Assembly (NCBI GenBank): GCA_947503885.1
Contig: CANNFD010000012.1
Span: 1 to 63,043 of the forward strand
Direction: 5' to 3'
Source: an uncultured Olleya sp.
GTDB lineage: Bacteria; Bacteroidota; Bacteroidia; Flavobacteriales; Flavobacteriaceae
DNA length: 63,043 nt
Below, piece by piece: positions 1 to 63,043 of this stretch; positions within the stretch are counted from its first letter, which is position 1, and each line of letters opens with the position of its first letter. Position numbers and translations under genes: made by a program. The notes under the pieces were generated by a model. The model was not told the DNA's origin and did no database searches. It saw only the letters and a list, made by a program, of their open reading frames with translations.

Positions 1-1785
1 GTTGTGGTAATAGATAATGACTTAAACACAGATCCATTAGTAGCAGAAACTATTGTAGTGACAGTAGTCAATGATGTGACTGGAGAAAGTGAAGACATTA
101 CATTAACAGAGACAGGACCAGATACAGGTGAGTTTGCAGGAACTGTAGATACGTCATCAGACCCAACAGATAATGGAGATAACGACGGAACAATATACAC
201 GCAATCAGGCGATACCGTAACAGTAACGTATGACGATGCTTTAACTTCAACAGGAGGGACAGCAACAGTAACTGATACAGATGTTGTAGGAGATACTGAT
301 ACAGATGGTGATGGAGTTTTAGATTCTGTAGAAATTACTAACGGTACTGATCCAAATAACGATTGTGATTATAACGTTTCTGATATAACAGAAGAAATTA
401 CATCAGGAGCAGATTGTGATAATGATGGATTAACAAATGCAGAGGAAATTACAGGAGTAGATGATCCTGTAACCCCAGCAGATCCAGCAGGAAACATAAC
501 AGACCCAACAGATCCAGACACAGATGGAGACGGAGTAACAGATGGACAAGAAGCATTAGATGGAACAGATCCAAATGACTCTTGTGACTATGTAATAGCA
601 AGTATTACATTAACAATAGACTCAGGAGCAGATTGTGATAATGATGGATTAACAGATGCAGAGGAAATTACAGGAATAGATGATCCTATAACTCCAGCAG
701 ATCCAGCAGGAAACTTAACAGATCCAACAGATCCAGATACAGATGGAGACGGAGTAACAGATGGACAAGAAGCATTAGACGGAACAAATCCAAATGATTC
801 TTGTGACTATATTGACTCTAGTATTACATTAGTACAAGATGATATATACCTAAATGCCGATTGTGATGGTGACGGAGTTACTAACGGACAAGAGATTGTA
901 GACGGTACAAACCCATCTGACCCATGTAGCTTCTTAACAGGAAGTCAAAATGAAACTTTAGTTTCTGCAGCTTGGGAAGCCTTAGATTGTGATGGTGATG
1001 GTGTAATTAATGGCACTGAGTTAGTTGATAATACAGATCCACAAAATCCATGTGATTTTGTTACAGATAATACAACTGTGCCACAATCTTTAGAGTGGTT
1101 AAATGGTGACTGTGACGGTGATAATGTTCCTAACGGAGTTGAACAATCAGAAGGAGATACCGATGGTGATGATTTACCTAACTGGAATGATACAGATGAT
1201 GACGGAGATGGTGTAGATACTATTAATGAAGATTATGGTAATACAGACTTAGAGGATGGTGATTTAGATCCAACTGGAGATAATGATCCAACTAATGATG
1301 ACACTGATGGTGATGGTATACCTGATTATTTAGATAATGATGATGATAATGATGGTATTTTAACCGAAGACGAATATCCTGACCCTAACAATGATGGTAT
1401 TGGATTTGGTGGTGATGCTGTAGATAGTGATGGTGACGGGTTACCAGACTATTTAGATGTTAACAACGCTTCGCCTTCAGAAGATGATCTTGAAATATTT
1501 AATGCTGTTACACCAAACGGTGATGGAGATAATGATGTATTTATAATTAGAAATATAGAACTGTATCCAGAAAATACTGTTAAGGTTTATAACAGATGGG
1601 GTGTTATTGTTTATGAAACTTCAGGTTATGGATCAAGAGGTAACTATTTTAATGGTAGATCAAATGGAAGAGTTACTATTCTTGAAGATGAATTACTACC
1701 TGTAGGAACGTATTTCTATGTAGTAGAATATCTGGTAGATGGAGAAACTAAGTCTAGAGCTGGTTATCTATACCTTCAACGTTAA
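1..1785 (+). CDS. Type IX secreted adhesin with thrombospondin type 3 repeats, 3' part only
   Basis: The reading frame is open from the first base, so the true start lies outside the window; the GTG at 4 is only an internal codon. About 594 residues are visible. Residues ~95-500 are rich in DxDxDG calcium-binding loops of the thrombospondin type 3 kind (DTDGDGVTDGQE, DCDNDGLTDAEE), broken by CDY/CDF cysteine motifs. The last ~95 residues, from NAVTPNGDGDNDVF through VYNRWG to the C-terminal YLYLQR, form the gliding-motility-associated type B sorting domain (CHU_C) that directs export by the type IX system. Family knowledge says such proteins are large cell-surface adhesins, often paired with a PorP/SprF partner, and such a gene follows directly. 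The specific ligand is unknown. Confidence 0.9.
   Translation, partial: VVVIDNDLNTDPLVAETIVVTVVNDVTGESEDITLTETGPDTGEFAGTVDTSSDPTDNGDNDGTIYTQSGDTVTVTYDDALTSTGGTATVTDTDVVGDTDTDGDGVLDSVEITNGTDPNNDCDYNVSDITEEITSGADCDNDGLTNAEEITGVDDPVTPADPAGNITDPTDPDTDGDGVTDGQEALDGTDPNDSCDYVIASITLTIDSGADCDNDGLTDAEEITGIDDPITPADPAGNLTDPTDPDTDGDGVTDGQEALDGTNPNDSCDYIDSSITLVQDDIYLNADCDGDGVTNGQEIVDGTNPSDPCSFLTGSQNETLVSAAWEALDCDGDGVINGTELVDNTDPQNPCDFVTDNTTVPQSLEWLNGDCDGDNVPNGVEQSEGDTDGDDLPNWNDTDDDGDGVDTINEDYGNTDLEDGDLDPTGDNDPTNDDTDGDGIPDYLDNDDDNDGILTEDEYPDPNNDGIGFGGDAVDSDGDGLPDYLDVNNASPSEDDLEIFNAVTPNGDGDNDVFIIRNIELYPENTVKVYNRWGVIVYETSGYGSRGNYFNGRSNGRVTILEDELLPVGTYFYVVEYLVDGETKSRAGYLYLQR
403..840 (+). repeat. Two near-identical 219-bp tandem units inside the adhesin gene
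   Basis: The unit starting TCAGGAGCAGATTGTGAT at 403 recurs at 622, a period of 219 bp or 73 codons, with only scattered substitutions over most of its length. Each unit encodes one block of DCDNDGLT, a DDP/TPADPAGN linker and DTDGDGVTDGQEALDGT. The similarity indicates a recent duplication or gene conversion. Confidence 0.85.
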
Positions 1786-1794
1786 TAATTAAAA

Positions 1795-1819
1795 AAGAGG
1801 CAGTTTTATACTGCCTCTT
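1795..1819 (+). terminator. Hairpin terminator after the adhesin
   Basis: A perfect 10-bp stem AAGAGGCAGT / ACTGCCTCTT with a 5-nt loop lies 10 bp after the stop codon. A-rich and T-rich flanks are present, but the downstream U-run is interrupted (TTAATT), so it may only attenuate before the following porP/sprF-like gene. Confidence 0.65.
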
Positions 1820-1850
1820 AATTAAAAAATAAATTCATATCTTATTTAAA

Positions 1851-2783
1851 ATGAAAAATAGAATTTTAATATTAGTAGCTGTGATAAGTTCGTTTTGTTT
1901 AGTAGAAGTATCTGCTCAACAAGATGCACAATACACACAATACATGTATAATACCCTAAGTATAAATCCTGCTTATGCAGGCGCTAGAGATGGTTTAAGT
2001 ACATTGTTGTTGTATCGCACACAATGGGTTGGATTAGATGGAGCTCCTGACACAGGAACATTTAATATACATTCACCTATAGGCCAAGAAGATAAAGTAG
2101 GTTTGGGATTATCTGTTGTTAATGATAGAATTGGGCCAACTCAAGAAACTTATTTTAATGCTTCTTTCTCTTATTCTATTAATACTTCTGATGAAGGTAA
2201 ACTATCTCTAGGTATTCATGGAGGTGGTAGTTTACTTGATATAAAATATTCTGAGCTAAGTCAATATAATAATGGAGATGTTTTATTACAAAGCGATATA
2301 GATAATAAGTTTTCACCTCAAGTAGGTGCAGGTGTTTATTACCGTAGTGCGGATAAATGGTATTTAGGACTTTCTGTTCCAAATATTCTTGAAACTAAGT
2401 ATTTTGATAACGAGTCTTTATCTCAAGCTTCAGAGAGAATGCACATTTTTTTAATGGGAGGTTATGTGTTTGATATTAATACAGACTTAAAGTTGAAACC
2501 AGCATTCTTATTTAAAGAAGTATCTGGAGCACCTTTACAAGCAGATTTAACTTTAAATGCTTTATTTAAAGAGAAGTTTACATTTGGTTTAGCTTATAGA
2601 TGGTCTGCTGCAGTTAGTGGCTTGTTAGGATATCAAGTATCTGACAGCTTAATGTTAGGTTTTGGTTATGATAGAGAAGTAACAGATTTAGGTAAAACTA
2701 AATTTGATTCAGGATCTTTTGAAGTGTTTTTAAGGTTTGAACCAAGAGATGTCACTAAGATTTTATCACCTAGATTCTTTTAA
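1851..2783 (+). CDS. PorP/SprF family type IX secretion membrane protein
   Basis: The 310-aa product has an N-terminal signal peptide ending near VSAQ, followed by the family hallmark QDAQYTQYMYNTLSINPAYAGARDGLS and a series of predicted outer-membrane beta strands ending at a C-terminal aromatic residue. PorP/SprF proteins sit in the outer membrane and help secrete or anchor type B CTD cargo; in Flavobacterium johnsoniae SprF is needed for SprB export. The position 66 bp after a type B adhesin and 19 bp before a PorE-like gene suggests a dedicated cargo cassette. It is a paralogue of this family rather than necessarily the core PorP. The ATG at 1851 gives a complete signal peptide. Confidence 0.92.
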   Translation: MKNRILILVAVISSFCLVEVSAQQDAQYTQYMYNTLSINPAYAGARDGLSTLLLYRTQWVGLDGAPDTGTFNIHSPIGQEDKVGLGLSVVNDRIGPTQETYFNASFSYSINTSDEGKLSLGIHGGGSLLDIKYSELSQYNNGDVLLQSDIDNKFSPQVGAGVYYRSADKWYLGLSVPNILETKYFDNESLSQASERMHIFLMGGYVFDINTDLKLKPAFLFKEVSGAPLQADLTLNALFKEKFTFGLAYRWSAAVSGLLGYQVSDSLMLGFGYDREVTDLGKTKFDSGSFEVFLRFEPRDVTKILSPRFF

Positions 2784-2802
2784 TATATTGATAATATAAA
2801 TT

Positions 2803-4716
2803 ATGAAAAATAGATATATACTTTCTACTTTAATTATTGCACTGTCGTATACCTTCACATTTGCTCAAAATGATGGTATATCAACTAGTACAGAAAAGAA
2901 GTACGATAAACTTTCTTATGTAGAGACAACTAAAGAGTTGTTGAAGTTAGTAGAGAAAGGTAATAAAACACCAGAAGTTTATAAAAAGTTAGCAAATTCA
3001 TATTACTTTAATACTAAAATGGAAGAAGCTTCTATATGGTATGGAGAATTATTTAAATTAGACGCAGTTGTTGAGTACGAGTATTATTATAGATATGCAA
3101 TGAGCCTTAAAGCTATTGGAGACTATAAAGGTGCTAATGCTAATATGAAAAAATTTGCAATTTTAAAACCTAATGATTCTAGAGCAATTTTATTTTCTAA
3201 ATCACCAAATTATTTAGAAACTATTGAATCACTTTCAGGCGATTTTGAATTAGAGAATTTAGATTTTAACTCACGTTTTTCAGATTTTGGAACTTCTTTC
3301 TACAAAGATGGGATTGTTTTTGCATCCTCCAGAGGTGATGGTAAACTATATAAATGGAACGAGCAACCTTTTCTAGATTTGTATTTTTATAATACCGAGT
3401 CTAACACAGTAAAACCTTTTTCACAAAATATAAATACTCAATATCACGAGTCTTCAACATCTTTCACTCAAGATGGTAATACAATTTACTTTACCAGAAA
3501 TAATTATTTTAAAGGTAAAGTTAGAAAAAGTGACGAAAAAGTTAATGGCCTAAAAATCTTTAAAGCAGAATTTATTAATGGAGCATGGAAAAACATTGTA
3601 AGTATGCCATTTAATAATGATGATTATAATGTGGCTCACCCAGCTTTGAGTTTAGACCAAAGTAAATTATACTTTGCTAGTGATATGCCTGGAACACGTG
3701 GTAAATCAGATATTTACTACGTAGATATTTTAGAAGATGGAACATATGGAGACCCTGTTAATTTAGGTGATGCAATTAATACAGAAGGTAGAGAAAACTT
3801 CCCGTATATTAGTAATAACGGTACGTTGTACTTTTCTTCAGATGGACATCAAGGTCTTGGAGGTTTAGATATTTTTATGACAAAATTAGATGACCCTAAT
3901 CAAACGGTTACCAACCTAGGAAAACCAATTAATAGCTCAAGAGATGATTTTGAATTTATTATAGACGAGTTTTCTAATGAAGGCTACTTAACTTCTAACA
4001 GATATAATGGAAAAGGAGATGATGATATTTACAGATTTTCTAGATCTTTTTGTACACAGTTAGTATCAGGTACAACTGTTGATAAAAACACAAATGTTAT
4101 AATACCATACGCAAGTGTTGTAGTTTTAAACGAGAAAGGCATCGAAGTTCAAAATTTAAATTCTGATCAAAACGGAGCTTTTAGCTATCAAGGACCTTGT
4201 ACTAAACAAAAATATAATATCATAGCTTCTAAAGATGGCTATATTCAATCTGATCAAACTTTTGTGGTTAATCCTAAAAGAAAAGAAGATGTAGTATTAA
4301 AATTAAATTTAACACCAGATTCTAACCAACCTGCAGACGTAGGAAGAGATTTAGTAGAGGTGTTAAACTTAAATCCTATCTATTTTGATTTTGACAAATC
4401 TAATATAAGACCTGATGCAGAAATCGAACTTTGGAAAGTTATTGATTACATGAAAAAATACCCATCAATTAGAATTGACGTACAATCGCATACAGATTCT
4501 AGAGCTTCTGATGATTATAACTGGGCATTGTCAAATAGAAGAAATGTGGCAACCAAGCAATATATAATTACAAAAGGAGGTATTGCTGCCGATAGATTAG
4601 AAGGTAAAGGTTACGGAGAAACAATGTTAGTAAACAGATGTAGTAACGGAGTTAAATGTAGCGAAGAAGAACACGATTGGAACAGAAGAAGTAACTTTAT
4701 TGTTATTACTAGATAA
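2803..4716 (+). CDS. PorE-like outer-membrane-associated protein (TPR, PD40 propeller, CRD, OmpA)
   Basis: The 637-aa protein begins with a signal peptide (to about residue 22, TFAQ). It continues with a helical TPR-like region (~35-130), a WD40/PD40 beta-propeller (~150-415, with repeats such as LYFASDMPGTRGKSDIYY and LYFSSDGHQGLGGLDIF), a carboxypeptidase-regulatory-like domain (~420-505) and a C-terminal OmpA domain (~520-637; YFDFDKSNIRP, QSHTDSR, LSNRR). This domain order matches PorE of the type IX system, which binds peptidoglycan through the OmpA domain. It is 19 bp downstream of the PorP/SprF-like gene and surely co-transcribed. It could be one of several paralogues that serve individual cargos. 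Confidence 0.88.
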   Translation: MKNRYILSTLIIALSYTFTFAQNDGISTSTEKKYDKLSYVETTKELLKLVEKGNKTPEVYKKLANSYYFNTKMEEASIWYGELFKLDAVVEYEYYYRYAMSLKAIGDYKGANANMKKFAILKPNDSRAILFSKSPNYLETIESLSGDFELENLDFNSRFSDFGTSFYKDGIVFASSRGDGKLYKWNEQPFLDLYFYNTESNTVKPFSQNINTQYHESSTSFTQDGNTIYFTRNNYFKGKVRKSDEKVNGLKIFKAEFINGAWKNIVSMPFNNDDYNVAHPALSLDQSKLYFASDMPGTRGKSDIYYVDILEDGTYGDPVNLGDAINTEGRENFPYISNNGTLYFSSDGHQGLGGLDIFMTKLDDPNQTVTNLGKPINSSRDDFEFIIDEFSNEGYLTSNRYNGKGDDDIYRFSRSFCTQLVSGTTVDKNTNVIIPYASVVVLNEKGIEVQNLNSDQNGAFSYQGPCTKQKYNIIASKDGYIQSDQTFVVNPKRKEDVVLKLNLTPDSNQPADVGRDLVEVLNLNPIYFDFDKSNIRPDAEIELWKVIDYMKKYPSIRIDVQSHTDSRASDDYNWALSNRRNVATKQYIITKGGIAADRLEGKGYGETMLVNRCSNGVKCSEEEHDWNRRSNFIVITR

Positions 4717-4746
4717 TAGTTAAAGTTTATTCTAAAATAATAAAAA

Positions 4747-4772
4747 AAGCATCTCTATTAGAGGTGCTTTTT
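4747..4772 (+). terminator. Intrinsic terminator of the adhesin/porP/porE cassette
   Basis: A stem AAGCATCTC / GAGGTGCTT with one G-U pair and a TATTA loop is followed by a run of T, 30 bp after the porE-like stop. Confidence 0.88.
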
Positions 4773-4817
4773 TTATTAATTTTTACTTAAAACAAAACTT
4801 ACCAAAAGTCTATTTAT

Positions 4818-4825
4818 TAACTTTG
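4818..4825 (+). promoter_or_regulatory. -7 box of the idi promoter
   Basis: TAACTTTG matches the Bacteroidota -7 consensus TAnnTTTG, 17 bp before the idi ATG. No clear -33 TTG is present. Confidence 0.5.
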
Positions 4826-4842
4826 TTTATCAATTATATTTA

Positions 4843-5379
4843 ATGAAAGAAGAAAACGTAATTTTAGTAAACCAGTTTGATGAACAAATAGGATTAATGC
4901 CTAAGATGGAAGCACACCAAAAAGCATTACTACATCGTGCTTTTTCTGTATTTGTTTTTAATGATAAAAACCACTTAATGTTACAACAAAGAGCCTTAAG
5001 TAAATATCATTCTCCAGGATTATGGACTAATACCTGTTGTAGCCATCAACGAGAAGGAGAAACTAACCTTCAAGCAGGAGCCAGACGTTTAATGGAAGAA
5101 ATGGGATTTGTTACCGACCTTGAAGAAAAAACATCTTTTATATATAAAGCCCCTTTTGATAATGGTTTAACAGAACACGAATTAGATCATATAATGGTAG
5201 GTTATTATGAAGATGACCCTGTAATAAATAAAGATGAAGTAGAAAGCTGGAAATGGATGCCATTAGAAGAAGTTAAAAAAGATATTGAAGCACAACCAGA
5301 ACTATACACCGCTTGGTTTAAAATAATATTTGATAAGTTTTATAAATTTATAAATATCAATCATGAAAGTAACAGTTAG
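4843..5379 (+). CDS. idi: Isopentenyl-diphosphate delta-isomerase, type I
   Basis: This 178-aa Nudix-fold enzyme interconverts IPP and DMAPP, supplying prenyl precursors for quinones, undecaprenyl phosphate and carotenoids. It shows the family signature LHRAFSVFVFN, the substrate motif SPGLWTNTCCSH with the catalytic cysteine near residue 66, and a Nudix box around GARRLMEEMGF (residues 79-89). The EHELDH stretch near residue 115 carries the conserved acidic residues. Length is normal for the family. Its 3' end overlaps the start of the next gene by 17 bp, so the two are probably translated from one mRNA. Confidence 0.95.
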   Translation: MKEENVILVNQFDEQIGLMPKMEAHQKALLHRAFSVFVFNDKNHLMLQQRALSKYHSPGLWTNTCCSHQREGETNLQAGARRLMEEMGFVTDLEEKTSFIYKAPFDNGLTEHELDHIMVGYYEDDPVINKDEVESWKWMPLEEVKKDIEAQPELYTAWFKIIFDKFYKFININHESNS

Positions 5380-5773
5380 CAGAAAAGCACATTTTAATGC
5401 TGCACATAGATTATATCGTAAAGATTGGTCTGTCCAAAAAAATGATGAAGTCTTCGGAAAATGCAATAACCCTAACTATCATGGTCATAATTATGAACTT
5501 ATAGCAAGTGTAACTGGAGATATAGACCCAGAAACAGGATTTGTAATTGATTTAAAAATTTTAAAAGACATTATAAAGGAAGAAGTTGAAGATGCTTTAG
5601 ACCATAAAAACCTTAATTTAGATGTTAAAGAGTTTAAAGATTTAAATCCAACTGCCGAAAATATAGTAGTTGTTATCTACAATAAAATTAAAGCAAAGTT
5701 AAAACCTAACTTAGACCTTGAAGTTACCTTGTACGAGACACCAAGAAACTTTGTGTCCTATTCCGGTAAATAA
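5363..5773 (+). CDS. 6-carboxytetrahydropterin synthase / 6-pyruvoyl-tetrahydropterin synthase family (QueD-like)
   Basis: The 136-aa protein has the complete zinc site of the family: His15 in HFNAAHRL, and His40 and His42 in NPNYHGHNYE. The catalytic cysteine is Cys34, and a DHKNLN motif and a C-terminal Glu in YETPRN are also present. QueD converts dihydroneopterin triphosphate to 6-carboxytetrahydropterin in queuosine synthesis. No other queuosine genes are adjacent, so a tetrahydrobiopterin-type PTPS role cannot be excluded. It overlaps idi by 17 bp in another frame, suggesting translational coupling without a metabolic link. Confidence 0.88.
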   Translation: MKVTVSRKAHFNAAHRLYRKDWSVQKNDEVFGKCNNPNYHGHNYELIASVTGDIDPETGFVIDLKILKDIIKEEVEDALDHKNLNLDVKEFKDLNPTAENIVVVIYNKIKAKLKPNLDLEVTLYETPRNFVSYSGK

Positions 5774-5848
5774 TCTAAGATAATCCCCATTAGTATAAAT
5801 AAAGCCTTTAAAATACATTTAAATAGTTCTAATTTCGAACTTTATATG

Positions 5849-5856
5849 TAGCTTTG
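5849..5856 (+). promoter_or_regulatory. -7 box of the promoter for the 89-aa protein
   Basis: TAGCTTTG fits TAnnTTTG exactly and lies 22 bp before the ATG at 5879. Confidence 0.55.
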
Positions 5857-5878
5857 CATTTAAATAAATTTGAAAATT

Positions 5879-6148
5879 ATGGCAAATAAAAGAGACCTAA
5901 AAAAAGACATTAATTACGTTTTAGGAGATATTATTGAAGCAGTTTATGTTTGGGAATATTCAAACACTGACAAAGACAACAAAGAAAGTGGAGCTATCAT
6001 AGATGATGCTATTGCAACATTTGACGACCTTATAGCTAAAACAAATGCAAAAGACGTTGAAAACAAAAAAGCACACTTTAACGCTATCAAAACAGAACTT
6101 GAAGACAAGGGACGTTCATTAATTGATAGAATAAATAAATTAGGATAA
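5879..6148 (+). CDS. Conserved small soluble protein, function unknown
   Basis: The ATG at 5879 (MANKRDLKKD) is preferred over the in-frame TTG at 5870, giving 89 aa. The product is acidic and almost wholly helical, with no signal peptide or membrane segment. It reads as a short amphipathic helical bundle (DLKKDINYVLGDIIEAVYVWE, then NKESGAIIDDAIATFDDLI). I recognise it only as a small hypothetical protein of flavobacteria and assign no function. It has its own promoter and is followed directly by the tRNA-Thr promoter. Confidence 0.75.
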   Translation: MANKRDLKKDINYVLGDIIEAVYVWEYSNTDKDNKESGAIIDDAIATFDDLIAKTNAKDVENKKAHFNAIKTELEDKGRSLIDRINKLG

Positions 6149-6166
6149 AAATTTATTAAAAAAAGC

Positions 6167-6196
6167 TTGCAGATTTAATTATGAGAATTATATTTG
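6167..6196 (+). promoter_or_regulatory. Complete flavobacterial promoter of tRNA-Thr
   Basis: TTG at 6167-6169 and TATATTTG at 6189-6196 are separated by 19 bp. This is the textbook Bacteroidota -33/-7 arrangement and ends 11 bp before the tRNA. Confidence 0.75.
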
Positions 6197-6207
6197 CAAA
6201 CTCTTTT

Positions 6208-6281
6208 GCCGATGTAGCTCAGCTGGCTAGAGCAGCTGATTTGTAATCAGCAGGTCGTGGGTTCGAGTCCCTCCATCGGCT
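6208..6281 (+). tRNA. tRNA-Thr (anticodon TGT)
   Basis: A 74-nt cloverleaf. The acceptor stem GCCGATG / CATCGGC is perfect, with discriminator T. The D arm contains AGCTCAGCTGGCTAGAGC. The anticodon stem GCTGA/TCAGC encloses TTTGTAA (anticodon TGT, reading ACA), and the T arm contains GGGTTCGAGTCCC. CCA is not encoded. Confidence 0.96.
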
Positions 6282-6285
6282 CAAA

Positions 6286-6316
6286 AAGCTTCTCTTTTTA
6301 AGAGGAGCTTTTTTTA
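6286..6316 (+). terminator. Terminator of tRNA-Thr
   Basis: AAGCTTCTCTT / AAGAGGAGCTT forms an 11-bp stem with one G-U pair, followed by seven T, just after the tRNA. Confidence 0.88.
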
Positions 6317-6340
6317 TACAATCAATTTAGAAAGCACAAA

Positions 6341-6375
6341 AAAAAGCCACCTATAATTATAGATGGCTTTTTTTG
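6341..6375 (-). terminator. Terminator for the DUF4369 lipoprotein gene (bidirectional)
   Basis: AAAAAGCCAcCTATA pairs with TATAGATGGCTTTTT across a short loop. It lies 17 bp beyond the minus-strand stop codon at 6392, with T tracts on both strands. Confidence 0.8.
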
Positions 6376-6391
6376 TATAAAATATTTCCTG

Positions 6392-7087
6392 TTACTCTGT
6401 TGCTTTTATGTTTTTAATATAGTCCTCTAATTGTTTACCGTATTTAGAAGCTTTAATCTTAGGGGTTAAAACACTATTGATCGTGTCTAAATAGATAACA
6501 TTAGCATCATAGATTTCTGATAATGCTAAATATGGTGCTACTTCACTATCATTATGGTTAACTGCAAAATTGGCAGTATATAAATACTTTCGTTTTTTAA
6601 AACTAGTTATTACGCCTTCAGTTTCTTTTATTTTTAAAGTGTCATTATTTTTAATAGCTTCAAAATAATCTTTAGTTAAATCAAGGTTTTTATTATTAAA
6701 TTTTCCAATCATACTTAAATACTCTTCTAATATAGCATGTTGCTTAGAACCGTTGATTTTTGCATCATACGAAAAACCTTTTAAAGTAGTATTAATTTCT
6801 GTTACACCTTTATCAGCAAAAAATGAAATACGATCATCTTCTTTTGTGTTTTTATTTAAGTATAAATAAAACATTTCAGGTTCTTCGATTTCAGATTGTA
6901 ATACAAATTCTGGAGAACCATTAATACTAATCGAGTCTACTGTTACTAACACTGTGTCACTAACCTTTTTAAGGTATATAGTTCCTTTTTTTAAACCCTT
7001 TACAGTTCCTTTTACGGTTAATTTATCAGTATCATTTCCGCAAGAAAAAATTGAAACTAATAGTAATAATGCAATAATTTTTTTCAT
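6392..7087 (-). CDS. Lipoprotein with DUF4369 domain
   Basis: This 231-aa protein starts with a lipoprotein signal peptide and lipobox (LLLVSIFSCGND, Cys16). Residues ~22-120 form a DUF4369 beta domain (VKGTVKGLKKGTIYLKKV, then FFADKGVTEINTTLKG). In Bacteroidota this domain usually sits N-terminal to a thioredoxin-like TlpA/ResA domain. Here the C-terminal ~110 residues are helical and contain no CxxC thioredoxin motif, so a redox role is not supported. It probably resides in the periplasm or outer membrane. It stands alone between two terminators or gaps, 52 bp from the DUF819 gene on the same strand. Confidence 0.8.
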   Translation of the reverse strand: MKKIIALLLLVSIFSCGNDTDKLTVKGTVKGLKKGTIYLKKVSDTVLVTVDSISINGSPEFVLQSEIEEPEMFYLYLNKNTKEDDRISFFADKGVTEINTTLKGFSYDAKINGSKQHAILEEYLSMIGKFNNKNLDLTKDYFEAIKNNDTLKIKETEGVITSFKKRKYLYTANFAVNHNDSEVAPYLALSEIYDANVIYLDTINSVLTPKIKASKYGKQLEDYIKNIKATE

Positions 7088-7138
7088 TTAAAACTTGTTT
7101 TTAGAGTGGGCAAATATCAATTAAAAAACACAAAAATA

Positions 7139-8446
7139 CTAACCTCCAGCAGCTAATTGCATTAAAATTGTACAACCAATTGCAGCTAAAGTACCTACAG
7201 CATAACCAAACACAGCTAACAATACACCAACAGTTGCTAATGAAGGGTGAAAAGCAGATGCTACAATAGGTGCAGATGCTGCACCTCCAACATTTGCTTG
7301 ACTTCCAACTGCAAGGAAAAAGTAAGGTGCTTTAATTAATTTAGCAACTAATATTAAAAGCAATGCATGAATACTCATCCAAACAAAACCAATAGCTATT
7401 AAACCTAAATTGTCAAAAATAGAACTGATATCTATTTTCATCCCGATAGTTGCTACTAATATGTATATAAACACACTACCAAATTTACTAGCCCCAGCAC
7501 CTTCATAATTTTTTGCTTTGGTAAAAGATAGTAATATGGCAATAACTGTAGCAATACTAATCATCCAGAAAAAAGTACTATCTAAAAAGGTAAATGTGTT
7601 TTTTAAAGTTGCAGACTCAATTCCTGCGATAAGCTTTCCAAAAAACGGAGCTAAGTTGTCGGCACATAAATGTGCTACACTTACAGTTCCAAAAGCTATA
7701 GCTGCCATTAGCATTAAATCTGTCAATGTTGGTGTACGTTTAACACTTTCTGTAAAAGTGGACATTTTTTCTTTTAAAGCTTCAATTGACGATGTGTCAG
7801 CTTTTAACCATTTATTAATTTTTGCTCGTTTACCTATTCCAATTAATAGAATAGCCATCCAAACATTAGCGACTACAATATCTACAAAAACCATTTTACC
7901 ATATTCTGCTTGATTATATCCGTATATTTCAAGCATTGCGGTTTGGTTTGCACCTCCACCAATCCAACTTCCTGCTAGCGTTGAAAGTCCTCTCCATACT
8001 GCATCCGCTCCAAAACCACCTACGGTTTCAGGTGACACAGCAGCAACTAATAAAATAGCGATGGGACCACCTATTACAATACCTATAGTACCCGTAAAAA
8101 ACATGATTAACGCTTTCCAACCTAAATTAAAAACTGCTTTTAAGTCTATGCTTAAAGTCATTAAGACTAATGCAGCAGGTAATAGATAACGACTTGCAAC
8201 AAAATATAAGTTTGTTTTATGTTTTACAACTTCTCCAGCATCACTAGTGGTCGTCCATTCTGGAGCTATTAATCCAATTGTGGTTAATATTGCTGGCAGC
8301 ATGTAAGCCATAAATAATCCAGGTATTATTTTATAAAATTTTTCCCAAAACCCTCCTTTTAAAGATTCTGTGTAAAAAATAAAACCTAATGCTAGCATTA
8401 GTACTCCAAAAATAATAGTATCGTTTGTAAATAGTGGTTCACTCAT
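7139..8446 (-). CDS. DUF819 family integral membrane protein (putative transporter)
   Basis: The 435-aa protein has about ten to twelve hydrophobic helices. It carries DUF819 (YjcL-like) signatures: an early SLKGGFWEKFYKIIPGLFMAYMLPA segment, the mid-protein GGLSTLAGSWIGGGANQTA-type glycine-rich loop, and the C-terminal loop AVGSQANVGGAASAPIVASAF. These paired glycine-rich re-entrant loops recall transporter substrate sites, but no substrate is known. The 5' side faces the 430-bp gap holding the twin small-RNA candidates. The ATG at 8446 gives a normal N-terminus. Confidence 0.85.
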   Translation of the reverse strand: MSEPLFTNDTIIFGVLMLALGFIFYTESLKGGFWEKFYKIIPGLFMAYMLPAILTTIGLIAPEWTTTSDAGEVVKHKTNLYFVASRYLLPAALVLMTLSIDLKAVFNLGWKALIMFFTGTIGIVIGGPIAILLVAAVSPETVGGFGADAVWRGLSTLAGSWIGGGANQTAMLEIYGYNQAEYGKMVFVDIVVANVWMAILLIGIGKRAKINKWLKADTSSIEALKEKMSTFTESVKRTPTLTDLMLMAAIAFGTVSVAHLCADNLAPFFGKLIAGIESATLKNTFTFLDSTFFWMISIATVIAILLSFTKAKNYEGAGASKFGSVFIYILVATIGMKIDISSIFDNLGLIAIGFVWMSIHALLLILVAKLIKAPYFFLAVGSQANVGGAASAPIVASAFHPSLATVGVLLAVFGYAVGTLAAIGCTILMQLAAGG

Positions 8447-8513
8447 AATGTTAGTTTATTGATATCGCAAAATAATCAAATAAACCGATTATTAAAAGGT
8501 TTAAAAACAAAGT

Positions 8514-8530
8514 TTGGCACAGCATTTGTA
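8514..8530 (+). promoter_or_regulatory. Sigma-54-like -24/-12 promoter of small RNA copy A
   Basis: TTGGCACAGCATTTGTA contains TGGCAC-N5-TTGTA, which is GG-N10-GT against the sigma-54 consensus TGGCACG-N4-TTGCW (GG-N10-GC). The predicted start, about 12 nt downstream, falls at 8541, exactly where the outer stem of copy A begins. The same box with the same spacing precedes copy B. The deviation at the second base of the -12 element (GT for GC) lowers certainty. Confidence 0.55.
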
Positions 8531-8540
8531 ATATATAAAG

Positions 8541-8656
8541 CGTAATCAATTATGATGACTTTCTACTACTAGGTGTGGTTACCTAAAAAGAAACGAGTAA
8601 AGATTACATTTGGTTGGTTAGTATGAAAAAGCATCATTTTTAATGATGCTTTTTCT
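8541..8656 (+). ncRNA. Structured small-RNA candidate, tandem copy A
   Basis: This ~115-nt element folds as outer stem GTAATC (8542-8547) / GATTAC (8602-8607), then an internal loop with TATGATGAC on the 5' side and CGAGTA on the 3' side. An inner stem TTTCT (8560-8564) / AGAAA (8589-8593) and hairpin TAGGT / ACCTA (8570-8585) with loop GTGGTT follow. The tail TTGGTTGGTTAGTATG leads into terminator AAAAAGCATCATT / AATGATGCTTTTT. Copy B keeps loops and tail but replaces three helices with compensatory pairs. No reading frame of note lies inside. Orientation is taken from the sigma-54-like box. It may belong to a described flavobacterial RNA family, but I cannot assign one from memory. Confidence 0.75.
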
Positions 8657-8708
8657 GTTTAATTATTTTAATAAATCTTTAACATTGTTAGCTGTTAGTT
8701 TTTTTGAA

Positions 8709-8725
8709 ATGGCACGACAATTGTA
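8709..8725 (+). promoter_or_regulatory. Sigma-54-like -24/-12 promoter of small RNA copy B
   Basis: AATGGCACGACAATTGTA carries TGGCACG-N4-TTGTA, matching the sigma-54 consensus at every strong position except GT for GC at -12. The predicted start near 8736 coincides with the base of the outer stem. The GG dinucleotides of the two boxes are 195 bp apart. Confidence 0.6.
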
Positions 8726-8735
8726 ATATTAAGAA

Positions 8736-8853
8736 TGTAGTTACTTATGATGACTTTTACGATAGGTGTGGTTACCTAAGTTAAAACGAGTAGTAACTAT
8801 CATATTTTTGGTTGGTTAGTATGAAAAAGCATCCTTTTTAGGATGCTTTTTCT
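8736..8853 (+). ncRNA. Structured small-RNA candidate, tandem copy B
   Basis: The same architecture as copy A. The outer stem is TAGTTACT (8738-8745) / AGTAACTA (8792-8799), extended by ATG/CAT across one bulge. Conserved internal loop TATGATGAC / CGAG is followed by inner stem TTTTA (8755-8759) / TAAAA (8782-8786) and hairpin TAGGT-GTGGTT-ACCTA (8763-8778). The tail at 8807-8833 is identical to that of copy A over 27 nt. The terminator is AAAAAGCATCCT / AGGATGCTTTTT. Outer stem, inner stem and terminator all differ from copy A by paired changes, which supports function at RNA level. It ends 24 bp before the stop of the convergent hydrolase gene. Confidence 0.75.
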
Positions 8854-8876
8854 ATTTATATATTATTATGTAGTCT

Positions 8877-9803
8877 TTATTTTTTTATAAATGCGATAAT
8901 ACTATCTAATAACCCTATTGCTAAAGGTCTTTGTGACTCGTTATATGATTTAGAGTTTTCAAGATCATCTCCTTCAATAGTTACTAAAACATGATTCATA
9001 TTTTTAATAATTTTTAACTCAGCAGTAGTAGCTGCTTCATGTAATTGTTCAGCTTCAGCTTTACTAACCTGTAAATCTTTAGTCCCGTTAATAATAAATG
9101 TTGGCAGATTTAAATTGCTAATTACCTCTGTTGGATTGTATTTCATCCAACTCATCATAAAACGTTGTGTTTCAATATTAAAAATAGAGGAGAGTGCAAG
9201 TGGGTAATCAGTAGTCGTTTTTCCTGTTTTTAAAACTTTAAAGACTCGTTTTGTATCTTCGGTAAACTGTGGTGCAGTTTTTTCTACTTGTTCTAATATT
9301 ACATCATCAATACTTTGTCCTGCTCCAGCTAAAGATATAAAACCATCTGCTTTGTCTTTTGCTGCCAACATACCAACTAAACTACCTTGGTCGTGTCCCA
9401 AAATATATATCTTATTGTATTTATTTTGATTTTTAAAATAATTAATTACAGATATGGCATCGGTAACAAAATCGTCAAACTTAATAGAATTGTCAACATT
9501 ATTCTGACGGATCTGTTTTACAATACGTTTGTCATACCTAAAAGATGCTATATCATTTTTAGACAATCCAATTGCCAATTTTTTAATATTATTAGTTTTT
9601 AAAAAATTTTGATTACCATCTCTATCTGTAGGTCCATAGCCTGCAATAAGGATTACTAAATTTGGTTTTTCAATAGTATTTGGAAATAATAACGTTCCAT
9701 TTACATGTTTATTAATTGTAATTTCTTGACTAGAATAATTTGTGTCCTGAGCAATTGAAGAAATTGAAATAATTGCTAACAGAATTAGAAAGTGTATCCT
9801 CAT
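8877..9803 (-). CDS. Secreted alpha/beta hydrolase with Asp in the nucleophile position
   Basis: This 308-aa protein has a signal peptide (to about residue 19, SIAQ). It has the alpha/beta hydrolase layout: oxyanion region IAGYGPTDRDGN (~53-64), nucleophile elbow GHDQG at 136-140, acid Asp243 in INGTKD and His271 in MNHVL. Related peptidase-like hydrolases carry GHSEG or GHSQG; here Asp138 replaces Ser. This resembles haloalkane dehalogenases (GHDWG) only at that residue. The enzyme may use Asp chemistry, or may have lost esterase activity. Upstream are a sigma-54-like box, a standard -7 box and a double dyad at 9925-9996. Confidence 0.85.
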   Translation of the reverse strand: MRIHFLILLAIISISSIAQDTNYSSQEITINKHVNGTLLFPNTIEKPNLVILIAGYGPTDRDGNQNFLKTNNIKKLAIGLSKNDIASFRYDKRIVKQIRQNNVDNSIKFDDFVTDAISVINYFKNQNKYNKIYILGHDQGSLVGMLAAKDKADGFISLAGAGQSIDDVILEQVEKTAPQFTEDTKRVFKVLKTGKTTTDYPLALSSIFNIETQRFMMSWMKYNPTEVISNLNLPTFIINGTKDLQVSKAEAEQLHEAATTAELKIIKNMNHVLVTIEGDDLENSKSYNESQRPLAIGLLDSIIAFIKK

Positions 9804-9825
9804 AGTAAAACGTTTTAACGATTAA

Positions 9826-9842
9826 TTCAAATAGAGTGCCAT
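9826..9842 (-). promoter_or_regulatory. Sigma-54-like box upstream of the alpha/beta hydrolase
   Basis: Read on the minus strand: TATGGCACTCTATTTGAA, that is TGGCAC-N5-TTGAA with GG-N10-GA spacing. The predicted start would be near 9815, about 12 nt before the ATG at 9803. It resembles the two boxes of the small-RNA copies but departs from consensus at -12. Confidence 0.4.
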
Positions 9843-9859
9843 AATAGTTTTTATCTACT

Positions 9860-9867
9860 CAAAGTTA
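9860..9867 (-). promoter_or_regulatory. Alternative housekeeping -7 box for the alpha/beta hydrolase
   Basis: The minus strand reads TAACTTTG, an exact TAnnTTTG match, 57 bp before the start codon. It competes with the sigma-54-like box as the promoter. Confidence 0.4.
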
Positions 9868-9924
9868 CATCTAATATTTGAGATTATTTTACTGCTTTTT
9901 AAAATTATTAACCGTGTTTTTAAT

Positions 9925-9996
9925 CGATATTTATTGTTTTTTATCGGTAAATGTTAAAATTTGATGTATTTCATCGATTTTTAATGTTTTTTATCT
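9925..9996. promoter_or_regulatory. Paired dyad element (CGAT-N14-ATCG twice, 50 bp apart), copy 1
   Basis: CGATATTT-ATTGTT-TTTTATCG at 9925-9946 and CGATTTTT-AATGTT-TTTTATCT at 9975-9996 have the same internal geometry, and their starts are 50 bp apart. The same arrangement, with perfect 8-bp arms, occurs at 38415-38486. It lies 122-193 bp upstream of the hydrolase start, a distance suited to an enhancer or activator site. The rest of the 408-bp gap (9804-10211) holds the promoters listed, a weak hairpin TTAAGTTT / AAACTTAA near 10085-10103, and the alkB terminator. Confidence 0.6.
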
Positions 9997-10122
9997 AAGT
10001 ATTTTAGAATTAGTTTTATGTTTGTCTTGTACTAAAAATTACATACTTTTAGTTCAATGGATTAATTAATTAATATTTGCATTTTTAAGTTTATTAAACT
10101 TAATGTTTAATGCCAAATAGCA

Positions 10123-10152
10123 AAAAGCCAAGGTTGAGGGACCTTGGCTTTT
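10123..10152 (-). terminator. Terminator downstream of alkB (bidirectional shape)
   Basis: AAAAGCCAAGGT / ACCTTGGCTTTT is a perfect 12-bp stem with a 6-nt loop, 59 bp beyond the alkB stop on the minus strand. Confidence 0.8.
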
Positions 10153-10211
10153 ATGTTTTTAATACTCTTGTTTTAAGTATAATTACAAATTTAATAAATA
10201 CATTAAACTAA

Positions 10212-10805
10212 TTATTTTATTACCCTAAAAGTTAAGTTTAATCTAGGTTTAATTATCTTTTTTGTTTTAGCAATTTGATGCAGCCAATGGTGTTGCGTTT
10301 TGCCTTTCATTATTAATAAACTTCCGTGTTCTAATAATAGCTTTTGTTTTAAAGTTGTATCGTCTTTATGTTTTAGATTAAAATAACGCGCTTCTCCAAA
10401 ACTTACAGAGGCGATAATTGGATTTTCTCCAAGAGAAGACTCGTTGTCTGCATGCCAACCATTACTATCTTGACCATCTCTGTATAAATTAGCTAAACAA
10501 CTAGTAAAGGTGGTGTTTGTAGTGCTTTCTATTTGTTTTTTTATTTCGCTTAAAGCGGAAGTAAAGCCAAGCGGTTGCATGGTAACATTGGAGTAAGTAT
10601 AAGGTTTGTCGTTGTTGCCAAATAATGCAGTTAATCTGGGTTGGGGGTAGGTTTTTCCAAATACGGTTATGTGATCTTGCTGCCAAGGGATTTCATTTAG
10701 AAGTAAATTAAAATAAGCGTTAGCTGTTTCTAAATTAAAAAATCCAGGATAATAACTAATATCAGCATCTGGTAAGCTGAGCTTTATTTCTTCTGAAAAT
10801 AACAT
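10212..10805 (-). CDS. alkB: AlkB-type Fe(II)/2-oxoglutarate-dependent dioxygenase
   Basis: This 197-aa protein has the full AlkB active site. The iron ligands are His118 and Asp120 (GWHADNE) and His176 (HHWLHQI). The 2-oxoglutarate-binding and substrate arginines are in RLNLTFR (Arg188, Arg194). The upstream TYPQPRLTALFG segment is the nucleotide-recognition lid of the family. AlkB enzymes oxidatively remove alkyl groups from 1-methyladenine and 3-methylcytosine in nucleic acids. It lies 3 bp downstream of the doxX gene and is probably co-transcribed. No Ada-type regulator is nearby. Confidence 0.92.
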   Translation of the reverse strand: MLFSEEIKLSLPDADISYYPGFFNLETANAYFNLLLNEIPWQQDHITVFGKTYPQPRLTALFGNNDKPYTYSNVTMQPLGFTSALSEIKKQIESTTNTTFTSCLANLYRDGQDSNGWHADNESSLGENPIIASVSFGEARYFNLKHKDDTTLKQKLLLEHGSLLIMKGKTQHHWLHQIAKTKKIIKPRLNLTFRVIK

Positions 10806-10808
10806 CTT

Positions 10809-11168
10809 TTAAAATTTTAAATACCAATAAGCCCAATATATTAAACCAAATTGTAACGGAATACGTAAAATTAAAATCCAAACAGCTAATCCTGCTGATG
10901 CTTTTTTACTAGAAAGCATATAAAAGTGAACCATTAAAAATATAGCTAACATTACTATTATACCATAAATAGCGATGTTTTTTAAAACTGGAATACATAG
11001 TGCAATCCCTAATCCAACTTCTGCCATACCGCTTAATAACACCAATAATTTATGTTTTGGTAAATATTTAGGCATGATACGTAAATACATTTTAGGTTTA
11101 ATAAAATGCATAATTCCGGCAAACACATACATTGCTGCCATTAGATAAAGATGCCAAGGATAAGCCAT
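10809..11168 (-). CDS. DoxX family small membrane protein
   Basis: The 119-aa protein has four hydrophobic helices and the DoxX-like pattern (YVFAGIMHFIKPKMYLRIMPKYLP, then GMAEVGLGIAL). Proteins of this family are inner-membrane proteins of uncertain function, sometimes linked to quinone or redox metabolism. It is the first gene of a two-gene unit with alkB, with a 3-bp gap. Its start region is only 44 bp from the divergent dipeptidase start, so the two promoters overlap. Confidence 0.85.
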   Translation of the reverse strand: MAYPWHLYLMAAMYVFAGIMHFIKPKMYLRIMPKYLPKHKLLVLLSGMAEVGLGIALCIPVLKNIAIYGIIVMLAIFLMVHFYMLSSKKASAGLAVWILILRIPLQFGLIYWAYWYLKF

Positions 11169-11212
11169 TATTTGTCTTTTATTTTATAAATTTAGCCTTA
11201 AAATTATATAAC

Positions 11213-11878
11213 ATGAAGTTTAGTCTTGCTATTTTACTAACATTTTTTACAACCTTTAGTGTAGCACAACTTAGGGAAGGGTTTGTGTATGCAGAGGATA
11301 TTGTTTTAGACCTAGAAGTAGAGCTTAGATATTGTTATGATAATAATTTTGTAGGGCAACAAATTGATGGTTATAATAAGGAGGTTGTAATTATGACAGA
11401 GTTGGCAGCCAAAGCATTAAAAAAAGTACAAGACACACTTAAAAAACAAGGATTAGGACTTAAAGTTTACGATGCCTATAGGCCACAACGTGCAGTAAAC
11501 CATTTTGTGCGTTGGGCTAAGCAAATTAATGATACTTTAAAAAAGCAAGATTTTTATCCAAACGTCCAAAAACAAAACCTTTTTAAAGCAGGTTATATAG
11601 CTTCTAAATCAAGGCATAGTAGTGGTAGCACATTAGATTTAACTATAATTAACCTTGAAACAGGACAAGAGCTTGACATGGGGACACCCTATGATTTTTT
11701 TGGACCAGAATCCTGGGTAAGCAACAAAAGCCTGACTAAAAAGCAGCAAGCAAATAGACAGTTGTTACAAGATGTTATGTTAAGTAATGGTTTTAGAAAT
11801 TACCCAAAAGAGTGGTGGCACTTTACTTTAATAGGGGAGCCCTACCGTAATCAATACTTTGATTTTTTAGTTGAGTAA
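11213..11878 (+). CDS. D-alanyl-D-alanine dipeptidase, VanX/DdpX type (M15D)
   Basis: The ATG at 11213 gives a signal peptide (LAILLTFFTTFSVAQ). The in-frame TTG at 11132 would add 27 residues lying over doxX and is rejected, so the product is 221 aa. It carries the VanX signatures DAYRPQRAV (~88-95), the zinc ligands in SRHSSGSTLDL (His135, Asp142) and the catalytic EWWHF near the C-terminus. The enzyme hydrolyses D-Ala-D-Ala in the periplasm. With no vanH/vanA genes nearby, peptidoglycan turnover is more likely than glycopeptide resistance. Confidence 0.92.
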   Translation: MKFSLAILLTFFTTFSVAQLREGFVYAEDIVLDLEVELRYCYDNNFVGQQIDGYNKEVVIMTELAAKALKKVQDTLKKQGLGLKVYDAYRPQRAVNHFVRWAKQINDTLKKQDFYPNVQKQNLFKAGYIASKSRHSSGSTLDLTIINLETGQELDMGTPYDFFGPESWVSNKSLTKKQQANRQLLQDVMLSNGFRNYPKEWWHFTLIGEPYRNQYFDFLVE

Positions 11879-11894
11879 GTTATCTATAATACAT

Positions 11895-12983
11895 TTAGTC
11901 TTTATTTTCTTTTTTCATAACAATTGTACGATATGGAAATGGAATTTCAATACCCTCTTTATCAAAACGTTTTTTTATGCTTTCTAAAACATCAACTTTA
12001 AGTTGAAAACTATCACTATAGTTTCTTTCCCAGGTCCATGCTCTAATAGTCATTGACGAGTCATTTAAATGGATTAAGGCAGTTTTAACTATTGGTAAGC
12101 CTTGTTGTTTTTCTAATTCAGTTCGATTATCTAAGATTAAAGGGTGATTTTTACACTCTTCTTGCATGATTTTTTTTGCTAAACCTATATCACTATCAAA
12201 TGAAATCCCGATTTCAATACGTTCGCAGCATTTAAGCTCTCCCATATCATAATTAATTAGTTTTTCTTTATTAATAATGGCATTTGGGATTACTATCATC
12301 TTGTTTTCAAAATTACGAATTACTGTATGACGTAGTGTAATATCCCTGACTCTACCTACCATGGTGTCAGTAACTTTTATTAGGTCCCCAACTTTAAAAG
12401 GCTTAAAAGTAATTATAAATATACCTCCTATAATATTTGCTAACGCCTCTTGAGAAGCAAATCCAGCTATTAAAGTTATTACACCAGCACCTCCTAAAGC
12501 TGTTTGCGCAACACCTTTAAGGGAAGGGAATGCTAGAAGACAAAATACTATTCCGATAAAGTAAATTCCAACAAGTACTACATATCTTAAAAACTGAAAA
12601 CTAGTAGGGTCCTGTTCTGTAGCAATCTTTTTTTCAATATCATGCTTAAACCAAATGTTAGATGTTGTAGCAGCTATGACAGTAAGCGAAAGTACAATAC
12701 CAATGTAAAGTACCGTTTTAAAATCTCTAGCTAATGTGTTTTGGTGGCTTTCGTCAACAACCAAATAAGTTATTGATATTAATCCTAAAAGTAGCCATAA
12801 AGTATTAAGAATACGTTTTAAAACACTTATCGATTTTAATGGTTCACCAGGGAATTTTCTCTGTTTTTCCTTGGCAAGCCAAAGGTGTAGTTTATTTGTC
12901 AATAGGCGCAAAATTATTACTACAGCTATAATTATAATACCAAAAAAGAGGTCTTGTTTATATGTTTCTAAAAATTCTGTCAT
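11895..12983 (-). CDS. MscS family mechanosensitive channel
   Basis: This 362-aa protein has about four N-terminal membrane helices (residues ~12-165) and the pore-lining and beta-domain signature of MscS: TALGGAGVITLIAGFASQEALANIIGGIFI (~160-190), then FKVGDLIKV and GRVRDITLRHTVIRNFENKMIVIPN. Such channels release solutes on hypo-osmotic shock. It is longer than E. coli MscS because of an extra N-terminal helix and a polar C-terminal end. A second MscS-type gene lies at 19718-20671, a distinct and shorter subtype. Confidence 0.92.
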   Translation of the reverse strand: MTEFLETYKQDLFFGIIIIAVVIILRLLTNKLHLWLAKEKQRKFPGEPLKSISVLKRILNTLWLLLGLISITYLVVDESHQNTLARDFKTVLYIGIVLSLTVIAATTSNIWFKHDIEKKIATEQDPTSFQFLRYVVLVGIYFIGIVFCLLAFPSLKGVAQTALGGAGVITLIAGFASQEALANIIGGIFIITFKPFKVGDLIKVTDTMVGRVRDITLRHTVIRNFENKMIVIPNAIINKEKLINYDMGELKCCERIEIGISFDSDIGLAKKIMQEECKNHPLILDNRTELEKQQGLPIVKTALIHLNDSSMTIRAWTWERNYSDSFQLKVDVLESIKKRFDKEGIEIPFPYRTIVMKKENKD

Positions 12984-13067
12984 AATTAATTAGTTTTCAG
13001 TGCTCATTTAAATAGTTAGATTTCTAAATATTTTTACTTCTAAATTATTGCAATTATAAGAAGATAC

Positions 13068-14150
13068 TTATTCATCCTTTTGCATGTAAGTGTGAATAAT
13101 ACTCTGCAGCTCTTGGTTTTCTGACAATGCAACAATTGCAAGATTAACATCAGTAATCAAAGGGGAGTTTTCTGGAAAGGCAAAACCATAACCTTGTTTG
13201 TAATATTCTGCTTTACTTAAATATAGATTATCTTTTTTATGTTCTTTTAAATAGTATAATAATTGTGGTCTATCAAAAACTACAGCATCAACTTCTTTGT
13301 TTTCTAAAGCTAAAATTGCCTCTTCCAAATTACTAACAGTAATTACTCTAGCTTTTGTTTTATTTAAAAAAGTTTCAGAGGAAGAACCTAAAATTGTTGC
13401 GGTTTTTCTTCCAGAAAGTTGATCGATATTTGATATTGTTGTAGTCTCTAGGTTAGAAATAGTTAATGTACTTGCAATTCCGGCAACCATAGTTGTAGCA
13501 AACAATAAGGATATAACCATCCAAGAACCTGCAATAATCCTTCCCATTAGGGTTACAGGTGCTTTGTCCCCATAGCCCGTTGTACTCATGGTTACAATAG
13601 CTAACCACATTCCGGTACCAATTCCATTTAATGGTTTGTCAGAAAATTGTTCTGGCGATTTTTTACGTTCTGCAAGCCATAATAATGTCCCAACAATTGC
13701 AAGTATTATTAAAAACACACCAATAGCCATTAGTAGTTTAACGCTAAAAAACGGTTTAATTTTTTGCCAAATACTCTGATTTTTTAATCTAGATATAATT
13801 GAAATACTAGAGTTGTAAAACGGTTGCGAGAACACCATGTTTTCTAATCGATTTGTAGTAATACTTATCGGTCCAATAACAATATCTACTTTTCCTTGGT
13901 TTAATTGGTGTAATGCTTCGTCAACGCTGTTAAAAGTGGAGTGTTTAAAATCCCAAGATTTTTGGGCTACAATTTTTTGCCAAATATCTACAGAAATTCC
14001 AGAGTTGGATTCCGTAAAGACAAAAGGTTCGCTACCTGCAAATGCAACATTTATTTTTTTTGTAGTCAGAGCTGTTGTTTCAGTCTGTGCTAAGGTTGGA
14101 TTGGTTAAAAAAATAAAAATAAAACAGATATAGAGTGATTTAATTGCCAT
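13068..14150 (-). CDS. GluR0-like ligand-gated potassium channel (periplasmic binding domain with inserted pore)
   Basis: The 360-aa protein has a signal peptide to about residue 22. A first half of a bacterial family 3 solute-binding fold follows (~32-125; GISVDIWQKI, KVDIVIGPISITTNR). Next come a membrane helix (~139-160), a pore loop with filter TTGYGD at 190-195, and a second helix (~203-227). The second half of the binding fold (~232-355; LSGRKTATILGSSSET, YGFAFPENS) ends the protein. This split order is that of prokaryotic ionotropic glutamate receptors such as GluR0. The filter predicts K+ selectivity; the ligand is probably an amino acid. It stands alone on the minus strand. Confidence 0.92.
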   Translation of the reverse strand: MAIKSLYICFIFIFLTNPTLAQTETTALTTKKINVAFAGSEPFVFTESNSGISVDIWQKIVAQKSWDFKHSTFNSVDEALHQLNQGKVDIVIGPISITTNRLENMVFSQPFYNSSISIISRLKNQSIWQKIKPFFSVKLLMAIGVFLIILAIVGTLLWLAERKKSPEQFSDKPLNGIGTGMWLAIVTMSTTGYGDKAPVTLMGRIIAGSWMVISLLFATTMVAGIASTLTISNLETTTISNIDQLSGRKTATILGSSSETFLNKTKARVITVSNLEEAILALENKEVDAVVFDRPQLLYYLKEHKKDNLYLSKAEYYKQGYGFAFPENSPLITDVNLAIVALSENQELQSIIHTYMQKDE

Positions 14151-14237
14151 TAGCTTTTACAGTTAATTTAGTTTTGTGTTTTTAACTTATCTAAGTATAA
14201 GTAGTTGTACAAGTAATTGTTAATTTTAATTAGAGGT

Positions 14238-14456
14238 CTAAAAATTTAAAATGTTAGACCATTTTAAAAGGAATATTACTAATGTAGTAATAACACCACT
14301 AATCATAAATATAGTATGCCAATAATACATTTTTGCTCCCCATGTATTTCTTTGCTTCTTGCTGTATTCCTTTTTGTAATAGCCAATAAAAAACGCTCTT
14401 ACTAGAAAAGTAATTATTAAAAAAAGGGCAATTGCTATAATCCAAATTTTTATCAT
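14238..14456 (-). CDS. Small two-helix membrane protein, unknown
   Basis: The 72-aa product has two hydrophobic helices (residues ~3-24 and ~46-66) joined by a basic loop (YYKKEYSKKQRNTW). No family was recognised. It sits alone on its strand, 87 bp from the channel gene, and a dyad lies 27 bp upstream of its start. Confidence 0.6.
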   Translation of the reverse strand: MIKIWIIAIALFLIITFLVRAFFIGYYKKEYSKKQRNTWGAKMYYWHTIFMISGVITTLVIFLLKWSNILNF

Positions 14457-14483
14457 TTTTTGATGTTTAGTTTGATTAAAACG

Positions 14484-14506
14484 ATGATATAGGTAAACCT
14501 AGTCAT
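14484..14506. promoter_or_regulatory. Dyad upstream of the 72-aa membrane protein
   Basis: ATGA-TA-TAGGT-AA-ACCTA-G-TCAT is a nested inverted repeat, 27 bp upstream of the minus-strand start at 14456. It could be an operator or a leader hairpin. The remaining gap to 14593 shows nothing recognisable. Confidence 0.35.
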
Positions 14507-14593
14507 GTTTTACACGAAGATACAAAAAGAGGTAGATTATAAAGCTATACTAAGACAACACTATTTAATTTATAAATCAAATGGTATAACTAA

Positions 14594-14623
14594 AAAAAGC
14601 CACAACTTTTGTTGTGGCTTTTT
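14594..14623 (-). terminator. Terminator of the yceI gene
   Basis: AAAAAGCCACAAC / GTTGTGGCTTTTT is a perfect 13-bp stem with a TTTT loop, 20 bp beyond the stop codon. Confidence 0.88.
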
Positions 14624-14643
14624 ATTATAAAATAAATTTAAGT

Positions 14644-15294
14644 TTAAGCTTTGTTTGCTTTAACTAATATTTTAATCTCAACGTCATCTTTAATCATTTT
14701 GTCTCCTAAAGATGCAGCGATATCTGCAGTTGTACCAGAGTTATACATGATGTCCCAGTCAGTTCTATCAATAGTAAAAGTATCGCTAGCGATAGTTACA
14801 TCGTCACCATTAACTGTTACAGTTGCAGGAAAAGTAATGTTCTTTTTAATTCCTTTTATTGTTAAGTTTCCACTTACGTTGTTTCCTTCTACTTTAGTAA
14901 TATCAAAAGCAGCAGTACCAAACTCTTCTACATTAAAAAAGTCTGCACTTTTTAAGTGTCCAATTAATTTAGCGTTACTTTCATCATCTGCAGGGATATC
15001 TGTACAAGCAATAGTGTTGATGTCAAATATAAAGCTTCCACCTACTAACTTATCACCTTCAAATTTAGCAACTCCATTAGATACGTTTATAGTTCCTTCG
15101 TGTCCACCTACAACTTTGTTAGCTTTCCACATAATCATAGAGCTTGCTGCATCTGCTTTATATTTAGCAGCTTCGTTATTTTCAACTACAGTTTCAGCTT
15201 CTCCAGTTTTTGCTTCTTTAGCATCACTTTTACAAGCAACAACAGTTAGTCCTACTATAGCTACAGCAAAAAGGTTTAATACAATTTTTTTCAT
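14644..15294 (-). CDS. YceI family lipoprotein
   Basis: This 216-aa protein has a lipobox (VGLTVVACKSD, Cys21), a short acidic linker and a YceI lipocalin-like beta barrel from about residue 42 to the end (MIMWKANKVVGGHEGTI, GNLTIKGIKKNITFPATV, DRTDWDIMYNS). YceI barrels bind polyisoprenoid or similar amphiphiles in the periplasm. Length is normal once the linker is counted. An equally long open frame on the opposite strand is a coding shadow. Confidence 0.93.
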   Translation of the reverse strand: MKKIVLNLFAVAIVGLTVVACKSDAKEAKTGEAETVVENNEAAKYKADAASSMIMWKANKVVGGHEGTINVSNGVAKFEGDKLVGGSFIFDINTIACTDIPADDESNAKLIGHLKSADFFNVEEFGTAAFDITKVEGNNVSGNLTIKGIKKNITFPATVTVNGDDVTIASDTFTIDRTDWDIMYNSGTTADIAASLGDKMIKDDVEIKILVKANKA

Positions 15295-15327
15295 AATATA
15301 ATTATTTAATTTTAGTGATTATTTTTG

Positions 15328-15335
15328 CAAATATA
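15328..15335 (-). promoter_or_regulatory. -7 box of the yceI promoter
   Basis: The minus strand reads TATATTTG, an exact TAnnTTTG match, 33 bp before the start codon at 15294. Confidence 0.5.
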
Positions 15336-15407
15336 CAAATAATCTTCCATGGAACATAATTAAATTATTGTTAAATAAAATAATGACATTTTGACATCAT
15401 TAATAGT

Positions 15408-15428
15408 ATTGGCAACACTTTTGCCAAT
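15408..15428. promoter_or_regulatory. Perfect dyad in the grpE-dnaJ promoter region
   Basis: ATTGGCAA-CACTT-TTGCCAAT has perfect 8-bp arms and lies 31 bp before grpE. It also contains GG-N10-GC, which is the sigma-54 spacing on both strands, and overlaps a near-consensus housekeeping -7 box (CACTTTTG, with TTGACA at 15391). It is not the CIRCE element. It may be a heat-shock operator or a sigma-54-type promoter. Confidence 0.5.
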
Positions 15429-15459
15429 CTAATTACAGTATTTTAAATTAAGTACCAAA

Positions 15460-16014
15460 ATGAGCAAGAAAAACAAAAGTGAAATAGATATAGAAGAGGA
15501 AGTAAATACTGCTTCTAATCAAGAGGAAACAACTACAGAACAAGAAGAAAAGGAAGAACTATCTGTAGAAGAGCAATTAAAGGTTGAGCTGCAACAAGAA
15601 AAAGACAAGTTTTTACGTCTTTTTGCCGAGTTTGAAAACTATAAAAAACGTACGTCTAGAGAGCGTATGGAATTGTTTCAAACAGCAAGTAAAGATGTAA
15701 TGATGTCACTTTTACCGATTTTAGACGATTTTGAGCGTGCTTTATTGCATATTGAAGATGACAAAGAAGCAGAGCAATTACGTAAAGGTGTTTTATTAAT
15801 TTATAACAAATTAGTACAAGCATTGCAGCAAAAAGGACTAGCTAAAATTGAAGTTAAAAAAGGGGATGTGTTTGATGCAGATCACCACGAAGCAATAACT
15901 CAAATACCAGCACCTACTAAAGACTTAAAAGGTAAAATAGTAGACGTTATAGAAAAAGGATATAAACTAGGAGAAACTGTAATACGTTTTCCAAAAGTAA
16001 TTATCGGACAATAA
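15460..16014 (+). CDS. grpE: Nucleotide exchange factor GrpE
   Basis: The 184-aa protein has an acidic, low-complexity N-terminus (residues 1-40, [14 protein letters not shown]). A long coiled coil follows (~42-100; [32 protein letters not shown], the GrpE signature), then a C-terminal beta-wing domain ending in [21 protein letters not shown]. GrpE drives ADP release from DnaK. It lies 7 bp before dnaJ, forming a co-chaperone operon without dnaK, as is common in flavobacteria. Confidence 0.96.
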
Positions 16015-16021
16015 AACAAGT

Positions 16022-17143
16022 ATGGCTAAAAGAGATTTTTACGAAATATTAGGTATAAATAAATCCGCTTCTCAAGCAGAAATTAAAAAAGCATACCGTA
16101 AAAAAGCAATAGAATTTCATCCGGATAAAAATCCAGATGATAAAGATGCAGAATCTAAGTTTAAAGAAGCTGCTGAAGCTTATGAGGTATTAAGTGACGA
16201 GAATAAAAAAGCACGTTACGACCAATACGGACACCAAGCGTTTGAAGGCGGTGGTGGAGGCTTCAATGGAGGCGGAATGAATATGGATGACATCTTTAGC
16301 CAATTTGGAGACATCTTTGGAGGCGGAGGCGGATTCTCTGGCTTTGGTGGTGGCTTTGGAGGAGGTCAACAACGTCGCGTTAAAGGTAGTAACCTTCGTG
16401 TACGTTTAAAATTGACTTTAGAAGAAATTGCTAACGGTGTAGAAAAGAAAATAAAAGTAAAACGTAAAGTTAAAGCACCTGGTACAACCTACAAAACATG
16501 TAGTACTTGTAATGGATCTGGTCAAGTAACTAGAGTTACAAACACTATATTAGGTCGTATGCAAACAGCATCGCCTTGTAATGCGTGTGGTGGTGCAGGA
16601 CAAATTATTGACAAAAAACCTAGTGAAGCTGATGCACAAGGTATGATTGCAAAAGAAGAAACTATTCCAGTAAATATTCCTGCAGGGGTAGTAGATGGTA
16701 TGCAACTTAAAGTATCTGGAAAAGGTAATGAAGCTCCTGGAAATGGAGTCTCTGGAGATTTATTAGTAGCAATCGAAGAAGAAGCTCACGAGTCTTTACA
16801 GCGTGAAGGAGATAACTTACATTACGATTTGTATGTTAGTTTACCAGATGCAATTTTAGGAAACTCTAAAGAGATTGATACAGTAACAGGAAAAGTGCGT
16901 ATTAAGATTGAAGCAGGTATGCAATCAGGGAAAATTTTACGCTTACGCGGAAAAGGAATTCCTAGCATTAATGGTTACGGTAAAGGTGACTTATTAGTAC
17001 ATGTTAATGTTTGGACACCAAAAACATTAAGTAAAAAACAAAAAGACTTTTTTGAAAGTATGAGAGAAGATGAGCACTTTACGCCTAAACCAGAGCGTAG
17101 TGATAAATCGTTTTTTGAAAAAGTAAAAGATATGTTTTCATAA
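16022..17143 (+). CDS. dnaJ: Chaperone DnaJ with a reduced zinc-binding domain
   Basis: This 373-aa protein has a J domain (residues 4-70) with the DnaK-activating HPD at 33-35 and a glycine/phenylalanine-rich linker (~75-117). Two substrate-binding beta domains end with the dimerisation tail. Class I DnaJ normally has four CxxCxGxG motifs; only two are present, CSTCNGSG (Cys160) and CNACGGAG (Cys186), enough for one zinc ion. The sequence between them is intact, so this is an evolved shortening and not a frameshift. It is co-transcribed with grpE. Confidence 0.95.
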
Positions 17144-17164
17144 CATTTTATAATAAATTATAGT

Positions 17165-17191
17165 AAAAAGCCCGTTTAAAACGGGCTTTTT
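17165..17191 (+). terminator. Terminator of grpE-dnaJ
   Basis: AAAAAGCCCGT / ACGGGCTTTTTT stem with a short TTAAA loop, 22 bp after the dnaJ stop. Confidence 0.88.
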
Positions 17192-17247
17192 TATGTGCTA
17201 AGTTTAACTATTTGTAATATTTAACTTCTTACTTTAATAAAAAATAG

Positions 17248-17255
17248 TATATTTG
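17248..17255 (+). promoter_or_regulatory. -7 box upstream of a small-RNA candidate
   Basis: TATATTTG is an exact TAnnTTTG match in the 323-bp gap between dnaJ and the ABC gene. It is followed within 100 bp by a terminator-like hairpin and no reading frame. A -33 TTG at the usual spacing is lacking. Confidence 0.4.
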
Positions 17256-17260
17256 ATTTA

Positions 17261-17345
17261 TTGCTAGCCTAGCTAGTGATAATTTTTCTTTTTCATAGCA
17301 ATTTTTTCCCATCCTTTATTTTTTTAAAGGGTGGGTTTTGTTTTT
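17261..17345 (+). ncRNA. Candidate small RNA between dnaJ and the ABC exporter
   Basis: After the -7 box, ATTGCTA (17260-17266) can pair with TAGCAAT (17296-17302), closing a loop that contains the CTAG-rich stretch GCTAGCCTAGCTAG. Next comes a terminator-like stem CCCATCCTTTA / TAAAGGGTGGG (17308-17335) and TTTTGTTTTT. Promoter, structured body and terminator together suggest a ~85-nt transcript. There is no second copy here to test covariation. Confidence 0.4.
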
Positions 17346-17392
17346 ATATAAAGTTTCAAGTGATGCTTTAAGTTAAAAATACCTAAATCTGT

Positions 17393-17412
17393 AATGTTAC
17401 TATTTTAACATT
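17393..17412. promoter_or_regulatory. Dyad upstream of the ABC exporter operon
   Basis: AATGTTA-CTATTT-TAACATT has 7-bp perfect arms, 54 bp before the ATP-binding protein start, and lies next to a near-consensus -7 box (TATATTTA). It is a possible operator. Confidence 0.35.
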
Positions 17413-17466
17413 TTCTATATTTACAACTCAGGCTATTATAGTCTAATTAATCAATTTAAAAAAACT

Positions 17467-18390
17467 ATGAGTAACCTTTTAGAGGTACACCAAGTGTCTA
17501 AAAAATTTGGAGACTTTACCGCATTAAATAATGTGTCCATAACAGTCCCAAAAGGTAGTATTTTTGGTTTACTTGGTCCTAACGGAGCAGGAAAAACAAC
17601 TTTAATACGTGTTATTAATCAAATAACAATGCCGGACACAGGACATGTGTTGCTGGATGGCGAAGCCCTAAAAAACCATCATATTAGAGATATTGGCTAT
17701 TTACCCGAAGAGCGTGGTTTGTATAAATCAATGAAGGTAGGAGAGCAAGCTTTGTATTTAGCACAATTAAAAGGAATGCAAAAAGCAGAAGCTAAAAAAC
17801 GACTTAAAATGTGGTTTGAGCGCCTGGAAATTGGTGATTGGTGGAATAAAAAAATTCAAGAACTGTCTAAAGGTATGGCGCAAAAAATACAGTTTATAGT
17901 TACTGTTTTGCATGAGCCTAAACTACTAATTTTTGACGAGCCTTTTTCTGGTTTTGATCCTATTAATGCTAATTTAATTAAAGACGAAATTTTAAGACTT
18001 CGTGACAATGGTGCTACAGTTATTTTTTCTACTCACCGTATGGAGTCTGTGGAAGAGCTCTGTGACCATATTGCACTAATCCATAAATCTAATAAAGTAT
18101 TAGATGGTAATTTAATGGATGTTAAACGTCAATATAAAACCAATACATTTCAAATAGGTATAAATCCTAATAATAGTAATTTAGAACAAGAATTGGTTAG
18201 TAAATTTAGTGTAACACCTGCCGAGTTTAAAACTTTAGGTGACGATTTGAAGCTAAATATAAAACTGTCCGACAACGAGTCGGCTAATGACTTGTTAAGT
18301 TATTTAACTAGTAAAGGTCAAATTTCTCACTTTGTAGAAGTTATTCCTAGTGCCAACGATATTTTTATTCAAACTGTAAAGAATAACTAA
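17467..18390 (+). CDS. ABC transporter ATP-binding protein (NatA-like)
   Basis: The 307-aa protein has Walker A GPNGAGKTT (~35-43), the Q-loop and ABC signature LSKGMAQKIQF (~136), Walker B LLIFDEPFSGFDP and the H-loop STHRMES. The C-terminal ~85 residues form an accessory domain typical of the DUF4162-bearing NatA/exporter group. The signature LSKGM in place of LSGGQ is usual in this subfamily. It forms an operon with the permease, 2 bp downstream. The substrate is unknown; NatAB-type pairs export sodium or antimicrobial compounds. Confidence 0.93.
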   Translation: MSNLLEVHQVSKKFGDFTALNNVSITVPKGSIFGLLGPNGAGKTTLIRVINQITMPDTGHVLLDGEALKNHHIRDIGYLPEERGLYKSMKVGEQALYLAQLKGMQKAEAKKRLKMWFERLEIGDWWNKKIQELSKGMAQKIQFIVTVLHEPKLLIFDEPFSGFDPINANLIKDEILRLRDNGATVIFSTHRMESVEELCDHIALIHKSNKVLDGNLMDVKRQYKTNTFQIGINPNNSNLEQELVSKFSVTPAEFKTLGDDLKLNIKLSDNESANDLLSYLTSKGQISHFVEVIPSANDIFIQTVKNN

Positions 18391-18392
18391 TT

Positions 18393-19706
18393 ATGAACCA
18401 TCTTTCGCTAATTATACAACGCGAGTATTTAACTAAAGTTAGAAACAAATCGTTTTTAATAATGACTATTCTTAGTCCGTTAATATTTATAGCTTTAATA
18501 ACTGTTGTCGTTTATTTATCTCAGATGAATAATAATAAACAACGTACCATTTCGGTTTTAGATGATTCTAGTATGTTGACAGAAGTGTTTAAGGATACAG
18601 AAAACACAAAATATAGTTTATTAAAAAATATAACCTTAGATAATGCTAAAACTATTGTTGAAGAAAAAGGAGATTATGGCTTACTTCATATTAATAAATT
18701 AGACAACTTTGAAAATGCAGCTACAAGTGTTCAGTTTTATTCTGAAGAGTCTCCATCGCTTTCTGTTATTTCTTCTTTAGAAGATAAAATAGAAAAAGAA
18801 TTAACTAACCTTAATATGGCTAGTAAAGGGGTGGATTTGGAAACAATAAAGTCTTCTAAAATTAAAATTAATATTGCTCAAGAAAATTTTTCTGGGGTCA
18901 AATCCTCTAAAATAGACAGTGTCGTTAAATTAGCATTTGGTGGCGCTGCAGGATATTTGTTATTTATGTTTATTATAATTTATGGTAACATGATAATGCG
19001 AAGCGTTATCGAAGAAAAAACAAGCCGAATTATTGAAATCATTATTTCTTCAGTTAAACCTATGCAATTAATGTTAGGTAAAATTATTGGTACCTCTTTA
19101 GCAGGGATTACTCAGTTTGTAATATGGATTATTCTTGGAGGCGTATTAATGACAATTGTATCGGCAATTTTCGGCATAGATTTCGCGCAAGCACAAACTC
19201 CACAACAAGAGTTAATGCGTCAAGCTATGGCTAATCCAGAAGCTAACATGAAAGTGCAAAGCTTATTTACCGCATTTTATAACTTGCCTTTAACTAATTT
19301 AGTTATCGCATTTTTACTGTTTTTTATTAGTGGTTATTTATTATATAGTTCGTTATATGCAGCAATTGGAGCAGCTGTTGATAACGAGACAGATACACAA
19401 CAGTTTATGCTACCTATTTTAATGCCTTTAATATTAGCGGTTTATGTAGGGATGTTTACAGTTATTGAGGATCCACATGGGACAGTAAGTACAATATTTT
19501 CGTTTATACCGTTTACATCGCCAGTAGTAATGTTAATGAGGATTCCGTTTGGAGTCCCAATTTGGCAACAAATTGTCTCTTTATTACTTTTAGTAGCAAC
19601 ATTTACATTTACTGTTTGGTTTGCAGCAAAAATATATAGAGTAGGTATTTTAATGTATGGTAAAAAGCCAACGTACAGAGAATTAATAAAGTGGATTAGA
19701 TATTAA
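18393..19706 (+). CDS. ABC-2 type transporter permease (NatB-like)
   Basis: The 437-aa protein has one N-terminal membrane helix (~20-43) and an extracytoplasmic domain (~45-170). A block of about five helices fills the C-terminal half, with the ABC-2 motif MRSVIEEKTSRIIEIIISSVKPMQLMLGKIIG. This is the NatB/DUF3526-like exporter layout and fits the preceding ATPase. The MscS-type gene follows after 11 bp, so the transcript probably continues. Confidence 0.92.
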   Translation: MNHLSLIIQREYLTKVRNKSFLIMTILSPLIFIALITVVVYLSQMNNNKQRTISVLDDSSMLTEVFKDTENTKYSLLKNITLDNAKTIVEEKGDYGLLHINKLDNFENAATSVQFYSEESPSLSVISSLEDKIEKELTNLNMASKGVDLETIKSSKIKINIAQENFSGVKSSKIDSVVKLAFGGAAGYLLFMFIIIYGNMIMRSVIEEKTSRIIEIIISSVKPMQLMLGKIIGTSLAGITQFVIWIILGGVLMTIVSAIFGIDFAQAQTPQQELMRQAMANPEANMKVQSLFTAFYNLPLTNLVIAFLLFFISGYLLYSSLYAAIGAAVDNETDTQQFMLPILMPLILAVYVGMFTVIEDPHGTVSTIFSFIPFTSPVVMLMRIPFGVPIWQQIVSLLLLVATFTFTVWFAAKIYRVGILMYGKKPTYRELIKWIRY

Positions 19707-19717
19707 ATTTTATTAAA

Positions 19718-20671
19718 ATGCAAGACGAAAAAGTAACAGATAAAATTGAAAAAGAAGTAGAAAAAGTAGGAGATGCTATTGTTGAAAGCTCTGCTTGGGA
19801 AACTTTTTTAGATTTTTTAAATTATAAACTTTACACCTTTACAGATGTTAAAGGTTTAGAAACTAGCGTGATTAGGGTAAAGTATGTGCTGTTAGTTATT
19901 ATAGTACTTTTATTAACATCCTATTTATTACGCTTTGTTAAAAGAGTTCTGACACGTAATATGCCAGATGATGATAAGGCTAAGTTTACGACTGTGTTTT
20001 CATTTGCTAGATGGTTTATTTATATTATTGTTTTTTTAGTAGTCTTAGACTCTGTTAATGTTAATATAACTGCAATTTTTGCAGCTTCTGCAGCCTTATT
20101 AATTGGTGTTGGTTTAGCACTCCAAACATTGTTTCAGGATATAATTTCCGGAATTTTTATATTAGTTGACCAGTCTGTTCATGTTGGAGATATTATTGAA
20201 ATTGATGGAAAAGTTGGTCGTGTTGAAGAAATTAAATTACGTACTACTAGAGCAGTTACTATTGACGATAAAGTTTTGGTAATACCTAATCATTTATATT
20301 TAACAAACAGTCTTTATAATTGGACACAAAACGGAACAAGTACCAGAGAAGGTGTGGACGTAGGTGTCGCTTATGGTAGTGACGTCCAATTAGTAAAAAA
20401 GTTATTGTTGCAGGCAGCAAAGTCAATACCAGGTGTTTTTAAATTTCCAGAACCAGCTGTTACTTTTACAGACTTCGGAGAAAGTGCCTTGAATTTTAGA
20501 GTAACATTTACGATTGATGATAGTTTTAATGCCAGAATACCTAAAAGTAATATTAGATTTGAGATTGATAGATTATTTAGAGAAAACAATATAACTATAC
20601 CTTTTCCACAAAGAGATATACACATTATTAATCCAAGCCAAGCTAAGGATGTATCTAGTTTAAATGATTAA
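19718..20671 (+). CDS. MscS family mechanosensitive channel, short form
   Basis: The 317-aa protein has an acidic helical N-terminus and two or three membrane helices (~55-150). The MscS core is ITAIFAASAALLIGVGLALQTLFQDIISGIFIL, then HVGDIIEIDGKVGRVEEIKLRTTRAVTIDDKVLVIPNH. The C-terminal alpha/beta cage ends at IPFPQRDIHI. It is a different subtype from the channel at 11895-12983. It is placed within the operon with the exporter and overlaps the next frame slightly. Confidence 0.93.
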   Translation: MQDEKVTDKIEKEVEKVGDAIVESSAWETFLDFLNYKLYTFTDVKGLETSVIRVKYVLLVIIVLLLTSYLLRFVKRVLTRNMPDDDKAKFTTVFSFARWFIYIIVFLVVLDSVNVNITAIFAASAALLIGVGLALQTLFQDIISGIFILVDQSVHVGDIIEIDGKVGRVEEIKLRTTRAVTIDDKVLVIPNHLYLTNSLYNWTQNGTSTREGVDVGVAYGSDVQLVKKLLLQAAKSIPGVFKFPEPAVTFTDFGESALNFRVTFTIDDSFNARIPKSNIRFEIDRLFRENNITIPFPQRDIHIINPSQAKDVSSLND

Positions 20672-20681
20672 ATTTATGTTT

Positions 20682-21569
20682 ATGATAAAAAAAACATTTT
20701 TTAAAATTGTACTATTAATACTGTTTAGTATATCAATTAATCAAGTTAATGCTCAACTTACAGATTTAGCTAGATTAGAATATTCGTATATACCCAAAAG
20801 TAATTCTGAAGACAGCTTTGATAGGGTTAGATTGTTGTTAAATTATCCAATAAAAACAAAAGAAGACTGTTATATAATTATAGGCGCCGATTATAGTAGG
20901 ATAGCCTTGAATTTAGAAGATAATTACCCCTTTCCGGCTAATAATTTAAAACGATTACACGTTTTAGATTTTAATATAGGGTACACCTTCAAAATTTCTG
21001 AAAATTGGAGATTAGGTGCAAAGCTAACTCCGCGATTAGCCTCGACATTAAGACGAGAAATTACAAGTCAAGATTTGTTTATAAACGGGGGTGTGTATGC
21101 TATAAATGATAAAACAAAGGACCAAAACATCAATAAACCATACCGATTAGTATTAGGGCTAACTTATAATACCACAACAGGTATTCCGTTACCATTACCT
21201 TTTGTAAGTTATTACCGTCGCGTAAATCAAAATTGGTCTTATAATTTAGGTGTTCCTAAAACCAATGTTAAATATTTTTTTAACGAAAAAAATATAATAC
21301 AAACATTTGTAGGTATAGATGGTTACTTTGCAAACGCTCAAGACAGTATTAATATTAACGGAAAACTAGCCGAAAGTGTGTCGTTATCTGTAATATTAGC
21401 AGGTATAGGATATGAGTTTTGCTTTACAGATAACCTTATTTGGTACACTTACACAGGGTATACTATAAGGATGAATAATAGATTAAGAGACCAAAACCGT
21501 GACGAAGTATATAAACTAGATAACGTAAATGCGTTTTATTTAAGAACAGGAATTAAATTTAAATTATAA
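20682..21569 (+). CDS. Outer-membrane beta protein, DUF6268-like
   Basis: The start at 20682 (MIKKTFFKIVLLILFSISINQVNAQ) gives a compact signal peptide. In-frame ATGs at 20664 and 20676 are alternatives that overlap or abut the mscS stop. The ~295-aa mature region is a series of amphipathic beta strands with aromatic girdle residues, ending in FYLRTGIKFKL. This fits a small outer-membrane barrel of the DUF6268 type. It overlaps the response regulator start by one base (TAATG), indicating translational coupling. Function is unknown. Confidence 0.75.
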   Translation: MIKKTFFKIVLLILFSISINQVNAQLTDLARLEYSYIPKSNSEDSFDRVRLLLNYPIKTKEDCYIIIGADYSRIALNLEDNYPFPANNLKRLHVLDFNIGYTFKISENWRLGAKLTPRLASTLRREITSQDLFINGGVYAINDKTKDQNINKPYRLVLGLTYNTTTGIPLPLPFVSYYRRVNQNWSYNLGVPKTNVKYFFNEKNIIQTFVGIDGYFANAQDSININGKLAESVSLSVILAGIGYEFCFTDNLIWYTYTGYTIRMNNRLRDQNRDEVYKLDNVNAFYLRTGIKFKL

Positions 21570-22732
21570 TGCCAAAAATTTTAGTAATTGAGGACGAAGC
21601 AGCAATTAGAAGAGTATTAGTCAAAATTCTTTCAGAAGAAAATGATAAATACGAATTAGATGAAGCTGAAGATGGATTAATAGGTATCGATAAAATTAAA
21701 AAAAACGATTACGACCTTATTCTTTGCGACATTAAAATGCCTAAAATGGACGGTGTTGAGGTTTTAGAAGCAGTAAAAAAAATAAAACCAGAGATACCAA
21801 TGGTAATGATTTCTGGACACGGAGATCTAGACACAGCAGTAAATACTATGCGTTTAGGGGCTTTTGATTATATCTCAAAACCACCAGATTTAAACCGTTT
21901 ATTAAATACTGTACGTAATGCATTGGACAGAAAAGAATTAGTTATTGAAAACAAAATTCTTAAAAAGAAAGTCAGTAAAAAATACGAAATGGTAGGAGAT
22001 AGCGACGCTATTTCTCAAATCAAAGACATAATAGATAAAGTCGCACCAACAGATGCTAGAGTTTTAATTACTGGACCAAACGGAACAGGTAAAGAGCTAG
22101 TAGCACATTGGTTACACCAAAAAAGCACACGTCATAAAGGACCAATGATAGAAGTTAACTGTGCAGCTATACCAAGCGAGTTAATAGAAAGCGAACTTTT
22201 TGGTCACGTAAAAGGCGCCTTTACAAGTGCAGCAAAAGACAGAGCAGGTAAGTTTGAAGCAGCCAATGGAGGAACCATATTTTTAGACGAAATCGGGGAT
22301 ATGAGCCTATCCGCACAAGCAAAAGTATTGCGTGCTTTACAAGAAAGTCGCATACAACGTGTAGGAAGTGATAAGGATATTAAAGTAGATGTTAGGATTG
22401 TAGCAGCAACCAATAAAAACTTAAAAAAGGAAATCGAGGACGGAAAATTCCGTGAAGATTTATACCACAGACTAGCAGTAATTTTAGTAAAAGTACCAGC
22501 ATTAAATGATAGACGAGAAGATATTCCACTACTAATAAATCATTTTTCAGCAAAAATAGCAGAAGAGCAAGGTACCGCAAATAAAACATTTTCTAAAAAA
22601 GCCATTAGCCTATTGCAAGACTATGATTGGACAGGAAATATTAGAGAGCTACGCAATGTTGTAGAGCGATTAATTATCCTAGGTGGAGCAGAAGTAAGCG
22701 AGGAAGACGTAAAACTATTTGCAAGTAAATAA
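21569..22732 (+). CDS. NtrC-type sigma-54-dependent response regulator lacking a DNA-binding domain
   Basis: The 387-aa protein has a receiver domain (1-120) with phospho-acceptor Asp54 (CDIKMPKMDG) and the acidic pair Glu9/Asp10 (IEDE). A linker helix leads to a sigma-54 AAA+ domain (~143-375): Walker A GPNGTGKE at 169-176, L1 loop GAFTSA at 216-221 (canonical GAFTGA) and Walker B GGTIFLDE. The arginine fingers lie in FREDLYHRL. The protein stops about 12 residues after the AAA+ lid, without a Fis-type HTH. Such activators, like FlgR or CtcC, act from solution. The sensor kinase is not nearby. Confidence 0.93.
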   Translation: MPKILVIEDEAAIRRVLVKILSEENDKYELDEAEDGLIGIDKIKKNDYDLILCDIKMPKMDGVEVLEAVKKIKPEIPMVMISGHGDLDTAVNTMRLGAFDYISKPPDLNRLLNTVRNALDRKELVIENKILKKKVSKKYEMVGDSDAISQIKDIIDKVAPTDARVLITGPNGTGKELVAHWLHQKSTRHKGPMIEVNCAAIPSELIESELFGHVKGAFTSAAKDRAGKFEAANGGTIFLDEIGDMSLSAQAKVLRALQESRIQRVGSDKDIKVDVRIVAATNKNLKKEIEDGKFREDLYHRLAVILVKVPALNDRREDIPLLINHFSAKIAEEQGTANKTFSKKAISLLQDYDWTGNIRELRNVVERLIILGGAEVSEEDVKLFASK

Positions 22733-22738
22733 ATTAGT

Positions 22739-23617
22739 ATGAAAGACATAAAAATTAAAGACCATAAAATCACTTCAAAAATCAAGTTAAGCGACTTGTC
22801 AAGTAAGCTAGATTTAGGCGAAGATAAAGACACAATAGAAGACGCTTTACGTAAAGTAAGACGTAAGTTAGGTAAGCTTCAAGACACGATGTATGCACAT
22901 GGCAAATACTCTGTTTTAGTATGTTTACAAGGTATGGATACCTCAGGAAAAGATAGTTTAATCCGCGAGGTTTTTAAAGATTTTAACGCTAGAGGTGTTG
23001 AGGTTATGAGTTTTAAAGTCCCAACAGAATTAGAGCTAAAACACGACTACCTATGGCGTCATTATATTAAACTGCCAGCAAGAGGTAAATTTGGCGTGCA
23101 CAACCGTACACATTATGAAAACGTATTAGTAACGCGAGTACATCCAGAATATATATTAGGAGAAAAACTACCATTTATCAAAAGTATAAACGACGTAAAC
23201 GAAGACTTTTGGGCTACACGTTTTGACCAAATTAATAACTTTGAAAAGCACCTAACAGAAAACGGAACACTAATATTTAAGTTTTTCATGAATCTCTCTA
23301 AAGAGGAGCAACGCAAAAGACTATTACGTCGCTTAGATAAGCAAGAAAAAAACTGGAAATTCTCTGCAGGTGACCTAAAAGAACGTAAATTATGGGATAA
23401 TTATATGGACTGTTACCAAGATGCCATAAACCGCACCAGCAAAGACTATGCACCATGGTACAACATTCCAGCAGACGACAAACCAACAGCACGACTAGTA
23501 GTAGCACAAATTTTGTACGACACCCTAAAAACATATACAGATATAGTAGAGCCCGAATTGGACGATAAAACCAAAGCCAATTTGCACCTATATAGAGAGC
23601 AATTAAAAAACGAATAG
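22739..23617 (+). CDS. Polyphosphate kinase 2 family protein
   Basis: This 292-aa protein has the PPK2 core: Walker A GMDTSGKDS (~64-72), the lid region PTELELKHDYLWRHYIKLPARGKFGVHNRTHYENVLVTRVHP, and later FMNLSKEEQRKRLLRR and PWYNIPADDK. PPK2 enzymes transfer phosphate between polyphosphate and nucleotides; the short single-domain form usually phosphorylates ADP/GDP or AMP. It is 6 bp downstream of the response regulator and is likely co-transcribed, hinting at phosphate or energy stress. Confidence 0.93.
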   Translation: MKDIKIKDHKITSKIKLSDLSSKLDLGEDKDTIEDALRKVRRKLGKLQDTMYAHGKYSVLVCLQGMDTSGKDSLIREVFKDFNARGVEVMSFKVPTELELKHDYLWRHYIKLPARGKFGVHNRTHYENVLVTRVHPEYILGEKLPFIKSINDVNEDFWATRFDQINNFEKHLTENGTLIFKFFMNLSKEEQRKRLLRRLDKQEKNWKFSAGDLKERKLWDNYMDCYQDAINRTSKDYAPWYNIPADDKPTARLVVAQILYDTLKTYTDIVEPELDDKTKANLHLYREQLKNE

Positions 23618-23656
23618 TATACCCAAACAGGAAATACTAAACAATAAAAATTATTT

Positions 23657-23746
23657 TGGCGTTACCACAAGGGTCGCGCTTTACATTATATCTTTTTTTG
23701 CCATATATGGCAGCAAAAAAAGGATGCCATTTCAATCGCTAACGCA
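23657..23746. repeat. REP-like palindromic element
   Basis: GCGTTA at 23659-23664 pairs with TAACGC at 23740-23745. Inside, ATCTTTTTTTGC pairs with GCAAAAAAAGGAT (one bulge) around the perfect palindrome TGCCATATATGGCA. It fills almost the entire gap between the PPK2 and peptidase genes. It resembles, from memory, a repeat seen in many flavobacterial genomes that reads GCGTTA...GGATGCC...TAACGC. No second copy was seen in this window. Confidence 0.6.
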
Positions 23747-23752
23747 ACCATC

Positions 23753-25150
23753 ATGAAACAACTAGCAATACTACTAACACTATTACTATCAATAAACGTA
23801 ACAGCACAATCAGACCAAGACGTATTAAAAACCATTTATAGTCAATCCTTAACTAACGGTAAATCTTACCAATGGTTAGACCATTTGTCAAACCAAATTG
23901 GAGGACGACTATCAGGATCCGTAAATGCAGAAAAAGCAGTCCAATACACCAAATCCGAATTAGAAAAACTAGGCTTAGATAAAGTCTGGTTACAAGAAGT
24001 TATGGTTCCAAAATGGGAGCGTGGCGCAAAAGAAGTAGCACATTTTACCTCAAAAAACACAAAGTTTGATGTTAATATATGTGCATTAGGAGGCTCTGTA
24101 GCAACCCCAAACTCAGGATTAGAAGCAAAAGTAATAGAAGTTAAAAGCTTTGAAGAGTTAGAAAAACTAGGAGACAAAGTAAAAGGAAAAATAGTATTTT
24201 TTAATGGCGCAATGAATCCTGAATTAATCCAAACTTTTGAAGCCTATGGCGGATGTGCAAAACAACGTTATGCAGGTGCTTATGAAGCAGGAAAACTTGG
24301 AGCAGTTGGCGTTATTGTACGCTCATTAAATTTACGACAAGACGATTTACCACATACAGGAAGTATGGGATATATGGATTTGCCAAACCACCAACGTGTG
24401 CCATCTGCAGCAATAAGTACAAATGATGCCAATAAACTATCAGAAGCCTTAAAAAAAGACGCAAATTTAAAATTCTATTTTAAACAAAGCTGTGAGCAGT
24501 TTGAAGACGTATTATCTTATAATGTAATTGGAGAAGTAACCGGTAGCGAGTTTCCAGATCAATATATGATAGTCGGTGGACATTTAGATTCTTGGGATTT
24601 AGGAGACGGATCGCATGATGACGGTGCTGGAGTCGTGCAATCTATGGATGTTATTAGATTATTAAAACAAAGCGGTATAAAACCAAAACGTACCATTCGT
24701 GTTGTATTATTCATGAACGAAGAAAACGGGTTACGTGGCGGTAAAAAATATGCAGAAGAAGCATTACGTAACAACGAAAATCATGTCTTTGCTCTAGAGA
24801 GTGATTCTGGAGGGTTTACACCTCGAGGATTTAGTTTTGATTGTAGCGAAGCTGCATTAAATAAAGTATTAAGTTGGGAGTCGTTATTCAAACCCTACTT
24901 AATTCATTATTTCGAAAAAGGATATAGTGGTGCAGACATTGGTCCATTAAAAAATGAGCATATTGTATTAGTAGGTTTACGCCCAGATTCACAACGCTAT
25001 TTTGATCACCATCACGCTGCAAACGATACGTTTGATGCAGTAAATAAAAGAGAGCTTGAGCTTGGTGCAGCAACTATGGCTAGTTTAGTTTATCTGTTTG
25101 ATAAGTATGGTACAGGGGATATCCCGCAGGTTAAACAGTTTAAAGATTAA
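23753..25150 (+). CDS. M28 family zinc peptidase with PA domain
   Basis: The 465-aa protein has a signal peptide to about residue 18 (NVTAQ). An N-terminal helical region and a PA insert (~115-240) precede the M28 di-zinc aminopeptidase domain. The metal ligands are visible in GGHLDSWDLGDGSHDDGAG (His, Asp), NEENGLRGG (Glu), ESDSGG (Asp) and FDHHHAANDTFD (His). It is secreted and probably removes amino acids from peptides (carboxypeptidase Q-like layout). The gene lies 2 bp before a VOC protein gene, so they share an mRNA. Confidence 0.93.
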   Translation: MKQLAILLTLLLSINVTAQSDQDVLKTIYSQSLTNGKSYQWLDHLSNQIGGRLSGSVNAEKAVQYTKSELEKLGLDKVWLQEVMVPKWERGAKEVAHFTSKNTKFDVNICALGGSVATPNSGLEAKVIEVKSFEELEKLGDKVKGKIVFFNGAMNPELIQTFEAYGGCAKQRYAGAYEAGKLGAVGVIVRSLNLRQDDLPHTGSMGYMDLPNHQRVPSAAISTNDANKLSEALKKDANLKFYFKQSCEQFEDVLSYNVIGEVTGSEFPDQYMIVGGHLDSWDLGDGSHDDGAGVVQSMDVIRLLKQSGIKPKRTIRVVLFMNEENGLRGGKKYAEEALRNNENHVFALESDSGGFTPRGFSFDCSEAALNKVLSWESLFKPYLIHYFEKGYSGADIGPLKNEHIVLVGLRPDSQRYFDHHHAANDTFDAVNKRELELGAATMASLVYLFDKYGTGDIPQVKQFKD

Positions 25151-25152
25151 TT

Positions 25153-25530
25153 ATGAATAAGCCAACACTACATCAAATACATCCAGTTTTACCAGTTCAA
25201 AATGTATTAGCAGCATTGTTTTTTTACACTCAAAAACTAGGATTTGAAATTGCATTTGCAGACGATCCTAAAAACCCTAAATATGCAGGTATTAAACGTG
25301 ACCATATAGAGATTCATTTACAATGGAGAGATGAAAAAGATTGGGACTTTAACATGGACAGACCAATGCTTCGTATTGTAACACAATATGTAGACGCTTT
25401 CTATGATGAGCTTAAGGATAAAGAGGTGTTTCATCCAGAAACAGCAGTAAAAGATACAGATTGGCAAACAAGAGAGTTTGCTTTTTACGATTTGTATAAA
25501 AACGGATTAACATTTTATCAAAATGTATAA
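25153..25530 (+). CDS. VOC superfamily protein (glyoxalase/bleomycin-resistance-like)
   Basis: The 125-aa protein has two beta-alpha-beta-beta-beta half-modules: HPVLPVQNVLAALFFYTQKLGFEIAFADD, then IKRDHIEIHLQ, and in the second half VDAFYDELKDKEVF to FAFYDLYKNGLTFYQ. It resembles bleomycin-resistance-type binding proteins more than metal-dependent glyoxalase I, because the usual metal His/Glu set is incomplete. It is cytosolic and co-transcribed with the M28 peptidase gene. The ligand is unknown. Confidence 0.85.
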   Translation: MNKPTLHQIHPVLPVQNVLAALFFYTQKLGFEIAFADDPKNPKYAGIKRDHIEIHLQWRDEKDWDFNMDRPMLRIVTQYVDAFYDELKDKEVFHPETAVKDTDWQTREFAFYDLYKNGLTFYQNV

Positions 25531-25531
25531 T

Positions 25532-25565
25532 AAAAAACGCTCCAATATGTTTGGGGCGTTTTTTC
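25532..25565 (+). terminator. Terminator after the M28/VOC operon
   Basis: AAAAACGCTCCAA pairs with TTGGGGCGTTTTT (one G-U pair) around TATGT, just after the stop codon. Confidence 0.88.
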
Positions 25566-25833
25566 TTCTTTAAAACTAGTATTAGGTTATAGTTGGACTA
25601 ATAGTATTAATGCCTTTTCTATACTATACACTAAACAAATAGGGCTTTTGTAAGCCTCTATTATATTTAGTAATTGATTGTTTTTATAACTAATATTTTT
25701 AGACAATATTCTTTTTTTTGGAGGGTTTAAAAATTAAACAATACTAATATTACACATTTAAACCGTTTGTTAATTATTAACAAAATATAAATTCTTCAAT
25801 TTGTTAACTTTTTTCATAATTAAATATTAGGGT
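25566..25833. other. AT-rich intergenic stretch upstream of sucC
   Basis: I saw no gene, tRNA or convincing riboswitch-like fold here. It contains a weak hairpin AGGGCTTTTGTAAGCCT near 25642 and short TTGTTAA/TTAACAA repeats, and is otherwise featureless. Confidence 0.5.
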
Positions 25834-25858
25834 AAGTAAATGTGATTATTTACTTTTG
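25834..25858 (+). promoter_or_regulatory. sucC promoter -7 box overlapped by a perfect dyad
   Basis: AAGTAAAT-GTGATT-ATTTACTT (8-bp arms) covers 25834-25855. Its right arm overlaps the -7 box TACTTTTG at 25851-25858, 26 bp before the sucC ATG. The overlap suggests an operator that blocks polymerase. Confidence 0.5.
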
Positions 25859-25884
25859 TAACTCAAAATTTTACTTTAAACAAG

Positions 25885-27075
25885 ATGAATTTACACGAAT
25901 ATCAAGGAAAAGAATTATTAAGCAGCTTTGGCGTACGTATTCAACGTGGTATTGTTGCACAAAATGCTGACGAAGCAGTTGCTGCAGCAAAACAACTAAC
26001 TGAAGATACTGGAACAGGATGGCACGTTATTAAGGCGCAAGTTCATGCTGGTGGACGTGGAAAAGGTGGAGGAGTTAAGTTAGCTAAAAATTTAGACCAG
26101 GTTAAAGAAATAGCTGGTCAAATTATTGGTATGGACTTAGTAACACCACAAACCTCTGCGGAAGGTAAACGTGTACACCAAGTATTAGTATGTGAGGATG
26201 TGTATTACCCTGGAGATTCTGAGCCAGAAGAATATTATATATCAGTACTTTTAAATAGAGGTAATGGACGTAACATGATTATGTATTCTACAGAAGGTGG
26301 AATGGATATTGAAACAGTTGCTGAAGAAACACCACATTTAATTTTTACAGAAGAAATTGATCCTGCAACAGGAATCTTACCTTTTCAAGCTCGTAAAATA
26401 GCTTTTAATTTAGGATTATCAGGAGCAGCATTTAAGGATATGACAAAATTTGTTACAGCACTTTATACTGCTTATGATAAGTCAGATTCTTCATTATTTG
26501 AAATCAACCCAGTTTTAAAAACTAGTGATGACAAAATAATGGCAGTAGATGCTAAAGTAACTATTGACGATAATGCATTATTTAGACATAAAGATTTAGC
26601 TGCATACCGTGATTTACGTGAGGAAAATGCAATTGAAGTTGAAGCAGGACAGCATGGATTAAACTACGTAGACCTTGACGGAAACGTTGGATGTATGGTA
26701 AACGGTGCAGGTCTTGCTATGGCAACAATGGATTTAATTAAGCAAGCAGGTGGTGAGCCAGCTAACTTTTTAGATGTTGGTGGTACAGCAGATGCAGCAA
26801 GAGTAGAAATTGCTTTCGAACTTATTTTAAGAGATCCAGCTGTAAAAGCAATATTAATTAACATTTTTGGTGGTATCGTTCGTTGTGATCGTGTTGCACA
26901 AGGTGTTATTGATGCTTACAAAAACATGGGTAACATTAATGTTCCAATTATTGTACGTTTACAAGGTACAAACGCAGACATCGCTAAAGAATTGATTGAC
27001 AATTCTGGTTTAGATGTTATGAGTGCTACAGAGTTCCAAGAAGCAGCAGATAAAGTACAAGCAGTTTTAGCTTAG
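25885..27075 (+). CDS. sucC: Succinyl-CoA ligase (ADP-forming) subunit beta
   Basis: The 396-aa protein has full family length. It starts MNLHEYQGKELLSSFGV, contains the ATP-grasp segment KAQVHAGGRGKGGGVKLAKN, the Mg/nucleotide region FEINPVLKTSDDKIMAVDAKV, and the ligase domain GAGLAMATMDLIKQAGGEPANFLDVGG and NIFGGIVRCD. With the alpha subunit (SucD) it converts succinyl-CoA to succinate with ATP formation in the TCA cycle. sucD is not adjacent, as is common in flavobacteria. It is a single-gene unit with its own promoter and terminator. Confidence 0.97.
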   Translation: MNLHEYQGKELLSSFGVRIQRGIVAQNADEAVAAAKQLTEDTGTGWHVIKAQVHAGGRGKGGGVKLAKNLDQVKEIAGQIIGMDLVTPQTSAEGKRVHQVLVCEDVYYPGDSEPEEYYISVLLNRGNGRNMIMYSTEGGMDIETVAEETPHLIFTEEIDPATGILPFQARKIAFNLGLSGAAFKDMTKFVTALYTAYDKSDSSLFEINPVLKTSDDKIMAVDAKVTIDDNALFRHKDLAAYRDLREENAIEVEAGQHGLNYVDLDGNVGCMVNGAGLAMATMDLIKQAGGEPANFLDVGGTADAARVEIAFELILRDPAVKAILINIFGGIVRCDRVAQGVIDAYKNMGNINVPIIVRLQGTNADIAKELIDNSGLDVMSATEFQEAADKVQAVLA

Positions 27076-27095
27076 TATTTTAAATCTATTTATAT

Positions 27096-27128
27096 AAAAA
27101 AGAGCAACTATTTTAGTTGCTCTTTTTT
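27096..27128 (+). terminator. Terminator of sucC
   Basis: AAAAAAGAGCAACTA / TAGTTGCTCTTTTTT is a perfect 15-bp stem with a 3-nt loop. Confidence 0.9.
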
Positions 27129-27186
27129 ATTAATGAAAATCACTTTGCCTTTTAATAAAGTCTGACTTTTTAATCATAAATAGTCG

Positions 27187-27522
27187 TTATTCTTTATCAC
27201 CCCTTTTAGAAAAAGGTTTAGATTTATTAAAATTCTTTTTGTTGTCAAATTTCTTAGTTTTAGCTTTTCCGGAAACTTCGCCTTTAGGTTGCTCTCCTTT
27301 TTTTGGCATTGGGCCTCTAAGGTGAATTACCAATCCATTTAAAAAATTACGTAAAATTTGATCACCACATTCTACATAATTTGGATGGTCTTCTCGTCTA
27401 AAAAAAGCACTTAATTCCGTTTTAGTAATTCTAAAGTCCACTAATTCTAAGATCTCCACTATATCTGTGTCTCTTAATTGGTGTGCTACTCTTAGCTTTT
27501 TAAAAATGTCGTTATTAGTCAT
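27187..27522 (-). CDS. DUF1456 family protein
   Basis: The 111-aa protein has the DUF1456 (YehS-like) fold signature: NNDIFKKLRVAHQLRDTDIVEILELVDFRITKTELSAFFRREDHPNY, then CGDQILRNFLNGL. Only a single full domain and a basic, disordered tail (KAKTKKFDNKKNFNKSKPF) are present, against two repeats in E. coli YehS. Function is unknown; the basic tail suggests nucleic acid or ribosome contact. Confidence 0.88.
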   Translation of the reverse strand: MTNNDIFKKLRVAHQLRDTDIVEILELVDFRITKTELSAFFRREDHPNYVECGDQILRNFLNGLVIHLRGPMPKKGEQPKGEVSGKAKTKKFDNKKNFNKSKPFSKRGDKE

Positions 27523-27585
27523 TATTTATGTTTAAAGTGTAAAAATACAAAGTCCTAAAGTTAAAAACAGAAGTTTAATAAAATT

Positions 27586-28392
27586 TTAATATTCTATAAG
27601 CCATTCAAAAGCTTCCCCAAAGTTGTTAGACCACAAAGCTTCGTTATGTTTACCTCCTTCAATTATAAGGTTTTTTATTTGTTTTTCATTAATACCATTC
27701 TCTTTTAAAAGCGCAATCATTTTTATTTGATTAGGGACCATGTCTTCACTTTCTTCAGAGCCAACCAAAAAGTAAAACCTTGAGGTCTCAGGTATTTTAG
27801 TGTTTTTAACTAGGTCATAAATTTTATCGCTATACCAAAATGAAGGAGAGAAAACACCAGCATTACCAAAAATACCAGGGTATTTAACTATTGCATAAAA
27901 GGATAATAATCCGCCCAAAGAAGACCCCATAATAGTTGTGTTTTTTGCGTCACTTTTTGTTCTAAAAGTAGCGTCAATGTGAGGTTTTAGTGTGTAGATT
28001 ATAAAGTCTAAATATAAGTTGCCTTGTCCACCACCATATTTATCGTTTTTAAAAGGAGTCAATTCGTCAATGCGTTTTTCATTTCCATGTTCAATAGCAA
28101 CAATTATTGCTTGTTTAGTAGCTAGGCTATCTAAATATTCGTCGACTTTCCATTCTCCAATATAAGAAGTTTTAGCATCAAAAATATTTTGCGCATCATG
28201 CATATATACCACCGGAAATTTAGTTGTTGACGTTTTATAAGATTTTGGTAAATACACCCATATCTTTTTATTCGTTTTTAAATGTGGAGCTTCAATAGTA
28301 AAAGTGTCAACTTGTTTAGAAGCAGTATGTTGTGCGTTAGAATTTGCAGAATAAAATGCAAAAACAAACGTTAAAATTGTTAATAATTTCAT
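27586..28392 (-). CDS. Secreted esterase of the esterase-D/Fes type alpha/beta hydrolase family
   Basis: The 268-aa protein has a signal peptide (to about residue 20, NSNAQ). It carries the putative esterase pattern: KIWVYLPKSY, FPVVYMHDAQNIFD, nucleophile motif GSSLGG, and a C-terminal His in EGGKHNEALW. Relatives include siderophore esterases and feruloyl esterases; no iron-uptake genes are adjacent. It is a single gene on the minus strand, divergent from the TerB-like gene. Confidence 0.88.
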   Translation of the reverse strand: MKLLTILTFVFAFYSANSNAQHTASKQVDTFTIEAPHLKTNKKIWVYLPKSYKTSTTKFPVVYMHDAQNIFDAKTSYIGEWKVDEYLDSLATKQAIIVAIEHGNEKRIDELTPFKNDKYGGGQGNLYLDFIIYTLKPHIDATFRTKSDAKNTTIMGSSLGGLLSFYAIVKYPGIFGNAGVFSPSFWYSDKIYDLVKNTKIPETSRFYFLVGSEESEDMVPNQIKMIALLKENGINEKQIKNLIIEGGKHNEALWSNNFGEAFEWLIEY

Positions 28393-28530
28393 ATTTTAAA
28401 ATAATATATTAGATGGAAATGATCAAATAATCGATGTAAAGCTACTGATTTTTCGATAAGCTACGCGCTTTTAACGATTATAAATACTGATTTATTACTA
28501 ACTTTAACCTATTAAATAATCCCTCAGTTT

Positions 28531-28932
28531 ATGCCAAATAGAGTAGAAAAATTAAGTTTATTATCAGAGATGATTGCTTTTGCAAAAAGTGATGATAGTT
28601 TAAAAAAAGTTGAGTACAACTTTTTATTGGCTGTAGCAAAACAGCTAGAGGTATCTAGAGAAGACTTTGATTATCTAATTAATCACCCTGTTAACCGTGT
28701 GGTACTAAAATCACATAGCGAACGTATTGTGCAGTTCCATAGAATGGTATTGTTGATGCATGTAGGTCAAGTGCGTTCTGAAAAGGAACTTGCTAAACTT
28801 TATAATTATGGTTTACGTATGGGGTTATACCATGAGTCTATAACTAAAGTGTTGTATTTAATGGAAGGGTTTCCTGATATGATGGTCCCTGCAGAGGTTT
28901 TAATAGATGTATTTAAAACACAATATAATTAG
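28531..28932 (+). CDS. Small helical protein, TerB-like
   Basis: The 133-aa protein is all-helical and soluble. The segment LSLLSEMIAFAKSDDSLKKVEYNFLLAVAKQLEVSREDFDYLI resembles the TerB/DjlA-N helical repeat, with the acidic D..E motif conserved. Such domains are often linked to membrane stress or metal binding. It is convergent with uvrB and recurs beside uvrB in related genomes as far as I recall, which has led to mislabelling as an excinuclease; it has no UvrB-like features. Confidence 0.65.
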   Translation: MPNRVEKLSLLSEMIAFAKSDDSLKKVEYNFLLAVAKQLEVSREDFDYLINHPVNRVVLKSHSERIVQFHRMVLLMHVGQVRSEKELAKLYNYGLRMGLYHESITKVLYLMEGFPDMMVPAEVLIDVFKTQYN

Positions 28933-28985
28933 TTGATAATTATTGGTGTATTATAGCTAACATTATAATGCAAACAATAATTGTT

Positions 28986-30989
28986 TTAGGTTTTTAACTC
29001 TTCTAATTTACCCTGAAACATTTTAATTTCGTCACGTAGTTTTGCTGCAATTATAAAATCTAATTGTTTAGCAGCTTCCTCCATCATTTTACGCTTTTCT
29101 CTAATTTTCTTTTCTAATTCACCTTTAGATAAATATTCGCTTTCAGGTTCTGCAGCACGAGCAGCTTCTAACTCGTAACTATAAGTACTTACTGAGTTTT
29201 TTGTTAAAGCACTATCTAAACTTTTATTTAAAGCTTTAGGTTTAAGGTTATGTTTTGTGTTGTAAGCAATTTGTTTTTCGCGTCTGTATTCAGTTTCATC
29301 AATAGTTTTTTGCATGCTTTTAGTAATTTTATCAGCATACATAATTGCTTTTCCGTTTAGGTTACGTGCTGCACGACCAACAGTTTGAGTTAAAGATCTA
29401 GCCGAACGTAAAAAACCTTCTTTATCAGCATCTAAAATGGCTACCAATGACACTTCAGGTAAGTCTAAACCTTCACGTAATAAGTTAACACCAACTAAGA
29501 CGTCATAAATCCCTTTACGTAAATCTTGCATGATTTGTACACGCTCCAATGTATCTACATCACTATGTATATAATTTACTCTTATATTAATCCTGCTTAG
29601 GTATTTTGTCAATTCTTCAGCCATACGTTTGGTTAGGGTAGTCACTAAAGTACGTTCGTCCTTTTCTATGCGCTGTTGGATTTCTTCAATTAAATCGTCA
29701 ATTTGATTTAAGCTAGGTCTAACCTCTATTACGGGGTCTAATAATCCTGTAGGACGTATGACCTGCTCTACATAAAGGCCATCTGTTTTTTGAAGTTCGT
29801 AATCTGCAGGAGTAGCACTAACATAAACCACTTGATTTTGTAAAGCTTCAAACTCTTCAAATTTTAATGGTCTATTATCCATTGCTGCTGGCAGTCTAAA
29901 ACCGTATTCGACAAGGTTTTCTTTTCTGCTTCGGTCACCTCCATACATGGCATGAACCTGAGAAATGGTTACGTGACTCTCGTCCACAACCATTAGATAG
30001 TCATCCGGAAAATAGTCTAGTAAACAGAAAGGTCTAGTGCCAGGCTCACGACCATCAAGGTAACGCGAATAGTTTTCTATCCCCGAACAATACCCTAATT
30101 CGCGTATCATTTCTAGGTCAAACTCAGTGCGTTCTTTAAGTCGTTTTGCTTCAAGATGTTTACCAATTTCTTTAAAATAATCATACTGTTTAACTAAATC
30201 GTCTTGGATAGATTTTATTGCATTTTGTAAAATATCCGGAGAGGTTACAAACATGTTTGCTGGATAGATGGTTAGTCTATCGTATTTTTCTACAACTTCA
30301 TTAGTTTGAATATTAAACGCTTCGATATCTTCAATTTCATCACCAAAAAAATGAATACGAAACGCATCATCTGCATAACTCGGAAAAATATCTACTGTAT
30401 CGCCTTTAATTCTAAAATTACCATGTTTAAAATCGGCTTCGGTACGAGAATACAGACTTTGTACTAATTGGTGTAATAGTTTGGTGCGAGAAATTTGTTG
30501 GTCAACTTCTATTGTAATTACATTTTTTTGAAACTCGACAGGGTTACCAATACCATACAAACAAGAAACAGATGCGATAACAATAACATCACGACGACCA
30601 GATAGTAGGGAAGACGTTGTGCTTAATCGCATTTTCTCTATCTCTTCGTTTATAGATAAATCTTTTTCTATGTAAACACCAGAAGTTGGTATGTAGGCTT
30701 CAGGTTGGTAATAGTCATAATAAGAGACAAAATACTCAACAGCATTATCAGGGAAAAACTGTTTAAACTCTGAGTACAATTGTGCTGCTAAGGTTTTGTT
30801 ATGTGCTAAAACCAAAGTTGGTTTTTGTGTTTCTTCAATAACATTAGCGACAGTAAACGTTTTTCCAGAGCCAGTCACACCAAGTAAAGTTTGGTATTTG
30901 TCATTATTATCCAAGCCATTAACTAATTGTTTAATAGCTTCTGGTTGGTCACCTGTAGGTTTAAAGTCTGATTGTATTTTGAATTTCAT
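28986..30989 (-). CDS. uvrB: Excinuclease ABC subunit B
   Basis: The 667-aa protein has complete UvrB architecture. Walker A is GVTGSGKTFT (~38-47). The beta-hairpin region YYDYYQPEAYIPTSGVYIEKD inserts between DNA strands. Helicase motifs follow, including VDESHVT and the C-terminal domain with GVNLLREGLDLPEVSLVAILDADKEGFLRS and GRAARN. The UVR coiled coil is at the end (LEKKIREKRKMMEEAAKQLDFIIAAKLRDEI). It loads UvrC in nucleotide excision repair. It is a single gene. Confidence 0.97.
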   Translation of the reverse strand: MKFKIQSDFKPTGDQPEAIKQLVNGLDNNDKYQTLLGVTGSGKTFTVANVIEETQKPTLVLAHNKTLAAQLYSEFKQFFPDNAVEYFVSYYDYYQPEAYIPTSGVYIEKDLSINEEIEKMRLSTTSSLLSGRRDVIVIASVSCLYGIGNPVEFQKNVITIEVDQQISRTKLLHQLVQSLYSRTEADFKHGNFRIKGDTVDIFPSYADDAFRIHFFGDEIEDIEAFNIQTNEVVEKYDRLTIYPANMFVTSPDILQNAIKSIQDDLVKQYDYFKEIGKHLEAKRLKERTEFDLEMIRELGYCSGIENYSRYLDGREPGTRPFCLLDYFPDDYLMVVDESHVTISQVHAMYGGDRSRKENLVEYGFRLPAAMDNRPLKFEEFEALQNQVVYVSATPADYELQKTDGLYVEQVIRPTGLLDPVIEVRPSLNQIDDLIEEIQQRIEKDERTLVTTLTKRMAEELTKYLSRINIRVNYIHSDVDTLERVQIMQDLRKGIYDVLVGVNLLREGLDLPEVSLVAILDADKEGFLRSARSLTQTVGRAARNLNGKAIMYADKITKSMQKTIDETEYRREKQIAYNTKHNLKPKALNKSLDSALTKNSVSTYSYELEAARAAEPESEYLSKGELEKKIREKRKMMEEAAKQLDFIIAAKLRDEIKMFQGKLEELKT

Positions 30990-31001
30990 AAAACTGTCAT
31001 T

Positions 31002-31013
31002 CTGCGCAAGCAG
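31002..31013. promoter_or_regulatory. Short dyad directly upstream of uvrB
   Basis: CTGC-GCAA-GCAG, 12 bp before the uvrB ATG, within ACTGTCATT...CAGTACT. It could be a damage-response operator, but no LexA consensus for this group can be checked here. Confidence 0.25.
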
Positions 31014-31180
31014 TACTCTTATAAAAAGAATTGTAAATTTTAATTGAATGCTAAATTAATGAATATCTAGCAGTTATTTATTTAATGGAAGGTTAAAGGT
31101 TGTAGTAACTTTTTTGCAATAGATGTATTGATAATTACTGAATCATTAGCTAAGCTAAAATATTTGTATTTTTAAACGGT

Positions 31181-33511
31181 CTATCTTATCAAACTAAAAT
31201 GGCCTCTAATAACTTCTCCGTTTGGTCGCATAATTAGGTACCAATAATCACTAGTCGGAAGTAAATGCCCTTTAAAAGTACCGTCCCAACCTTGAGATTG
31301 TGGGTTTATCTGGTGTAATAATTTACCATAACGGTCAAATATTTTAATGTCTAAATCGGCATTAAAATCTGCGGACATTCCTTTAGGTTTCCAATATTGG
31401 TTGTAAATATCTCCATTAGGAGTAAAAAACTGTGGTAAACCTAGGATAGCTATAGTTTGTTCTGTTGCTCCACAACTATTAGTTTCTCTAACATATACGG
31501 TATGTATACCAGCGCTAACATTTGTAAATATATTTGAGTTTTGGTAACTATTATTGTCTAAAGCATATTCAAAATTTCCAGTATTAGATAAGTTTACAAT
31601 AACAGTATTGTTTGTTGTTAACTCTGTAAAATCTATACTATCTATAATAGGGGCTTCAATAGGTGTAACAATAATATCTCTTGTATTAGAACAACCGTTT
31701 GGGTCTGTTATTATAACGGTATAAGTTCCGATTTGGTTAACCTCTATAAAAGATGTGTTTGTGCCCGTGTCTGTTCCGTTTAATAACCATTGGTAATAGT
31801 AATTGCTAGGCACGTCATTTAGTACACCTCCATATAATGTAATAGTCTCTGGGAAGTTATTTAGACAATATTCAAAGGTTTCGTTTTCAGAAATTTCTGG
31901 AGTATATAATACATTTAAATTAACGTCTGTTATGGCGTAGCAATCAGAACCATTTGTTGTGACTTGTGCAAAAATAGTTTGCTGGTCTTGGTTTGTGTTT
32001 TCAAAGTTTATTGGCAACGGATTTGTTTCCGCGAAAGCGTCTTCTTGATTTAAATAATAAGTAACCGTAGCATTTGTTGGTGCTAAAAGTGCAATTTGTG
32101 AAGTTACTTGACTTAGGTCAAAGGTGGTAAATCCATCGATAGTATCAGCATCACAAGCGTCTAAATTATAGGTTGGCAAGCTATTGTTTGATATTTGTAA
32201 AGTTATCTGACTTATAGCAGTACATCCAGATTGATTATTTACTATTAAAGCATGTATGATTTGATTAATTGTTGTGTTTTGAAAGTTTTCTGGAGTTATA
32301 ATTGCGTTTTGTTGCATTTCTGCATCAATTTGCGACTGATAAAAACCAACAATGGACAAGTCGGGATTACCAACTGTAATAGTTTGGTCTGCATCAAAGA
32401 GGTTAAAAGTAGTAAAACCGTCCTGTTCTAAATCGCACTCTGTTAATGTTGTGTCTGCTACATTTGGTGTAGGAGCTTGCTCAATAATAACCTGACCGTA
32501 AGAAATACATCCATTAGATAGTGTAACCTCAACATTGTAAGTGCCACTATCAGTTACCGTTAATGTGGGATTGACTTCAGTAAGTAACTCTGTACCGTCT
32601 TTAAACCATTTGTAATTTACTGCTCCGGTTTGGGTTGCCTCTAAATCTACAGTTTGATTATCGCATAACGCGTTATTTGTAGACTCTAATAAATTTGGTC
32701 CTAAATCTGTAGTTAGCTCAAAACTTCCAGCCTCTAAAAATACTGCAGAATCGTATCTGTAGTTCTGCTCGTCTGCAATAACTAGCTTAACTTGATAAGT
32801 TGTATTTGGGGTTGTGTTTGCTATAGCAGAAAGCACTTTGGTTTGTCCATTAAAGTTTATCGGAGCAGTAGTATTATTCCAGCTTCCAAAATAAGCTTCG
32901 TTTTGTTCTTCACAGCCTCCAGGTATTGCAGGATGTACTGTTGTTACTTTTACTGGAGTTGTAGTATTTGGTACTAACGCAATGTTTTCATATTCTGTTT
33001 GTCCGATTTCTCGAATTAAAAAACCAAATAAATCTGAATATTGACAAGTGTTTGGATTGTTTTCTTGATATTCTTCTGAAGCAAATATATAGTTGAAGCT
33101 AATTTGTGTTGCTGCTGAAGTAAACTGAAATTCAATAATTGTTGCGTTTATGGTATTGCTTTCTTGTAAAGCCATTTCTAAATCCAAATCACCATCCCAA
33201 CCTGTAGCATCATCATCACTTAAAGTGTTGTTTGGGCCATCCACATTGCTTAAACGACCTGTGCTTAAAACAATACCAGTTTGAAAAGGAAACGTTGTTC
33301 CGGTTGCATCAAAGTAACCATAACTTTGGTCAGTGCCTCCAAAATTACCACCAACAACATTGGTAACTTGTACATTAGTAATACAGCTGCTATCTATTAA
33401 AATATCTTCGATAAGTTGTTGCGGCGTATAGGTTTGTGAATCTGTAACAACGTTTTGAGCAGATGTATAACCAACAATTAAAAACAGAATAATAAAGAGT
33501 CTTTTTTGCAT
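31181..33511 (-). CDS. Type IX secreted protein, choice-of-anchor L domain, two ~90-aa modules, type B CTD
   Basis: The 776-aa protein has a signal peptide (to ~18). A choice-of-anchor L domain spans ~25-265 (GIVLSTGRL, FNYIFASEEYQENNPN, DLFGFLIRE). An Ig-like domain (~275-345) and two copies of the module CDxDxxDGFTTFDL...YYxNQEDA...NPLPxNFENT (~350-520) follow. After another Ig-like region comes the type B gliding-motility CTD (~690-776; PQFFTPNGDIYNQYW, IFDRYGKLLHQI). It is secreted and anchored at the surface. It is the last of four similar genes on this strand and shares its anchor L domain with the 1606-aa neighbour. Confidence 0.9.
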   Translation of the reverse strand: MQKRLFIILFLIVGYTSAQNVVTDSQTYTPQQLIEDILIDSSCITNVQVTNVVGGNFGGTDQSYGYFDATGTTFPFQTGIVLSTGRLSNVDGPNNTLSDDDATGWDGDLDLEMALQESNTINATIIEFQFTSAATQISFNYIFASEEYQENNPNTCQYSDLFGFLIREIGQTEYENIALVPNTTTPVKVTTVHPAIPGGCEEQNEAYFGSWNNTTAPINFNGQTKVLSAIANTTPNTTYQVKLVIADEQNYRYDSAVFLEAGSFELTTDLGPNLLESTNNALCDNQTVDLEATQTGAVNYKWFKDGTELLTEVNPTLTVTDSGTYNVEVTLSNGCISYGQVIIEQAPTPNVADTTLTECDLEQDGFTTFNLFDADQTITVGNPDLSIVGFYQSQIDAEMQQNAIITPENFQNTTINQIIHALIVNNQSGCTAISQITLQISNNSLPTYNLDACDADTIDGFTTFDLSQVTSQIALLAPTNATVTYYLNQEDAFAETNPLPINFENTNQDQQTIFAQVTTNGSDCYAITDVNLNVLYTPEISENETFEYCLNNFPETITLYGGVLNDVPSNYYYQWLLNGTDTGTNTSFIEVNQIGTYTVIITDPNGCSNTRDIIVTPIEAPIIDSIDFTELTTNNTVIVNLSNTGNFEYALDNNSYQNSNIFTNVSAGIHTVYVRETNSCGATEQTIAILGLPQFFTPNGDIYNQYWKPKGMSADFNADLDIKIFDRYGKLLHQINPQSQGWDGTFKGHLLPTSDYWYLIMRPNGEVIRGHFSLIR

Positions 33512-33569
33512 ACCTTTTTAATGGTCTACAAAGATAAAGAACAATTTATTTTAAATAACTAATCAAACG

Positions 33570-36500
33570 TTAAAGCTTAAGTGTAAAATGTCCTTTTTTC
33601 TGAAACTCGATTCCATCTTTTTTAATGTTTGCTACATACCAATAATCATTAGCAGGCATTAAGTTACCATTATATCTACCATCCCAACCTTGAGAGGTAT
33701 GAGTCAGTGTTTTAAGTAATTTACCATAACGGTCATGAATTGTTATAATAGTCCCTTCTAATTGATTAACCCCTGTAATATGCCAAGTGTCAAAATATCC
33801 ATCTCCGTTTGGTGTTACAAATTTTGGTACATCAATAATCACTACTTCTTTTGAAGTCGAGTTACATCCATTTAAATCAATAACAGTAATTGTATGGAGC
33901 CCAATAGGCACATTGCTAAAAAAGTTAGATTCTTGTGGTGTTTCGTCATCAAATTGATATAAATAATCACCAATTCCAGAAACTTCAATTGTAATATTAT
34001 TTGGGTCTGAAAAATCAACAGTTTCCGTAAAGTCTATTGTTGCAGCTTCAGATTCTGATACTGTAAAAGTTGTTGATGTTGTACAACCAGATTGTGAAGT
34101 TACAGTAACAGAGTAAGTACCGGTTGAGGTAATTTCGATATAACTATTTGTACTGCTTGTAGACCAAGAATAACTATCAGTTGACACATTGGTTTCTGCA
34201 GTAACTATAAGAGGTAAATTTTCTAAACAAAGTACTTGATTAGGAATGTCTAATTCTGGTTTTCTGTTTACTATAGTTGCAAAACTAGTTGTATTAAAAC
34301 ACCCTGTTGTGTTGTTTTCTACCCTTACAAAATACGTAGTGTTAGTTTCTGAATTAACCATTAAATCTGTTAATGCATTAGTGTTAGAATTTGCATCCGC
34401 CTGAGTGTTAAAATAAGATACAGTAAAGTTGCTAGCGTTTTGACTAGCTAATACAGGTGTGGTTTGTTGACTTAAATCAAAAACAGAAAATGTGTCGTTA
34501 TCATCCCCATCACAATTTTGTAGATCTTGCAGGTTTCCAACAATCGGAGTTGGGTTTGCAGATAGTGTAAAATTTTGAATTATAAAACAAGTACTGCCCA
34601 CATAATTGGCTCTAATATATAGGGTATGATTACCAACTGTATACGTGTAATTAGTATCTAATGGGTTTTGTTGTGCTTCTGCATCTGTTTGAGACGCGTA
34701 AAAAGTAGTTTCGATATTTTGTGTAGTGTCTATTAGGTCTGGTAATGCATTGTTTAAGTTATATGTAAAAGTGTTATCCTCGCAGATGTTAACTGTTATA
34801 TTTGGAGTTACAACTGGTGGAAGGTCAACAATTAGTTCTAACGGAATTTCAGCATAACAATTAGATACTGTATTTAATACTTTAATATATACTGTTTGTG
34901 GATTAGAGGTATTAGTAAAGTTATAAGGGTCTCCAATTTGGTTGACGCCTTGTTCTAAGTCTTCAGTTGAGGTATAATATTCGATAACTGTATTGTCCTG
35001 TCTTATTGATAAGACTTCTACTTCAGAAACAGTTAAATCAAACACTGTAAACCCATCTAAATCATCATCACATAATTGTATTGCACTAGCTGCATTAGTT
35101 TGTGGTACTGCAATTACGTTAAACTCAAAACTAGTTAGACCTTTACAAAATGTACCGTTGTCTATTGCAACAAAAACTTGTTGTGGATTAGTAGTTGTTG
35201 TAAAGTTATTTGGTAAAGCATTAATTTGTGCTTCTGCATCTTCCTGAGTTAGGTGATAGGTAATGTTTAATGTTTCAGGAGAGCCTGAACTGATTTCGGT
35301 AGAAATTTCTGTTAAATCAAATGTACCAAAGCCATCATTACTAACATCATCGCATATAAATACATCTGTAGGGTCATTGTAAATTGGATTTGAGCCTACT
35401 TCTATCTGAAAGCTTGAAGTGCCATAACAATCGTTATCCGTAAAGTTTTGAACACGAACATAAATAGTTTGCGGGTTGCTAGTGTTTTCAAATATTACCG
35501 TTTTGTCTATTGGATTAGTGTTTGTATCAGCATTTGATTGTGAAGTATAGTAAAGTACTTCTTTACCAGTTTGTCCATTTAAAACCTCGGTGTCTTTATC
35601 TATAAAAAGGAATTCGCCAATTTGATCTCCATCTGTTTCACAACTTATAATTGTCGAAATTGGTATAAACTCTGGTAATGTGTTAACGTATATCGTGATG
35701 ATTTCTGTCGAGAAGCATCCTGTTGTCATGTTTTCTATTCTAGCAAATACTAATTGTGTGTTTGCGTTATAGTTACTGTGGTCTACAATTGCATCTGTAT
35801 TTGTCTCTGCATCTGCTTGAGAGTTATGAAAACTAAAGGCTCTATCTGTGGTATCTGTAACCATTTGATTGATAGTGGTTGTTAAATCTATAATTGAAAA
35901 TCCATCTTGATCGTCATCACAGACTAATATATCTGCAGGAGTAGTTGTTATTGGCGCTGGTAAAACATTGATAGTTAAAGCAGAAGTTGCGCTACATCCA
36001 TTAGCATTTATTACGCGTACATAAACCGTTAACGGATTACTTGTATTGTCATAAAAAATAGGTAACGGGTTTGTATTTGAATCTGCATCTGTTTGTGTTT
36101 CAAAATATGAAACTGTTCCTCCAGGAATTCCTGTTGTAACATAATCATTAAAAGAGGCTAGATCAATACTTGTAAAACCGTCATCATCAGTGTCGCAATA
36201 ATCTTGTGTTGTTAGCGTCTGTATTTCAAAACCATCATTAATAATTAATTGTATTGAAGAATTATGAGTACAGCTAGGACTGTTTAAAACTATATATAAT
36301 GTTTTTGGTGTTGTGTCAACTTGGTAAGGCGTGTTTTGGTCTATTGGATTAATATTTGCTAGTTGGTCCGCTTCGGTTTCGTAAAAATCAATAGTAATAT
36401 CTTCTAAATTATTGATAATTGTAATTCCTATTTGTAATAAATCAAAATCGACAATACCATCGTTAGAAGCATCATCACACTCGTAAAAATCCGTGATTTC

Positions 36501-38390
36501 TGTAGCTGATTCTAATAAAAATGTATGAAGCTCTAAAGGTACAACTGAAGCACAACCAGTGGTATTATCTTCCACTCTAATATAAACCGTTTGAACAAAA
36601 TCGACCGTATTAGAATAACTGTCAGGATTTGCAATTGGGTTTATACCATTGTTGGCATCATCTAAAGTTTCATGGTATGTTACTGTTACATCTGTTAAAC
36701 CTTGTAAGACATCATCAATATTTTCTGTTAAATCAAATACGTCATACCCATCTCCATCTGTATCACAAGCATCTAATAATTGTCTATCCGGATTAACAAT
36801 TGGATTAATATTTACTTCAATATCTAAAGTGGTCGTAGTAAAGCAGCCTGTTGTAATATCTATGATGCTTACATATAAAGTCTCGTTAGTACTTGCTGGT
36901 GAGTAAGGTGACGCTATTGGGTTTGCACCACTATCTGCATCCGTTTGATTAAAGTGATAATTAACGTTGTAATTAATATTTCCGTTAGAAATTTCGTCAT
37001 CCTTATCTGTAAGATTTACAGAGGCACTTCCTGTCGAGCATACGCTTAATGGTGTTGGGTCTGTAATAGTTAAAAACGGATTAATTACTAAGTTAAAAGT
37101 CCCAATATATACACAGCCTGTAGTGTCATCTTGTGCTCTATAATAGATAGTTTGTGTTGGGTTTGTGCTTAAATATGATGTAAAAGCATTTGAGTTATTC
37201 TCTGCTTCTGTTTGATTTATATGAAAAGTAGTTGTGTAATTTGCACTAGGTAAAGCAGATTCTATCTCTGCTACTTTTGGTGTTAAGTCAAAAGTTGCTT
37301 CGCCATCATTTGAAGCATCATCACATACAACAATGTTTGTAACAGATGGTCCATTTTGAATTGTATTAAGGGATACATTTACAGAATCTTGAAAAGTACA
37401 CGTATCAGCATTTAGTGGTACTGTAACTTCTACAGTATAGTTTCCATCTGCATTTACAAGTAATGTACTATTAACTTCTCCGGTAATAACAGCACCATTT
37501 AATGACCAAGTATAAGTTGCTAAAGGGTTATTTGTGTTAGCATCTAAGATTACAGAATCATCACAAGTTGTAATGTCTTCTCCAAGATCCACGCTGTCTG
37601 TAAAACTATTACCTTCAATAAAAACTGCAGTGTCAAAATTTCTGTCTGTTTGATCTGCAATTATTAACTTTATATTATACTCTACATTAGGTAGTATGTT
37701 TGCCGAAGCAGTTAATATAGTTGTACGTCCATTAAAATTAGTGTCTCCAATGTTATAACCTTCAAAATAAGCATTGTTTTCTGCAGGACAAAAACCTACA
37801 ATCTCATCATGTATTGTATTTGTGTTTACAGGTGTATTAGTACCAGGTACCATTGCAATATTTTGATAAGGGTTACCGCTTCCAGCTTCACGTATTAAAA
37901 ACGCAAAACCATCGGAATATAAACAAGGGTATTCGGCAAAATATTCTTCTGAAGCTAATATGTAATTAAATTGAACAGTACTTGAAGTAGAAATAAAATC
38001 AAATTGAATAGATGTTGCATTAAGGGTATTGTTAATACCTAAAGCAGCTTCTAAATCAGGATCTGTTGTCCATGCTGTGGTCCCTTCGTTAAGTGGATTT
38101 GTGTTTTCTGTATTACCTGCTGAAGCAGCGCTACCAGTAGACAGCATAATTCCGTTTGAAAATGGAAAGCTTGAGCCTGCGCTTTCAAAATAACCAAAAC
38201 TAGAAAAGCCATTAACACTACCATTTACTGTTGAGGTAATATTTGTAACTTCTACACAACCCTGTACTAGGTTGTTTTCAACTAATTGTTGTGCTGTAAA
38301 CGAATCATCTATCGAAATTTGTTGAGCATTAGCAGACATACACAACAAAGCGAATAGAGTAATTATTGAGGGTTTTAGGATCAGTTTCAT
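33570..38390 (-). CDS. Giant type IX secreted protein with choice-of-anchor L domain and 11 repeat modules
   Basis: The ATG at 38390 (MKLILKPSIITLF...ANAQQ) gives a clean signal peptide; the TTG at 38396 is rejected. The 1606-aa product has an anchor L domain (~30-270) and an Ig-like domain. By my count, eleven ~90-aa modules occupy ~350-1395. Each starts CDxDxDGF..FDLT, carries YHxTQxDA..NxNPI in the middle, and ends QTIYVRVxNxTTGC. An Ig-like domain and the type B CTD (VTPNGDGYFDTW, IHDRYGKLLKTL) follow. The acidic DxDxDG heads suggest calcium-stabilised modules. A perfect double dyad lies 25-96 bp upstream of the ATG. Confidence 0.9.
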   Translation of the reverse strand: MKLILKPSIITLFALLCMSANAQQISIDDSFTAQQLVENNLVQGCVEVTNITSTVNGSVNGFSSFGYFESAGSSFPFSNGIMLSTGSAASAGNTENTNPLNEGTTAWTTDPDLEAALGINNTLNATSIQFDFISTSSTVQFNYILASEEYFAEYPCLYSDGFAFLIREAGSGNPYQNIAMVPGTNTPVNTNTIHDEIVGFCPAENNAYFEGYNIGDTNFNGRTTILTASANILPNVEYNIKLIIADQTDRNFDTAVFIEGNSFTDSVDLGEDITTCDDSVILDANTNNPLATYTWSLNGAVITGEVNSTLLVNADGNYTVEVTVPLNADTCTFQDSVNVSLNTIQNGPSVTNIVVCDDASNDGEATFDLTPKVAEIESALPSANYTTTFHINQTEAENNSNAFTSYLSTNPTQTIYYRAQDDTTGCVYIGTFNLVINPFLTITDPTPLSVCSTGSASVNLTDKDDEISNGNINYNVNYHFNQTDADSGANPIASPYSPASTNETLYVSIIDITTGCFTTTTLDIEVNINPIVNPDRQLLDACDTDGDGYDVFDLTENIDDVLQGLTDVTVTYHETLDDANNGINPIANPDSYSNTVDFVQTVYIRVEDNTTGCASVVPLELHTFLLESATEITDFYECDDASNDGIVDFDLLQIGITIINNLEDITIDFYETEADQLANINPIDQNTPYQVDTTPKTLYIVLNSPSCTHNSSIQLIINDGFEIQTLTTQDYCDTDDDGFTSIDLASFNDYVTTGIPGGTVSYFETQTDADSNTNPLPIFYDNTSNPLTVYVRVINANGCSATSALTINVLPAPITTTPADILVCDDDQDGFSIIDLTTTINQMVTDTTDRAFSFHNSQADAETNTDAIVDHSNYNANTQLVFARIENMTTGCFSTEIITIYVNTLPEFIPISTIISCETDGDQIGEFLFIDKDTEVLNGQTGKEVLYYTSQSNADTNTNPIDKTVIFENTSNPQTIYVRVQNFTDNDCYGTSSFQIEVGSNPIYNDPTDVFICDDVSNDGFGTFDLTEISTEISSGSPETLNITYHLTQEDAEAQINALPNNFTTTTNPQQVFVAIDNGTFCKGLTSFEFNVIAVPQTNAASAIQLCDDDLDGFTVFDLTVSEVEVLSIRQDNTVIEYYTSTEDLEQGVNQIGDPYNFTNTSNPQTVYIKVLNTVSNCYAEIPLELIVDLPPVVTPNITVNICEDNTFTYNLNNALPDLIDTTQNIETTFYASQTDAEAQQNPLDTNYTYTVGNHTLYIRANYVGSTCFIIQNFTLSANPTPIVGNLQDLQNCDGDDNDTFSVFDLSQQTTPVLASQNASNFTVSYFNTQADANSNTNALTDLMVNSETNTTYFVRVENNTTGCFNTTSFATIVNRKPELDIPNQVLCLENLPLIVTAETNVSTDSYSWSTSSTNSYIEITSTGTYSVTVTSQSGCTTSTTFTVSESEAATIDFTETVDFSDPNNITIEVSGIGDYLYQFDDETPQESNFFSNVPIGLHTITVIDLNGCNSTSKEVVIIDVPKFVTPNGDGYFDTWHITGVNQLEGTIITIHDRYGKLLKTLTHTSQGWDGRYNGNLMPANDYWYVANIKKDGIEFQKKGHFTLKL

Positions 38391-38414
38391 TAACAAATTG
38401 TGTTTTAATAATCA

Positions 38415-38486
38415 CGATAAAAAACATATTTTATCGATATAAAGCACAATATTAAGTGTTTTAACGATAAAATGCAAGTTTTATCG
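38415..38486. promoter_or_regulatory. Paired dyad element (CGATAAAA-N6-TTTTATCG twice), copy 2
   Basis: Two perfect inverted repeats with 8-bp arms occur at 38415-38436 (spacer AACATA) and 38465-38486 (spacer TGCAAG), exactly 50 bp apart. They lie immediately upstream of the 1606-aa adhesin gene, where a bound protein would overlap its promoter. The outer flanks ATAAT/ATTAT extend the symmetry to the whole element. Copy 1 at 9925-9996 has the same lengths and spacing. Confidence 0.7.
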
Positions 38487-38515
38487 TTATTATGTTATGA
38501 TTAATTGTTTGTGTC

Positions 38516-40354
38516 TTAATAGTTTATGTAAACCCAACCTGTTTTGACTTGGTATTTGGCATCTTTTAAATTAAGCACATAGAAGTAAGTGCCAACAGGG
38601 ACCGTTTTACCTTGGTTATTTAAACCTTGGTTTATCTGACCAAACCATTTAGTATTATCATCGCCTTTAAAAACTAATGTCCCATAACGGTTATAAATTA
38701 ATAGCTCATGATTTTCAAAAACGGAATACAACCCTTGGATATTAAAATAGTCGTTTGTAGCATCTAAATTTGGTGAAAACCCCTGAGGGATAATTGGAGG
38801 ACAGTTTTCTGTTAGTAATTTAAAAACATAGATATCGTAACATAGGTCTGTTTCTGCTTTAATATAAATAGTTTGAGGTGTAGTATTTGACATATAATTA
38901 TTTGGGTTAATTATTTGCCAGTTGGTTGAGATATCCTCTAGAGTTTCATAAAAATTAAAATCTATATAATCGTTTTGATTAATACTATTTAATGACTCTG
39001 TTAAATTAAAAGTAGATGTATTAAAGCCTTTATCACAACCTAATAAAGGGTCTAGGTTTATAGTTTCGGGTAATGGTATTAACTGAATCACTTGAAAAGT
39101 GTCGTTGTTAATTTCATTAGTTTCGGTGATAGTACTAGTGTCAAATCCATCGTCATCTACAACAATTTCAATAATAAATATATCAGAGAAGGTATCAGGG
39201 ATTTCAATACTAATAAAGTTACTTTCTTCTCCTCCAATTGGTATGTCATTGATGGTTTGACTTTGTGCAACCAAAATATCATCGATATAAAAAGCTATGG
39301 GAGTGTTTGCGGGTAAAGTAGCTGTGCTATTATTGTTAAAAACAGAATAATCTATAGTTGCAATCCTGTTTGCACAAGCTACATTGTATGAATTTAACTG
39401 TACAGTAGCATCTGGAAGTTGGCTATTTAAAACTGTAATTATATTGTTTATAATTATTAAATCGGCTCTAAAAATACCGTTAATATCATTGGCTCCAGTA
39501 GTAAGGTTTATGGTGACTTGCGTGTCTCCAATCTGAATATTGTTTTCGATGTTATACACATCCAAATCTGCGTTGTAAAAATCTGTAGCATTTGTAAACG
39601 AATTGGTCCCGTTAAATGCATTATCAGGTAAATTTAGCGGTGGATTAGATAGGATGTTTCCATTTATGGATAACGATTCGCCATAGTTTAATGCGTTATC
39701 ACCTTCCCAAGCTAAAAAACCAATTTTAGCATTTTCATTATCCAAAACATTTACGTTTTCTAAAACAATAGTTTTGTTTTGTACGTCAGCATTTATAATT
39801 TCTAAACCTAAAAATAAATTAACTTGATTTAATGGAAGGGTGTTGTCCTCATAAATAACATATAGACTCCAACCTGCATAATTGGTTCTGTTATTACAAT
39901 AACCTGGTGTGCTATTTAAAACATCAGAAATATCTAGATTAGAAAATAAATAGTCACCATTTCCTTCTGTTAGTATTTGGCTGGTTACGTCTGCATAACT
40001 AGCAAAGTAGGTGAGTAGCCCGTTAAATCCTGCGTTATAATCTACAGTAAAAGTGTCTTCTGCAATTACTGTTGTACTATTTAATGTAACCTCTGTATCA
40101 CCAGGTCCAGAACCAGACCAAAATAAATATGCGGAAATTACTGTAGCATTAGCAGGTAAGCTTAAGGCTGCTTGTGACGATGGTAGCGTTTCGCAAAAGG
40201 CTTGTGATAAATTGTTTTCTGCTTGATTTAAAGTATTGCCTATTGCGGTATAATCATAGCGACCATTAAATTGCTGAAATAGTGTTATGTCTTGTGCATT
40301 TACATTTTGTAAACTTAGGCTAAAAACTATAAATACAATTAGTATACGATACAT
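38516..40354 (-). CDS. Type IX secreted surface protein with CARDB-like domain and one degenerate module
   Basis: The 612-aa protein has a signal peptide (to ~20, NVNAQ). The first ~300 residues form a beta-rich domain (ISAYLFWSGSGPGDTEVTLN..., AGWSLYVIYED, with NNRTNYAGW), common in bacterial surface proteins that lack a described function. A CARDB-like domain (~320-420; PIAFYIDDILVAQS, EIVVDDDG), one degenerate ~90-aa module (~430-515) and the type B CTD (PQGFSPNLDATNDYF, IYNRYGTLVF) follow. It is the third gene of the four-gene cargo block in transcription order reversed from coordinates. Confidence 0.87.
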   Translation of the reverse strand: MYRILIVFIVFSLSLQNVNAQDITLFQQFNGRYDYTAIGNTLNQAENNLSQAFCETLPSSQAALSLPANATVISAYLFWSGSGPGDTEVTLNSTTVIAEDTFTVDYNAGFNGLLTYFASYADVTSQILTEGNGDYLFSNLDISDVLNSTPGYCNNRTNYAGWSLYVIYEDNTLPLNQVNLFLGLEIINADVQNKTIVLENVNVLDNENAKIGFLAWEGDNALNYGESLSINGNILSNPPLNLPDNAFNGTNSFTNATDFYNADLDVYNIENNIQIGDTQVTINLTTGANDINGIFRADLIIINNIITVLNSQLPDATVQLNSYNVACANRIATIDYSVFNNNSTATLPANTPIAFYIDDILVAQSQTINDIPIGGEESNFISIEIPDTFSDIFIIEIVVDDDGFDTSTITETNEINNDTFQVIQLIPLPETINLDPLLGCDKGFNTSTFNLTESLNSINQNDYIDFNFYETLEDISTNWQIINPNNYMSNTTPQTIYIKAETDLCYDIYVFKLLTENCPPIIPQGFSPNLDATNDYFNIQGLYSVFENHELLIYNRYGTLVFKGDDNTKWFGQINQGLNNQGKTVPVGTYFYVLNLKDAKYQVKTGWVYINY

Positions 40355-40388
40355 TTGGAAAGTAATTCTTCCTTAAAAGTACAAATAA

Positions 40389-43300
40389 CTATCGTTTTAA
40401 TGTAAAATGATTTTTATAAACTCGTCCATCCTGAAGTTTAACGGTAAACCAATAGTCGTTAGTTGGCATTGGTAAGCCATTAAATGTACCATCCCATCCA
40501 GAACTACTTGGAGTAAACTCATTTAACAATTTACCATATCTATCAAAAATTTGAATGACAGAGTTTGGCTGAAACTGAGAAGAGACACCATAAACTTGCC
40601 AATAATCGTTTTGACCATCGTTATTAGGTGTAAAAAATAAAGGAAATCCAATTACAGAAAACATCTGATCTATAGTACCGCAGTTATTTTTTACATCTTT
40701 GACGTGTATAATATATATCCCAGGTTTTACATTAGTAAACACATTACTGCTTTGGTAACCGGAAGCTTCACCTTCTGCGTTTATAATTTCAAATTCATAT
40801 TCCCCTTCACCAGAAGTTAAGATTGTAATTATGTTATTATTTAAACTTCCATCGACAACTTCAATAGCTTCAATTGTTGCAATATTTGAAGGTGCTACTA
40901 CAATTGTTTTAGTTTTAGAACAGCCTTCAACTGTAGTTGCAGTTACTGTATAGGTTCCGGTAGTATTAATGTTAATAGTTGCAGTAGTTTCTCCTGTAGA
41001 CCAACTATAATAATAATTGTTATTTGCTGGTGTCGTTGCAGTAAGTTCTATTGTTGTTGGAAATTCATTTAAACAATATAAAACAGTTTCATCATTAGTA
41101 AGTTGTGGTAATGGGTTAATCGTTAATAGTACTTGACTTATACCGTAACAAGCATTATTATTTTCTGCTCTAGCATAAATAACTTGACTATAAGGGGTTG
41201 TGTTATTGTAGGTTGTTGGTAATGCGTTAGTCTCAGTTAGTGCATTGTCATAGGTGTCATAATAACTTATTGTGACTCCAGGAGGTAATGTGTTTAATAT
41301 TTGTGAAGAATACTCATTTAAATTAAAGGTGTTAAGACCGTCTTCGGAGCCCAACTCATCACAGACAGCAGGTGCAATATAATCGTTAGTTTGTGTAACG
41401 CTAACTTCTAAAGTTAACTCTGCAATTGCTGAACAATTTGACGACGTGTTTTTAACTACAACATAAACTGTTTGCGGATTACTAGCATTATTATAGGCAT
41501 TCTGATTTAAGGGGTTTGTTTCAGATTGTGCATTTGCAAGACTACTGTAAAAAGTTGTAGATGTATTTGTGGCATTGTTAGTAATCTCTGGAGTGGCTTG
41601 ACCTAAGTTAAAGGTTGTATATCCGTCTGGTACGCCATCCTCATCACATTGCAGTAAAATACTATTGAATGCTTCTGGAACTGGATTAACTGTAACCTCA
41701 AAACTACCAGTTTCAAAACAATCTGTATTATTAATATTTTCTAATCTAACAAAAATGGTTTCGTTTATTGGGTTAGTATTATAATAATTATTAGGTAGCG
41801 CGTTGCTTCCAGAATCAGCATCTGTTTGAGAGTTGTGATATGAAATTGAAAATATTGATGGGCTTTGAGAGTTGTATACTTCTGCATTATAAGTGGATAG
41901 GTCAATGGTTGTTTGTCCATTAGTATCATCTCCATCGGAAGCGTCATCACAAACAACTAAATCTGAAAGTGCATCAATTGTTGGTGTATTATAAACTGCA
42001 ATATTAAAGCTTGTAGTATCAAAACAATTTGGGTTATTAGAATTAAAAACCCGTGCAAAAATAGTTTCTTGTGGGGTTGTGTTTAAATATGGATTGTCTA
42101 ATTGGTTTTGATTTAAATCAGCATCCGATTGTGTTAAATAGTATTGTACGCTATAAGTGTCAGGGTCTTGACCATTTAATATTGTAGCATCTTGAGAAGT
42201 AAAATCAAAGCTTGAAATAGCGTCGTTGTCATCATCACAAATAATTATATCATTTGGTTGCGTTGCAATTGGGATGTCATAATATGTAACAATTGCTTGA
42301 CCTTCTTTAGTTTCGCAATCAGAAGCAGTTAGGTCTATAAAGACTTCGTAATTTCCAGCTTCAGTAATAAATAACTCATACGGTATTGCAGGGGTAGGTA
42401 TGCTTACTTCGTCTTTGGTCCAAGTGTAAGTAGCACCAGGAATATCTTCGGCTACTAAAGTGTAATTATCTCCAACACATAAAGGTAAATCAACACTATT
42501 GGTTGTGTCTGTTGGGATAATGTCTATTTTTTCGGTAAAAAAGGAAGCTATAAATGGAGGTAAGCCTTGTCTAGAAGGTCTTCCATTTAAATCGATTACT
42601 GCATGTTGGTAATCTGCAGTTTGTCCTAAATTATTAGGGTTATTAATAACGCTTAAAAAAGGTGTTCCTTGATTGTATGTAGCACTTAATGATCTGTATA
42701 TTTTACCATTGGGTCCAAGTTGTAATGCACTTCTGTATAACACCCTTTGGTCTAAAACTTCTTCTGTTGCACTAATATCTGTAGCTGTTAGGTCGTATTG
42801 TAATAAGGCACCGTATTGTGCATTTGCATTATTAAAATCACTAGAAGGTGTTTCGTAATACGTTGTAGTGTATAATATTTCGCTATTAGGGGAAAACTCT
42901 ACACCATAGGGAGATTGAGGTTTGCCTGCTGGCAAAAAAGTAATTGGTATCTGTACATAATTACTAACGATACCAGTATCTGTATCAAAATCTAATATGC
43001 TTAATCCGCTGCTTATATTTGCCATAGCTATTTTAGTCCCGTCTGGCGAGAACTTTAAATACCCTCTTCTTTCATTTATATTAAAAGGAAAGGTTGAAAC
43101 TACTGGAGTTGGATTTACACCTGTTGTTGCATTAACCTCAAAAGCAAAAAAGGTATTGTTTGTAACACCTGTTGCTGCAGAATTTGTATGAGCATCATCA
43201 TTAGCAAAGGTAACTACCCAAATATTTTGTGATTGGCAATCTTTTAATACTGCGCTTAATTTTTCTGAAGCTTTATATAGTAAAAGTTGGTTTTTAAGTG

Positions 43301-43733
43301 TAACATCTCCAAAACCCCCGTTTTGGGTCATATCTACTACTGAGTAATTAAACCCATCGTCAGGATTTGAGTTGTAATCTGTATCCTGAGTAAAGATGTA
43401 ATAAATATTTGGATCACCAGGTTTAGGAATTATTATCGCAGATTGTGTACTGGATTGACTACCAAATAACCCTGTGCCATTAGGCATAATATTGTGATTT
43501 CTGTCATAAACATTTTCACCGTTTGTGTAAAACAATAACGCGCCAAAACTATCAGAGATACTAGTGCAACCTTCCTCTGTAGATAGTTGACCATCTGTTA
43601 ACTCGGTAACAACGTTAGTGCCAATGTCAAAATTGATACCAGCATTGTCACCAAAATACCAATTTGCAGCTTCATTTTGAGCTATAAAAGTATGTGTGCA
43701 AAATAAGGTAAGTATTAATAATATCTTTTTCAT
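40389..43733 (-). CDS. Type IX secreted protein with N-terminal propeller-like domain and four modules
   Basis: The 1114-aa protein has a signal peptide (to ~18, FIAQ). An N-terminal ~380-residue beta-propeller-like domain is seen (NWYFGDNAGINFD, EEGCTSISDSFGALLFYTNGENVYDRN, LKFSPDGTKIAMANI). An Ig-like domain follows. Four CDxDxDG..YYxTQSDA..ARVFNxxNxNC modules (~485-880), another Ig-like domain and a type B CTD (PLFFTPNNDGQNDYW, IFDRYGKLLNEF) complete it. It is the most upstream of the four-gene block and has a 34-bp gap to the next gene, so these two at least are co-transcribed. Confidence 0.88.
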   Translation of the reverse strand: MKKILLILTLFCTHTFIAQNEAANWYFGDNAGINFDIGTNVVTELTDGQLSTEEGCTSISDSFGALLFYTNGENVYDRNHNIMPNGTGLFGSQSSTQSAIIIPKPGDPNIYYIFTQDTDYNSNPDDGFNYSVVDMTQNGGFGDVTLKNQLLLYKASEKLSAVLKDCQSQNIWVVTFANDDAHTNSAATGVTNNTFFAFEVNATTGVNPTPVVSTFPFNINERRGYLKFSPDGTKIAMANISSGLSILDFDTDTGIVSNYVQIPITFLPAGKPQSPYGVEFSPNSEILYTTTYYETPSSDFNNANAQYGALLQYDLTATDISATEEVLDQRVLYRSALQLGPNGKIYRSLSATYNQGTPFLSVINNPNNLGQTADYQHAVIDLNGRPSRQGLPPFIASFFTEKIDIIPTDTTNSVDLPLCVGDNYTLVAEDIPGATYTWTKDEVSIPTPAIPYELFITEAGNYEVFIDLTASDCETKEGQAIVTYYDIPIATQPNDIIICDDDNDAISSFDFTSQDATILNGQDPDTYSVQYYLTQSDADLNQNQLDNPYLNTTPQETIFARVFNSNNPNCFDTTSFNIAVYNTPTIDALSDLVVCDDASDGDDTNGQTTIDLSTYNAEVYNSQSPSIFSISYHNSQTDADSGSNALPNNYYNTNPINETIFVRLENINNTDCFETGSFEVTVNPVPEAFNSILLQCDEDGVPDGYTTFNLGQATPEITNNATNTSTTFYSSLANAQSETNPLNQNAYNNASNPQTVYVVVKNTSSNCSAIAELTLEVSVTQTNDYIAPAVCDELGSEDGLNTFNLNEYSSQILNTLPPGVTISYYDTYDNALTETNALPTTYNNTTPYSQVIYARAENNNACYGISQVLLTINPLPQLTNDETVLYCLNEFPTTIELTATTPANNNYYYSWSTGETTATININTTGTYTVTATTVEGCSKTKTIVVAPSNIATIEAIEVVDGSLNNNIITILTSGEGEYEFEIINAEGEASGYQSSNVFTNVKPGIYIIHVKDVKNNCGTIDQMFSVIGFPLFFTPNNDGQNDYWQVYGVSSQFQPNSVIQIFDRYGKLLNEFTPSSSGWDGTFNGLPMPTNDYWFTVKLQDGRVYKNHFTLKR

Positions 43734-43811
43734 GTATATCTAACTATAACAAGTAAAGGTATTATAAATTTCTTTTAATGTAAAAGGGTAGATGTTAAAT
43801 TGCTTTTAATA

Positions 43812-44636
43812 CTACAAGTCTCTTTTTTGTAACAATTTGTAAGAACAATAAATAAATATTGAAGTCCATACTAAAACAATACCAATCTCTTGCCAGTGGA
43901 CAGCGTAGTCGTAGATCAGGTTTGCTTTTTCTGGAGATTTCATTGCTACAATGCGTCTAAACGGTTCGTCAATTAGTTTCCACATCGATTTTAGAGGAAA
44001 GTAGTTTTGAATTTTTGTTGCAAAATCATCATCAGTATTTTTTAATATAATGCCATATATAATCCATTCGACAATAAATAAAATAAACAAAAAGGCTAAT
44101 GCAAATGCTGACCTTTTTATTAATACTGCTGCAAATAGACAAAGACTAAAAAAACCAATAAGCTTGACAAAGTATGCAAGTAAAAAGATACTCTCGCTAA
44201 ACATATAATAGGCTTCACTATCCCCATTATAATACAAGCCAATTACTAATGTTAAAATACCGACTAACAAGGTAGATATCAACGAGAAAAATATCAATGC
44301 ATAAAATTTAGAGAGTATAAATTCTTTTTTACTTAACCCGTCAATTAGATTTTGCTTGATTGTTTTGTTGCTATACTCATTACCAATCATACTAACCACT
44401 ACTATAGCAAAAAACAGTTTAAACAATGCTGCAAAAAATGTTGTAATGTGCCAAATATAAGGGAAATCAAAAATTCCAACACTACCTAAATCTATTGTAA
44501 AAAGTCCAAAAAAGTTGATTTTAAAGGAAGATAATAATATGATAAAAAAGGGTAATATAAATGAAAAGAAAATTAATATTTTACTAATCCTATTTTCTAA
44601 AAGCTTTTGTAATTCTATTTGTAAAAGTCGTAACAT
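43812..44636 (-). CDS. ABC-2 type transporter permease
   Basis: The 274-aa protein has six predicted membrane helices, starting MLRLLQIELQKLLENRISKILIF and containing the ABC-2 loop IGNEYSNKTIKQNLIDGLSKKEFILSKF. It is small, as in lantibiotic-immunity or bacteriocin-type exporters (BcrB-like). It pairs with the ATPase gene 24 bp upstream. The substrate is unknown. Confidence 0.9.
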   Translation of the reverse strand: MLRLLQIELQKLLENRISKILIFFSFILPFFIILLSSFKINFFGLFTIDLGSVGIFDFPYIWHITTFFAALFKLFFAIVVVSMIGNEYSNKTIKQNLIDGLSKKEFILSKFYALIFFSLISTLLVGILTLVIGLYYNGDSEAYYMFSESIFLLAYFVKLIGFFSLCLFAAVLIKRSAFALAFLFILFIVEWIIYGIILKNTDDDFATKIQNYFPLKSMWKLIDEPFRRIVAMKSPEKANLIYDYAVHWQEIGIVLVWTSIFIYCSYKLLQKRDL

Positions 44637-44660
44637 GATTGTGGTTTTTTTTTTGAATGA

Positions 44661-45569
44661 TTAGTTTTGGTCTTCTAAATTGTCAGTAAGTTGAAGGAAT
44701 TGTTCTTCCAAACTTTCTTTTCTTAAAACTAAGTGTGACAATGCAATCCCTTTTTCAAGAAGCTCTTTATTAAAAGCAGATGCAGACATTGGTGCATTTA
44801 AAAATGCAGTAATTAAATCATTAGTTACTTTAGTGTTTTTTATATCAGGATGTGCGTTTAGGTAATCTAATAACACTTGATTGTTATCACTTTTTAATTC
44901 AAAAAAACCTTCGCTAGAAATCATTTGATCTACAGGACCTTCATAAAGCTTATGTCCTTTTCTAAGTACGACGACATGAGAGCAAACTTTTTCTACTTCA
45001 TCTAATAAATGAGAAGCTAGAAGGATTGTAGTACCTTGGCTTGCAATGTTTTTTATAATATCTCTAATTTGATGTATCCCCTGTGGGTCAAGACCATTTG
45101 TGGGCTCGTCCAAAATTAATATTTCTGGGTCGTTTAGCAGTGCAGATGCTATTGCAAGACGCTGTTTCATCCCTAAAGAAAAGGTTTTAAATTTACTGTG
45201 TTTGCGGTCTAAAAGTCCTACTAACTCTAGTTTTTCGTCAATCTTTTCTGTGCTAATTTCTTTAATCTTACAGACTAACTTTAGGTTTTTGTAAGCAGAC
45301 ATATAAGGGTAAAAGTTTGGACGCTCTATTATAGCACCTACTTTTTTTAATGCTTCATGGGTTGAGGTTTGTCCATCAAACCAATTAAAACTTCCACTAG
45401 TTTTATTAACCACGTTTAATGTAATACCCAAAGTGGTAGATTTACCACTTCCATTTGGTCCTAATATGCCATAAACATTACCTTTTTTAATGGTAAAGGA
45501 TAAATTATTAACAGCAGTTAAATTGCCATATTTTTTTGTTAGATTACTAATGGTCAGAATTGTTTCCAA
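44661..45569 (-). CDS. ABC transporter ATP-binding protein (BcrA-like)
   Basis: The 302-aa protein has Walker A GPNGSGKSTT, signature FSLGMKQRLAIA, Walker B ILILDEPTNGLDP, and H-loop ASHLLDEVE, with a C-terminal ~80-residue accessory domain. The start codon is TTG at 45569 (METILTISNLTKKYG): a stop lies five codons upstream and no ATG fits, and the family N-terminus begins exactly here. It forms an exporter with the permease downstream, different in subfamily from the 17.5-kb pair. Confidence 0.92.
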   Translation of the reverse strand: METILTISNLTKKYGNLTAVNNLSFTIKKGNVYGILGPNGSGKSTTLGITLNVVNKTSGSFNWFDGQTSTHEALKKVGAIIERPNFYPYMSAYKNLKLVCKIKEISTEKIDEKLELVGLLDRKHSKFKTFSLGMKQRLAIASALLNDPEILILDEPTNGLDPQGIHQIRDIIKNIASQGTTILLASHLLDEVEKVCSHVVVLRKGHKLYEGPVDQMISSEGFFELKSDNNQVLLDYLNAHPDIKNTKVTNDLITAFLNAPMSASAFNKELLEKGIALSHLVLRKESLEEQFLQLTDNLEDQN

Positions 45570-45643
45570 AATGTGTGGTTTTTATGAATGGTTAAAAGTA
45601 AGACGATACTATGTTAAAAATGTTACAATTTAAAAATTAGTTA

Positions 45644-45651
45644 TAAATTTG
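45644..45651 (+). promoter_or_regulatory. -7 box of the 352-aa hypothetical gene
   Basis: TAAATTTG, an exact TAnnTTTG match, 16 bp before the ATG at 45668. Confidence 0.5.
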
Positions 45652-45667
45652 AATCATAGAAAAATAT

Positions 45668-46726
45668 ATGCAAGATTTAAAGATTTCGAAGAAAAAACCA
45701 TCTTACCCAATTAATGATAGATTGGATAGTTATTTATCTAAGTACAACAGAAACTCGAAGATTACTATCCTTTATGACGATTTATTACGTTTTCAAGGCT
45801 CCATTGTCGTTTATGATAAGGATGATAAAGATACCTTATGGATACGTGTTTATTTTAGCGAGTTTGATAGAGCCGAGATTGATTTAAGTTTAAAAAAAGT
45901 ATATACCCGTTTGCACTCTGACGGTAATGCTACGTCTATTCCTTTTTTAAATGTTGATGCAATAGATTATTGCACCTTTGGAAACTCTAAACCCTTCAGA
46001 ATAAAAATTAGAAATATTTTAAACGATAACTATACTTATTTTTATGTCAAGAAGGCGGATGCTTCGCGTATTTATGGGTTGGAGTTAGAGCATATGTTGT
46101 CTCCTTATCACTTAAACTTTATGGTGCATGGAGATACTTTAATAGAAGAGCATATTGCTGGAATACCTGGTGATGAGTTTATAGAAAACATGTTAGATGA
46201 TTGTTCTGAGTCTGAAAAATCTCAAATAGCAAAAGAGTTTGTTAAGTTTAACGAGCGTTGTATGATTAGACTACTTGGAGATATGAGGTCCTATAACTAT
46301 GTTGTTGTACCAACACACGATTTTGATCATGTAGTTTTTAAAATTAGAGCTATTGATTTTGACCAACAATCTTACGAAGGTAAATTTAAAGTTTACAGAC
46401 CTCAGTTTTTTAAAGAGAATTTAAAACTAGTAGAGTTAGTTGTTAGAAAGTTTAAAGAAGAATCTATAGATCAATACAAAATAGAGGAGCGCTCCATTGT
46501 TGCTAAACGTATGATTAGTTATAACAAAAGGATTAAACAGCTAATTGATTGTATGATTAATGATGAAATATCAACCAAAGCAAACATTAAGCTTTTAAAG
46601 TCTAAAATCTACGATTATACTTTAGATGTAAAATTTAGAAAAAGTAAAAATATGGGTGAAATCCTTAGAAATGCTTTAGACTTTGTAAAACGAAATTATG
46701 AGGATGTAAACATGAAAGATCTTTAA
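45668..46726 (+). CDS. Conserved hypothetical protein, 352 aa
   Basis: The soluble protein has a beta-rich N-terminal half (residues ~20-135; ITILYDDLLRFQGSIVVYDKDDKDTLWIRVYF) and a mixed helical C-terminal half. The centre has charged conserved-looking stretches (CMIRLLGDMRSYNYVVVPTHDFDHVVFKIRAIDFDQQ), and IDFD faintly recalls the metal-binding DFG/DFD of kinase-like folds, which I cannot confirm. The last ~110 residues are basic and helical. It has its own promoter and shares its TAA with the convergent gene (TTAA at 46723-46726). I do not recognise a function. Confidence 0.7.
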   Translation: MQDLKISKKKPSYPINDRLDSYLSKYNRNSKITILYDDLLRFQGSIVVYDKDDKDTLWIRVYFSEFDRAEIDLSLKKVYTRLHSDGNATSIPFLNVDAIDYCTFGNSKPFRIKIRNILNDNYTYFYVKKADASRIYGLELEHMLSPYHLNFMVHGDTLIEEHIAGIPGDEFIENMLDDCSESEKSQIAKEFVKFNERCMIRLLGDMRSYNYVVVPTHDFDHVVFKIRAIDFDQQSYEGKFKVYRPQFFKENLKLVELVVRKFKEESIDQYKIEERSIVAKRMISYNKRIKQLIDCMINDEISTKANIKLLKSKIYDYTLDVKFRKSKNMGEILRNALDFVKRNYEDVNMKDL

Positions 46727-47238
46727 TTCCAGTTTTCTTCAAAATCTAGATTGTCGTAATCATCTACATTAAAATCGTCGTCAAACTCGTCATAATCATC
46801 ATCTTTTTCAGCTTCAAAAATTTTGTCAGGTGCTTCAGTAGGTACTTGACCTTGTACATACATTAAGTTAGGGTAATCAACACCTTCGGCAACTTCTACA
46901 ATTTCAGCTAATTCGACAAAAAAGGTCCACATATTCATAAAGTCATAAACATAAATTAATTTAGTTTGTGCTTCATGTACAGTTTCAGATAGTACAGCTT
47001 CATTCATAAACCTAACGTCGTTAATACCATCACTCATGTCAAAAAGGCTAATTTCTTCACCTTGATTCCATTCGTCATCACTTAAATAAAAAGAAGCCAT
47101 TTCAGTCCCGTCAAACCCAAAACATTGAGTGATAACGTTATGTAGATCTTCCATAGTATCGCTTTCGCGAATTTCAAAATCTCTAAAAATATCTTCTTCT
47201 GTATCGTTGTCTAGTATTACTCTAAATCTGTAAATCAT
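46723..47238 (-). CDS. Plasmid pRiA4b ORF-3-like family protein
   Basis: The 171-aa protein has the pRiA4b ORF-3/IS1096 passenger fold: MIYRFRVILDND, IRESDTMEDLHNVITQCFGFDGTEMASFYLS, LIYVYDFMNMWTFFVELAEI. A highly acidic tail follows (DDDYDEFDDDFNVDDYDNLDF). The family name stems from mobile elements, but these proteins are widespread in chromosomes, and no transposon ends lie nearby. The acidic tail could mimic DNA or bind basic proteins. Function is unknown. It overlaps the convergent gene by 4 bp. Confidence 0.85.
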   Translation of the reverse strand: MIYRFRVILDNDTEEDIFRDFEIRESDTMEDLHNVITQCFGFDGTEMASFYLSDDEWNQGEEISLFDMSDGINDVRFMNEAVLSETVHEAQTKLIYVYDFMNMWTFFVELAEIVEVAEGVDYPNLMYVQGQVPTEAPDKIFEAEKDDDYDEFDDDFNVDDYDNLDFEENWN

Positions 47239-47277
47239 AATAAAAAAATAAGTGTGTAAAGATAGTGCTTTTAGCTG

Positions 47278-48294
47278 TTATTTACTAAATCGATGTAACG
47301 TAAATGTCATAGCGCTTAGTAATAAAAAGGCACCAACTTGATGTGCAATTCCTAACCAAACGGGTACCTGAAGTAGCAAAGTAAATACGCCTAAGATAAA
47401 TTGAAAAATTACAAGGTATATTAATGAGTTTAGTGCTTTTTGTTGATAATTTGTTTCGACATATTTTTTACCCTTAAAATATATAAGAATAATAAATAGT
47501 ACAACAATATATGCTAAAGTTCTATGCACAAACTGTACTCCGCTAGGGTTTTCTGTAAGCATTAAATGAAGTGCGTGATTGCCAAGATATACACTTTCGT
47601 GCATAAATTTTCCTTCGCTCATCATTGGCCAATGGTTGTGCATTTTACCAGCATCTAAACCTGCTACAAAAGCACCATATATTATCTGAATTATTAGTAC
47701 AATTGTACCAATTTGAACTAGTCTTTTAAATCTGGTATTAACTATTTTATGAAAAGGAAACATTAAGTCTAATGCCACCCAAAATGTTGCAGCAAAGGTT
47801 ATAAAAGCGGTAATTAAATGCATTGCTAATCTGTAATGACTAACATCGGGTCTGTCTACTAAACCGCTTTTTACCATGTACCAACCTAAAAAACCTTGAA
47901 AGGCACCTAAACACATCAAACCAATAGATTTTTTAATGGTTGATCTGGTCAATTGTTTTTTAATTAAAAAGTAGATAAAAGGAATAAAAAATACTAAACC
48001 AATAAAACGTCCTAATACTCGATGAAACCACTCCCAGAAATAAATATCTTTAAAATCTTCAAGGTTAAAATGGTTGTTAAGCTTTTGGTATTCTGGATAT
48101 TGTTTGTACAAATCAAAAGCTTCTTGCCACTCGACCTCATTCATAGGTGGGATTGTACCAGAAATTAATTTGTAATTAGATATAGATAATCCAGAATGGG
48201 TTAAACGTGTAATACCTCCAACAATAACCATTATAAATATTAGTAAACATCCTGTTAACAACCAATAGATGACTTTTTTATTGTCCTTTTTCAT
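47278..48294 (-). CDS. ctaA: Heme A synthase (CtaA/COX15)
   Basis: The 338-aa protein has eight membrane helices in two four-helix halves. The signature GGITRLTHSGLSISNYKLISGTIPPMNEVEWQEAFDLYKQYPEYQ starts the protein, and the paired heme-binding histidines appear in WEWFHRVLGR, HYRLAMHL, FVHRTLAY and GIAHQVGA. It oxidises the C8 methyl of heme O to make heme A for aa3-type oxidases. No cox or cyoE genes are within the window. Confidence 0.95.
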   Translation of the reverse strand: MKKDNKKVIYWLLTGCLLIFIMVIVGGITRLTHSGLSISNYKLISGTIPPMNEVEWQEAFDLYKQYPEYQKLNNHFNLEDFKDIYFWEWFHRVLGRFIGLVFFIPFIYFLIKKQLTRSTIKKSIGLMCLGAFQGFLGWYMVKSGLVDRPDVSHYRLAMHLITAFITFAATFWVALDLMFPFHKIVNTRFKRLVQIGTIVLIIQIIYGAFVAGLDAGKMHNHWPMMSEGKFMHESVYLGNHALHLMLTENPSGVQFVHRTLAYIVVLFIILIYFKGKKYVETNYQQKALNSLIYLVIFQFILGVFTLLLQVPVWLGIAHQVGAFLLLSAMTFTLHRFSK

Positions 48295-48424
48295 TGCCTT
48301 TCTTTTTTATATTTTTTTTTAAAGCATAAGCCTATTGGTTATACTTTTGGAATATAGTTTAGTTTAAATAAAATTGTTAGTTAATTGTTTAAAGCATTTG
48401 TAGTAAATAATTTAAACAAAGCCT

Positions 48425-49840
48425 TTAGCTAACAGTTAAACCTAGTTGTTTTCCTTTTTTAATCATTAAATTAAATGCAGCTTCATGCTCATTTGGTATT
48501 TCTCCTTCTAGAATAGCTTCTTTAATAGCTTCTTTAATAATTCCAATCTCTTTTGATGGTTTTAAGTTAAAGGCTTTCATTATTTCTTCACCAGATACTG
48601 GTGGTTGAAAATTACGGACATGGTCTTTTTCTTCAACTTCAATAATTTTATCCCTTACAATCTTAAAGTTGTTATGGTATTTTTCAAAACGTTTAGGGTT
48701 TTTTGTTGTTATGTCTGCCTCACAAAGCGTCATTAAATCGTCCACATAATCACCAGCATCAAATACCAAACGTCTAACAGCAGAGTCTGTAACAATATCT
48801 TGGGCTAAGACAATTGGTCTAGAGCTCATGAATACTAATTTTTGGACAAATTTCATTTTATCATTTAATGGCATTTTTAAACGCTTAAATAAATGATACA
48901 CCATTTTTGAGCCTTCAAACTCATGTGCATGAAAAGTCCAACCTACTTTTTTGCTAAATCGTTTAGTTGGAGCTTTACCAATATCGTGTAATAATGCAGC
49001 CCAGCGTAACCACAGGTTATCTGTGTTTTTAGCAATATTATCTACAACTTCAAGTGAGTGATAAAAATTGTCTTTGTGGGTTTGTCCTTCTACCTCGTCT
49101 ATACCTTTTAAATTAGTTAGTTCTGGTAGGATATGTTTTAAAAGTCCTGTTTTTTCTAGTAATAAAAAACCTTTTGAAGGCTTAGGGCTTTCTAATATTT
49201 TATTTAATTCGACAACAATACGCTCTTTAGTAATAATATTAATGCGTTTGTTGTTTCTAGTAATAGCGTTTAAAGACTCTTTTTCAATTATAAAATCTAA
49301 TTGTGTTGCAAATCTAATGGCACGCATCATGCGTAGTGGGTCATCACTGTAGGTAATGTCTGGATTTAGGGGTGTTTTTATTATTTTATTTTCTAAATCT
49401 TTAATTCCGTTAAAAGGGTCAAGTAGCTTTCCAAAATTAGCTTCGGATAAATTTAAAGCCAATGCATTTATTGTAAAATCGCGACGGTTTTGGTCGTCTT
49501 GTAATGTCCCGTTTTCAACTATCGGATTGCGACTATCTTCGTTATAAGACTCTTTACGTGCGCCAACAAACTCTATTTCAATATCATTATAACGTAACAT
49601 TGCAGTCCCATAAGTTTTAAAAACTTGGACTTTAGGACTATTTGGTAATAATTTGGCAACTTGTTTAGCTAATTCAATACCGCTACCAATAGCAACAACA
49701 TCAATATCTTTGGCGTTTCCTCTTTTTAGAATATAATCTCGTACAAAACCACCAATTACATAACTGTCTAAATTTAAGTTTTTAGAGGCTTCAGAAATAA
49801 TTTTGAATATCGGGTTTTGTAAGGCGTCTTTGTAATTCAT
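48425..49840 (-). CDS. CCA tRNA nucleotidyltransferase / poly(A) polymerase family with HD domain
   Basis: The ATG at 49840 (MNYKDALQNPIF) is preferred to the GTG at 49855, which overlaps the upstream gene; the product is 471 aa. The nucleotidyltransferase head has GGFVRDYILKR and KDIDVVAIG (catalytic DxD) and the RRDFTINALALN motif. DDPLRMMRAIRFA and the RNA-binding helical region follow. An HD phosphohydrolase domain (LLHDIGKAPT, with His289-Asp290 approximately) ends the core. It adds or repairs the tRNA 3' CCA; tRNA-Thr here lacks encoded CCA. It is 7 bp after tsaC, so co-expressed. Confidence 0.93.
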   Translation of the reverse strand: MNYKDALQNPIFKIISEASKNLNLDSYVIGGFVRDYILKRGNAKDIDVVAIGSGIELAKQVAKLLPNSPKVQVFKTYGTAMLRYNDIEIEFVGARKESYNEDSRNPIVENGTLQDDQNRRDFTINALALNLSEANFGKLLDPFNGIKDLENKIIKTPLNPDITYSDDPLRMMRAIRFATQLDFIIEKESLNAITRNNKRINIITKERIVVELNKILESPKPSKGFLLLEKTGLLKHILPELTNLKGIDEVEGQTHKDNFYHSLEVVDNIAKNTDNLWLRWAALLHDIGKAPTKRFSKKVGWTFHAHEFEGSKMVYHLFKRLKMPLNDKMKFVQKLVFMSSRPIVLAQDIVTDSAVRRLVFDAGDYVDDLMTLCEADITTKNPKRFEKYHNNFKIVRDKIIEVEEKDHVRNFQPPVSGEEIMKAFNLKPSKEIGIIKEAIKEAILEGEIPNEHEAAFNLMIKKGKQLGLTVS

Positions 49841-49847
49841 TGTAAAT

Positions 49848-50408
49848 TTACTCACGAATAATTTTTACCTCTCCTTTATTTGATAATTTAATAATGGTAG
49901 AGGGTTTACCGTTTTTATTTTCGTTTGGCAAATTTACGATATAATCCACACCTTTTAAAATAGCGTCGCTTATTTCTTCAAAGGATTTTGGAGTAGGTTG
50001 ACTTGATATATTTGCTGAGGTAGATACAATAGGTTTGCCAAAATATTTTATCAATTTTTCGCAAAATTTATGGTCCACAATTCTAATAGCTAAAGTATTG
50101 TCTTTAGCAACTAAATTTTCTGCAATTCCAGCAGGTGCATCATAAATTACTGTGGTAGGTTTGTCGGCAATGTCTAATATAGTATATGCAATCCTTGGTA
50201 CGTTGTCCACATGTCTTTCTAGCATGCTATAATTATTTACCAAGCATATTAAAGACTTGTTGTCTTCGCGTTGCTTTAGCTTATATATTTTTTTTACTGC
50301 ATTAGCATTTGTAGCATCACAACCAATTCCCCAAACGGTATCTGTAGGGTAAAGTATAAGTCCACCTTGTTTTAAGACGGTTATTGCTTTTTCTATTTCG
50401 TCTCTCAT
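49848..50408 (-). CDS. L-threonylcarbamoyladenylate synthase (TsaC/Sua5 family)
   Basis: The 186-aa protein is a single YrdC domain: GGLILYPTDTVWGIGCDATN, KIYKLKQREDNKSLICLVN, LAIRIVDHKFCEKLIKYFGKPIVSTSANISSQPTP. It makes threonylcarbamoyl-AMP from Thr, bicarbonate and ATP for the t6A37 modification of ANN-decoding tRNAs, including tRNA-Thr. It lacks the C-terminal Sua5 domain, so it is the short TsaC-like form. It is the first gene of a tRNA-maturation pair. Confidence 0.93.
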   Translation of the reverse strand: MRDEIEKAITVLKQGGLILYPTDTVWGIGCDATNANAVKKIYKLKQREDNKSLICLVNNYSMLERHVDNVPRIAYTILDIADKPTTVIYDAPAGIAENLVAKDNTLAIRIVDHKFCEKLIKYFGKPIVSTSANISSQPTPKSFEEISDAILKGVDYIVNLPNENKNGKPSTIIKLSNKGEVKIIRE

Positions 50409-50474
50409 TCTTTTTTATTTACAAAAATAAAGGTAATTGTAGTATAAAATGTACTTTTATACTTTTAAAATACT

Positions 50475-51476
50475 ATGCAAGACTTTAAAACTATTTTAGT
50501 AGCCAATAACCACCTAGAAGGTATTGGTGGTACAGAAACTTTTACTTTTACTCTAATTGAAGCTTTATTAAAAAAGGGTCATGTTGTAGAGTATTTTACT
50601 TTTAAAAAAGGTGCGGCTTCAGATAAAATAGAGAAAGAACTTGGTGTTACCTTTATGTCCAAAAGTAAGTATGATTTAATTTTAGCTAATCATAATACTT
50701 GTGTAAATTATTTAAGCAAAAAAGGTATAACAATCCAAACTTGTCATGGTATTTTTCCAAAGTTAGAGCAACCTAATAAGCATGCAGATGGTCATGTCGG
50801 TATCTCTGAAGAAGTTGTTAATCATTTAATAGACAAGGGATTTAAATCTAAGTTAATAGTTAATGGTATTAACTGTGACCGATTTACAATACAACAGCCT
50901 ATAAATAAAACATTGACTAATGTGTTAAGCTTAAGTCAATCTAGTGTTGCAAACACTAAAATTGAAGCTGCTTGTAAGCAGTTAAATTTAAATTTTAAAA
51001 AGTTTAATAAATACATAAACCCGATTTGGAATATTGAAGAAGATATTAATCAATCGGATTTAATTGTAGGTCTTGGTAGATCTGCTTATGATGCTATGGC
51101 TTGTGGAAGAGCTGTTTTAGTTTATGACGAAAGAGAATATACTAAAAGTTATGCAGATGGTTATTTAAAGCCTGAAATGGTTGACTTGTGTGTAAAAAAC
51201 AACTGTTCTGGTCGTTATTTTAAAAAACAATTTGAAGTTGAAGATTTAGTTTTAGAATTAAAAAAATATAATGTAGAAGACGGTCAAAAACTTAGAGATA
51301 TTGCATTGGATAAGTTTAATATTAATCGTCAAGTTGAGAAGTATTTAACTTATGCTAAATCATTAAATAAAAAGTCTAACCTTTTAAGTTTACAACTTGT
51401 ATATCTTTATCAAGAAATAAAGATAAAAAGCAGGCAGTTTAGACATTTTAGAAAACAGTTATTTAAATCAAAGTAA
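50475..51476 (+). CDS. Glycosyltransferase, GT4-like (GT-B)
   Basis: The 333-aa protein has a GT-B pattern: an N-terminal Rossmann half beginning ILVANNHLEGIGGTETFTFTLIEALLKKGH, and a second half with SDLIVGLGRSAYDAMACGRAVLVYD, which is the nucleotide-sugar-binding and E/D-x7-E-like region of GT4 enzymes. The C-terminus is basic and probably membrane-associated. It opens an LPS/glycan locus. Its TAA abuts the TGA of the convergent next gene with no gap. Confidence 0.82.
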   Translation: MQDFKTILVANNHLEGIGGTETFTFTLIEALLKKGHVVEYFTFKKGAASDKIEKELGVTFMSKSKYDLILANHNTCVNYLSKKGITIQTCHGIFPKLEQPNKHADGHVGISEEVVNHLIDKGFKSKLIVNGINCDRFTIQQPINKTLTNVLSLSQSSVANTKIEAACKQLNLNFKKFNKYINPIWNIEEDINQSDLIVGLGRSAYDAMACGRAVLVYDEREYTKSYADGYLKPEMVDLCVKNNCSGRYFKKQFEVEDLVLELKKYNVEDGQKLRDIALDKFNINRQVEKYLTYAKSLNKKSNLLSLQLVYLYQEIKIKSRQFRHFRKQLFKSK

Positions 51477-52436
51477 TCATAAATTAAAAACGCGTTTTAC
51501 CCAGTTTTCTAAGGTGTATTTATAGTATATCTCTTCTGGTAACGGGGAGTATTCTGTTTTAAAAAACGTAGGTTTGATTATAAAATTTTTATCAATTACA
51601 GCAATATTATTAGAATTATAAAAATCATAATTTTTACAATTACTGTTATTGGTAATAATCTTTTTTTGCAGCGCCATAGCTTCAAAAAACCTAAAACTTA
51701 AGCCAGTTTGGTCATCCCTAACTAAATCAATAACTATTTTTCCTGTTTTATAAAACTCTATTAACTCATGTTGTGTTAAAGCGTTTTCACTAAAACTAAT
51801 CAAATGTTTATACTCCTCTTTTAAATAGTTTAGTTTTTTGTTTTTTCCAACGACTAAACATTTAAAACTTACATTGGTAGCATTAAAAGTTTGTAAAAGA
51901 GTTATTAGTTTAGGTACTCTATCATCAAAAGAGCCTAAATAAACAACATCAAAATCTGGCGTTGTTTTTACAATGGTTTTTGGTAAATAATTATAGTTTG
52001 ATATAGGTTTAAAACCATAATTAATAATATCGTTTTTATCAAAAGAAAAAATAGTGTCAAACAAACCATTTAATAAATGTTCCATTGGGTTTCTGGCAAC
52101 ACTATCGTATAAGTAAGCTATATATCTATCAGTATATTTTTTTATAGCTTGATGGTGTTTAAGGTCAATAACTTCTGGGTTAATAACAAGAATTTGGTCT
52201 TGTTTCCCCAAAGTTTCTAGAGACTCTAAAATATAATCTTGACGTTTTATTTTTTTTAGATTTTTACCTAAAAAAACTTTGCTAAAAGTATTAGTAATTT
52301 TATCCTTTAAGTTTTTATGCTTGTAGTTTCCAATTTTAATGTGTTTTGCCTCATAACCTAAATTGGTTAAAGAATTAGCAATGTGGTAATCGTAATTCCA
52401 ATGATCAAAACTAACAATACAAATTTTTTGAGGCAT
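51477..52436 (-). CDS. Glycosyltransferase-like protein (GT-B, LPS core type)
   Basis: The 319-aa protein has a Rossmann-like start (KICIVSFDHWNYDYHIANSLTNLGYEAKHIKIGNY), a central DVVYLGSFDDRVPKLITLL and a C-terminal donor-site motif LVRDDQTGLSFRFFEAMALQKKIITN. This resembles RfaS/CgeB-like glycan enzymes. No signal peptide. The exact sugar is unknown. It is convergent with the preceding gene and divergent from the next. Confidence 0.75.
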   Translation of the reverse strand: MPQKICIVSFDHWNYDYHIANSLTNLGYEAKHIKIGNYKHKNLKDKITNTFSKVFLGKNLKKIKRQDYILESLETLGKQDQILVINPEVIDLKHHQAIKKYTDRYIAYLYDSVARNPMEHLLNGLFDTIFSFDKNDIINYGFKPISNYNYLPKTIVKTTPDFDVVYLGSFDDRVPKLITLLQTFNATNVSFKCLVVGKNKKLNYLKEEYKHLISFSENALTQHELIEFYKTGKIVIDLVRDDQTGLSFRFFEAMALQKKIITNNSNCKNYDFYNSNNIAVIDKNFIIKPTFFKTEYSPLPEEIYYKYTLENWVKRVFNL

Positions 52437-52507
52437 AAACCAATTATCTAATTTCTGTAAAAATAAATAAAACCAATAGATTGACTCGCTTAAGTTTTAA
52501 TATTTAT

Positions 52508-52515
52508 TAGTTTTG
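52508..52515 (+). promoter_or_regulatory. -7 box of the 299-aa glycosyltransferase
   Basis: TAGTTTTG, an exact TAnnTTTG match, 18 bp before the ATG, with TTG at 52481 slightly further upstream than usual. Confidence 0.5.
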
Positions 52516-52533
52516 TTATACTAATTATTTATA

Positions 52534-53433
52534 ATGAAAAACATTGTTGTTGGCTTTTTAATGTCTTATGACTACGAGAAATTAAAACTATCAATTCCTC
52601 CAGTTTACGACCAAGCAGATAAAATTTACTTAGCGTTAGACCATAAACAACGTACTTGGAAAGGCGAGTCTTTTGATGTTAATTCTAATTTTTTTGAGTG
52701 GCTTACTAATTTTGATAAAGACCAAAAAATTGAAATCTATAAAGATAATTTTTATGTTCCAGAATTAAATGCTATCCAAAATGATACGCGAGAACGCCAC
52801 ATGTTATCATTAAAAATGGGAATAGGTAATTGGTTAGTGCAAGTGGACTCTGACGAGATTTTTATAGATTTCAAGCAGTTTGTAAATACACTTAGACAAC
52901 ACGATCATTTTTTAGATAATCCTAAGAAAAACCCAGTTCAAATTGCTGGTTTTTTAATTAATATTTATAAGTATTTAGAAGACGGAATGCTTTACGTTGA
53001 TCAGCCTACAAAAGTAATGTTAGCAACCAATTATCCTAATTACAAATATGCCAGAAATAGTAAAGAGCGTGTTATTTATACAAATAATGTATTGCTACAC
53101 GAGTGTTTGTCTAGAGATGAGGAGTCGCTTAAATTTAAATTAGATAATTGGGGGCATTCTCATGAGATTAATGATCAGTTTTTTCCGAAATGGAAAAAAG
53201 CAAATAAGGACAATTATAAAACGTTGAAAAATCTATTTTATCTAGATCCTGAAATCTGGAAAAGCCTAGGCTATTTTCCGTCACAGGATTTAAGTAAAAT
53301 TAAGACTTTAGTCGAAAATGACAAAACATTAGCCCCATCAAAAGTTTTTTTATTAAAGAAAAATTTTGGACAATGGTTTAAGTTTTTGAAGATTTTTAAT
53401 AAAAGCAAAATAGAATTCGAATCTTATTTTTAA
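52534..53433 (+). CDS. Glycosyltransferase family 2-like protein
   Basis: The 299-aa protein starts MKNIVVGFLMSYDYEKLKLSI. It carries a nucleotide-sugar DxD-type motif in NWLVQVDSDEIFIDF (residues ~108-120) and later GHSHEI, consistent with a GT-A fold that glycosylates a lipid-linked core. It is similar to proteins annotated as GT2-like in flavobacterial LPS loci. The next GT2 gene starts 2 bp after its stop, so they are co-transcribed. Confidence 0.75.
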   Translation: MKNIVVGFLMSYDYEKLKLSIPPVYDQADKIYLALDHKQRTWKGESFDVNSNFFEWLTNFDKDQKIEIYKDNFYVPELNAIQNDTRERHMLSLKMGIGNWLVQVDSDEIFIDFKQFVNTLRQHDHFLDNPKKNPVQIAGFLINIYKYLEDGMLYVDQPTKVMLATNYPNYKYARNSKERVIYTNNVLLHECLSRDEESLKFKLDNWGHSHEINDQFFPKWKKANKDNYKTLKNLFYLDPEIWKSLGYFPSQDLSKIKTLVENDKTLAPSKVFLLKKNFGQWFKFLKIFNKSKIEFESYF

Positions 53434-53435
53434 AA

Positions 53436-54233
53436 ATGAAAACCTTAAAAACTACTCTGTTAATAGCGACTTATAATTGGCCTAAAGCTTTAGAGCTAGT
53501 TTTGCTTAGTGCTAAAAAGCAAAGCCAATTACCAGACCAAATTATTATTGCAGACGACGGATCTACAAACGATACAAAAGTATTAATTGATAGTTTTAAA
53601 ACGCAGTTTTCTATACCTTTAGTACACGTTTGGCAAGAAGATAATGGGTTTAGAAAAGCACATATTTTAAACAAAGCTGTTGCGCAAGCAACAGGGGATT
53701 ATATTATACAAGTAGATGGAGACTGCATTATGCATCCGCATTTTATAAAAGACCATTTACAATTTGTAACAGATAATACCTACTTATTTGGCAGTCGTGT
53801 TAATATCCAAAAAGATTATTTAGACACTTTATTTAGTACAAAACAAACCTATTTTACAGCATTTTCTAAAGGTATTAAAAAACGTACACGTGCTTTACAT
53901 ATTCCTTTTTTAAGCCAGTTGTATAAATCTAGCTCGGTGTTTTCAAGTAAGTTTAGAGGTTGTAATACATCCTATTTTAAAAAGGACTTTGTAGCAGTAA
54001 ATGGTTATAACGAAGACATTACAGGTTGGGGAAGGGAAGACTCTGAGTTAATTCTTAGATTCCATAATATTGGATTGCAAGCTAGGCGTTTACGTTATAG
54101 AGGGATTGTTTTTCATATTTATCATAATGAAAAATCAAGAGATAGGTTTGAGATTAACGATACAATCGAACAAAAAACAATTAATGAAGTTGTAAAATGG
54201 GCTAAAAACGGAGTTGATAAGTATTTAACTTAG
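53436..54233 (+). CDS. GT2 glycosyltransferase with C-terminal galactosyltransferase-like region
   Basis: The 265-aa GT-A enzyme starts TLLIATYNWPKALELVL, with IIADDGSTNDT (uracil binding) and IIQVDGDCIMHPHFI (catalytic DxD). Its C-terminal FRGCNTSYFKKDFVAVNGYNEDITGWGREDSEL matches the GT7-C type acceptor/donor closing motif GWGREDxEL. A paralogue sits at 56776-57597. Its stop codon overlaps that of the convergent gene (TTAG). Confidence 0.9.
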   Translation: MKTLKTTLLIATYNWPKALELVLLSAKKQSQLPDQIIIADDGSTNDTKVLIDSFKTQFSIPLVHVWQEDNGFRKAHILNKAVAQATGDYIIQVDGDCIMHPHFIKDHLQFVTDNTYLFGSRVNIQKDYLDTLFSTKQTYFTAFSKGIKKRTRALHIPFLSQLYKSSSVFSSKFRGCNTSYFKKDFVAVNGYNEDITGWGREDSELILRFHNIGLQARRLRYRGIVFHIYHNEKSRDRFEINDTIEQKTINEVVKWAKNGVDKYLT

Positions 54234-54976
54234 TCAATTTTACGATACATAGTCCATAATTGTATATAACGTTTAAATACTGAAAACGCGTGTACATAAC
54301 AAATAATAAAACCTTCTTTTCCGTCTAAAAATCCAAACCTTAAAAAGTATTGGTGCATAAATCTGTACCATGGTCTAAATAAAAAATGGTACAAGTTTGG
54401 ACGTACATTTTTTGTGTATAAAGCTTCTGCTTGTAACTTGCTGTACTGCGTTAGTTTTTGATTGTAATTATCAAAATCTTTATAGGTTTGATGGTCAACA
54501 TGATACTTGAGTTTGCCAATAGTTGCAGTCGTCTCAATAGCTTCGTGTACAAGCTTACCATTGTATTTACAGTAGTTTATATTAAATAGTCGGACAGCAA
54601 CATCTGTTTGAAAACCACTATATTTAATACGTTTACCCATAAAGTGAAAGTCGCGCTTAACGCGAAATGCTTTTGCTTCTGGATTTGATTTTACGGTAGC
54701 AACAAGCTCTTCTGCTAAGTTATTTGGCACAACTTCGTCTAAATCAAAAAAAGTAACCCAATCATGATTTGCTAAGCTAATCGCATAGTTTTTTTGTGAA
54801 GAAAAATCGTCAAACTGTCTTTTAATAAAAGTAACGTTTGGGTGTTTGGCTAAAGCTTCGGTGTTATCAGTGCTAAAGGAGTCTACGATAATTATTTCAT
54901 CTGCAAAAGACATGCTTTTAATATAGCGTTCTATATTATGTTCTTCGTTATATGTAATTGCTAAAGCGCTTATCAT
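54230..54976 (-). CDS. GT2 glycosyltransferase, KdtX/WaaE-like
   Basis: The start at 54976 (MISALAITYNEEHNIERYI) is preferred over an upstream codon at 55012, which would add 12 residues with no family support. The 248-aa protein has IIIVDSFSTDNTEALAK, FDDFSSQKNYAISLA, the catalytic WVTFFDLDEVVP (DxD) and a C-terminal basic amphipathic region that often anchors such enzymes to the membrane. WaaE-type enzymes add glucose to the LPS inner core. A close paralogue is at 55994-56731. Confidence 0.9.
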   Translation of the reverse strand: MISALAITYNEEHNIERYIKSMSFADEIIIVDSFSTDNTEALAKHPNVTFIKRQFDDFSSQKNYAISLANHDWVTFFDLDEVVPNNLAEELVATVKSNPEAKAFRVKRDFHFMGKRIKYSGFQTDVAVRLFNINYCKYNGKLVHEAIETTATIGKLKYHVDHQTYKDFDNYNQKLTQYSKLQAEALYTKNVRPNLYHFLFRPWYRFMHQYFLRFGFLDGKEGFIICYVHAFSVFKRYIQLWTMYRKID

Positions 54977-55021
54977 GCAATAGAAAGTCAGATTTTTGTC
55001 AAATATAACCATTAGGCTTTA

Positions 55022-55029
55022 TATATTTG
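55022..55029 (+). promoter_or_regulatory. -7 box of the deacetylase promoter
   Basis: TATATTTG, an exact TAnnTTTG match, 27 bp before the GTG start at 55057. Confidence 0.5.
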
Positions 55030-55056
55030 TGTACAGACTATTCAATTTAAAACTAC

Positions 55057-55776
55057 GTGCCAAAATTACCAATTTTAATGTATCACAGTGTTACTACTCA
55101 GTCAAGTGAGAGTAAGGGGTTGACTATTGATGTAAAACAATTAGAAGCCCAATTATTGTATTTAAAATCTGAGGGGTATACGACGTTTCATTTTAAAGAT
55201 TTGCAGTTAATAAATTCGGCTAAAGATTTTCCTAAAAAAGCGGTGATTATCACTTTTGACGATGTGTATGTTAATCAATTAAAATTAGCTTATCCATTAT
55301 TTTTAAAGTACAATTTAAAGGCGTGTTTTTATATTCCTTTAAAATATGTTGGTGGTGTAAATACATGGGATGAAGGCGAGGAGCCAATCATGTCTGTCCA
55401 ACAACTACAGTCTTTGGATGGTAATGTTATCGAGTTGGGTTTGCATAGTTTTGCGCACCAACGTTATGACCAGTTATCTATTGAAGAGATCCAGAAAGAT
55501 TTTGATTTGTGTAGACAGTTTATAGTCGAAAACAAACTAGAAATTAATAATACATTAGCTTATCCGTATGGTAAGTATCCAATAACAGGAGAGGAGCAGC
55601 ACGCTTTTTTTAAGTGTTTAAAGAAAAATCAAATTGCTTATGGATTGCGTATTGGTAATAGGGTTAATAGGTTTCCGTTTAAAGATCATTACGAAATCCA
55701 ACGTATAGATATTAAAGGAGATGATACATTAAAGACATTTAAAAGAAAGCTAAAAAAGGGTAAAAGATGGTTTTAA
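55057..55776 (+). CDS. Polysaccharide deacetylase family protein
   Basis: The 239-aa NodB-homology protein starts at GTG (MPKLPILMYHSVT). The ILMYHSV strand is conserved at the domain start, so the ATG at 55078 would truncate it. Catalytic residues are in VIITFDDVYVN (Asp-Asp) and LGLHSFAHQRY (HxxxH zinc site). It probably de-N-acetylates a glycan precursor in the same locus. There is no signal peptide, which suggests action at the cytoplasmic face on a lipid-linked sugar. Confidence 0.9.
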   Translation: MPKLPILMYHSVTTQSSESKGLTIDVKQLEAQLLYLKSEGYTTFHFKDLQLINSAKDFPKKAVIITFDDVYVNQLKLAYPLFLKYNLKACFYIPLKYVGGVNTWDEGEEPIMSVQQLQSLDGNVIELGLHSFAHQRYDQLSIEEIQKDFDLCRQFIVENKLEINNTLAYPYGKYPITGEEQHAFFKCLKKNQIAYGLRIGNRVNRFPFKDHYEIQRIDIKGDDTLKTFKRKLKKGKRWF

Positions 55777-55991
55777 AATAGTTTAATAAATGGAAGCGAT
55801 AATACACCCATAGTTATTAAAACTATGCCTCCAATTTTAAAAGTAGTTTGATATTTACTATACCATCTAGCTTCTAATTCTGGATTGTTTTTTAATCGAT
55901 TGATAATCTTGAAACCTATAAGTAAGAAATAGCATCCAATAATAATTTCTAGAATTCCAACATACAAAAATATTAACTTTAGATTTTCCAT
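55773..55991 (-). CDS. Small two-helix membrane protein, unknown
   Basis: The 72-aa protein has hydrophobic helices at ~7-30 and ~50-70, joined by KIINRLKNNPELEARWYSKYQ. No family was recognised. It overlaps the deacetylase stop by 4 bp (TTAA) and lies 2 bp downstream of a GT2 gene on the same strand, so it is translated with that gene. Confidence 0.6.
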   Translation of the reverse strand: MENLKLIFLYVGILEIIIGCYFLLIGFKIINRLKNNPELEARWYSKYQTTFKIGGIVLITMGVLSLPFIKLF

Positions 55992-55993
55992 GT

Positions 55994-56731
55994 TTATCTA
56001 ATGCCTCTTTGAAGTAGTATTAGTTTAACATATCTAGAAAAAACACCATAAGCGTTTACGCTTGCAACGGTTAACCCAGGGATGCCATCCATAAAACCAC
56101 GACGGAGGATATAGCTACTAAAAAAGCGATAAAAAGGTTTGAAGGCTAAATGGAAATAGGTTGCTTTTTTGCCTTTTTTTAGCATTTGCTCTGCTTGGAA
56201 CCATGCGTAGCTATCCTTTTTGCTTATATAATGTAATAGCCCTTTGTAGGTAAAGTGCAGGACAGGGTTTTTAAGCTGACCTATACTACCATCCACTATT
56301 AATTTTTCGTGCACTAAACCTTCAAACCTACAATTGTTACGCTTTACTAATCGGGTCACATTGTCGCTGTGGTGGTATAAAAACCGATTCATATAAAAAT
56401 GAGGGAAATTTAGCTTATAACCAGCATGTTTGTTGCTTGCAATTGCTTCTAAAATCTCATGTTGTAATGCTTTTGTAATCCGCTCGTCCGCATCGATAAA
56501 TAAAATCCAATCTCCAGTAGCGTATTGTAAGGCGTGGTTTTTTTGATTTGAAAAATTGTCAAACGCTCTTAAATACACCTCACAACCTAGTTGTTTGGCT
56601 ATTTCTGTAGTTTTATCTGTGCTGTTGGAGTCTACTATTATAATCTGAGACGCAAAATCAACAGAGAGGATGGCTTCTTTTATGAAAGCTTCCTCATTAT
56701 AAGTTGGTATGATTACGGTAATAGCGTCCAT
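55994..56731 (-). CDS. GT2 glycosyltransferase, KdtX/WaaE-like paralogue
   Basis: The 245-aa protein has ITVIIPTYNEEAFIKEAI, IIIVDSNSTDKTTEIAK, FDNFSNQKNHALQYA and the catalytic WILFIDADERIT, with the same C-terminal FKPFYRFFSSYILRRGFMDG region as the paralogue at 54230-54976. Clear duplication followed by divergence, likely giving two distinct acceptor specificities in one glycan. Confidence 0.9.
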   Translation of the reverse strand: MDAITVIIPTYNEEAFIKEAILSVDFASQIIIVDSNSTDKTTEIAKQLGCEVYLRAFDNFSNQKNHALQYATGDWILFIDADERITKALQHEILEAIASNKHAGYKLNFPHFYMNRFLYHHSDNVTRLVKRNNCRFEGLVHEKLIVDGSIGQLKNPVLHFTYKGLLHYISKKDSYAWFQAEQMLKKGKKATYFHLAFKPFYRFFSSYILRRGFMDGIPGLTVASVNAYGVFSRYVKLILLQRGIR

Positions 56732-56759
56732 ATTAAATTCAAAATTACTAAAAATATTT

Positions 56760-56767
56760 TATATTTG
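56760..56767 (+). promoter_or_regulatory. -7 box of the 273-aa GT2 gene
   Basis: TATATTTG, an exact TAnnTTTG match, only 8 bp before the ATG at 56776, so the mRNA would have a very short leader. Confidence 0.5.
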
Positions 56768-56775
56768 TAGTTATA

Positions 56776-57597
56776 ATGAAAATAGATACTTCAATAATTA
56801 TTAGCACTTATAATGCGCCTAAATGGTTGGCAAAAGTGCTATACGGATATAATAATCAAACCTATCGTGATTTTGAAATTGTAATTGCAGATGATGGATC
56901 AAAACAAGAGACTATTGACTTAATAGAATCTATTAAAAAGGAAGTCTTTTATCCTATAAAACATGTATGGCATGAGGATAATGGTTTTCAAAAATCCGAA
57001 ATTTTAAACAAAGCTATTACACAGTGTGCTACGGATTATATAATAATGTCTGATGGCGATTGTATACCAAGAAAAGATTTTGTTGAAGTACATGTAAAAA
57101 GAAGAGAGGAAGGTTATTTTCTTTCTGGCGGCTATTTTATGTTGCCAATGTCAATATCTAAAGCTATTACTAAATCCGATATTTATAACGAAAACTGTTT
57201 TAATTTAAAATGGCTAAAAGACCATGGTTTAAAACCATCTTTTAAAAATAATAAGTTAACAGCAAAAGGCTTGATATCTTCTTTTTTAAACGCTATTACA
57301 CCAACCAATGCTAGTTGGAATGGTCATAATGCTTCTGGTTGGAAAAAAGATATTGTGGCAGTAAATGGACTGGACGAGCGTATGCAATATGGTGGTCAGG
57401 ACCGCGAACTTGGAGAGCGTTTAATGAATTTAGGAATAAAAAGTAAGCAAATTAGGTATTCGGCTATTTGTATTCATTTAGATCATAAAAGAGGTTATAA
57501 AAACGAAGCGTCTATAGCAAAAAACAGAGCGATTAGAGATCTGACTAAGCAAGAAAAAAGAGCTTGGACAGATTTTGGAATTGTAAAAAAAGACTAA
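56776..57597 (+). CDS. GT2 glycosyltransferase with GT7-C-like end, paralogue
   Basis: The 273-aa protein parallels the one at 53436-54233: SIIISTYNAPKWLAKVL, IVIADDGSKQET, HVWHEDNGFQKSEILNKAI, IIMSDGDCIPRKDF (DxD) and VAVNGLDERMQYGGQDRELGERL, with Gly-Gln-Asp-Arg-Glu where the paralogue has GWGREDSEL. The insertion around residues 115-170 differs between the two. Its stop overlaps the convergent heptosyltransferase-like gene (CTAA). Confidence 0.9.
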   Translation: MKIDTSIIISTYNAPKWLAKVLYGYNNQTYRDFEIVIADDGSKQETIDLIESIKKEVFYPIKHVWHEDNGFQKSEILNKAITQCATDYIIMSDGDCIPRKDFVEVHVKRREEGYFLSGGYFMLPMSISKAITKSDIYNENCFNLKWLKDHGLKPSFKNNKLTAKGLISSFLNAITPTNASWNGHNASGWKKDIVAVNGLDERMQYGGQDRELGERLMNLGIKSKQIRYSAICIHLDHKRGYKNEASIAKNRAIRDLTKQEKRAWTDFGIVKKD

Positions 57598-58667
57598 CTT
57601 CTTTTTAAGTGTAAGTCTAAGAAAGGAGACAGTTTGTTTAATATCATTTCTGGTGTCAGCATTTGATATAATGATTCTGGATTTTCTTCAATTTTACGAC
57701 GCTCCTCGACATTTAAATCATCAAATAAATAAGGTTTTTCTTCTAATAGATGTATAGAAGTATGTTTTTTACCATCTTCAAAACTAGCCCAATGTTCTTT
57801 TAAAACGTAAGGAGAAAATATTGTAAATGTAGGTTTGTCTAAAGCTTTAGAGATATGTACAATACCACCTTCGTTACCAACTAAGAGCTCACATTTATTC
57901 ATTAAAGTTATAAAACCTCTAATGCTATCTTCATAAATGTCAATAATAATATTATCCTTGTTTTTACATTGTTTGTAAATACTTAATGCGTCATCCTTTT
58001 GGTGTGGCGAATAATTAAACAATACATTAATATTGTAAGTAGTGGTTATGTGATCAATTAAGTTAACAATATATTGATAAGGCATAGATTTTTGGGGTGT
58101 ACTTCCTAAAACCCCTAACATTATCGATGGTTTATCGTATTTTTTTAGCCTATTGTATTGTTCTTCTTTTTCGGTTAAAACAATATGCGGTTTGTAATCG
58201 ATCTTATTTTCAGGTAACGGAAAATAAGTATTAAACATATTAACCCTATCCTCAATTGCTTTACCACTAATGTGTGTCTTTTTTTCTAGTAAAGGTACAG
58301 TGTGTGTGTAAAATTTAAACCAAGGGTTTTTTCCTCTTTTTTGGAACCCAATTCGCATTTTAGCACCAGAAAAATAACAAATAATACGACTTTGAAGTTT
58401 TGAGTAAGGATCAAAAATAATATCGTACTTCTGTTTTTTAACACGACTAATCAAACGTCGCATAAATTTAAATTGCTTTAATTCTTTTTCATTTACAGCT
58501 ATAATATTATCTATGTAGGGATTATTTTCGATAACACCGGTGGTAAAATCATACACTAGATAATCAATTTGACTATCTGGATAAACAGTTTTCATGTTTT
58601 GTGCAATAACAGATGCTATTAGCACATCACCAATACGTTTATTTTGTATGACAAGAATTTTTTTCAT
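57594..58667 (-). CDS. Glycosyltransferase family 9 (ADP-heptosyltransferase-like)
   Basis: The 357-aa GT-B protein starts KKILVIQNKRIGDVLIASVIAQNMKTVYPDSQIDYLVYDFTTGVIENNPYIDNII, the GT9 N-terminal acceptor signature. The C-terminal donor-site motif is LLVGNEGGIVHISKALDKPTFTIFSPYV, close to the D-x-GxxHxA-type heptosyltransferase site (here N-E-G-G-I-V-H). It adds a heptose-like sugar to the LPS inner core. It belongs with the Kdo/core assembly enzymes around it. Confidence 0.92.
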   Translation of the reverse strand: MKKILVIQNKRIGDVLIASVIAQNMKTVYPDSQIDYLVYDFTTGVIENNPYIDNIIAVNEKELKQFKFMRRLISRVKKQKYDIIFDPYSKLQSRIICYFSGAKMRIGFQKRGKNPWFKFYTHTVPLLEKKTHISGKAIEDRVNMFNTYFPLPENKIDYKPHIVLTEKEEQYNRLKKYDKPSIMLGVLGSTPQKSMPYQYIVNLIDHITTTYNINVLFNYSPHQKDDALSIYKQCKNKDNIIIDIYEDSIRGFITLMNKCELLVGNEGGIVHISKALDKPTFTIFSPYVLKEHWASFEDGKKHTSIHLLEEKPYLFDDLNVEERRKIEENPESLYQMLTPEMILNKLSPFLDLHLKRS

Positions 58668-58740
58668 TTAAAGTGGCGACTTTTTTTCGCAATAGTGCAA
58701 AATATAATTTTATCGGCTTTTATTAAAATTTAGTTTCATA

Positions 58741-58748
58741 TATCTTTG
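58741..58748 (+). promoter_or_regulatory. -7 box upstream of the LPS kinase-like gene
   Basis: TATCTTTG, an exact TAnnTTTG match. By analogy with the other promoters here, translation should begin within about 10-30 bp, that is near 58760-58780, well before the first GTG at 58855. Confidence 0.45.
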
Positions 58749-58854
58749 AAGAAACTTAAAAATAAATAATATCATACACTGTCATCCAAAATATCAACAC
58801 TTAGAAGCACAACTTTTACAAGTTATATTAGCATTTGAAACCTCTGGAGAAGCA

Positions 58855-59529
58855 GTGACAATAGGACAACGTAACATTATTAAGTCTTTTAATATTGAAG
58901 GCTTAAAGCTTAATGTTAAATCGTTTAAAGTACCTAATGCGTTTAATAGTTTTGTATATAAATATATACGTCCAAGTAAGGCTAAACGCTCTTTTGAGTA
59001 TGCAAACCGATTAATTAACTGTGGTATATCAACCCCTTTTCCGATTGCTTATATAGAAAATACGTCTGTTTTAGGTTTAAAAACAAGTTATTACATTAGT
59101 AAACATATCGATTATGATTTTGAGTTTAGAGATTTAATTCATAACCCTCAATTTTCTGAACGCGTTAAAATATTACAGCAATTTGCAACTTTCACATTTA
59201 AGTTGCATGAAAATAACATTAATTTTTTAGATCATTCTCCAGGTAATACACTAATTACTAAAGGTGCCAATGGTTATAATTTTTATTTAATAGATTTAAA
59301 TCGAATGCGTTTTGAGACCATGAGCTTTGACAAGCGCATGCATAATTTTAGACGTTTATGGTTATCTAAAACTATGGTTAAGGTAATTGCAGAAACTTAT
59401 GCAAAACTATATAACAAACCTTACCTAGAAACCCACGATTTAATGTTGAAGCACAGTAGGGCGTTTCAGCTTAAAATTAATAGTAAAAAGTTAAAACGAA
59501 GTGGAAGAAAGATGAGGTTTAAAACCTAA
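58855..59529 (+). CDS. LPS kinase-like protein (InaA/WaaP/Kdo kinase family); true start probably ~81-90 bp upstream
   Basis: From the GTG at 58855 the product is 224 aa. It is kinase-like, with catalytic NFLDHSPGNTLI (HxxxxN loop) and FYLIDLNRMRF (metal-binding Asp). The frame is open back to 58750. The upstream codons read IIHCHPKYQHLEAQLLQ and FETSGEAVTIGQRN, which fit the family N-terminus, but contain no ATG, GTG or TTG start in frame. Translation may start at ATA or ATC near 58762-58774, or an ATG has been mutated. It phosphorylates Kdo or heptose in the LPS core by family knowledge. Confidence 0.85.
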   Translation: MTIGQRNIIKSFNIEGLKLNVKSFKVPNAFNSFVYKYIRPSKAKRSFEYANRLINCGISTPFPIAYIENTSVLGLKTSYYISKHIDYDFEFRDLIHNPQFSERVKILQQFATFTFKLHENNINFLDHSPGNTLITKGANGYNFYLIDLNRMRFETMSFDKRMHNFRRLWLSKTMVKVIAETYAKLYNKPYLETHDLMLKHSRAFQLKINSKKLKRSGRKMRFKT

Positions 59530-59544
59530 TAATAATCTAAAATA

Positions 59545-59574
59545 AAAGCCTCTAAATCTAGATTTAGAGGCTTT
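59545..59574. terminator. Bidirectional terminator between the LPS locus and dapD
   Basis: A perfect 30-bp palindrome: AAAGCCTCTAAATC, then TA, then GATTTAGAGGCTTT. It serves both convergent genes. T tracts are short, so termination may be leaky. Confidence 0.8.
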
Positions 59575-59602
59575 GTATATTTAAATAAGTACTTAATACT
59601 GA

Positions 59603-60418
59603 CTATACAGCCACATCATATTCACGAAGGGCATCATTTAAAGATGTCTTCTTGTTAGTACTTTCTTTACGTTTTCCAATAATTAATGCACAAGGGACAT
59701 TATAGTTTCCAGATGGGAATGTTTTAGTATAACTACCTGGTATTACTACAGAGCGTTCTGGCACACGACCTTTCATCTCGATAGGTTCTGGACCTGTAAC
59801 ATCAATAATTTTAGTGCTCATAGTTAATACTACGTTTGCGCCTAAAACAGCTTCCTTTTCAATATGTACGCCTTCTACAACAATACAACGTGACCCAATA
59901 AAAGCACCATCTTCTATAATTACAGGAGACGCTTGTAAAGGTTCTAAAACCCCTCCAATACCAACACCACCAGACAAGTGTACGTTTTTGCCAATTTGCG
60001 CACAACTACCAACAGTTGCCCATGTGTCAACCATTGTACCTTCATCAACATAAGCACCAATATTTACGTAACTAGGCATTAAAATAGTTCCAGCAGATAT
60101 GTAAGCACCATGACGTGCAACAGCATTGGGTACTACTCTAATTCCTTTTTCTTTGTACCCTTTTTTAAGCGGGATTTTATCATGATATTCAAAAATACCA
60201 GCTTCTAAAGTTTCCATTTTTTGAATAGGGAAATATAAAACAACTGCTTTTTTAACCCATTCGTTAACTTGCCAGCCATTAGTTGTAGGCTCTGCTACAC
60301 GAAGTTTTCCTAAATCTAAAAGGTTAACAACTTCTCTAATAGCATCTATCGTTTTAGTATCGGTTAGTAACTCGCGATTATCCCAAGCAGTTTCTATTGT
60401 TTTTTGTAATTCTGTCAT
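59603..60418 (-). CDS. dapD: 2,3,4,5-tetrahydropyridine-2,6-dicarboxylate N-succinyltransferase
   Basis: The 271-aa trimeric left-handed beta-helix enzyme has an N-terminal helical domain and hexapeptide repeats (YISAGTILMPSYVNIGAYVDEGTMVDTWATVGSCAQIGKNVHLSGGVGIGGVLEP). The C-terminal PGSYTKTFPSGNYNVPCALIIGKRKEST follows. It makes N-succinyl-2-amino-6-ketopimelate in the succinylase branch of lysine/DAP synthesis for peptidoglycan. Length is typical. It is a single gene. Confidence 0.96.
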   Translation of the reverse strand: MTELQKTIETAWDNRELLTDTKTIDAIREVVNLLDLGKLRVAEPTTNGWQVNEWVKKAVVLYFPIQKMETLEAGIFEYHDKIPLKKGYKEKGIRVVPNAVARHGAYISAGTILMPSYVNIGAYVDEGTMVDTWATVGSCAQIGKNVHLSGGVGIGGVLEPLQASPVIIEDGAFIGSRCIVVEGVHIEKEAVLGANVVLTMSTKIIDVTGPEPIEMKGRVPERSVVIPGSYTKTFPSGNYNVPCALIIGKRKESTNKKTSLNDALREYDVAV

Positions 60419-60499
60419 GTTAATTTTAATTTAAGACAAATATAATTCGTTAAAATTAAAATATGGCACAATATTTAAGGTGTTAAGACTATAAAACTA

Positions 60500-60507
60500 T
60501 AAATTTG
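60500..60507 (+). promoter_or_regulatory. -7 box of the ruvX promoter
   Basis: TAAATTTG, an exact TAnnTTTG match, 13 bp before the ATG at 60521. A TGGCAC-N5-TTAAG sequence at 60464 resembles a -24 element only. Confidence 0.5.
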
Positions 60508-60520
60508 CACAAAATTTAAT

Positions 60521-60931
60521 ATGGCTCGCATTTTAGCAATTGATTACGGAAAAGTTAGAACAGGATTAGCAGTAACTGATGAGATGCAGATAATTGCATC
60601 TGGTTTAACTACAGTTAATACTAAAGAGTTAATTTTATTTTTACAAGACTATCTGAAAAAAGAACAGGTCGAATTATTTTTAGTCGGAGAGCCTAAGCAA
60701 ATGGATAACACACCAAGCGAAAGTGAAGCTTTAATTATCCCATTTTTGGTAAAATTAGAAAAGACATTTCCTAATGTGCCAATAAAGCGTGTGGACGAGC
60801 GTTTTACATCTAAAATGGCAAGCCAGACTTTAATAGATAGTGGATTAAAGAAAAAACAAAGAAAAAACAAAGCACTTTTAGATGAGGTTAGTGCAACCAT
60901 CATTTTACAAAGTTACCTTTACAACCAATAG
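60521..60931 (+). CDS. ruvX: Holliday junction resolvase-like RuvX (YqgF)
   Basis: The 136-aa RNase H-fold protein has LAIDYGKVRTGLAVTD (first catalytic Asp), VELFLVGEPKQMDNTPSE (Glu), VKRVDERFTS and a C-terminal LLDEVSATIILQSYL (last acidic residue). Members process pre-16S rRNA 5' ends and resolve branched DNA. It lies 8 bp before def, so the two are an operon. Confidence 0.94.
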   Translation: MARILAIDYGKVRTGLAVTDEMQIIASGLTTVNTKELILFLQDYLKKEQVELFLVGEPKQMDNTPSESEALIIPFLVKLEKTFPNVPIKRVDERFTSKMASQTLIDSGLKKKQRKNKALLDEVSATIILQSYLYNQ

Positions 60932-60939
60932 TAAATATT

Positions 60940-61533
60940 ATGATATTACCAGTTGTCGCTTATGGCGATCCCGTTTTAAAACAAAAAGGAAAAGACATAA
61001 CAAAAGATTATCCTAAATTAAAGGAGTTAATTGCTAACATGTACGAGACTATGTATGGTGCGTACGGTGTTGGATTAGCAGCGCCACAAATAGGATTGCC
61101 AATTCGTTTATTTATTGTAGATGCAACACCATTTGCAGATGACGAGGAAGTGTTGGGTAAAGAAGAGTGTGACTTTTTAAAAAACTTTAAACATACCTTT
61201 ATAAACCCCGTGATTTTAGAAGAGTCTGGAGACGAATGGGCGTTTAATGAAGGCTGTTTAAGTATACCAGATGTTAGAGAAGATGTATTTAGAAAACCTA
61301 ATATAAAGGTTGAATATTTAGATGAAGACTTTAATAAACAAACCATGGAATTAGACGGTTTAGCAGCTAGAGTTTTCCAACATGAGTACGACCATATTGA
61401 AGGCGTTTTGTTTACAGATCATCTATCTGCACTAAAAAAACGCTTGATTAAAGGCAAGTTAACTAATATTTCTAAAGGAAAAATTAATGTGGATTATCGT
61501 ATGAAATTTCCATTAATGAAAAAGAAACGTTAA
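60940..61533 (+). CDS. def: Peptide deformylase
   Basis: The 197-aa protein has all three motifs: GVGLAAPQIGLPIRL, NEGCLSIPDVRE (metal-binding Cys) and QHEYDHIEGVLF (HExxH). It removes the N-formyl group from nascent proteins. The loop between motifs 1 and 2 (DEEVLGKEECDFLKNFKHTF) is longer than in E. coli, which is typical of Bacteroidota. It is co-transcribed with ruvX. Confidence 0.96.
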   Translation: MILPVVAYGDPVLKQKGKDITKDYPKLKELIANMYETMYGAYGVGLAAPQIGLPIRLFIVDATPFADDEEVLGKEECDFLKNFKHTFINPVILEESGDEWAFNEGCLSIPDVREDVFRKPNIKVEYLDEDFNKQTMELDGLAARVFQHEYDHIEGVLFTDHLSALKKRLIKGKLTNISKGKINVDYRMKFPLMKKKR

Positions 61534-61637
61534 ACGTTTGGAAAACCCAAACTAACATAGGATATTTGCCATCCAATTTTGAACACTGAGATAAGTCAAA
61601 GTGAGAATTAAAAGGATAATTAAAAAGAATAAATAAT

Positions 61638-62054
61638 ATGGCTTTAGATAAAGTATTAGCAATAGCAGGTAAACCAGGATTATATAAATTAGTTACTCAG
61701 ACAAGAGGTGGTTTTATAGCCGAATCTTTGATTGACAATAGACGTATGTCTGTTGGAATACAACAAAATGTTAGTATCTTAAGTGAGATAGCAATCTATA
61801 CATTGACTGCAGAAGTACCGTTAAAAGAAGTCTTAAAGAAAATTAAAGACAAAGAAAATGGCGCTCCAACTAGTATCAGTCACAAAGACTCTAAAGATAA
61901 ATTAGAAGAATATTTCTTTGAAGTTTTACCAGATTATGATGAGGATAGAGTATATCCAAGTGATATTAAAAAGGTAGTGCAATGGTATAATATGTTACAA
62001 AAAAATGACATGTTAGACTTTGCAGAGACTACTAAGTCTGACGAAGAAGAATAA
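61638..62054 (+). CDS. DUF5606 family protein
   Basis: The 138-aa protein has an N-terminal SH3-like region with the DUF5606 start MALDKVLAIAGKPGLYKLVTQTRGGFIAESLID, and an acidic C-terminal region (VLPDYDEDRVYPSDIKKVVQWYNML). It is conserved in Bacteroidota next to def and mazG. Function is unknown. It lies 104 bp after def, within the same direction of transcription. Confidence 0.9.
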   Translation: MALDKVLAIAGKPGLYKLVTQTRGGFIAESLIDNRRMSVGIQQNVSILSEIAIYTLTAEVPLKEVLKKIKDKENGAPTSISHKDSKDKLEEYFFEVLPDYDEDRVYPSDIKKVVQWYNMLQKNDMLDFAETTKSDEEE

Positions 62055-62077
62055 TTAGTTACATAATAATAGATGTC

Positions 62078-62104
62078 AAAAATCCAGCTTATGCTGGATT
62101 TTTT
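62078..62104 (+). terminator. Terminator after the DUF5606 gene
   Basis: AAAAATCCAGC / GCTGGATTTTTT with a TTAT loop, 24 bp after the stop codon. Confidence 0.9.
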
Positions 62105-62161
62105 GTTTCTGACTTTTTAAGATGAAACAAATCAACGTACTTTTACAAAAACCTTTTTAAT

Positions 62162-62935
62162 ATGAATTCTAGAGCAGACCAACTAAAAGCATTTGACCGC
62201 TTATTGACAATTATGGACGAGTTACGCGAGCAGTGTCCATGGGATAAAAAGCAAACCATGGAAACCCTACGTCATTTAACCATTGAAGAAACTTACGAGT
62301 TAGGAGATGCTATTTTGGATAACGATTTAGAAGAAGTTAAAAAAGAAATTGGTGACCTAATGCTACATATGGTCTTTTATGCTAAAATTGGAAGCGAGAA
62401 GAATGCTTTTGATATTGCAGATGTTTGTAATGGTATTTGTGAAAAATTAATCCATAGACATCCACACATTTACGGAGATGTAAAAGTAAAAGATGAAGCA
62501 GAGGTCAAACGAAATTGGGAAAATTTAAAGCTAAAAGAAGGTAGAACAAGTGTTTTAGAAGGCGTGCCTAAAAGTTTACCTGCATTAGTAAAAGCAAGTA
62601 GAATACAAGAAAAAGTTGCAGGTGTAGGTTTTGATTGGGAAAAACCAGAACAAGTTTGGGAAAAAGTAGAGGAGGAGCTAAATGAGTTTAAAGATGAGGT
62701 TGTAAAAGGAGATTCAGACGCAATGGAAGACGAGTTTGGAGACGTATTATTCTCAATGGTAAACTATGCACGTTTCTTAAAAATTAACCCTGAAAACGCT
62801 TTAGAACGCACCAATAAAAAATTCTCAAAACGCTTTAAATACTTAGAAGCAAAAGCTAAAGCTTTAAATAAAGATTTAAAAGATATGACTTTGGGTGAAA
62901 TGGATGTTTTTTGGGAGGAAGCTAAAAAACAGTAA
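62162..62935 (+). CDS. mazG: Nucleoside triphosphate pyrophosphohydrolase MazG
   Basis: The 257-aa protein contains two MazG domains. The first has the EExxE...ExxD pattern (CPWDKKQTMETLRHLTIEETYELGDAILD, EEVKKEIGDLMLHMVF). The second is around VEEELNEFKDEVVKG and EDEFGDVLFSMVNYARFLKINPENAL. It hydrolyses NTPs to NMP and PPi, preventing misuse of damaged nucleotides and moderating ppGpp. The final residues (EEAKKQ, stop) are part of the 61-bp tandem repeat that runs to the window end. Confidence 0.95.
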   Translation: MNSRADQLKAFDRLLTIMDELREQCPWDKKQTMETLRHLTIEETYELGDAILDNDLEEVKKEIGDLMLHMVFYAKIGSEKNAFDIADVCNGICEKLIHRHPHIYGDVKVKDEAEVKRNWENLKLKEGRTSVLEGVPKSLPALVKASRIQEKVAGVGFDWEKPEQVWEKVEEELNEFKDEVVKGDSDAMEDEFGDVLFSMVNYARFLKINPENALERTNKKFSKRFKYLEAKAKALNKDLKDMTLGEMDVFWEEAKKQ

Positions 62936-63043
62936 TTGGAAAATCTGTGATTTTCAAATACTTCAAGTTTTTTGGGAGGAAGCTAAAAAACAGTAATTGG
63001 AAAATCTGTGATTTTCAAATACTTCAAGTTTTTTGGGAGGAAG
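62906..63043. repeat. 61-bp tandem repeat at the window end
   Basis: The unit starting GTTTTTTGGGAGGAAG recurs at 62906, 62967 and 63028 with period 61 and no differences visible. Copy 1 includes the end of mazG and its stop codon. Inside each unit GAAAATC-TGT-GATTTTC forms a hairpin. The last copy is cut by the window end. It may be a real duplication or an assembly artefact. Confidence 0.85.

Follow-up and report, generated by a model that had tools for sequence, protein, structure and literature searches.

Although Flavobacteriaceae are among the major groups of marine bacteria, their small RNAs (sRNAs) are little known, and a 430-bp gap (8446 to 8877) in the genome of an uncultured Olleya sp. 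raises the question of what is encoded by the two tandem elements that it houses. The window, i.e. the whole stretch of DNA that was analysed, comprises 63,043 nucleotides (assembly GCA_947503885.1, contig CANNFD010000012.1), and the genome to which it belongs is referred to here as the source genome. A preliminary description, made from the letters alone, had proposed twin stand-alone small RNAs; the promoter class, the spread across the family, the kink-turn-like loop and the tail shared with clpB are absent from that description and are presented in the following.

Two Predicted Tandem sRNA Genes

The gap is bounded by a divergent DUF819 gene and a convergent alpha/beta hydrolase gene, which confirm its previously claimed length, and all stems and motifs that had been quoted for the two copies are present at their positions. 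The features of the locus are:

7139-8446, minus strand: DUF819 gene, divergent, left flank of the sRNA array
8514-8529, plus strand: sigma-54-type -24/-12 promoter of copy 1 (TTGGCACAGCATTTGT), predicted +1 at 8541
8541-8656, plus strand: predicted sRNA gene copy 1 (P1, internal loop, hairpin, tail, terminator), supported by covariation; match of covariance model R1 at 8539-8656
8542-8547 and 8602-8607, plus strand: P1 of copy 1 (GTAATC and GATTAC), from sequence, alignment and covariation
8551-8559, plus strand: kink-turn-like bulge strand TATGATGAC of copy 1 (UAU-GAU-GAC), partner CGAGUA at 8594-8599
8570-8585, plus strand: hairpin UAGGU-GUGGUU-ACCUA of copy 1, loop GTGGTT at 8575-8580
8610-8622, plus strand: tail TTGGTTGGTTAGT of copy 1, proposed pairing or protein-binding module
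8625-8655, plus strand: intrinsic terminator hairpin of copy 1, arms 8625-8638 and 8642-8655
8710-8723, plus strand: sigma-54-type promoter of copy 2 (TGGCACGACAATTG), predicted +1 at 8736
8736-8853, plus strand: predicted sRNA gene copy 2; match of model R1 at 8734-8853
8738-8745 and 8792-8799, plus strand: P1 of copy 2 (TAGTTACT and AGTAACTA), from sequence and alignment
8746-8754, plus strand: kink-turn-like bulge strand TATGATGAC of copy 2, partner CGAGTA at 8787-8792
8763-8778, plus strand: hairpin UAGGU-GUGGUU-ACCUA of copy 2, loop GTGGTT at 8768-8773
8808-8820, plus strand: tail of copy 2
8823-8852, plus strand: intrinsic terminator hairpin of copy 2, arms 8823-8835 and 8840-8852
8877-9803, minus strand: alpha/beta hydrolase gene, convergent, right flank of the sRNA array

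Each RNA gene is approximately 116-117 nt long, and the starts lie 195 bp apart. In a search of the source genome, copy 1 and copy 2 share 80% identity over 138 query bases, the 34-nt tail region being 97% identical, and no third copy was found in that genome, where short terminator-like matches only occur. The matches of model R1 are not independent evidence, since R1 was built from copy 1 and its relatives. The terminator arms are 100% complementary in both copies, three pairs of the copy 1 terminator show two-sided changes among the 25 distinct Olleya rows, and the copy 2 terminator may also end the convergent gene at 8877-9803. As the next gene is convergent and each copy has its own terminator, a riboswitch or leader was rejected, in line with the earlier view that neither copy is the leader of a downstream gene. 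The covariation described below, the promoter, the T run, the lack of an Rfam match and the convergent gene all speak for stand-alone RNAs, as had been proposed, and both RNAs are presumably regulatory.

A Conserved Structure on the Plus Strand

The element is present in all 10 Olleya genomes searched, with 2-4 copies in tandem in each, and the total of 26 copies forms alignment A1 (25 distinct rows). From A1, RNAalifold recovers unaided P1, a 3-bp stem, the inner stem, the hairpin and the terminator, i.e. the named structure and one more pair, with changes on both sides in 7 of 31 pairs. The named structure (30 pairs, 25 distinct rows) pairs in 98.9% of 749 cells and has two-sided changes in 30 cells, as compared to a shuffled mean of 7.2, with 0 of 500 shuffles reaching 30, a test that is inflated by the relatedness of the copies. 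For this reason the slid structures are the weightier control, which give 0-7 two-sided cells against 30, bearing in mind that a structure derived from A1 itself is favoured over its slid versions. The covariation among the 26 copies is strong, and the shared loops and compensated stem differences that had been seen between the two copies are real.

One-sided changes give G-U pairs when the plus strand is taken as the RNA (46 of 779 cells) but would turn into A-C mismatches if the minus strand were, and this settles the plus strand as that of the structure. The folding z-score is better on the minus strand for both copies, but the G-U changes fit the plus strand, and an RNA from the antisense strand was therefore rejected. 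The mean probability of the consensus pairs over the 26 copies is 0.81 when tail and terminator are left out, and the minimum-energy fold of copy 1 alone on the plus strand differs from the consensus structure.

The internal loop (A1 columns 14-22 and 58-64) consists of UAY, three variable bases and GAC opposite CGA and GUA, and has in Olleya the signature of a kink-turn, with a short C stem, a 3-nt bulge, tandem G-A/A-G pairs, an NC stem and C-C at the 3b.3n position. The GA of the bulge strand is kept in 26 of 26 copies and that of the opposite strand in 24 of 26, two first copies (L010 and L013) having AUA instead. A sarcin-ricin-type internal loop was ruled out, since GA/GA is constant and the three positions of the bulge are not. 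According to the available part of a published study, 3b=C goes along with kink-turn folding in Mg2+, and the rule predicts the same for the Olleya loop (PMC4382518). In other genera a loose kink-turn pattern is found in 23 of 57 copies, and hence the kink-turn is not the common denominator of the family.

A Sigma-54-Type Promoter and Candidate Activators

Each copy had been described as having its own promoter-like box and terminator, and both were found, with the box being of the sigma-54 rather than the sigma-70 class. When the GG of the sigma-54 boxes is set to -25/-24, the predicted +1 positions are 8541 and 8736, which are the start sites that had been given earlier. TGGCAY-N5-TTG precedes 25 of the 26 Olleya copies at the distance of a sigma-54 promoter, and in other genera 31 of 34 tail-bearing copies, at 27 loci that were picked by a covariance model containing no promoter. 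The strict pattern used for counting consists of the sigma-54 box, 60-90 bases and then TTGGTTGGTTAG; among 20 weaker model hits that this promoter-plus-tail pattern does not list, 12 carry the box, at 55-93 bases from a recognisable downstream tail, in one the box is followed by an altered tail, and the remaining seven show no box.

In the window, TGGCAYN5TTG occurs four times, one of these within a long frame, against 0.82 expected from shuffles, and 0 of 100 shuffles reach four. Two further features bear on sigma-54 control:

9828-9841, minus strand: sigma-54-like box in front of the convergent alpha/beta hydrolase gene, at 24 bases from its start codon
21569-22732, plus strand: response regulator with a receiver domain and an AAA+ sigma-54 activator domain

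Given the first, control by sigma-54 may extend to either side of the array. The source genome encodes one rpoN and four strong sigma-54 activator domains (PF00158), one of which is that of the response regulator; no DNA-binding domain was found in the latter by Pfam, and it is a candidate activator of the sRNA array. The extended box TTGGCAYN5TTGY occurs 14 times in the source genome (reversed control, seven), seven times inside longer frames, and the other seven boxes include those of the sRNA, of secreted- or lipoprotein-like genes, and of a pair of nearly identical 63-residue genes (L223 and L236) that by eye resemble cold-shock-domain genes. A palindrome, TGATATCA, lies in a longer conserved stretch between the sRNA promoter and a divergent gene at 15 of 66 loci, upstream of the first copy, e.g. 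at L060, L063, L068 and L097.

Distribution and Synteny in Flavobacteriaceae

The search of flavobacterial genomes with a covariance model, which had been suggested as a check, found relatives well beyond Olleya. The promoter followed by the tail UUGGUUGGUUAG is present in 101 of 397 Flavobacteriaceae genomes and 67 of 237 genera (reversed-pattern control, 0), a count from which copies with other spacing are missed and which includes at least one coding false hit (G067, by eye). In a sample of the phylum, the strict pattern occurs in 5 of 395 genomes, all of them Flavobacteriaceae (5 of 41), and is absent from the 354 sampled genomes outside the family. With the covariance model alone (E up to 0.01), 200 of the 397 Flavobacteriaceae genomes are marked; this count is inflated by terminators and was dropped, because its weak end takes in bare terminators, as seen from minus-strand hits.

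A DUF819, hydrolase, AlkB or DUF4369 neighbour lies within approximately 1.5 kb at 50 of 57 family loci, and 43 of the 50 genomes from which these loci were taken keep at least one of the four Olleya neighbours. The kept synteny, together with the single locus in the source genome and a promoter and pairing that are under selection, argues strongly against a repetitive or mobile element (REP- or MITE-like), for which the near-constant tandem spacing of approximately 189-199 bp in Olleya could be taken as a sign, and a gene remnant fits no better, as no open frame is kept and 3 of 26 copies no longer have the ATG of TATGATGAC; an origin of either kind is highly improbable. A small ORF was likewise rejected, its start codon not being kept among the 26 Olleya copies.

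Across the family, the loop GUGGUU and the tail stay while the bodies change. Among 82 distinct copies, all of which were collected by the tail and 30 of whose loci were chosen by the promoter pattern, the hairpin reads GTGGTTAC in 69 and GTGATTAC in four and is missing from nine, and a T run follows the tail in all 82; another group has a different stem around GGUU. No difference in the tail occurs among the 26 rows of A1 or among the 41 of A2, in which the rows from other genera had been collected by the tail. At two loci (L285 and L293), the hairpin AAGGG-GUGGUU-CCCUU and the same tail stand behind a TAAATTTG box in place of the sigma-54 promoter; read by eye, this box is TAnnTTTG-like, which would be of the primary-sigma type according to the available part of PMC9723704.

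A comparison of the window to Rfam 15 returned only a tRNA and Flavo-1, both outside the sRNA element, and for positions 8400-8900 at E up to 10 the best match has 26.9 bits against a cut-off of 55, while five related loci gave no match. A known Rfam family, including Flavo-1, which had been named for checking, was therefore rejected at the gathering score. No description of the sRNA family was found in the literature searched, which had most subscription papers and supplements outside its reach; Rfp36 and the candidate sRNAs of F. columnare, as far as the accessible part of the report shows (PMC5395568), are possible published counterparts.

The Tail in the 3' UTR of clpB

In a search for the complement of the tail, clpB surfaced as a second carrier. 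The 3' UTR of Olleya clpB reads GGTTGGTTAGT directly before the terminator in 9 of 10 genomes (nine loci shown), and the identity of ClpB in the source genome was confirmed by Pfam. With up to three mismatches, the clpB tail pattern occurs in 40 of 299 family genomes (control, 0). Among 20 loci opened, clpB adjoins the tail in 18, with the matched end of clpB 26-58 nt upstream of it, while L248 is a coding false hit and L253 is without clpB. A sigma-54 box within 160 nt before the tail was found at 0 of the 18 clpB loci. The clpB tail and the sRNA occur together in 24 of the 40 genomes as compared to 54 of the other 259, a comparison that ignores kinship and in which the 40 include the false hit L248. 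Tail-like sequences also stand before a terminator after the apparent 3' ends of non-clpB genes at L278, L281 and L289.

Upstream of clpB (20 genomes, loci L258-L277), the strict TGGCAY box was found in 0 of 20, and TGGTAAGN4TTG, which has the same spacing and is sigma-54-like, in 20 of 20. The palindrome GACN5GTC occurs there at least once in 20 of 20 genomes and twice, 32 bp apart, in 18 of 20, and the pair before the sigma-54-like box is a candidate for the place where the activator of a chaperone regulon binds. GACN5GTC was rejected as an activator site shared by clpB and the sRNA, being found before 0 of 66 sRNA loci. With no strict TGGCAY box at clpB and no GACN5GTC before the sRNA, clpB and the sRNA genes are probably served by different activators. 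In F. psychrophilum, the accessible part of a published list of sigma-54 (SM4) promoters includes clpB and the regulatory RNA Rfp36, and the sigma-54 regulon is given there as ClpB, Skp, exported proteins and one RNA, Rfp36 (PMC9723704).

The position of the tail directly before a terminator, also after clpB and a few other gene ends, would suit a mere termination or 3'-end stability module, with RNAs that act by their variable bodies or not at all. Against this speak the 12-13 bases kept across dozens of genera, which would exceed the expected need of a terminator, the GUGGUU hairpin, which is also kept (73 of 82 copies, counting GTGATTAC), and the 10-mer GTTGGTTAGT, which occurs only 10 times in the source genome, so that few terminators carry it; such a module is quite unlikely to be the whole explanation.

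Candidate Targets and Proposed Mechanism

The exact 10-mer complement of the tail, ACTAACCAAC, has 95 non-self hits among 121 in the genomes searched, against 88 for its reverse, and is not clearly commoner genome-wide than the latter. In 17 of 84 non-self hits opened (11 were left unopened), it lies up to 75 bases before a start codon. By ortholog clusters, ACTAACCAAC falls in a start region in 12 of 58. Dinucleotide-matched words do so in 3 of 84 (P 0.0014) and other permutations in 90 of 3,104 (P 1.7e-7); the start regions rest on crude gene calls (ATG, at least 60 codons), and at least one cluster, L126, looks spurious. Over 404 start regions, the tail as a whole gains nothing in duplex energy on dinucleotide-shuffled tails, since energies as good as its own were reached by 81 of 200 of these and by 20 of 200 plain-shuffled tails, and a preference of the tail for signal-peptide genes was not significant (25 of 200 shuffles). 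AACC adjoins the ATG of two candidate targets, both type IX cargo. One encodes a DUF11/CHU_C protein, and a gene whose product resembles it at the N-terminus is preceded by a comparable site in two further species (L113 and L183); the other encodes an FG-GAP protein that carries a Por secretion tail. A Flavo-1 RNA (23668-23753, minus strand, 59.7 bits) lies antisense, directly before a peptidase-like gene (23753-25150, plus strand, M28 type by eye), whose start region ranks second among the 404 as a duplex partner of the sRNA tail.

Taken as a whole, the locus is best explained, and rather probably so, by sigma-54-induced sibling sRNAs that repress mRNAs via pairing of the GGUU tail. To the structure, promoter class, distribution, synteny and clpB link established by computation, this proposal adds inferred expression, pairing, targets and direction of regulation. 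Judging from the promoter, RNA polymerase with sigma-54 would read each gene when an enhancer-binding activator fires, and would stop at the terminator of that gene. The RNA would fold into a stem, in Olleya a kink-turn-like bend, and the GUGGUU-loop hairpin, leaving the tail UUGGUUGGUUAGU free beside the terminator. GGUU of tail and loop would pair with AACC around the start codons of targets, most likely secreted or envelope proteins, and block their translation, and tandem copies would provide a higher dose. The clpB mRNA, ending in the same tail, could be the source of a further RNA belonging to this regulon, and sigma-54 stress signals would thereby act on both chaperones and surface load.

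The tail beside the terminator could equally be a protein site. On that basis, the RNAs may be decoys or docking sites, with the GUGGUU loop and the GGUUGGUU tail bound by an RNA-binding protein of the RRM, cold-shock-domain or kink-turn kind and the array acting as a dose-tuned, CsrB-like sponge. The GGUU word recurs in loop and tail while stems get replaced, there are several copies per locus, Hfq was not found in the source genome, the kink-turn signature has 3b=C, and the two genes that resemble cold-shock-domain genes by eye also have sigma-54-like boxes, all of which would suit a decoy. The enrichment of the tail complement in mRNA start regions is, by contrast, not predicted by a pure sponge, the kink-turn pattern is not general elsewhere (loose pattern in 23 of 57 copies in other genera), and we know of no GGUU-binding protein here, so that a decoy is the less likely, indeed an unlikely, account of the locus.

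Beyond repression by the sibling sRNAs, the tail shared with clpB hints at an RNA arm of the stress response that is undescribed. In its full form, a portable 3' module (the GGUU tail and terminator, often with the GUGGUU hairpin) would couple chaperone production with the repression of envelope and secreted proteins, without Hfq, in the sigma-54 stress response of Flavobacteriaceae, and would be carried by the tandem sigma-54 sRNAs, at least one RNA type that has a primary-sigma-type box (L285 and L293) and the clpB 3' UTR; this is a tentative reading, somewhat less likely than not. With its conserved synteny, its recognisable promoter class, its copies in dozens of genera and its connection to clpB, the sRNA locus can be put to the test directly, the questions being which stress fires the promoters, which activator is used, what protein stands in for Hfq, and what surface proteins come under control.

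Comparison With Known Systems

Bacteroidota, the phylum of the FopS hosts, are not known to have Hfq. In the source genome, no Hfq was found (0 of 1) by a search that finds Hfq in 5 of 14 controls. OmrA and OmrB control outer-membrane proteins, with a seed at the 5' end and use of Hfq, unlike the array here, in which the 3' tail is conserved and Hfq was not found. In the available part of the source, OmrA/OmrB of Escherichia coli are siblings encoded in tandem that agree at their ends and diverge in the middle, and tandem siblings with shared ends are also what the array offers, a likeness of description (PMC4211561). Flavo-1 (Rfam RF01705) is, like the element, a small RNA of flavobacteria and has one copy in the window, but the sRNA element does not match RF01705.

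Qrr genes are sigma-54 dependent, and the Qrr sRNAs need Hfq. The array resembles them in its sibling sRNAs and in sigma-54-type control, here predicted from the promoter, and differs in that the genes are scattered in Vibrio and tandem here, again a likeness of description. Several Qrr siblings are switched on in Vibrio via LuxO, which is of the response-regulator type, as the accessible part of the source has it (PMC4211561). FopS/GibS of Bacteroides thetaiotaomicron, which act with RbpB, are multicopy paralogous sRNAs, one of them derived from a 3' UTR; the FopS sRNAs, with 14 paralogues, primary-sigma promoters and a seed in the 5' region, pair beside the start codons of envelope-protein mRNAs, according to the portion of the report available (PMC11697453). 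The likeness to FopS lies in paralogues, with 2-4 copies in 10 of 10 Olleya genomes, and in a tail that is also present in the clpB 3' UTR, whereas sigma-54 promoters, the tandem array and the invariant part, which here is the 3' tail (A1 and A2) rather than a 5' seed, set the array apart, FopS being compared by description.

Closest by family is Rfp36 of the fish pathogen Flavobacterium psychrophilum, which, as far as the available text goes, is also a stand-alone regulatory RNA that has a sigma-54 (SM4) promoter and shares its regulon with ClpB (PMC9723704). Likened by description, Rfp36 may or may not be homologous to the sRNA, and if it is, published expression data would be tied to the sRNA at once. 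The array is assigned to neither FopS nor Qrr, as the place of the seed differs and Hfq was not found. By analogy, FopS and Qrr may serve as working models, and the arrangement would then work like FopS combined with Qrr-style sigma-54 control, as far as both are described in the accessible parts of the sources (PMC11697453; PMC4211561).
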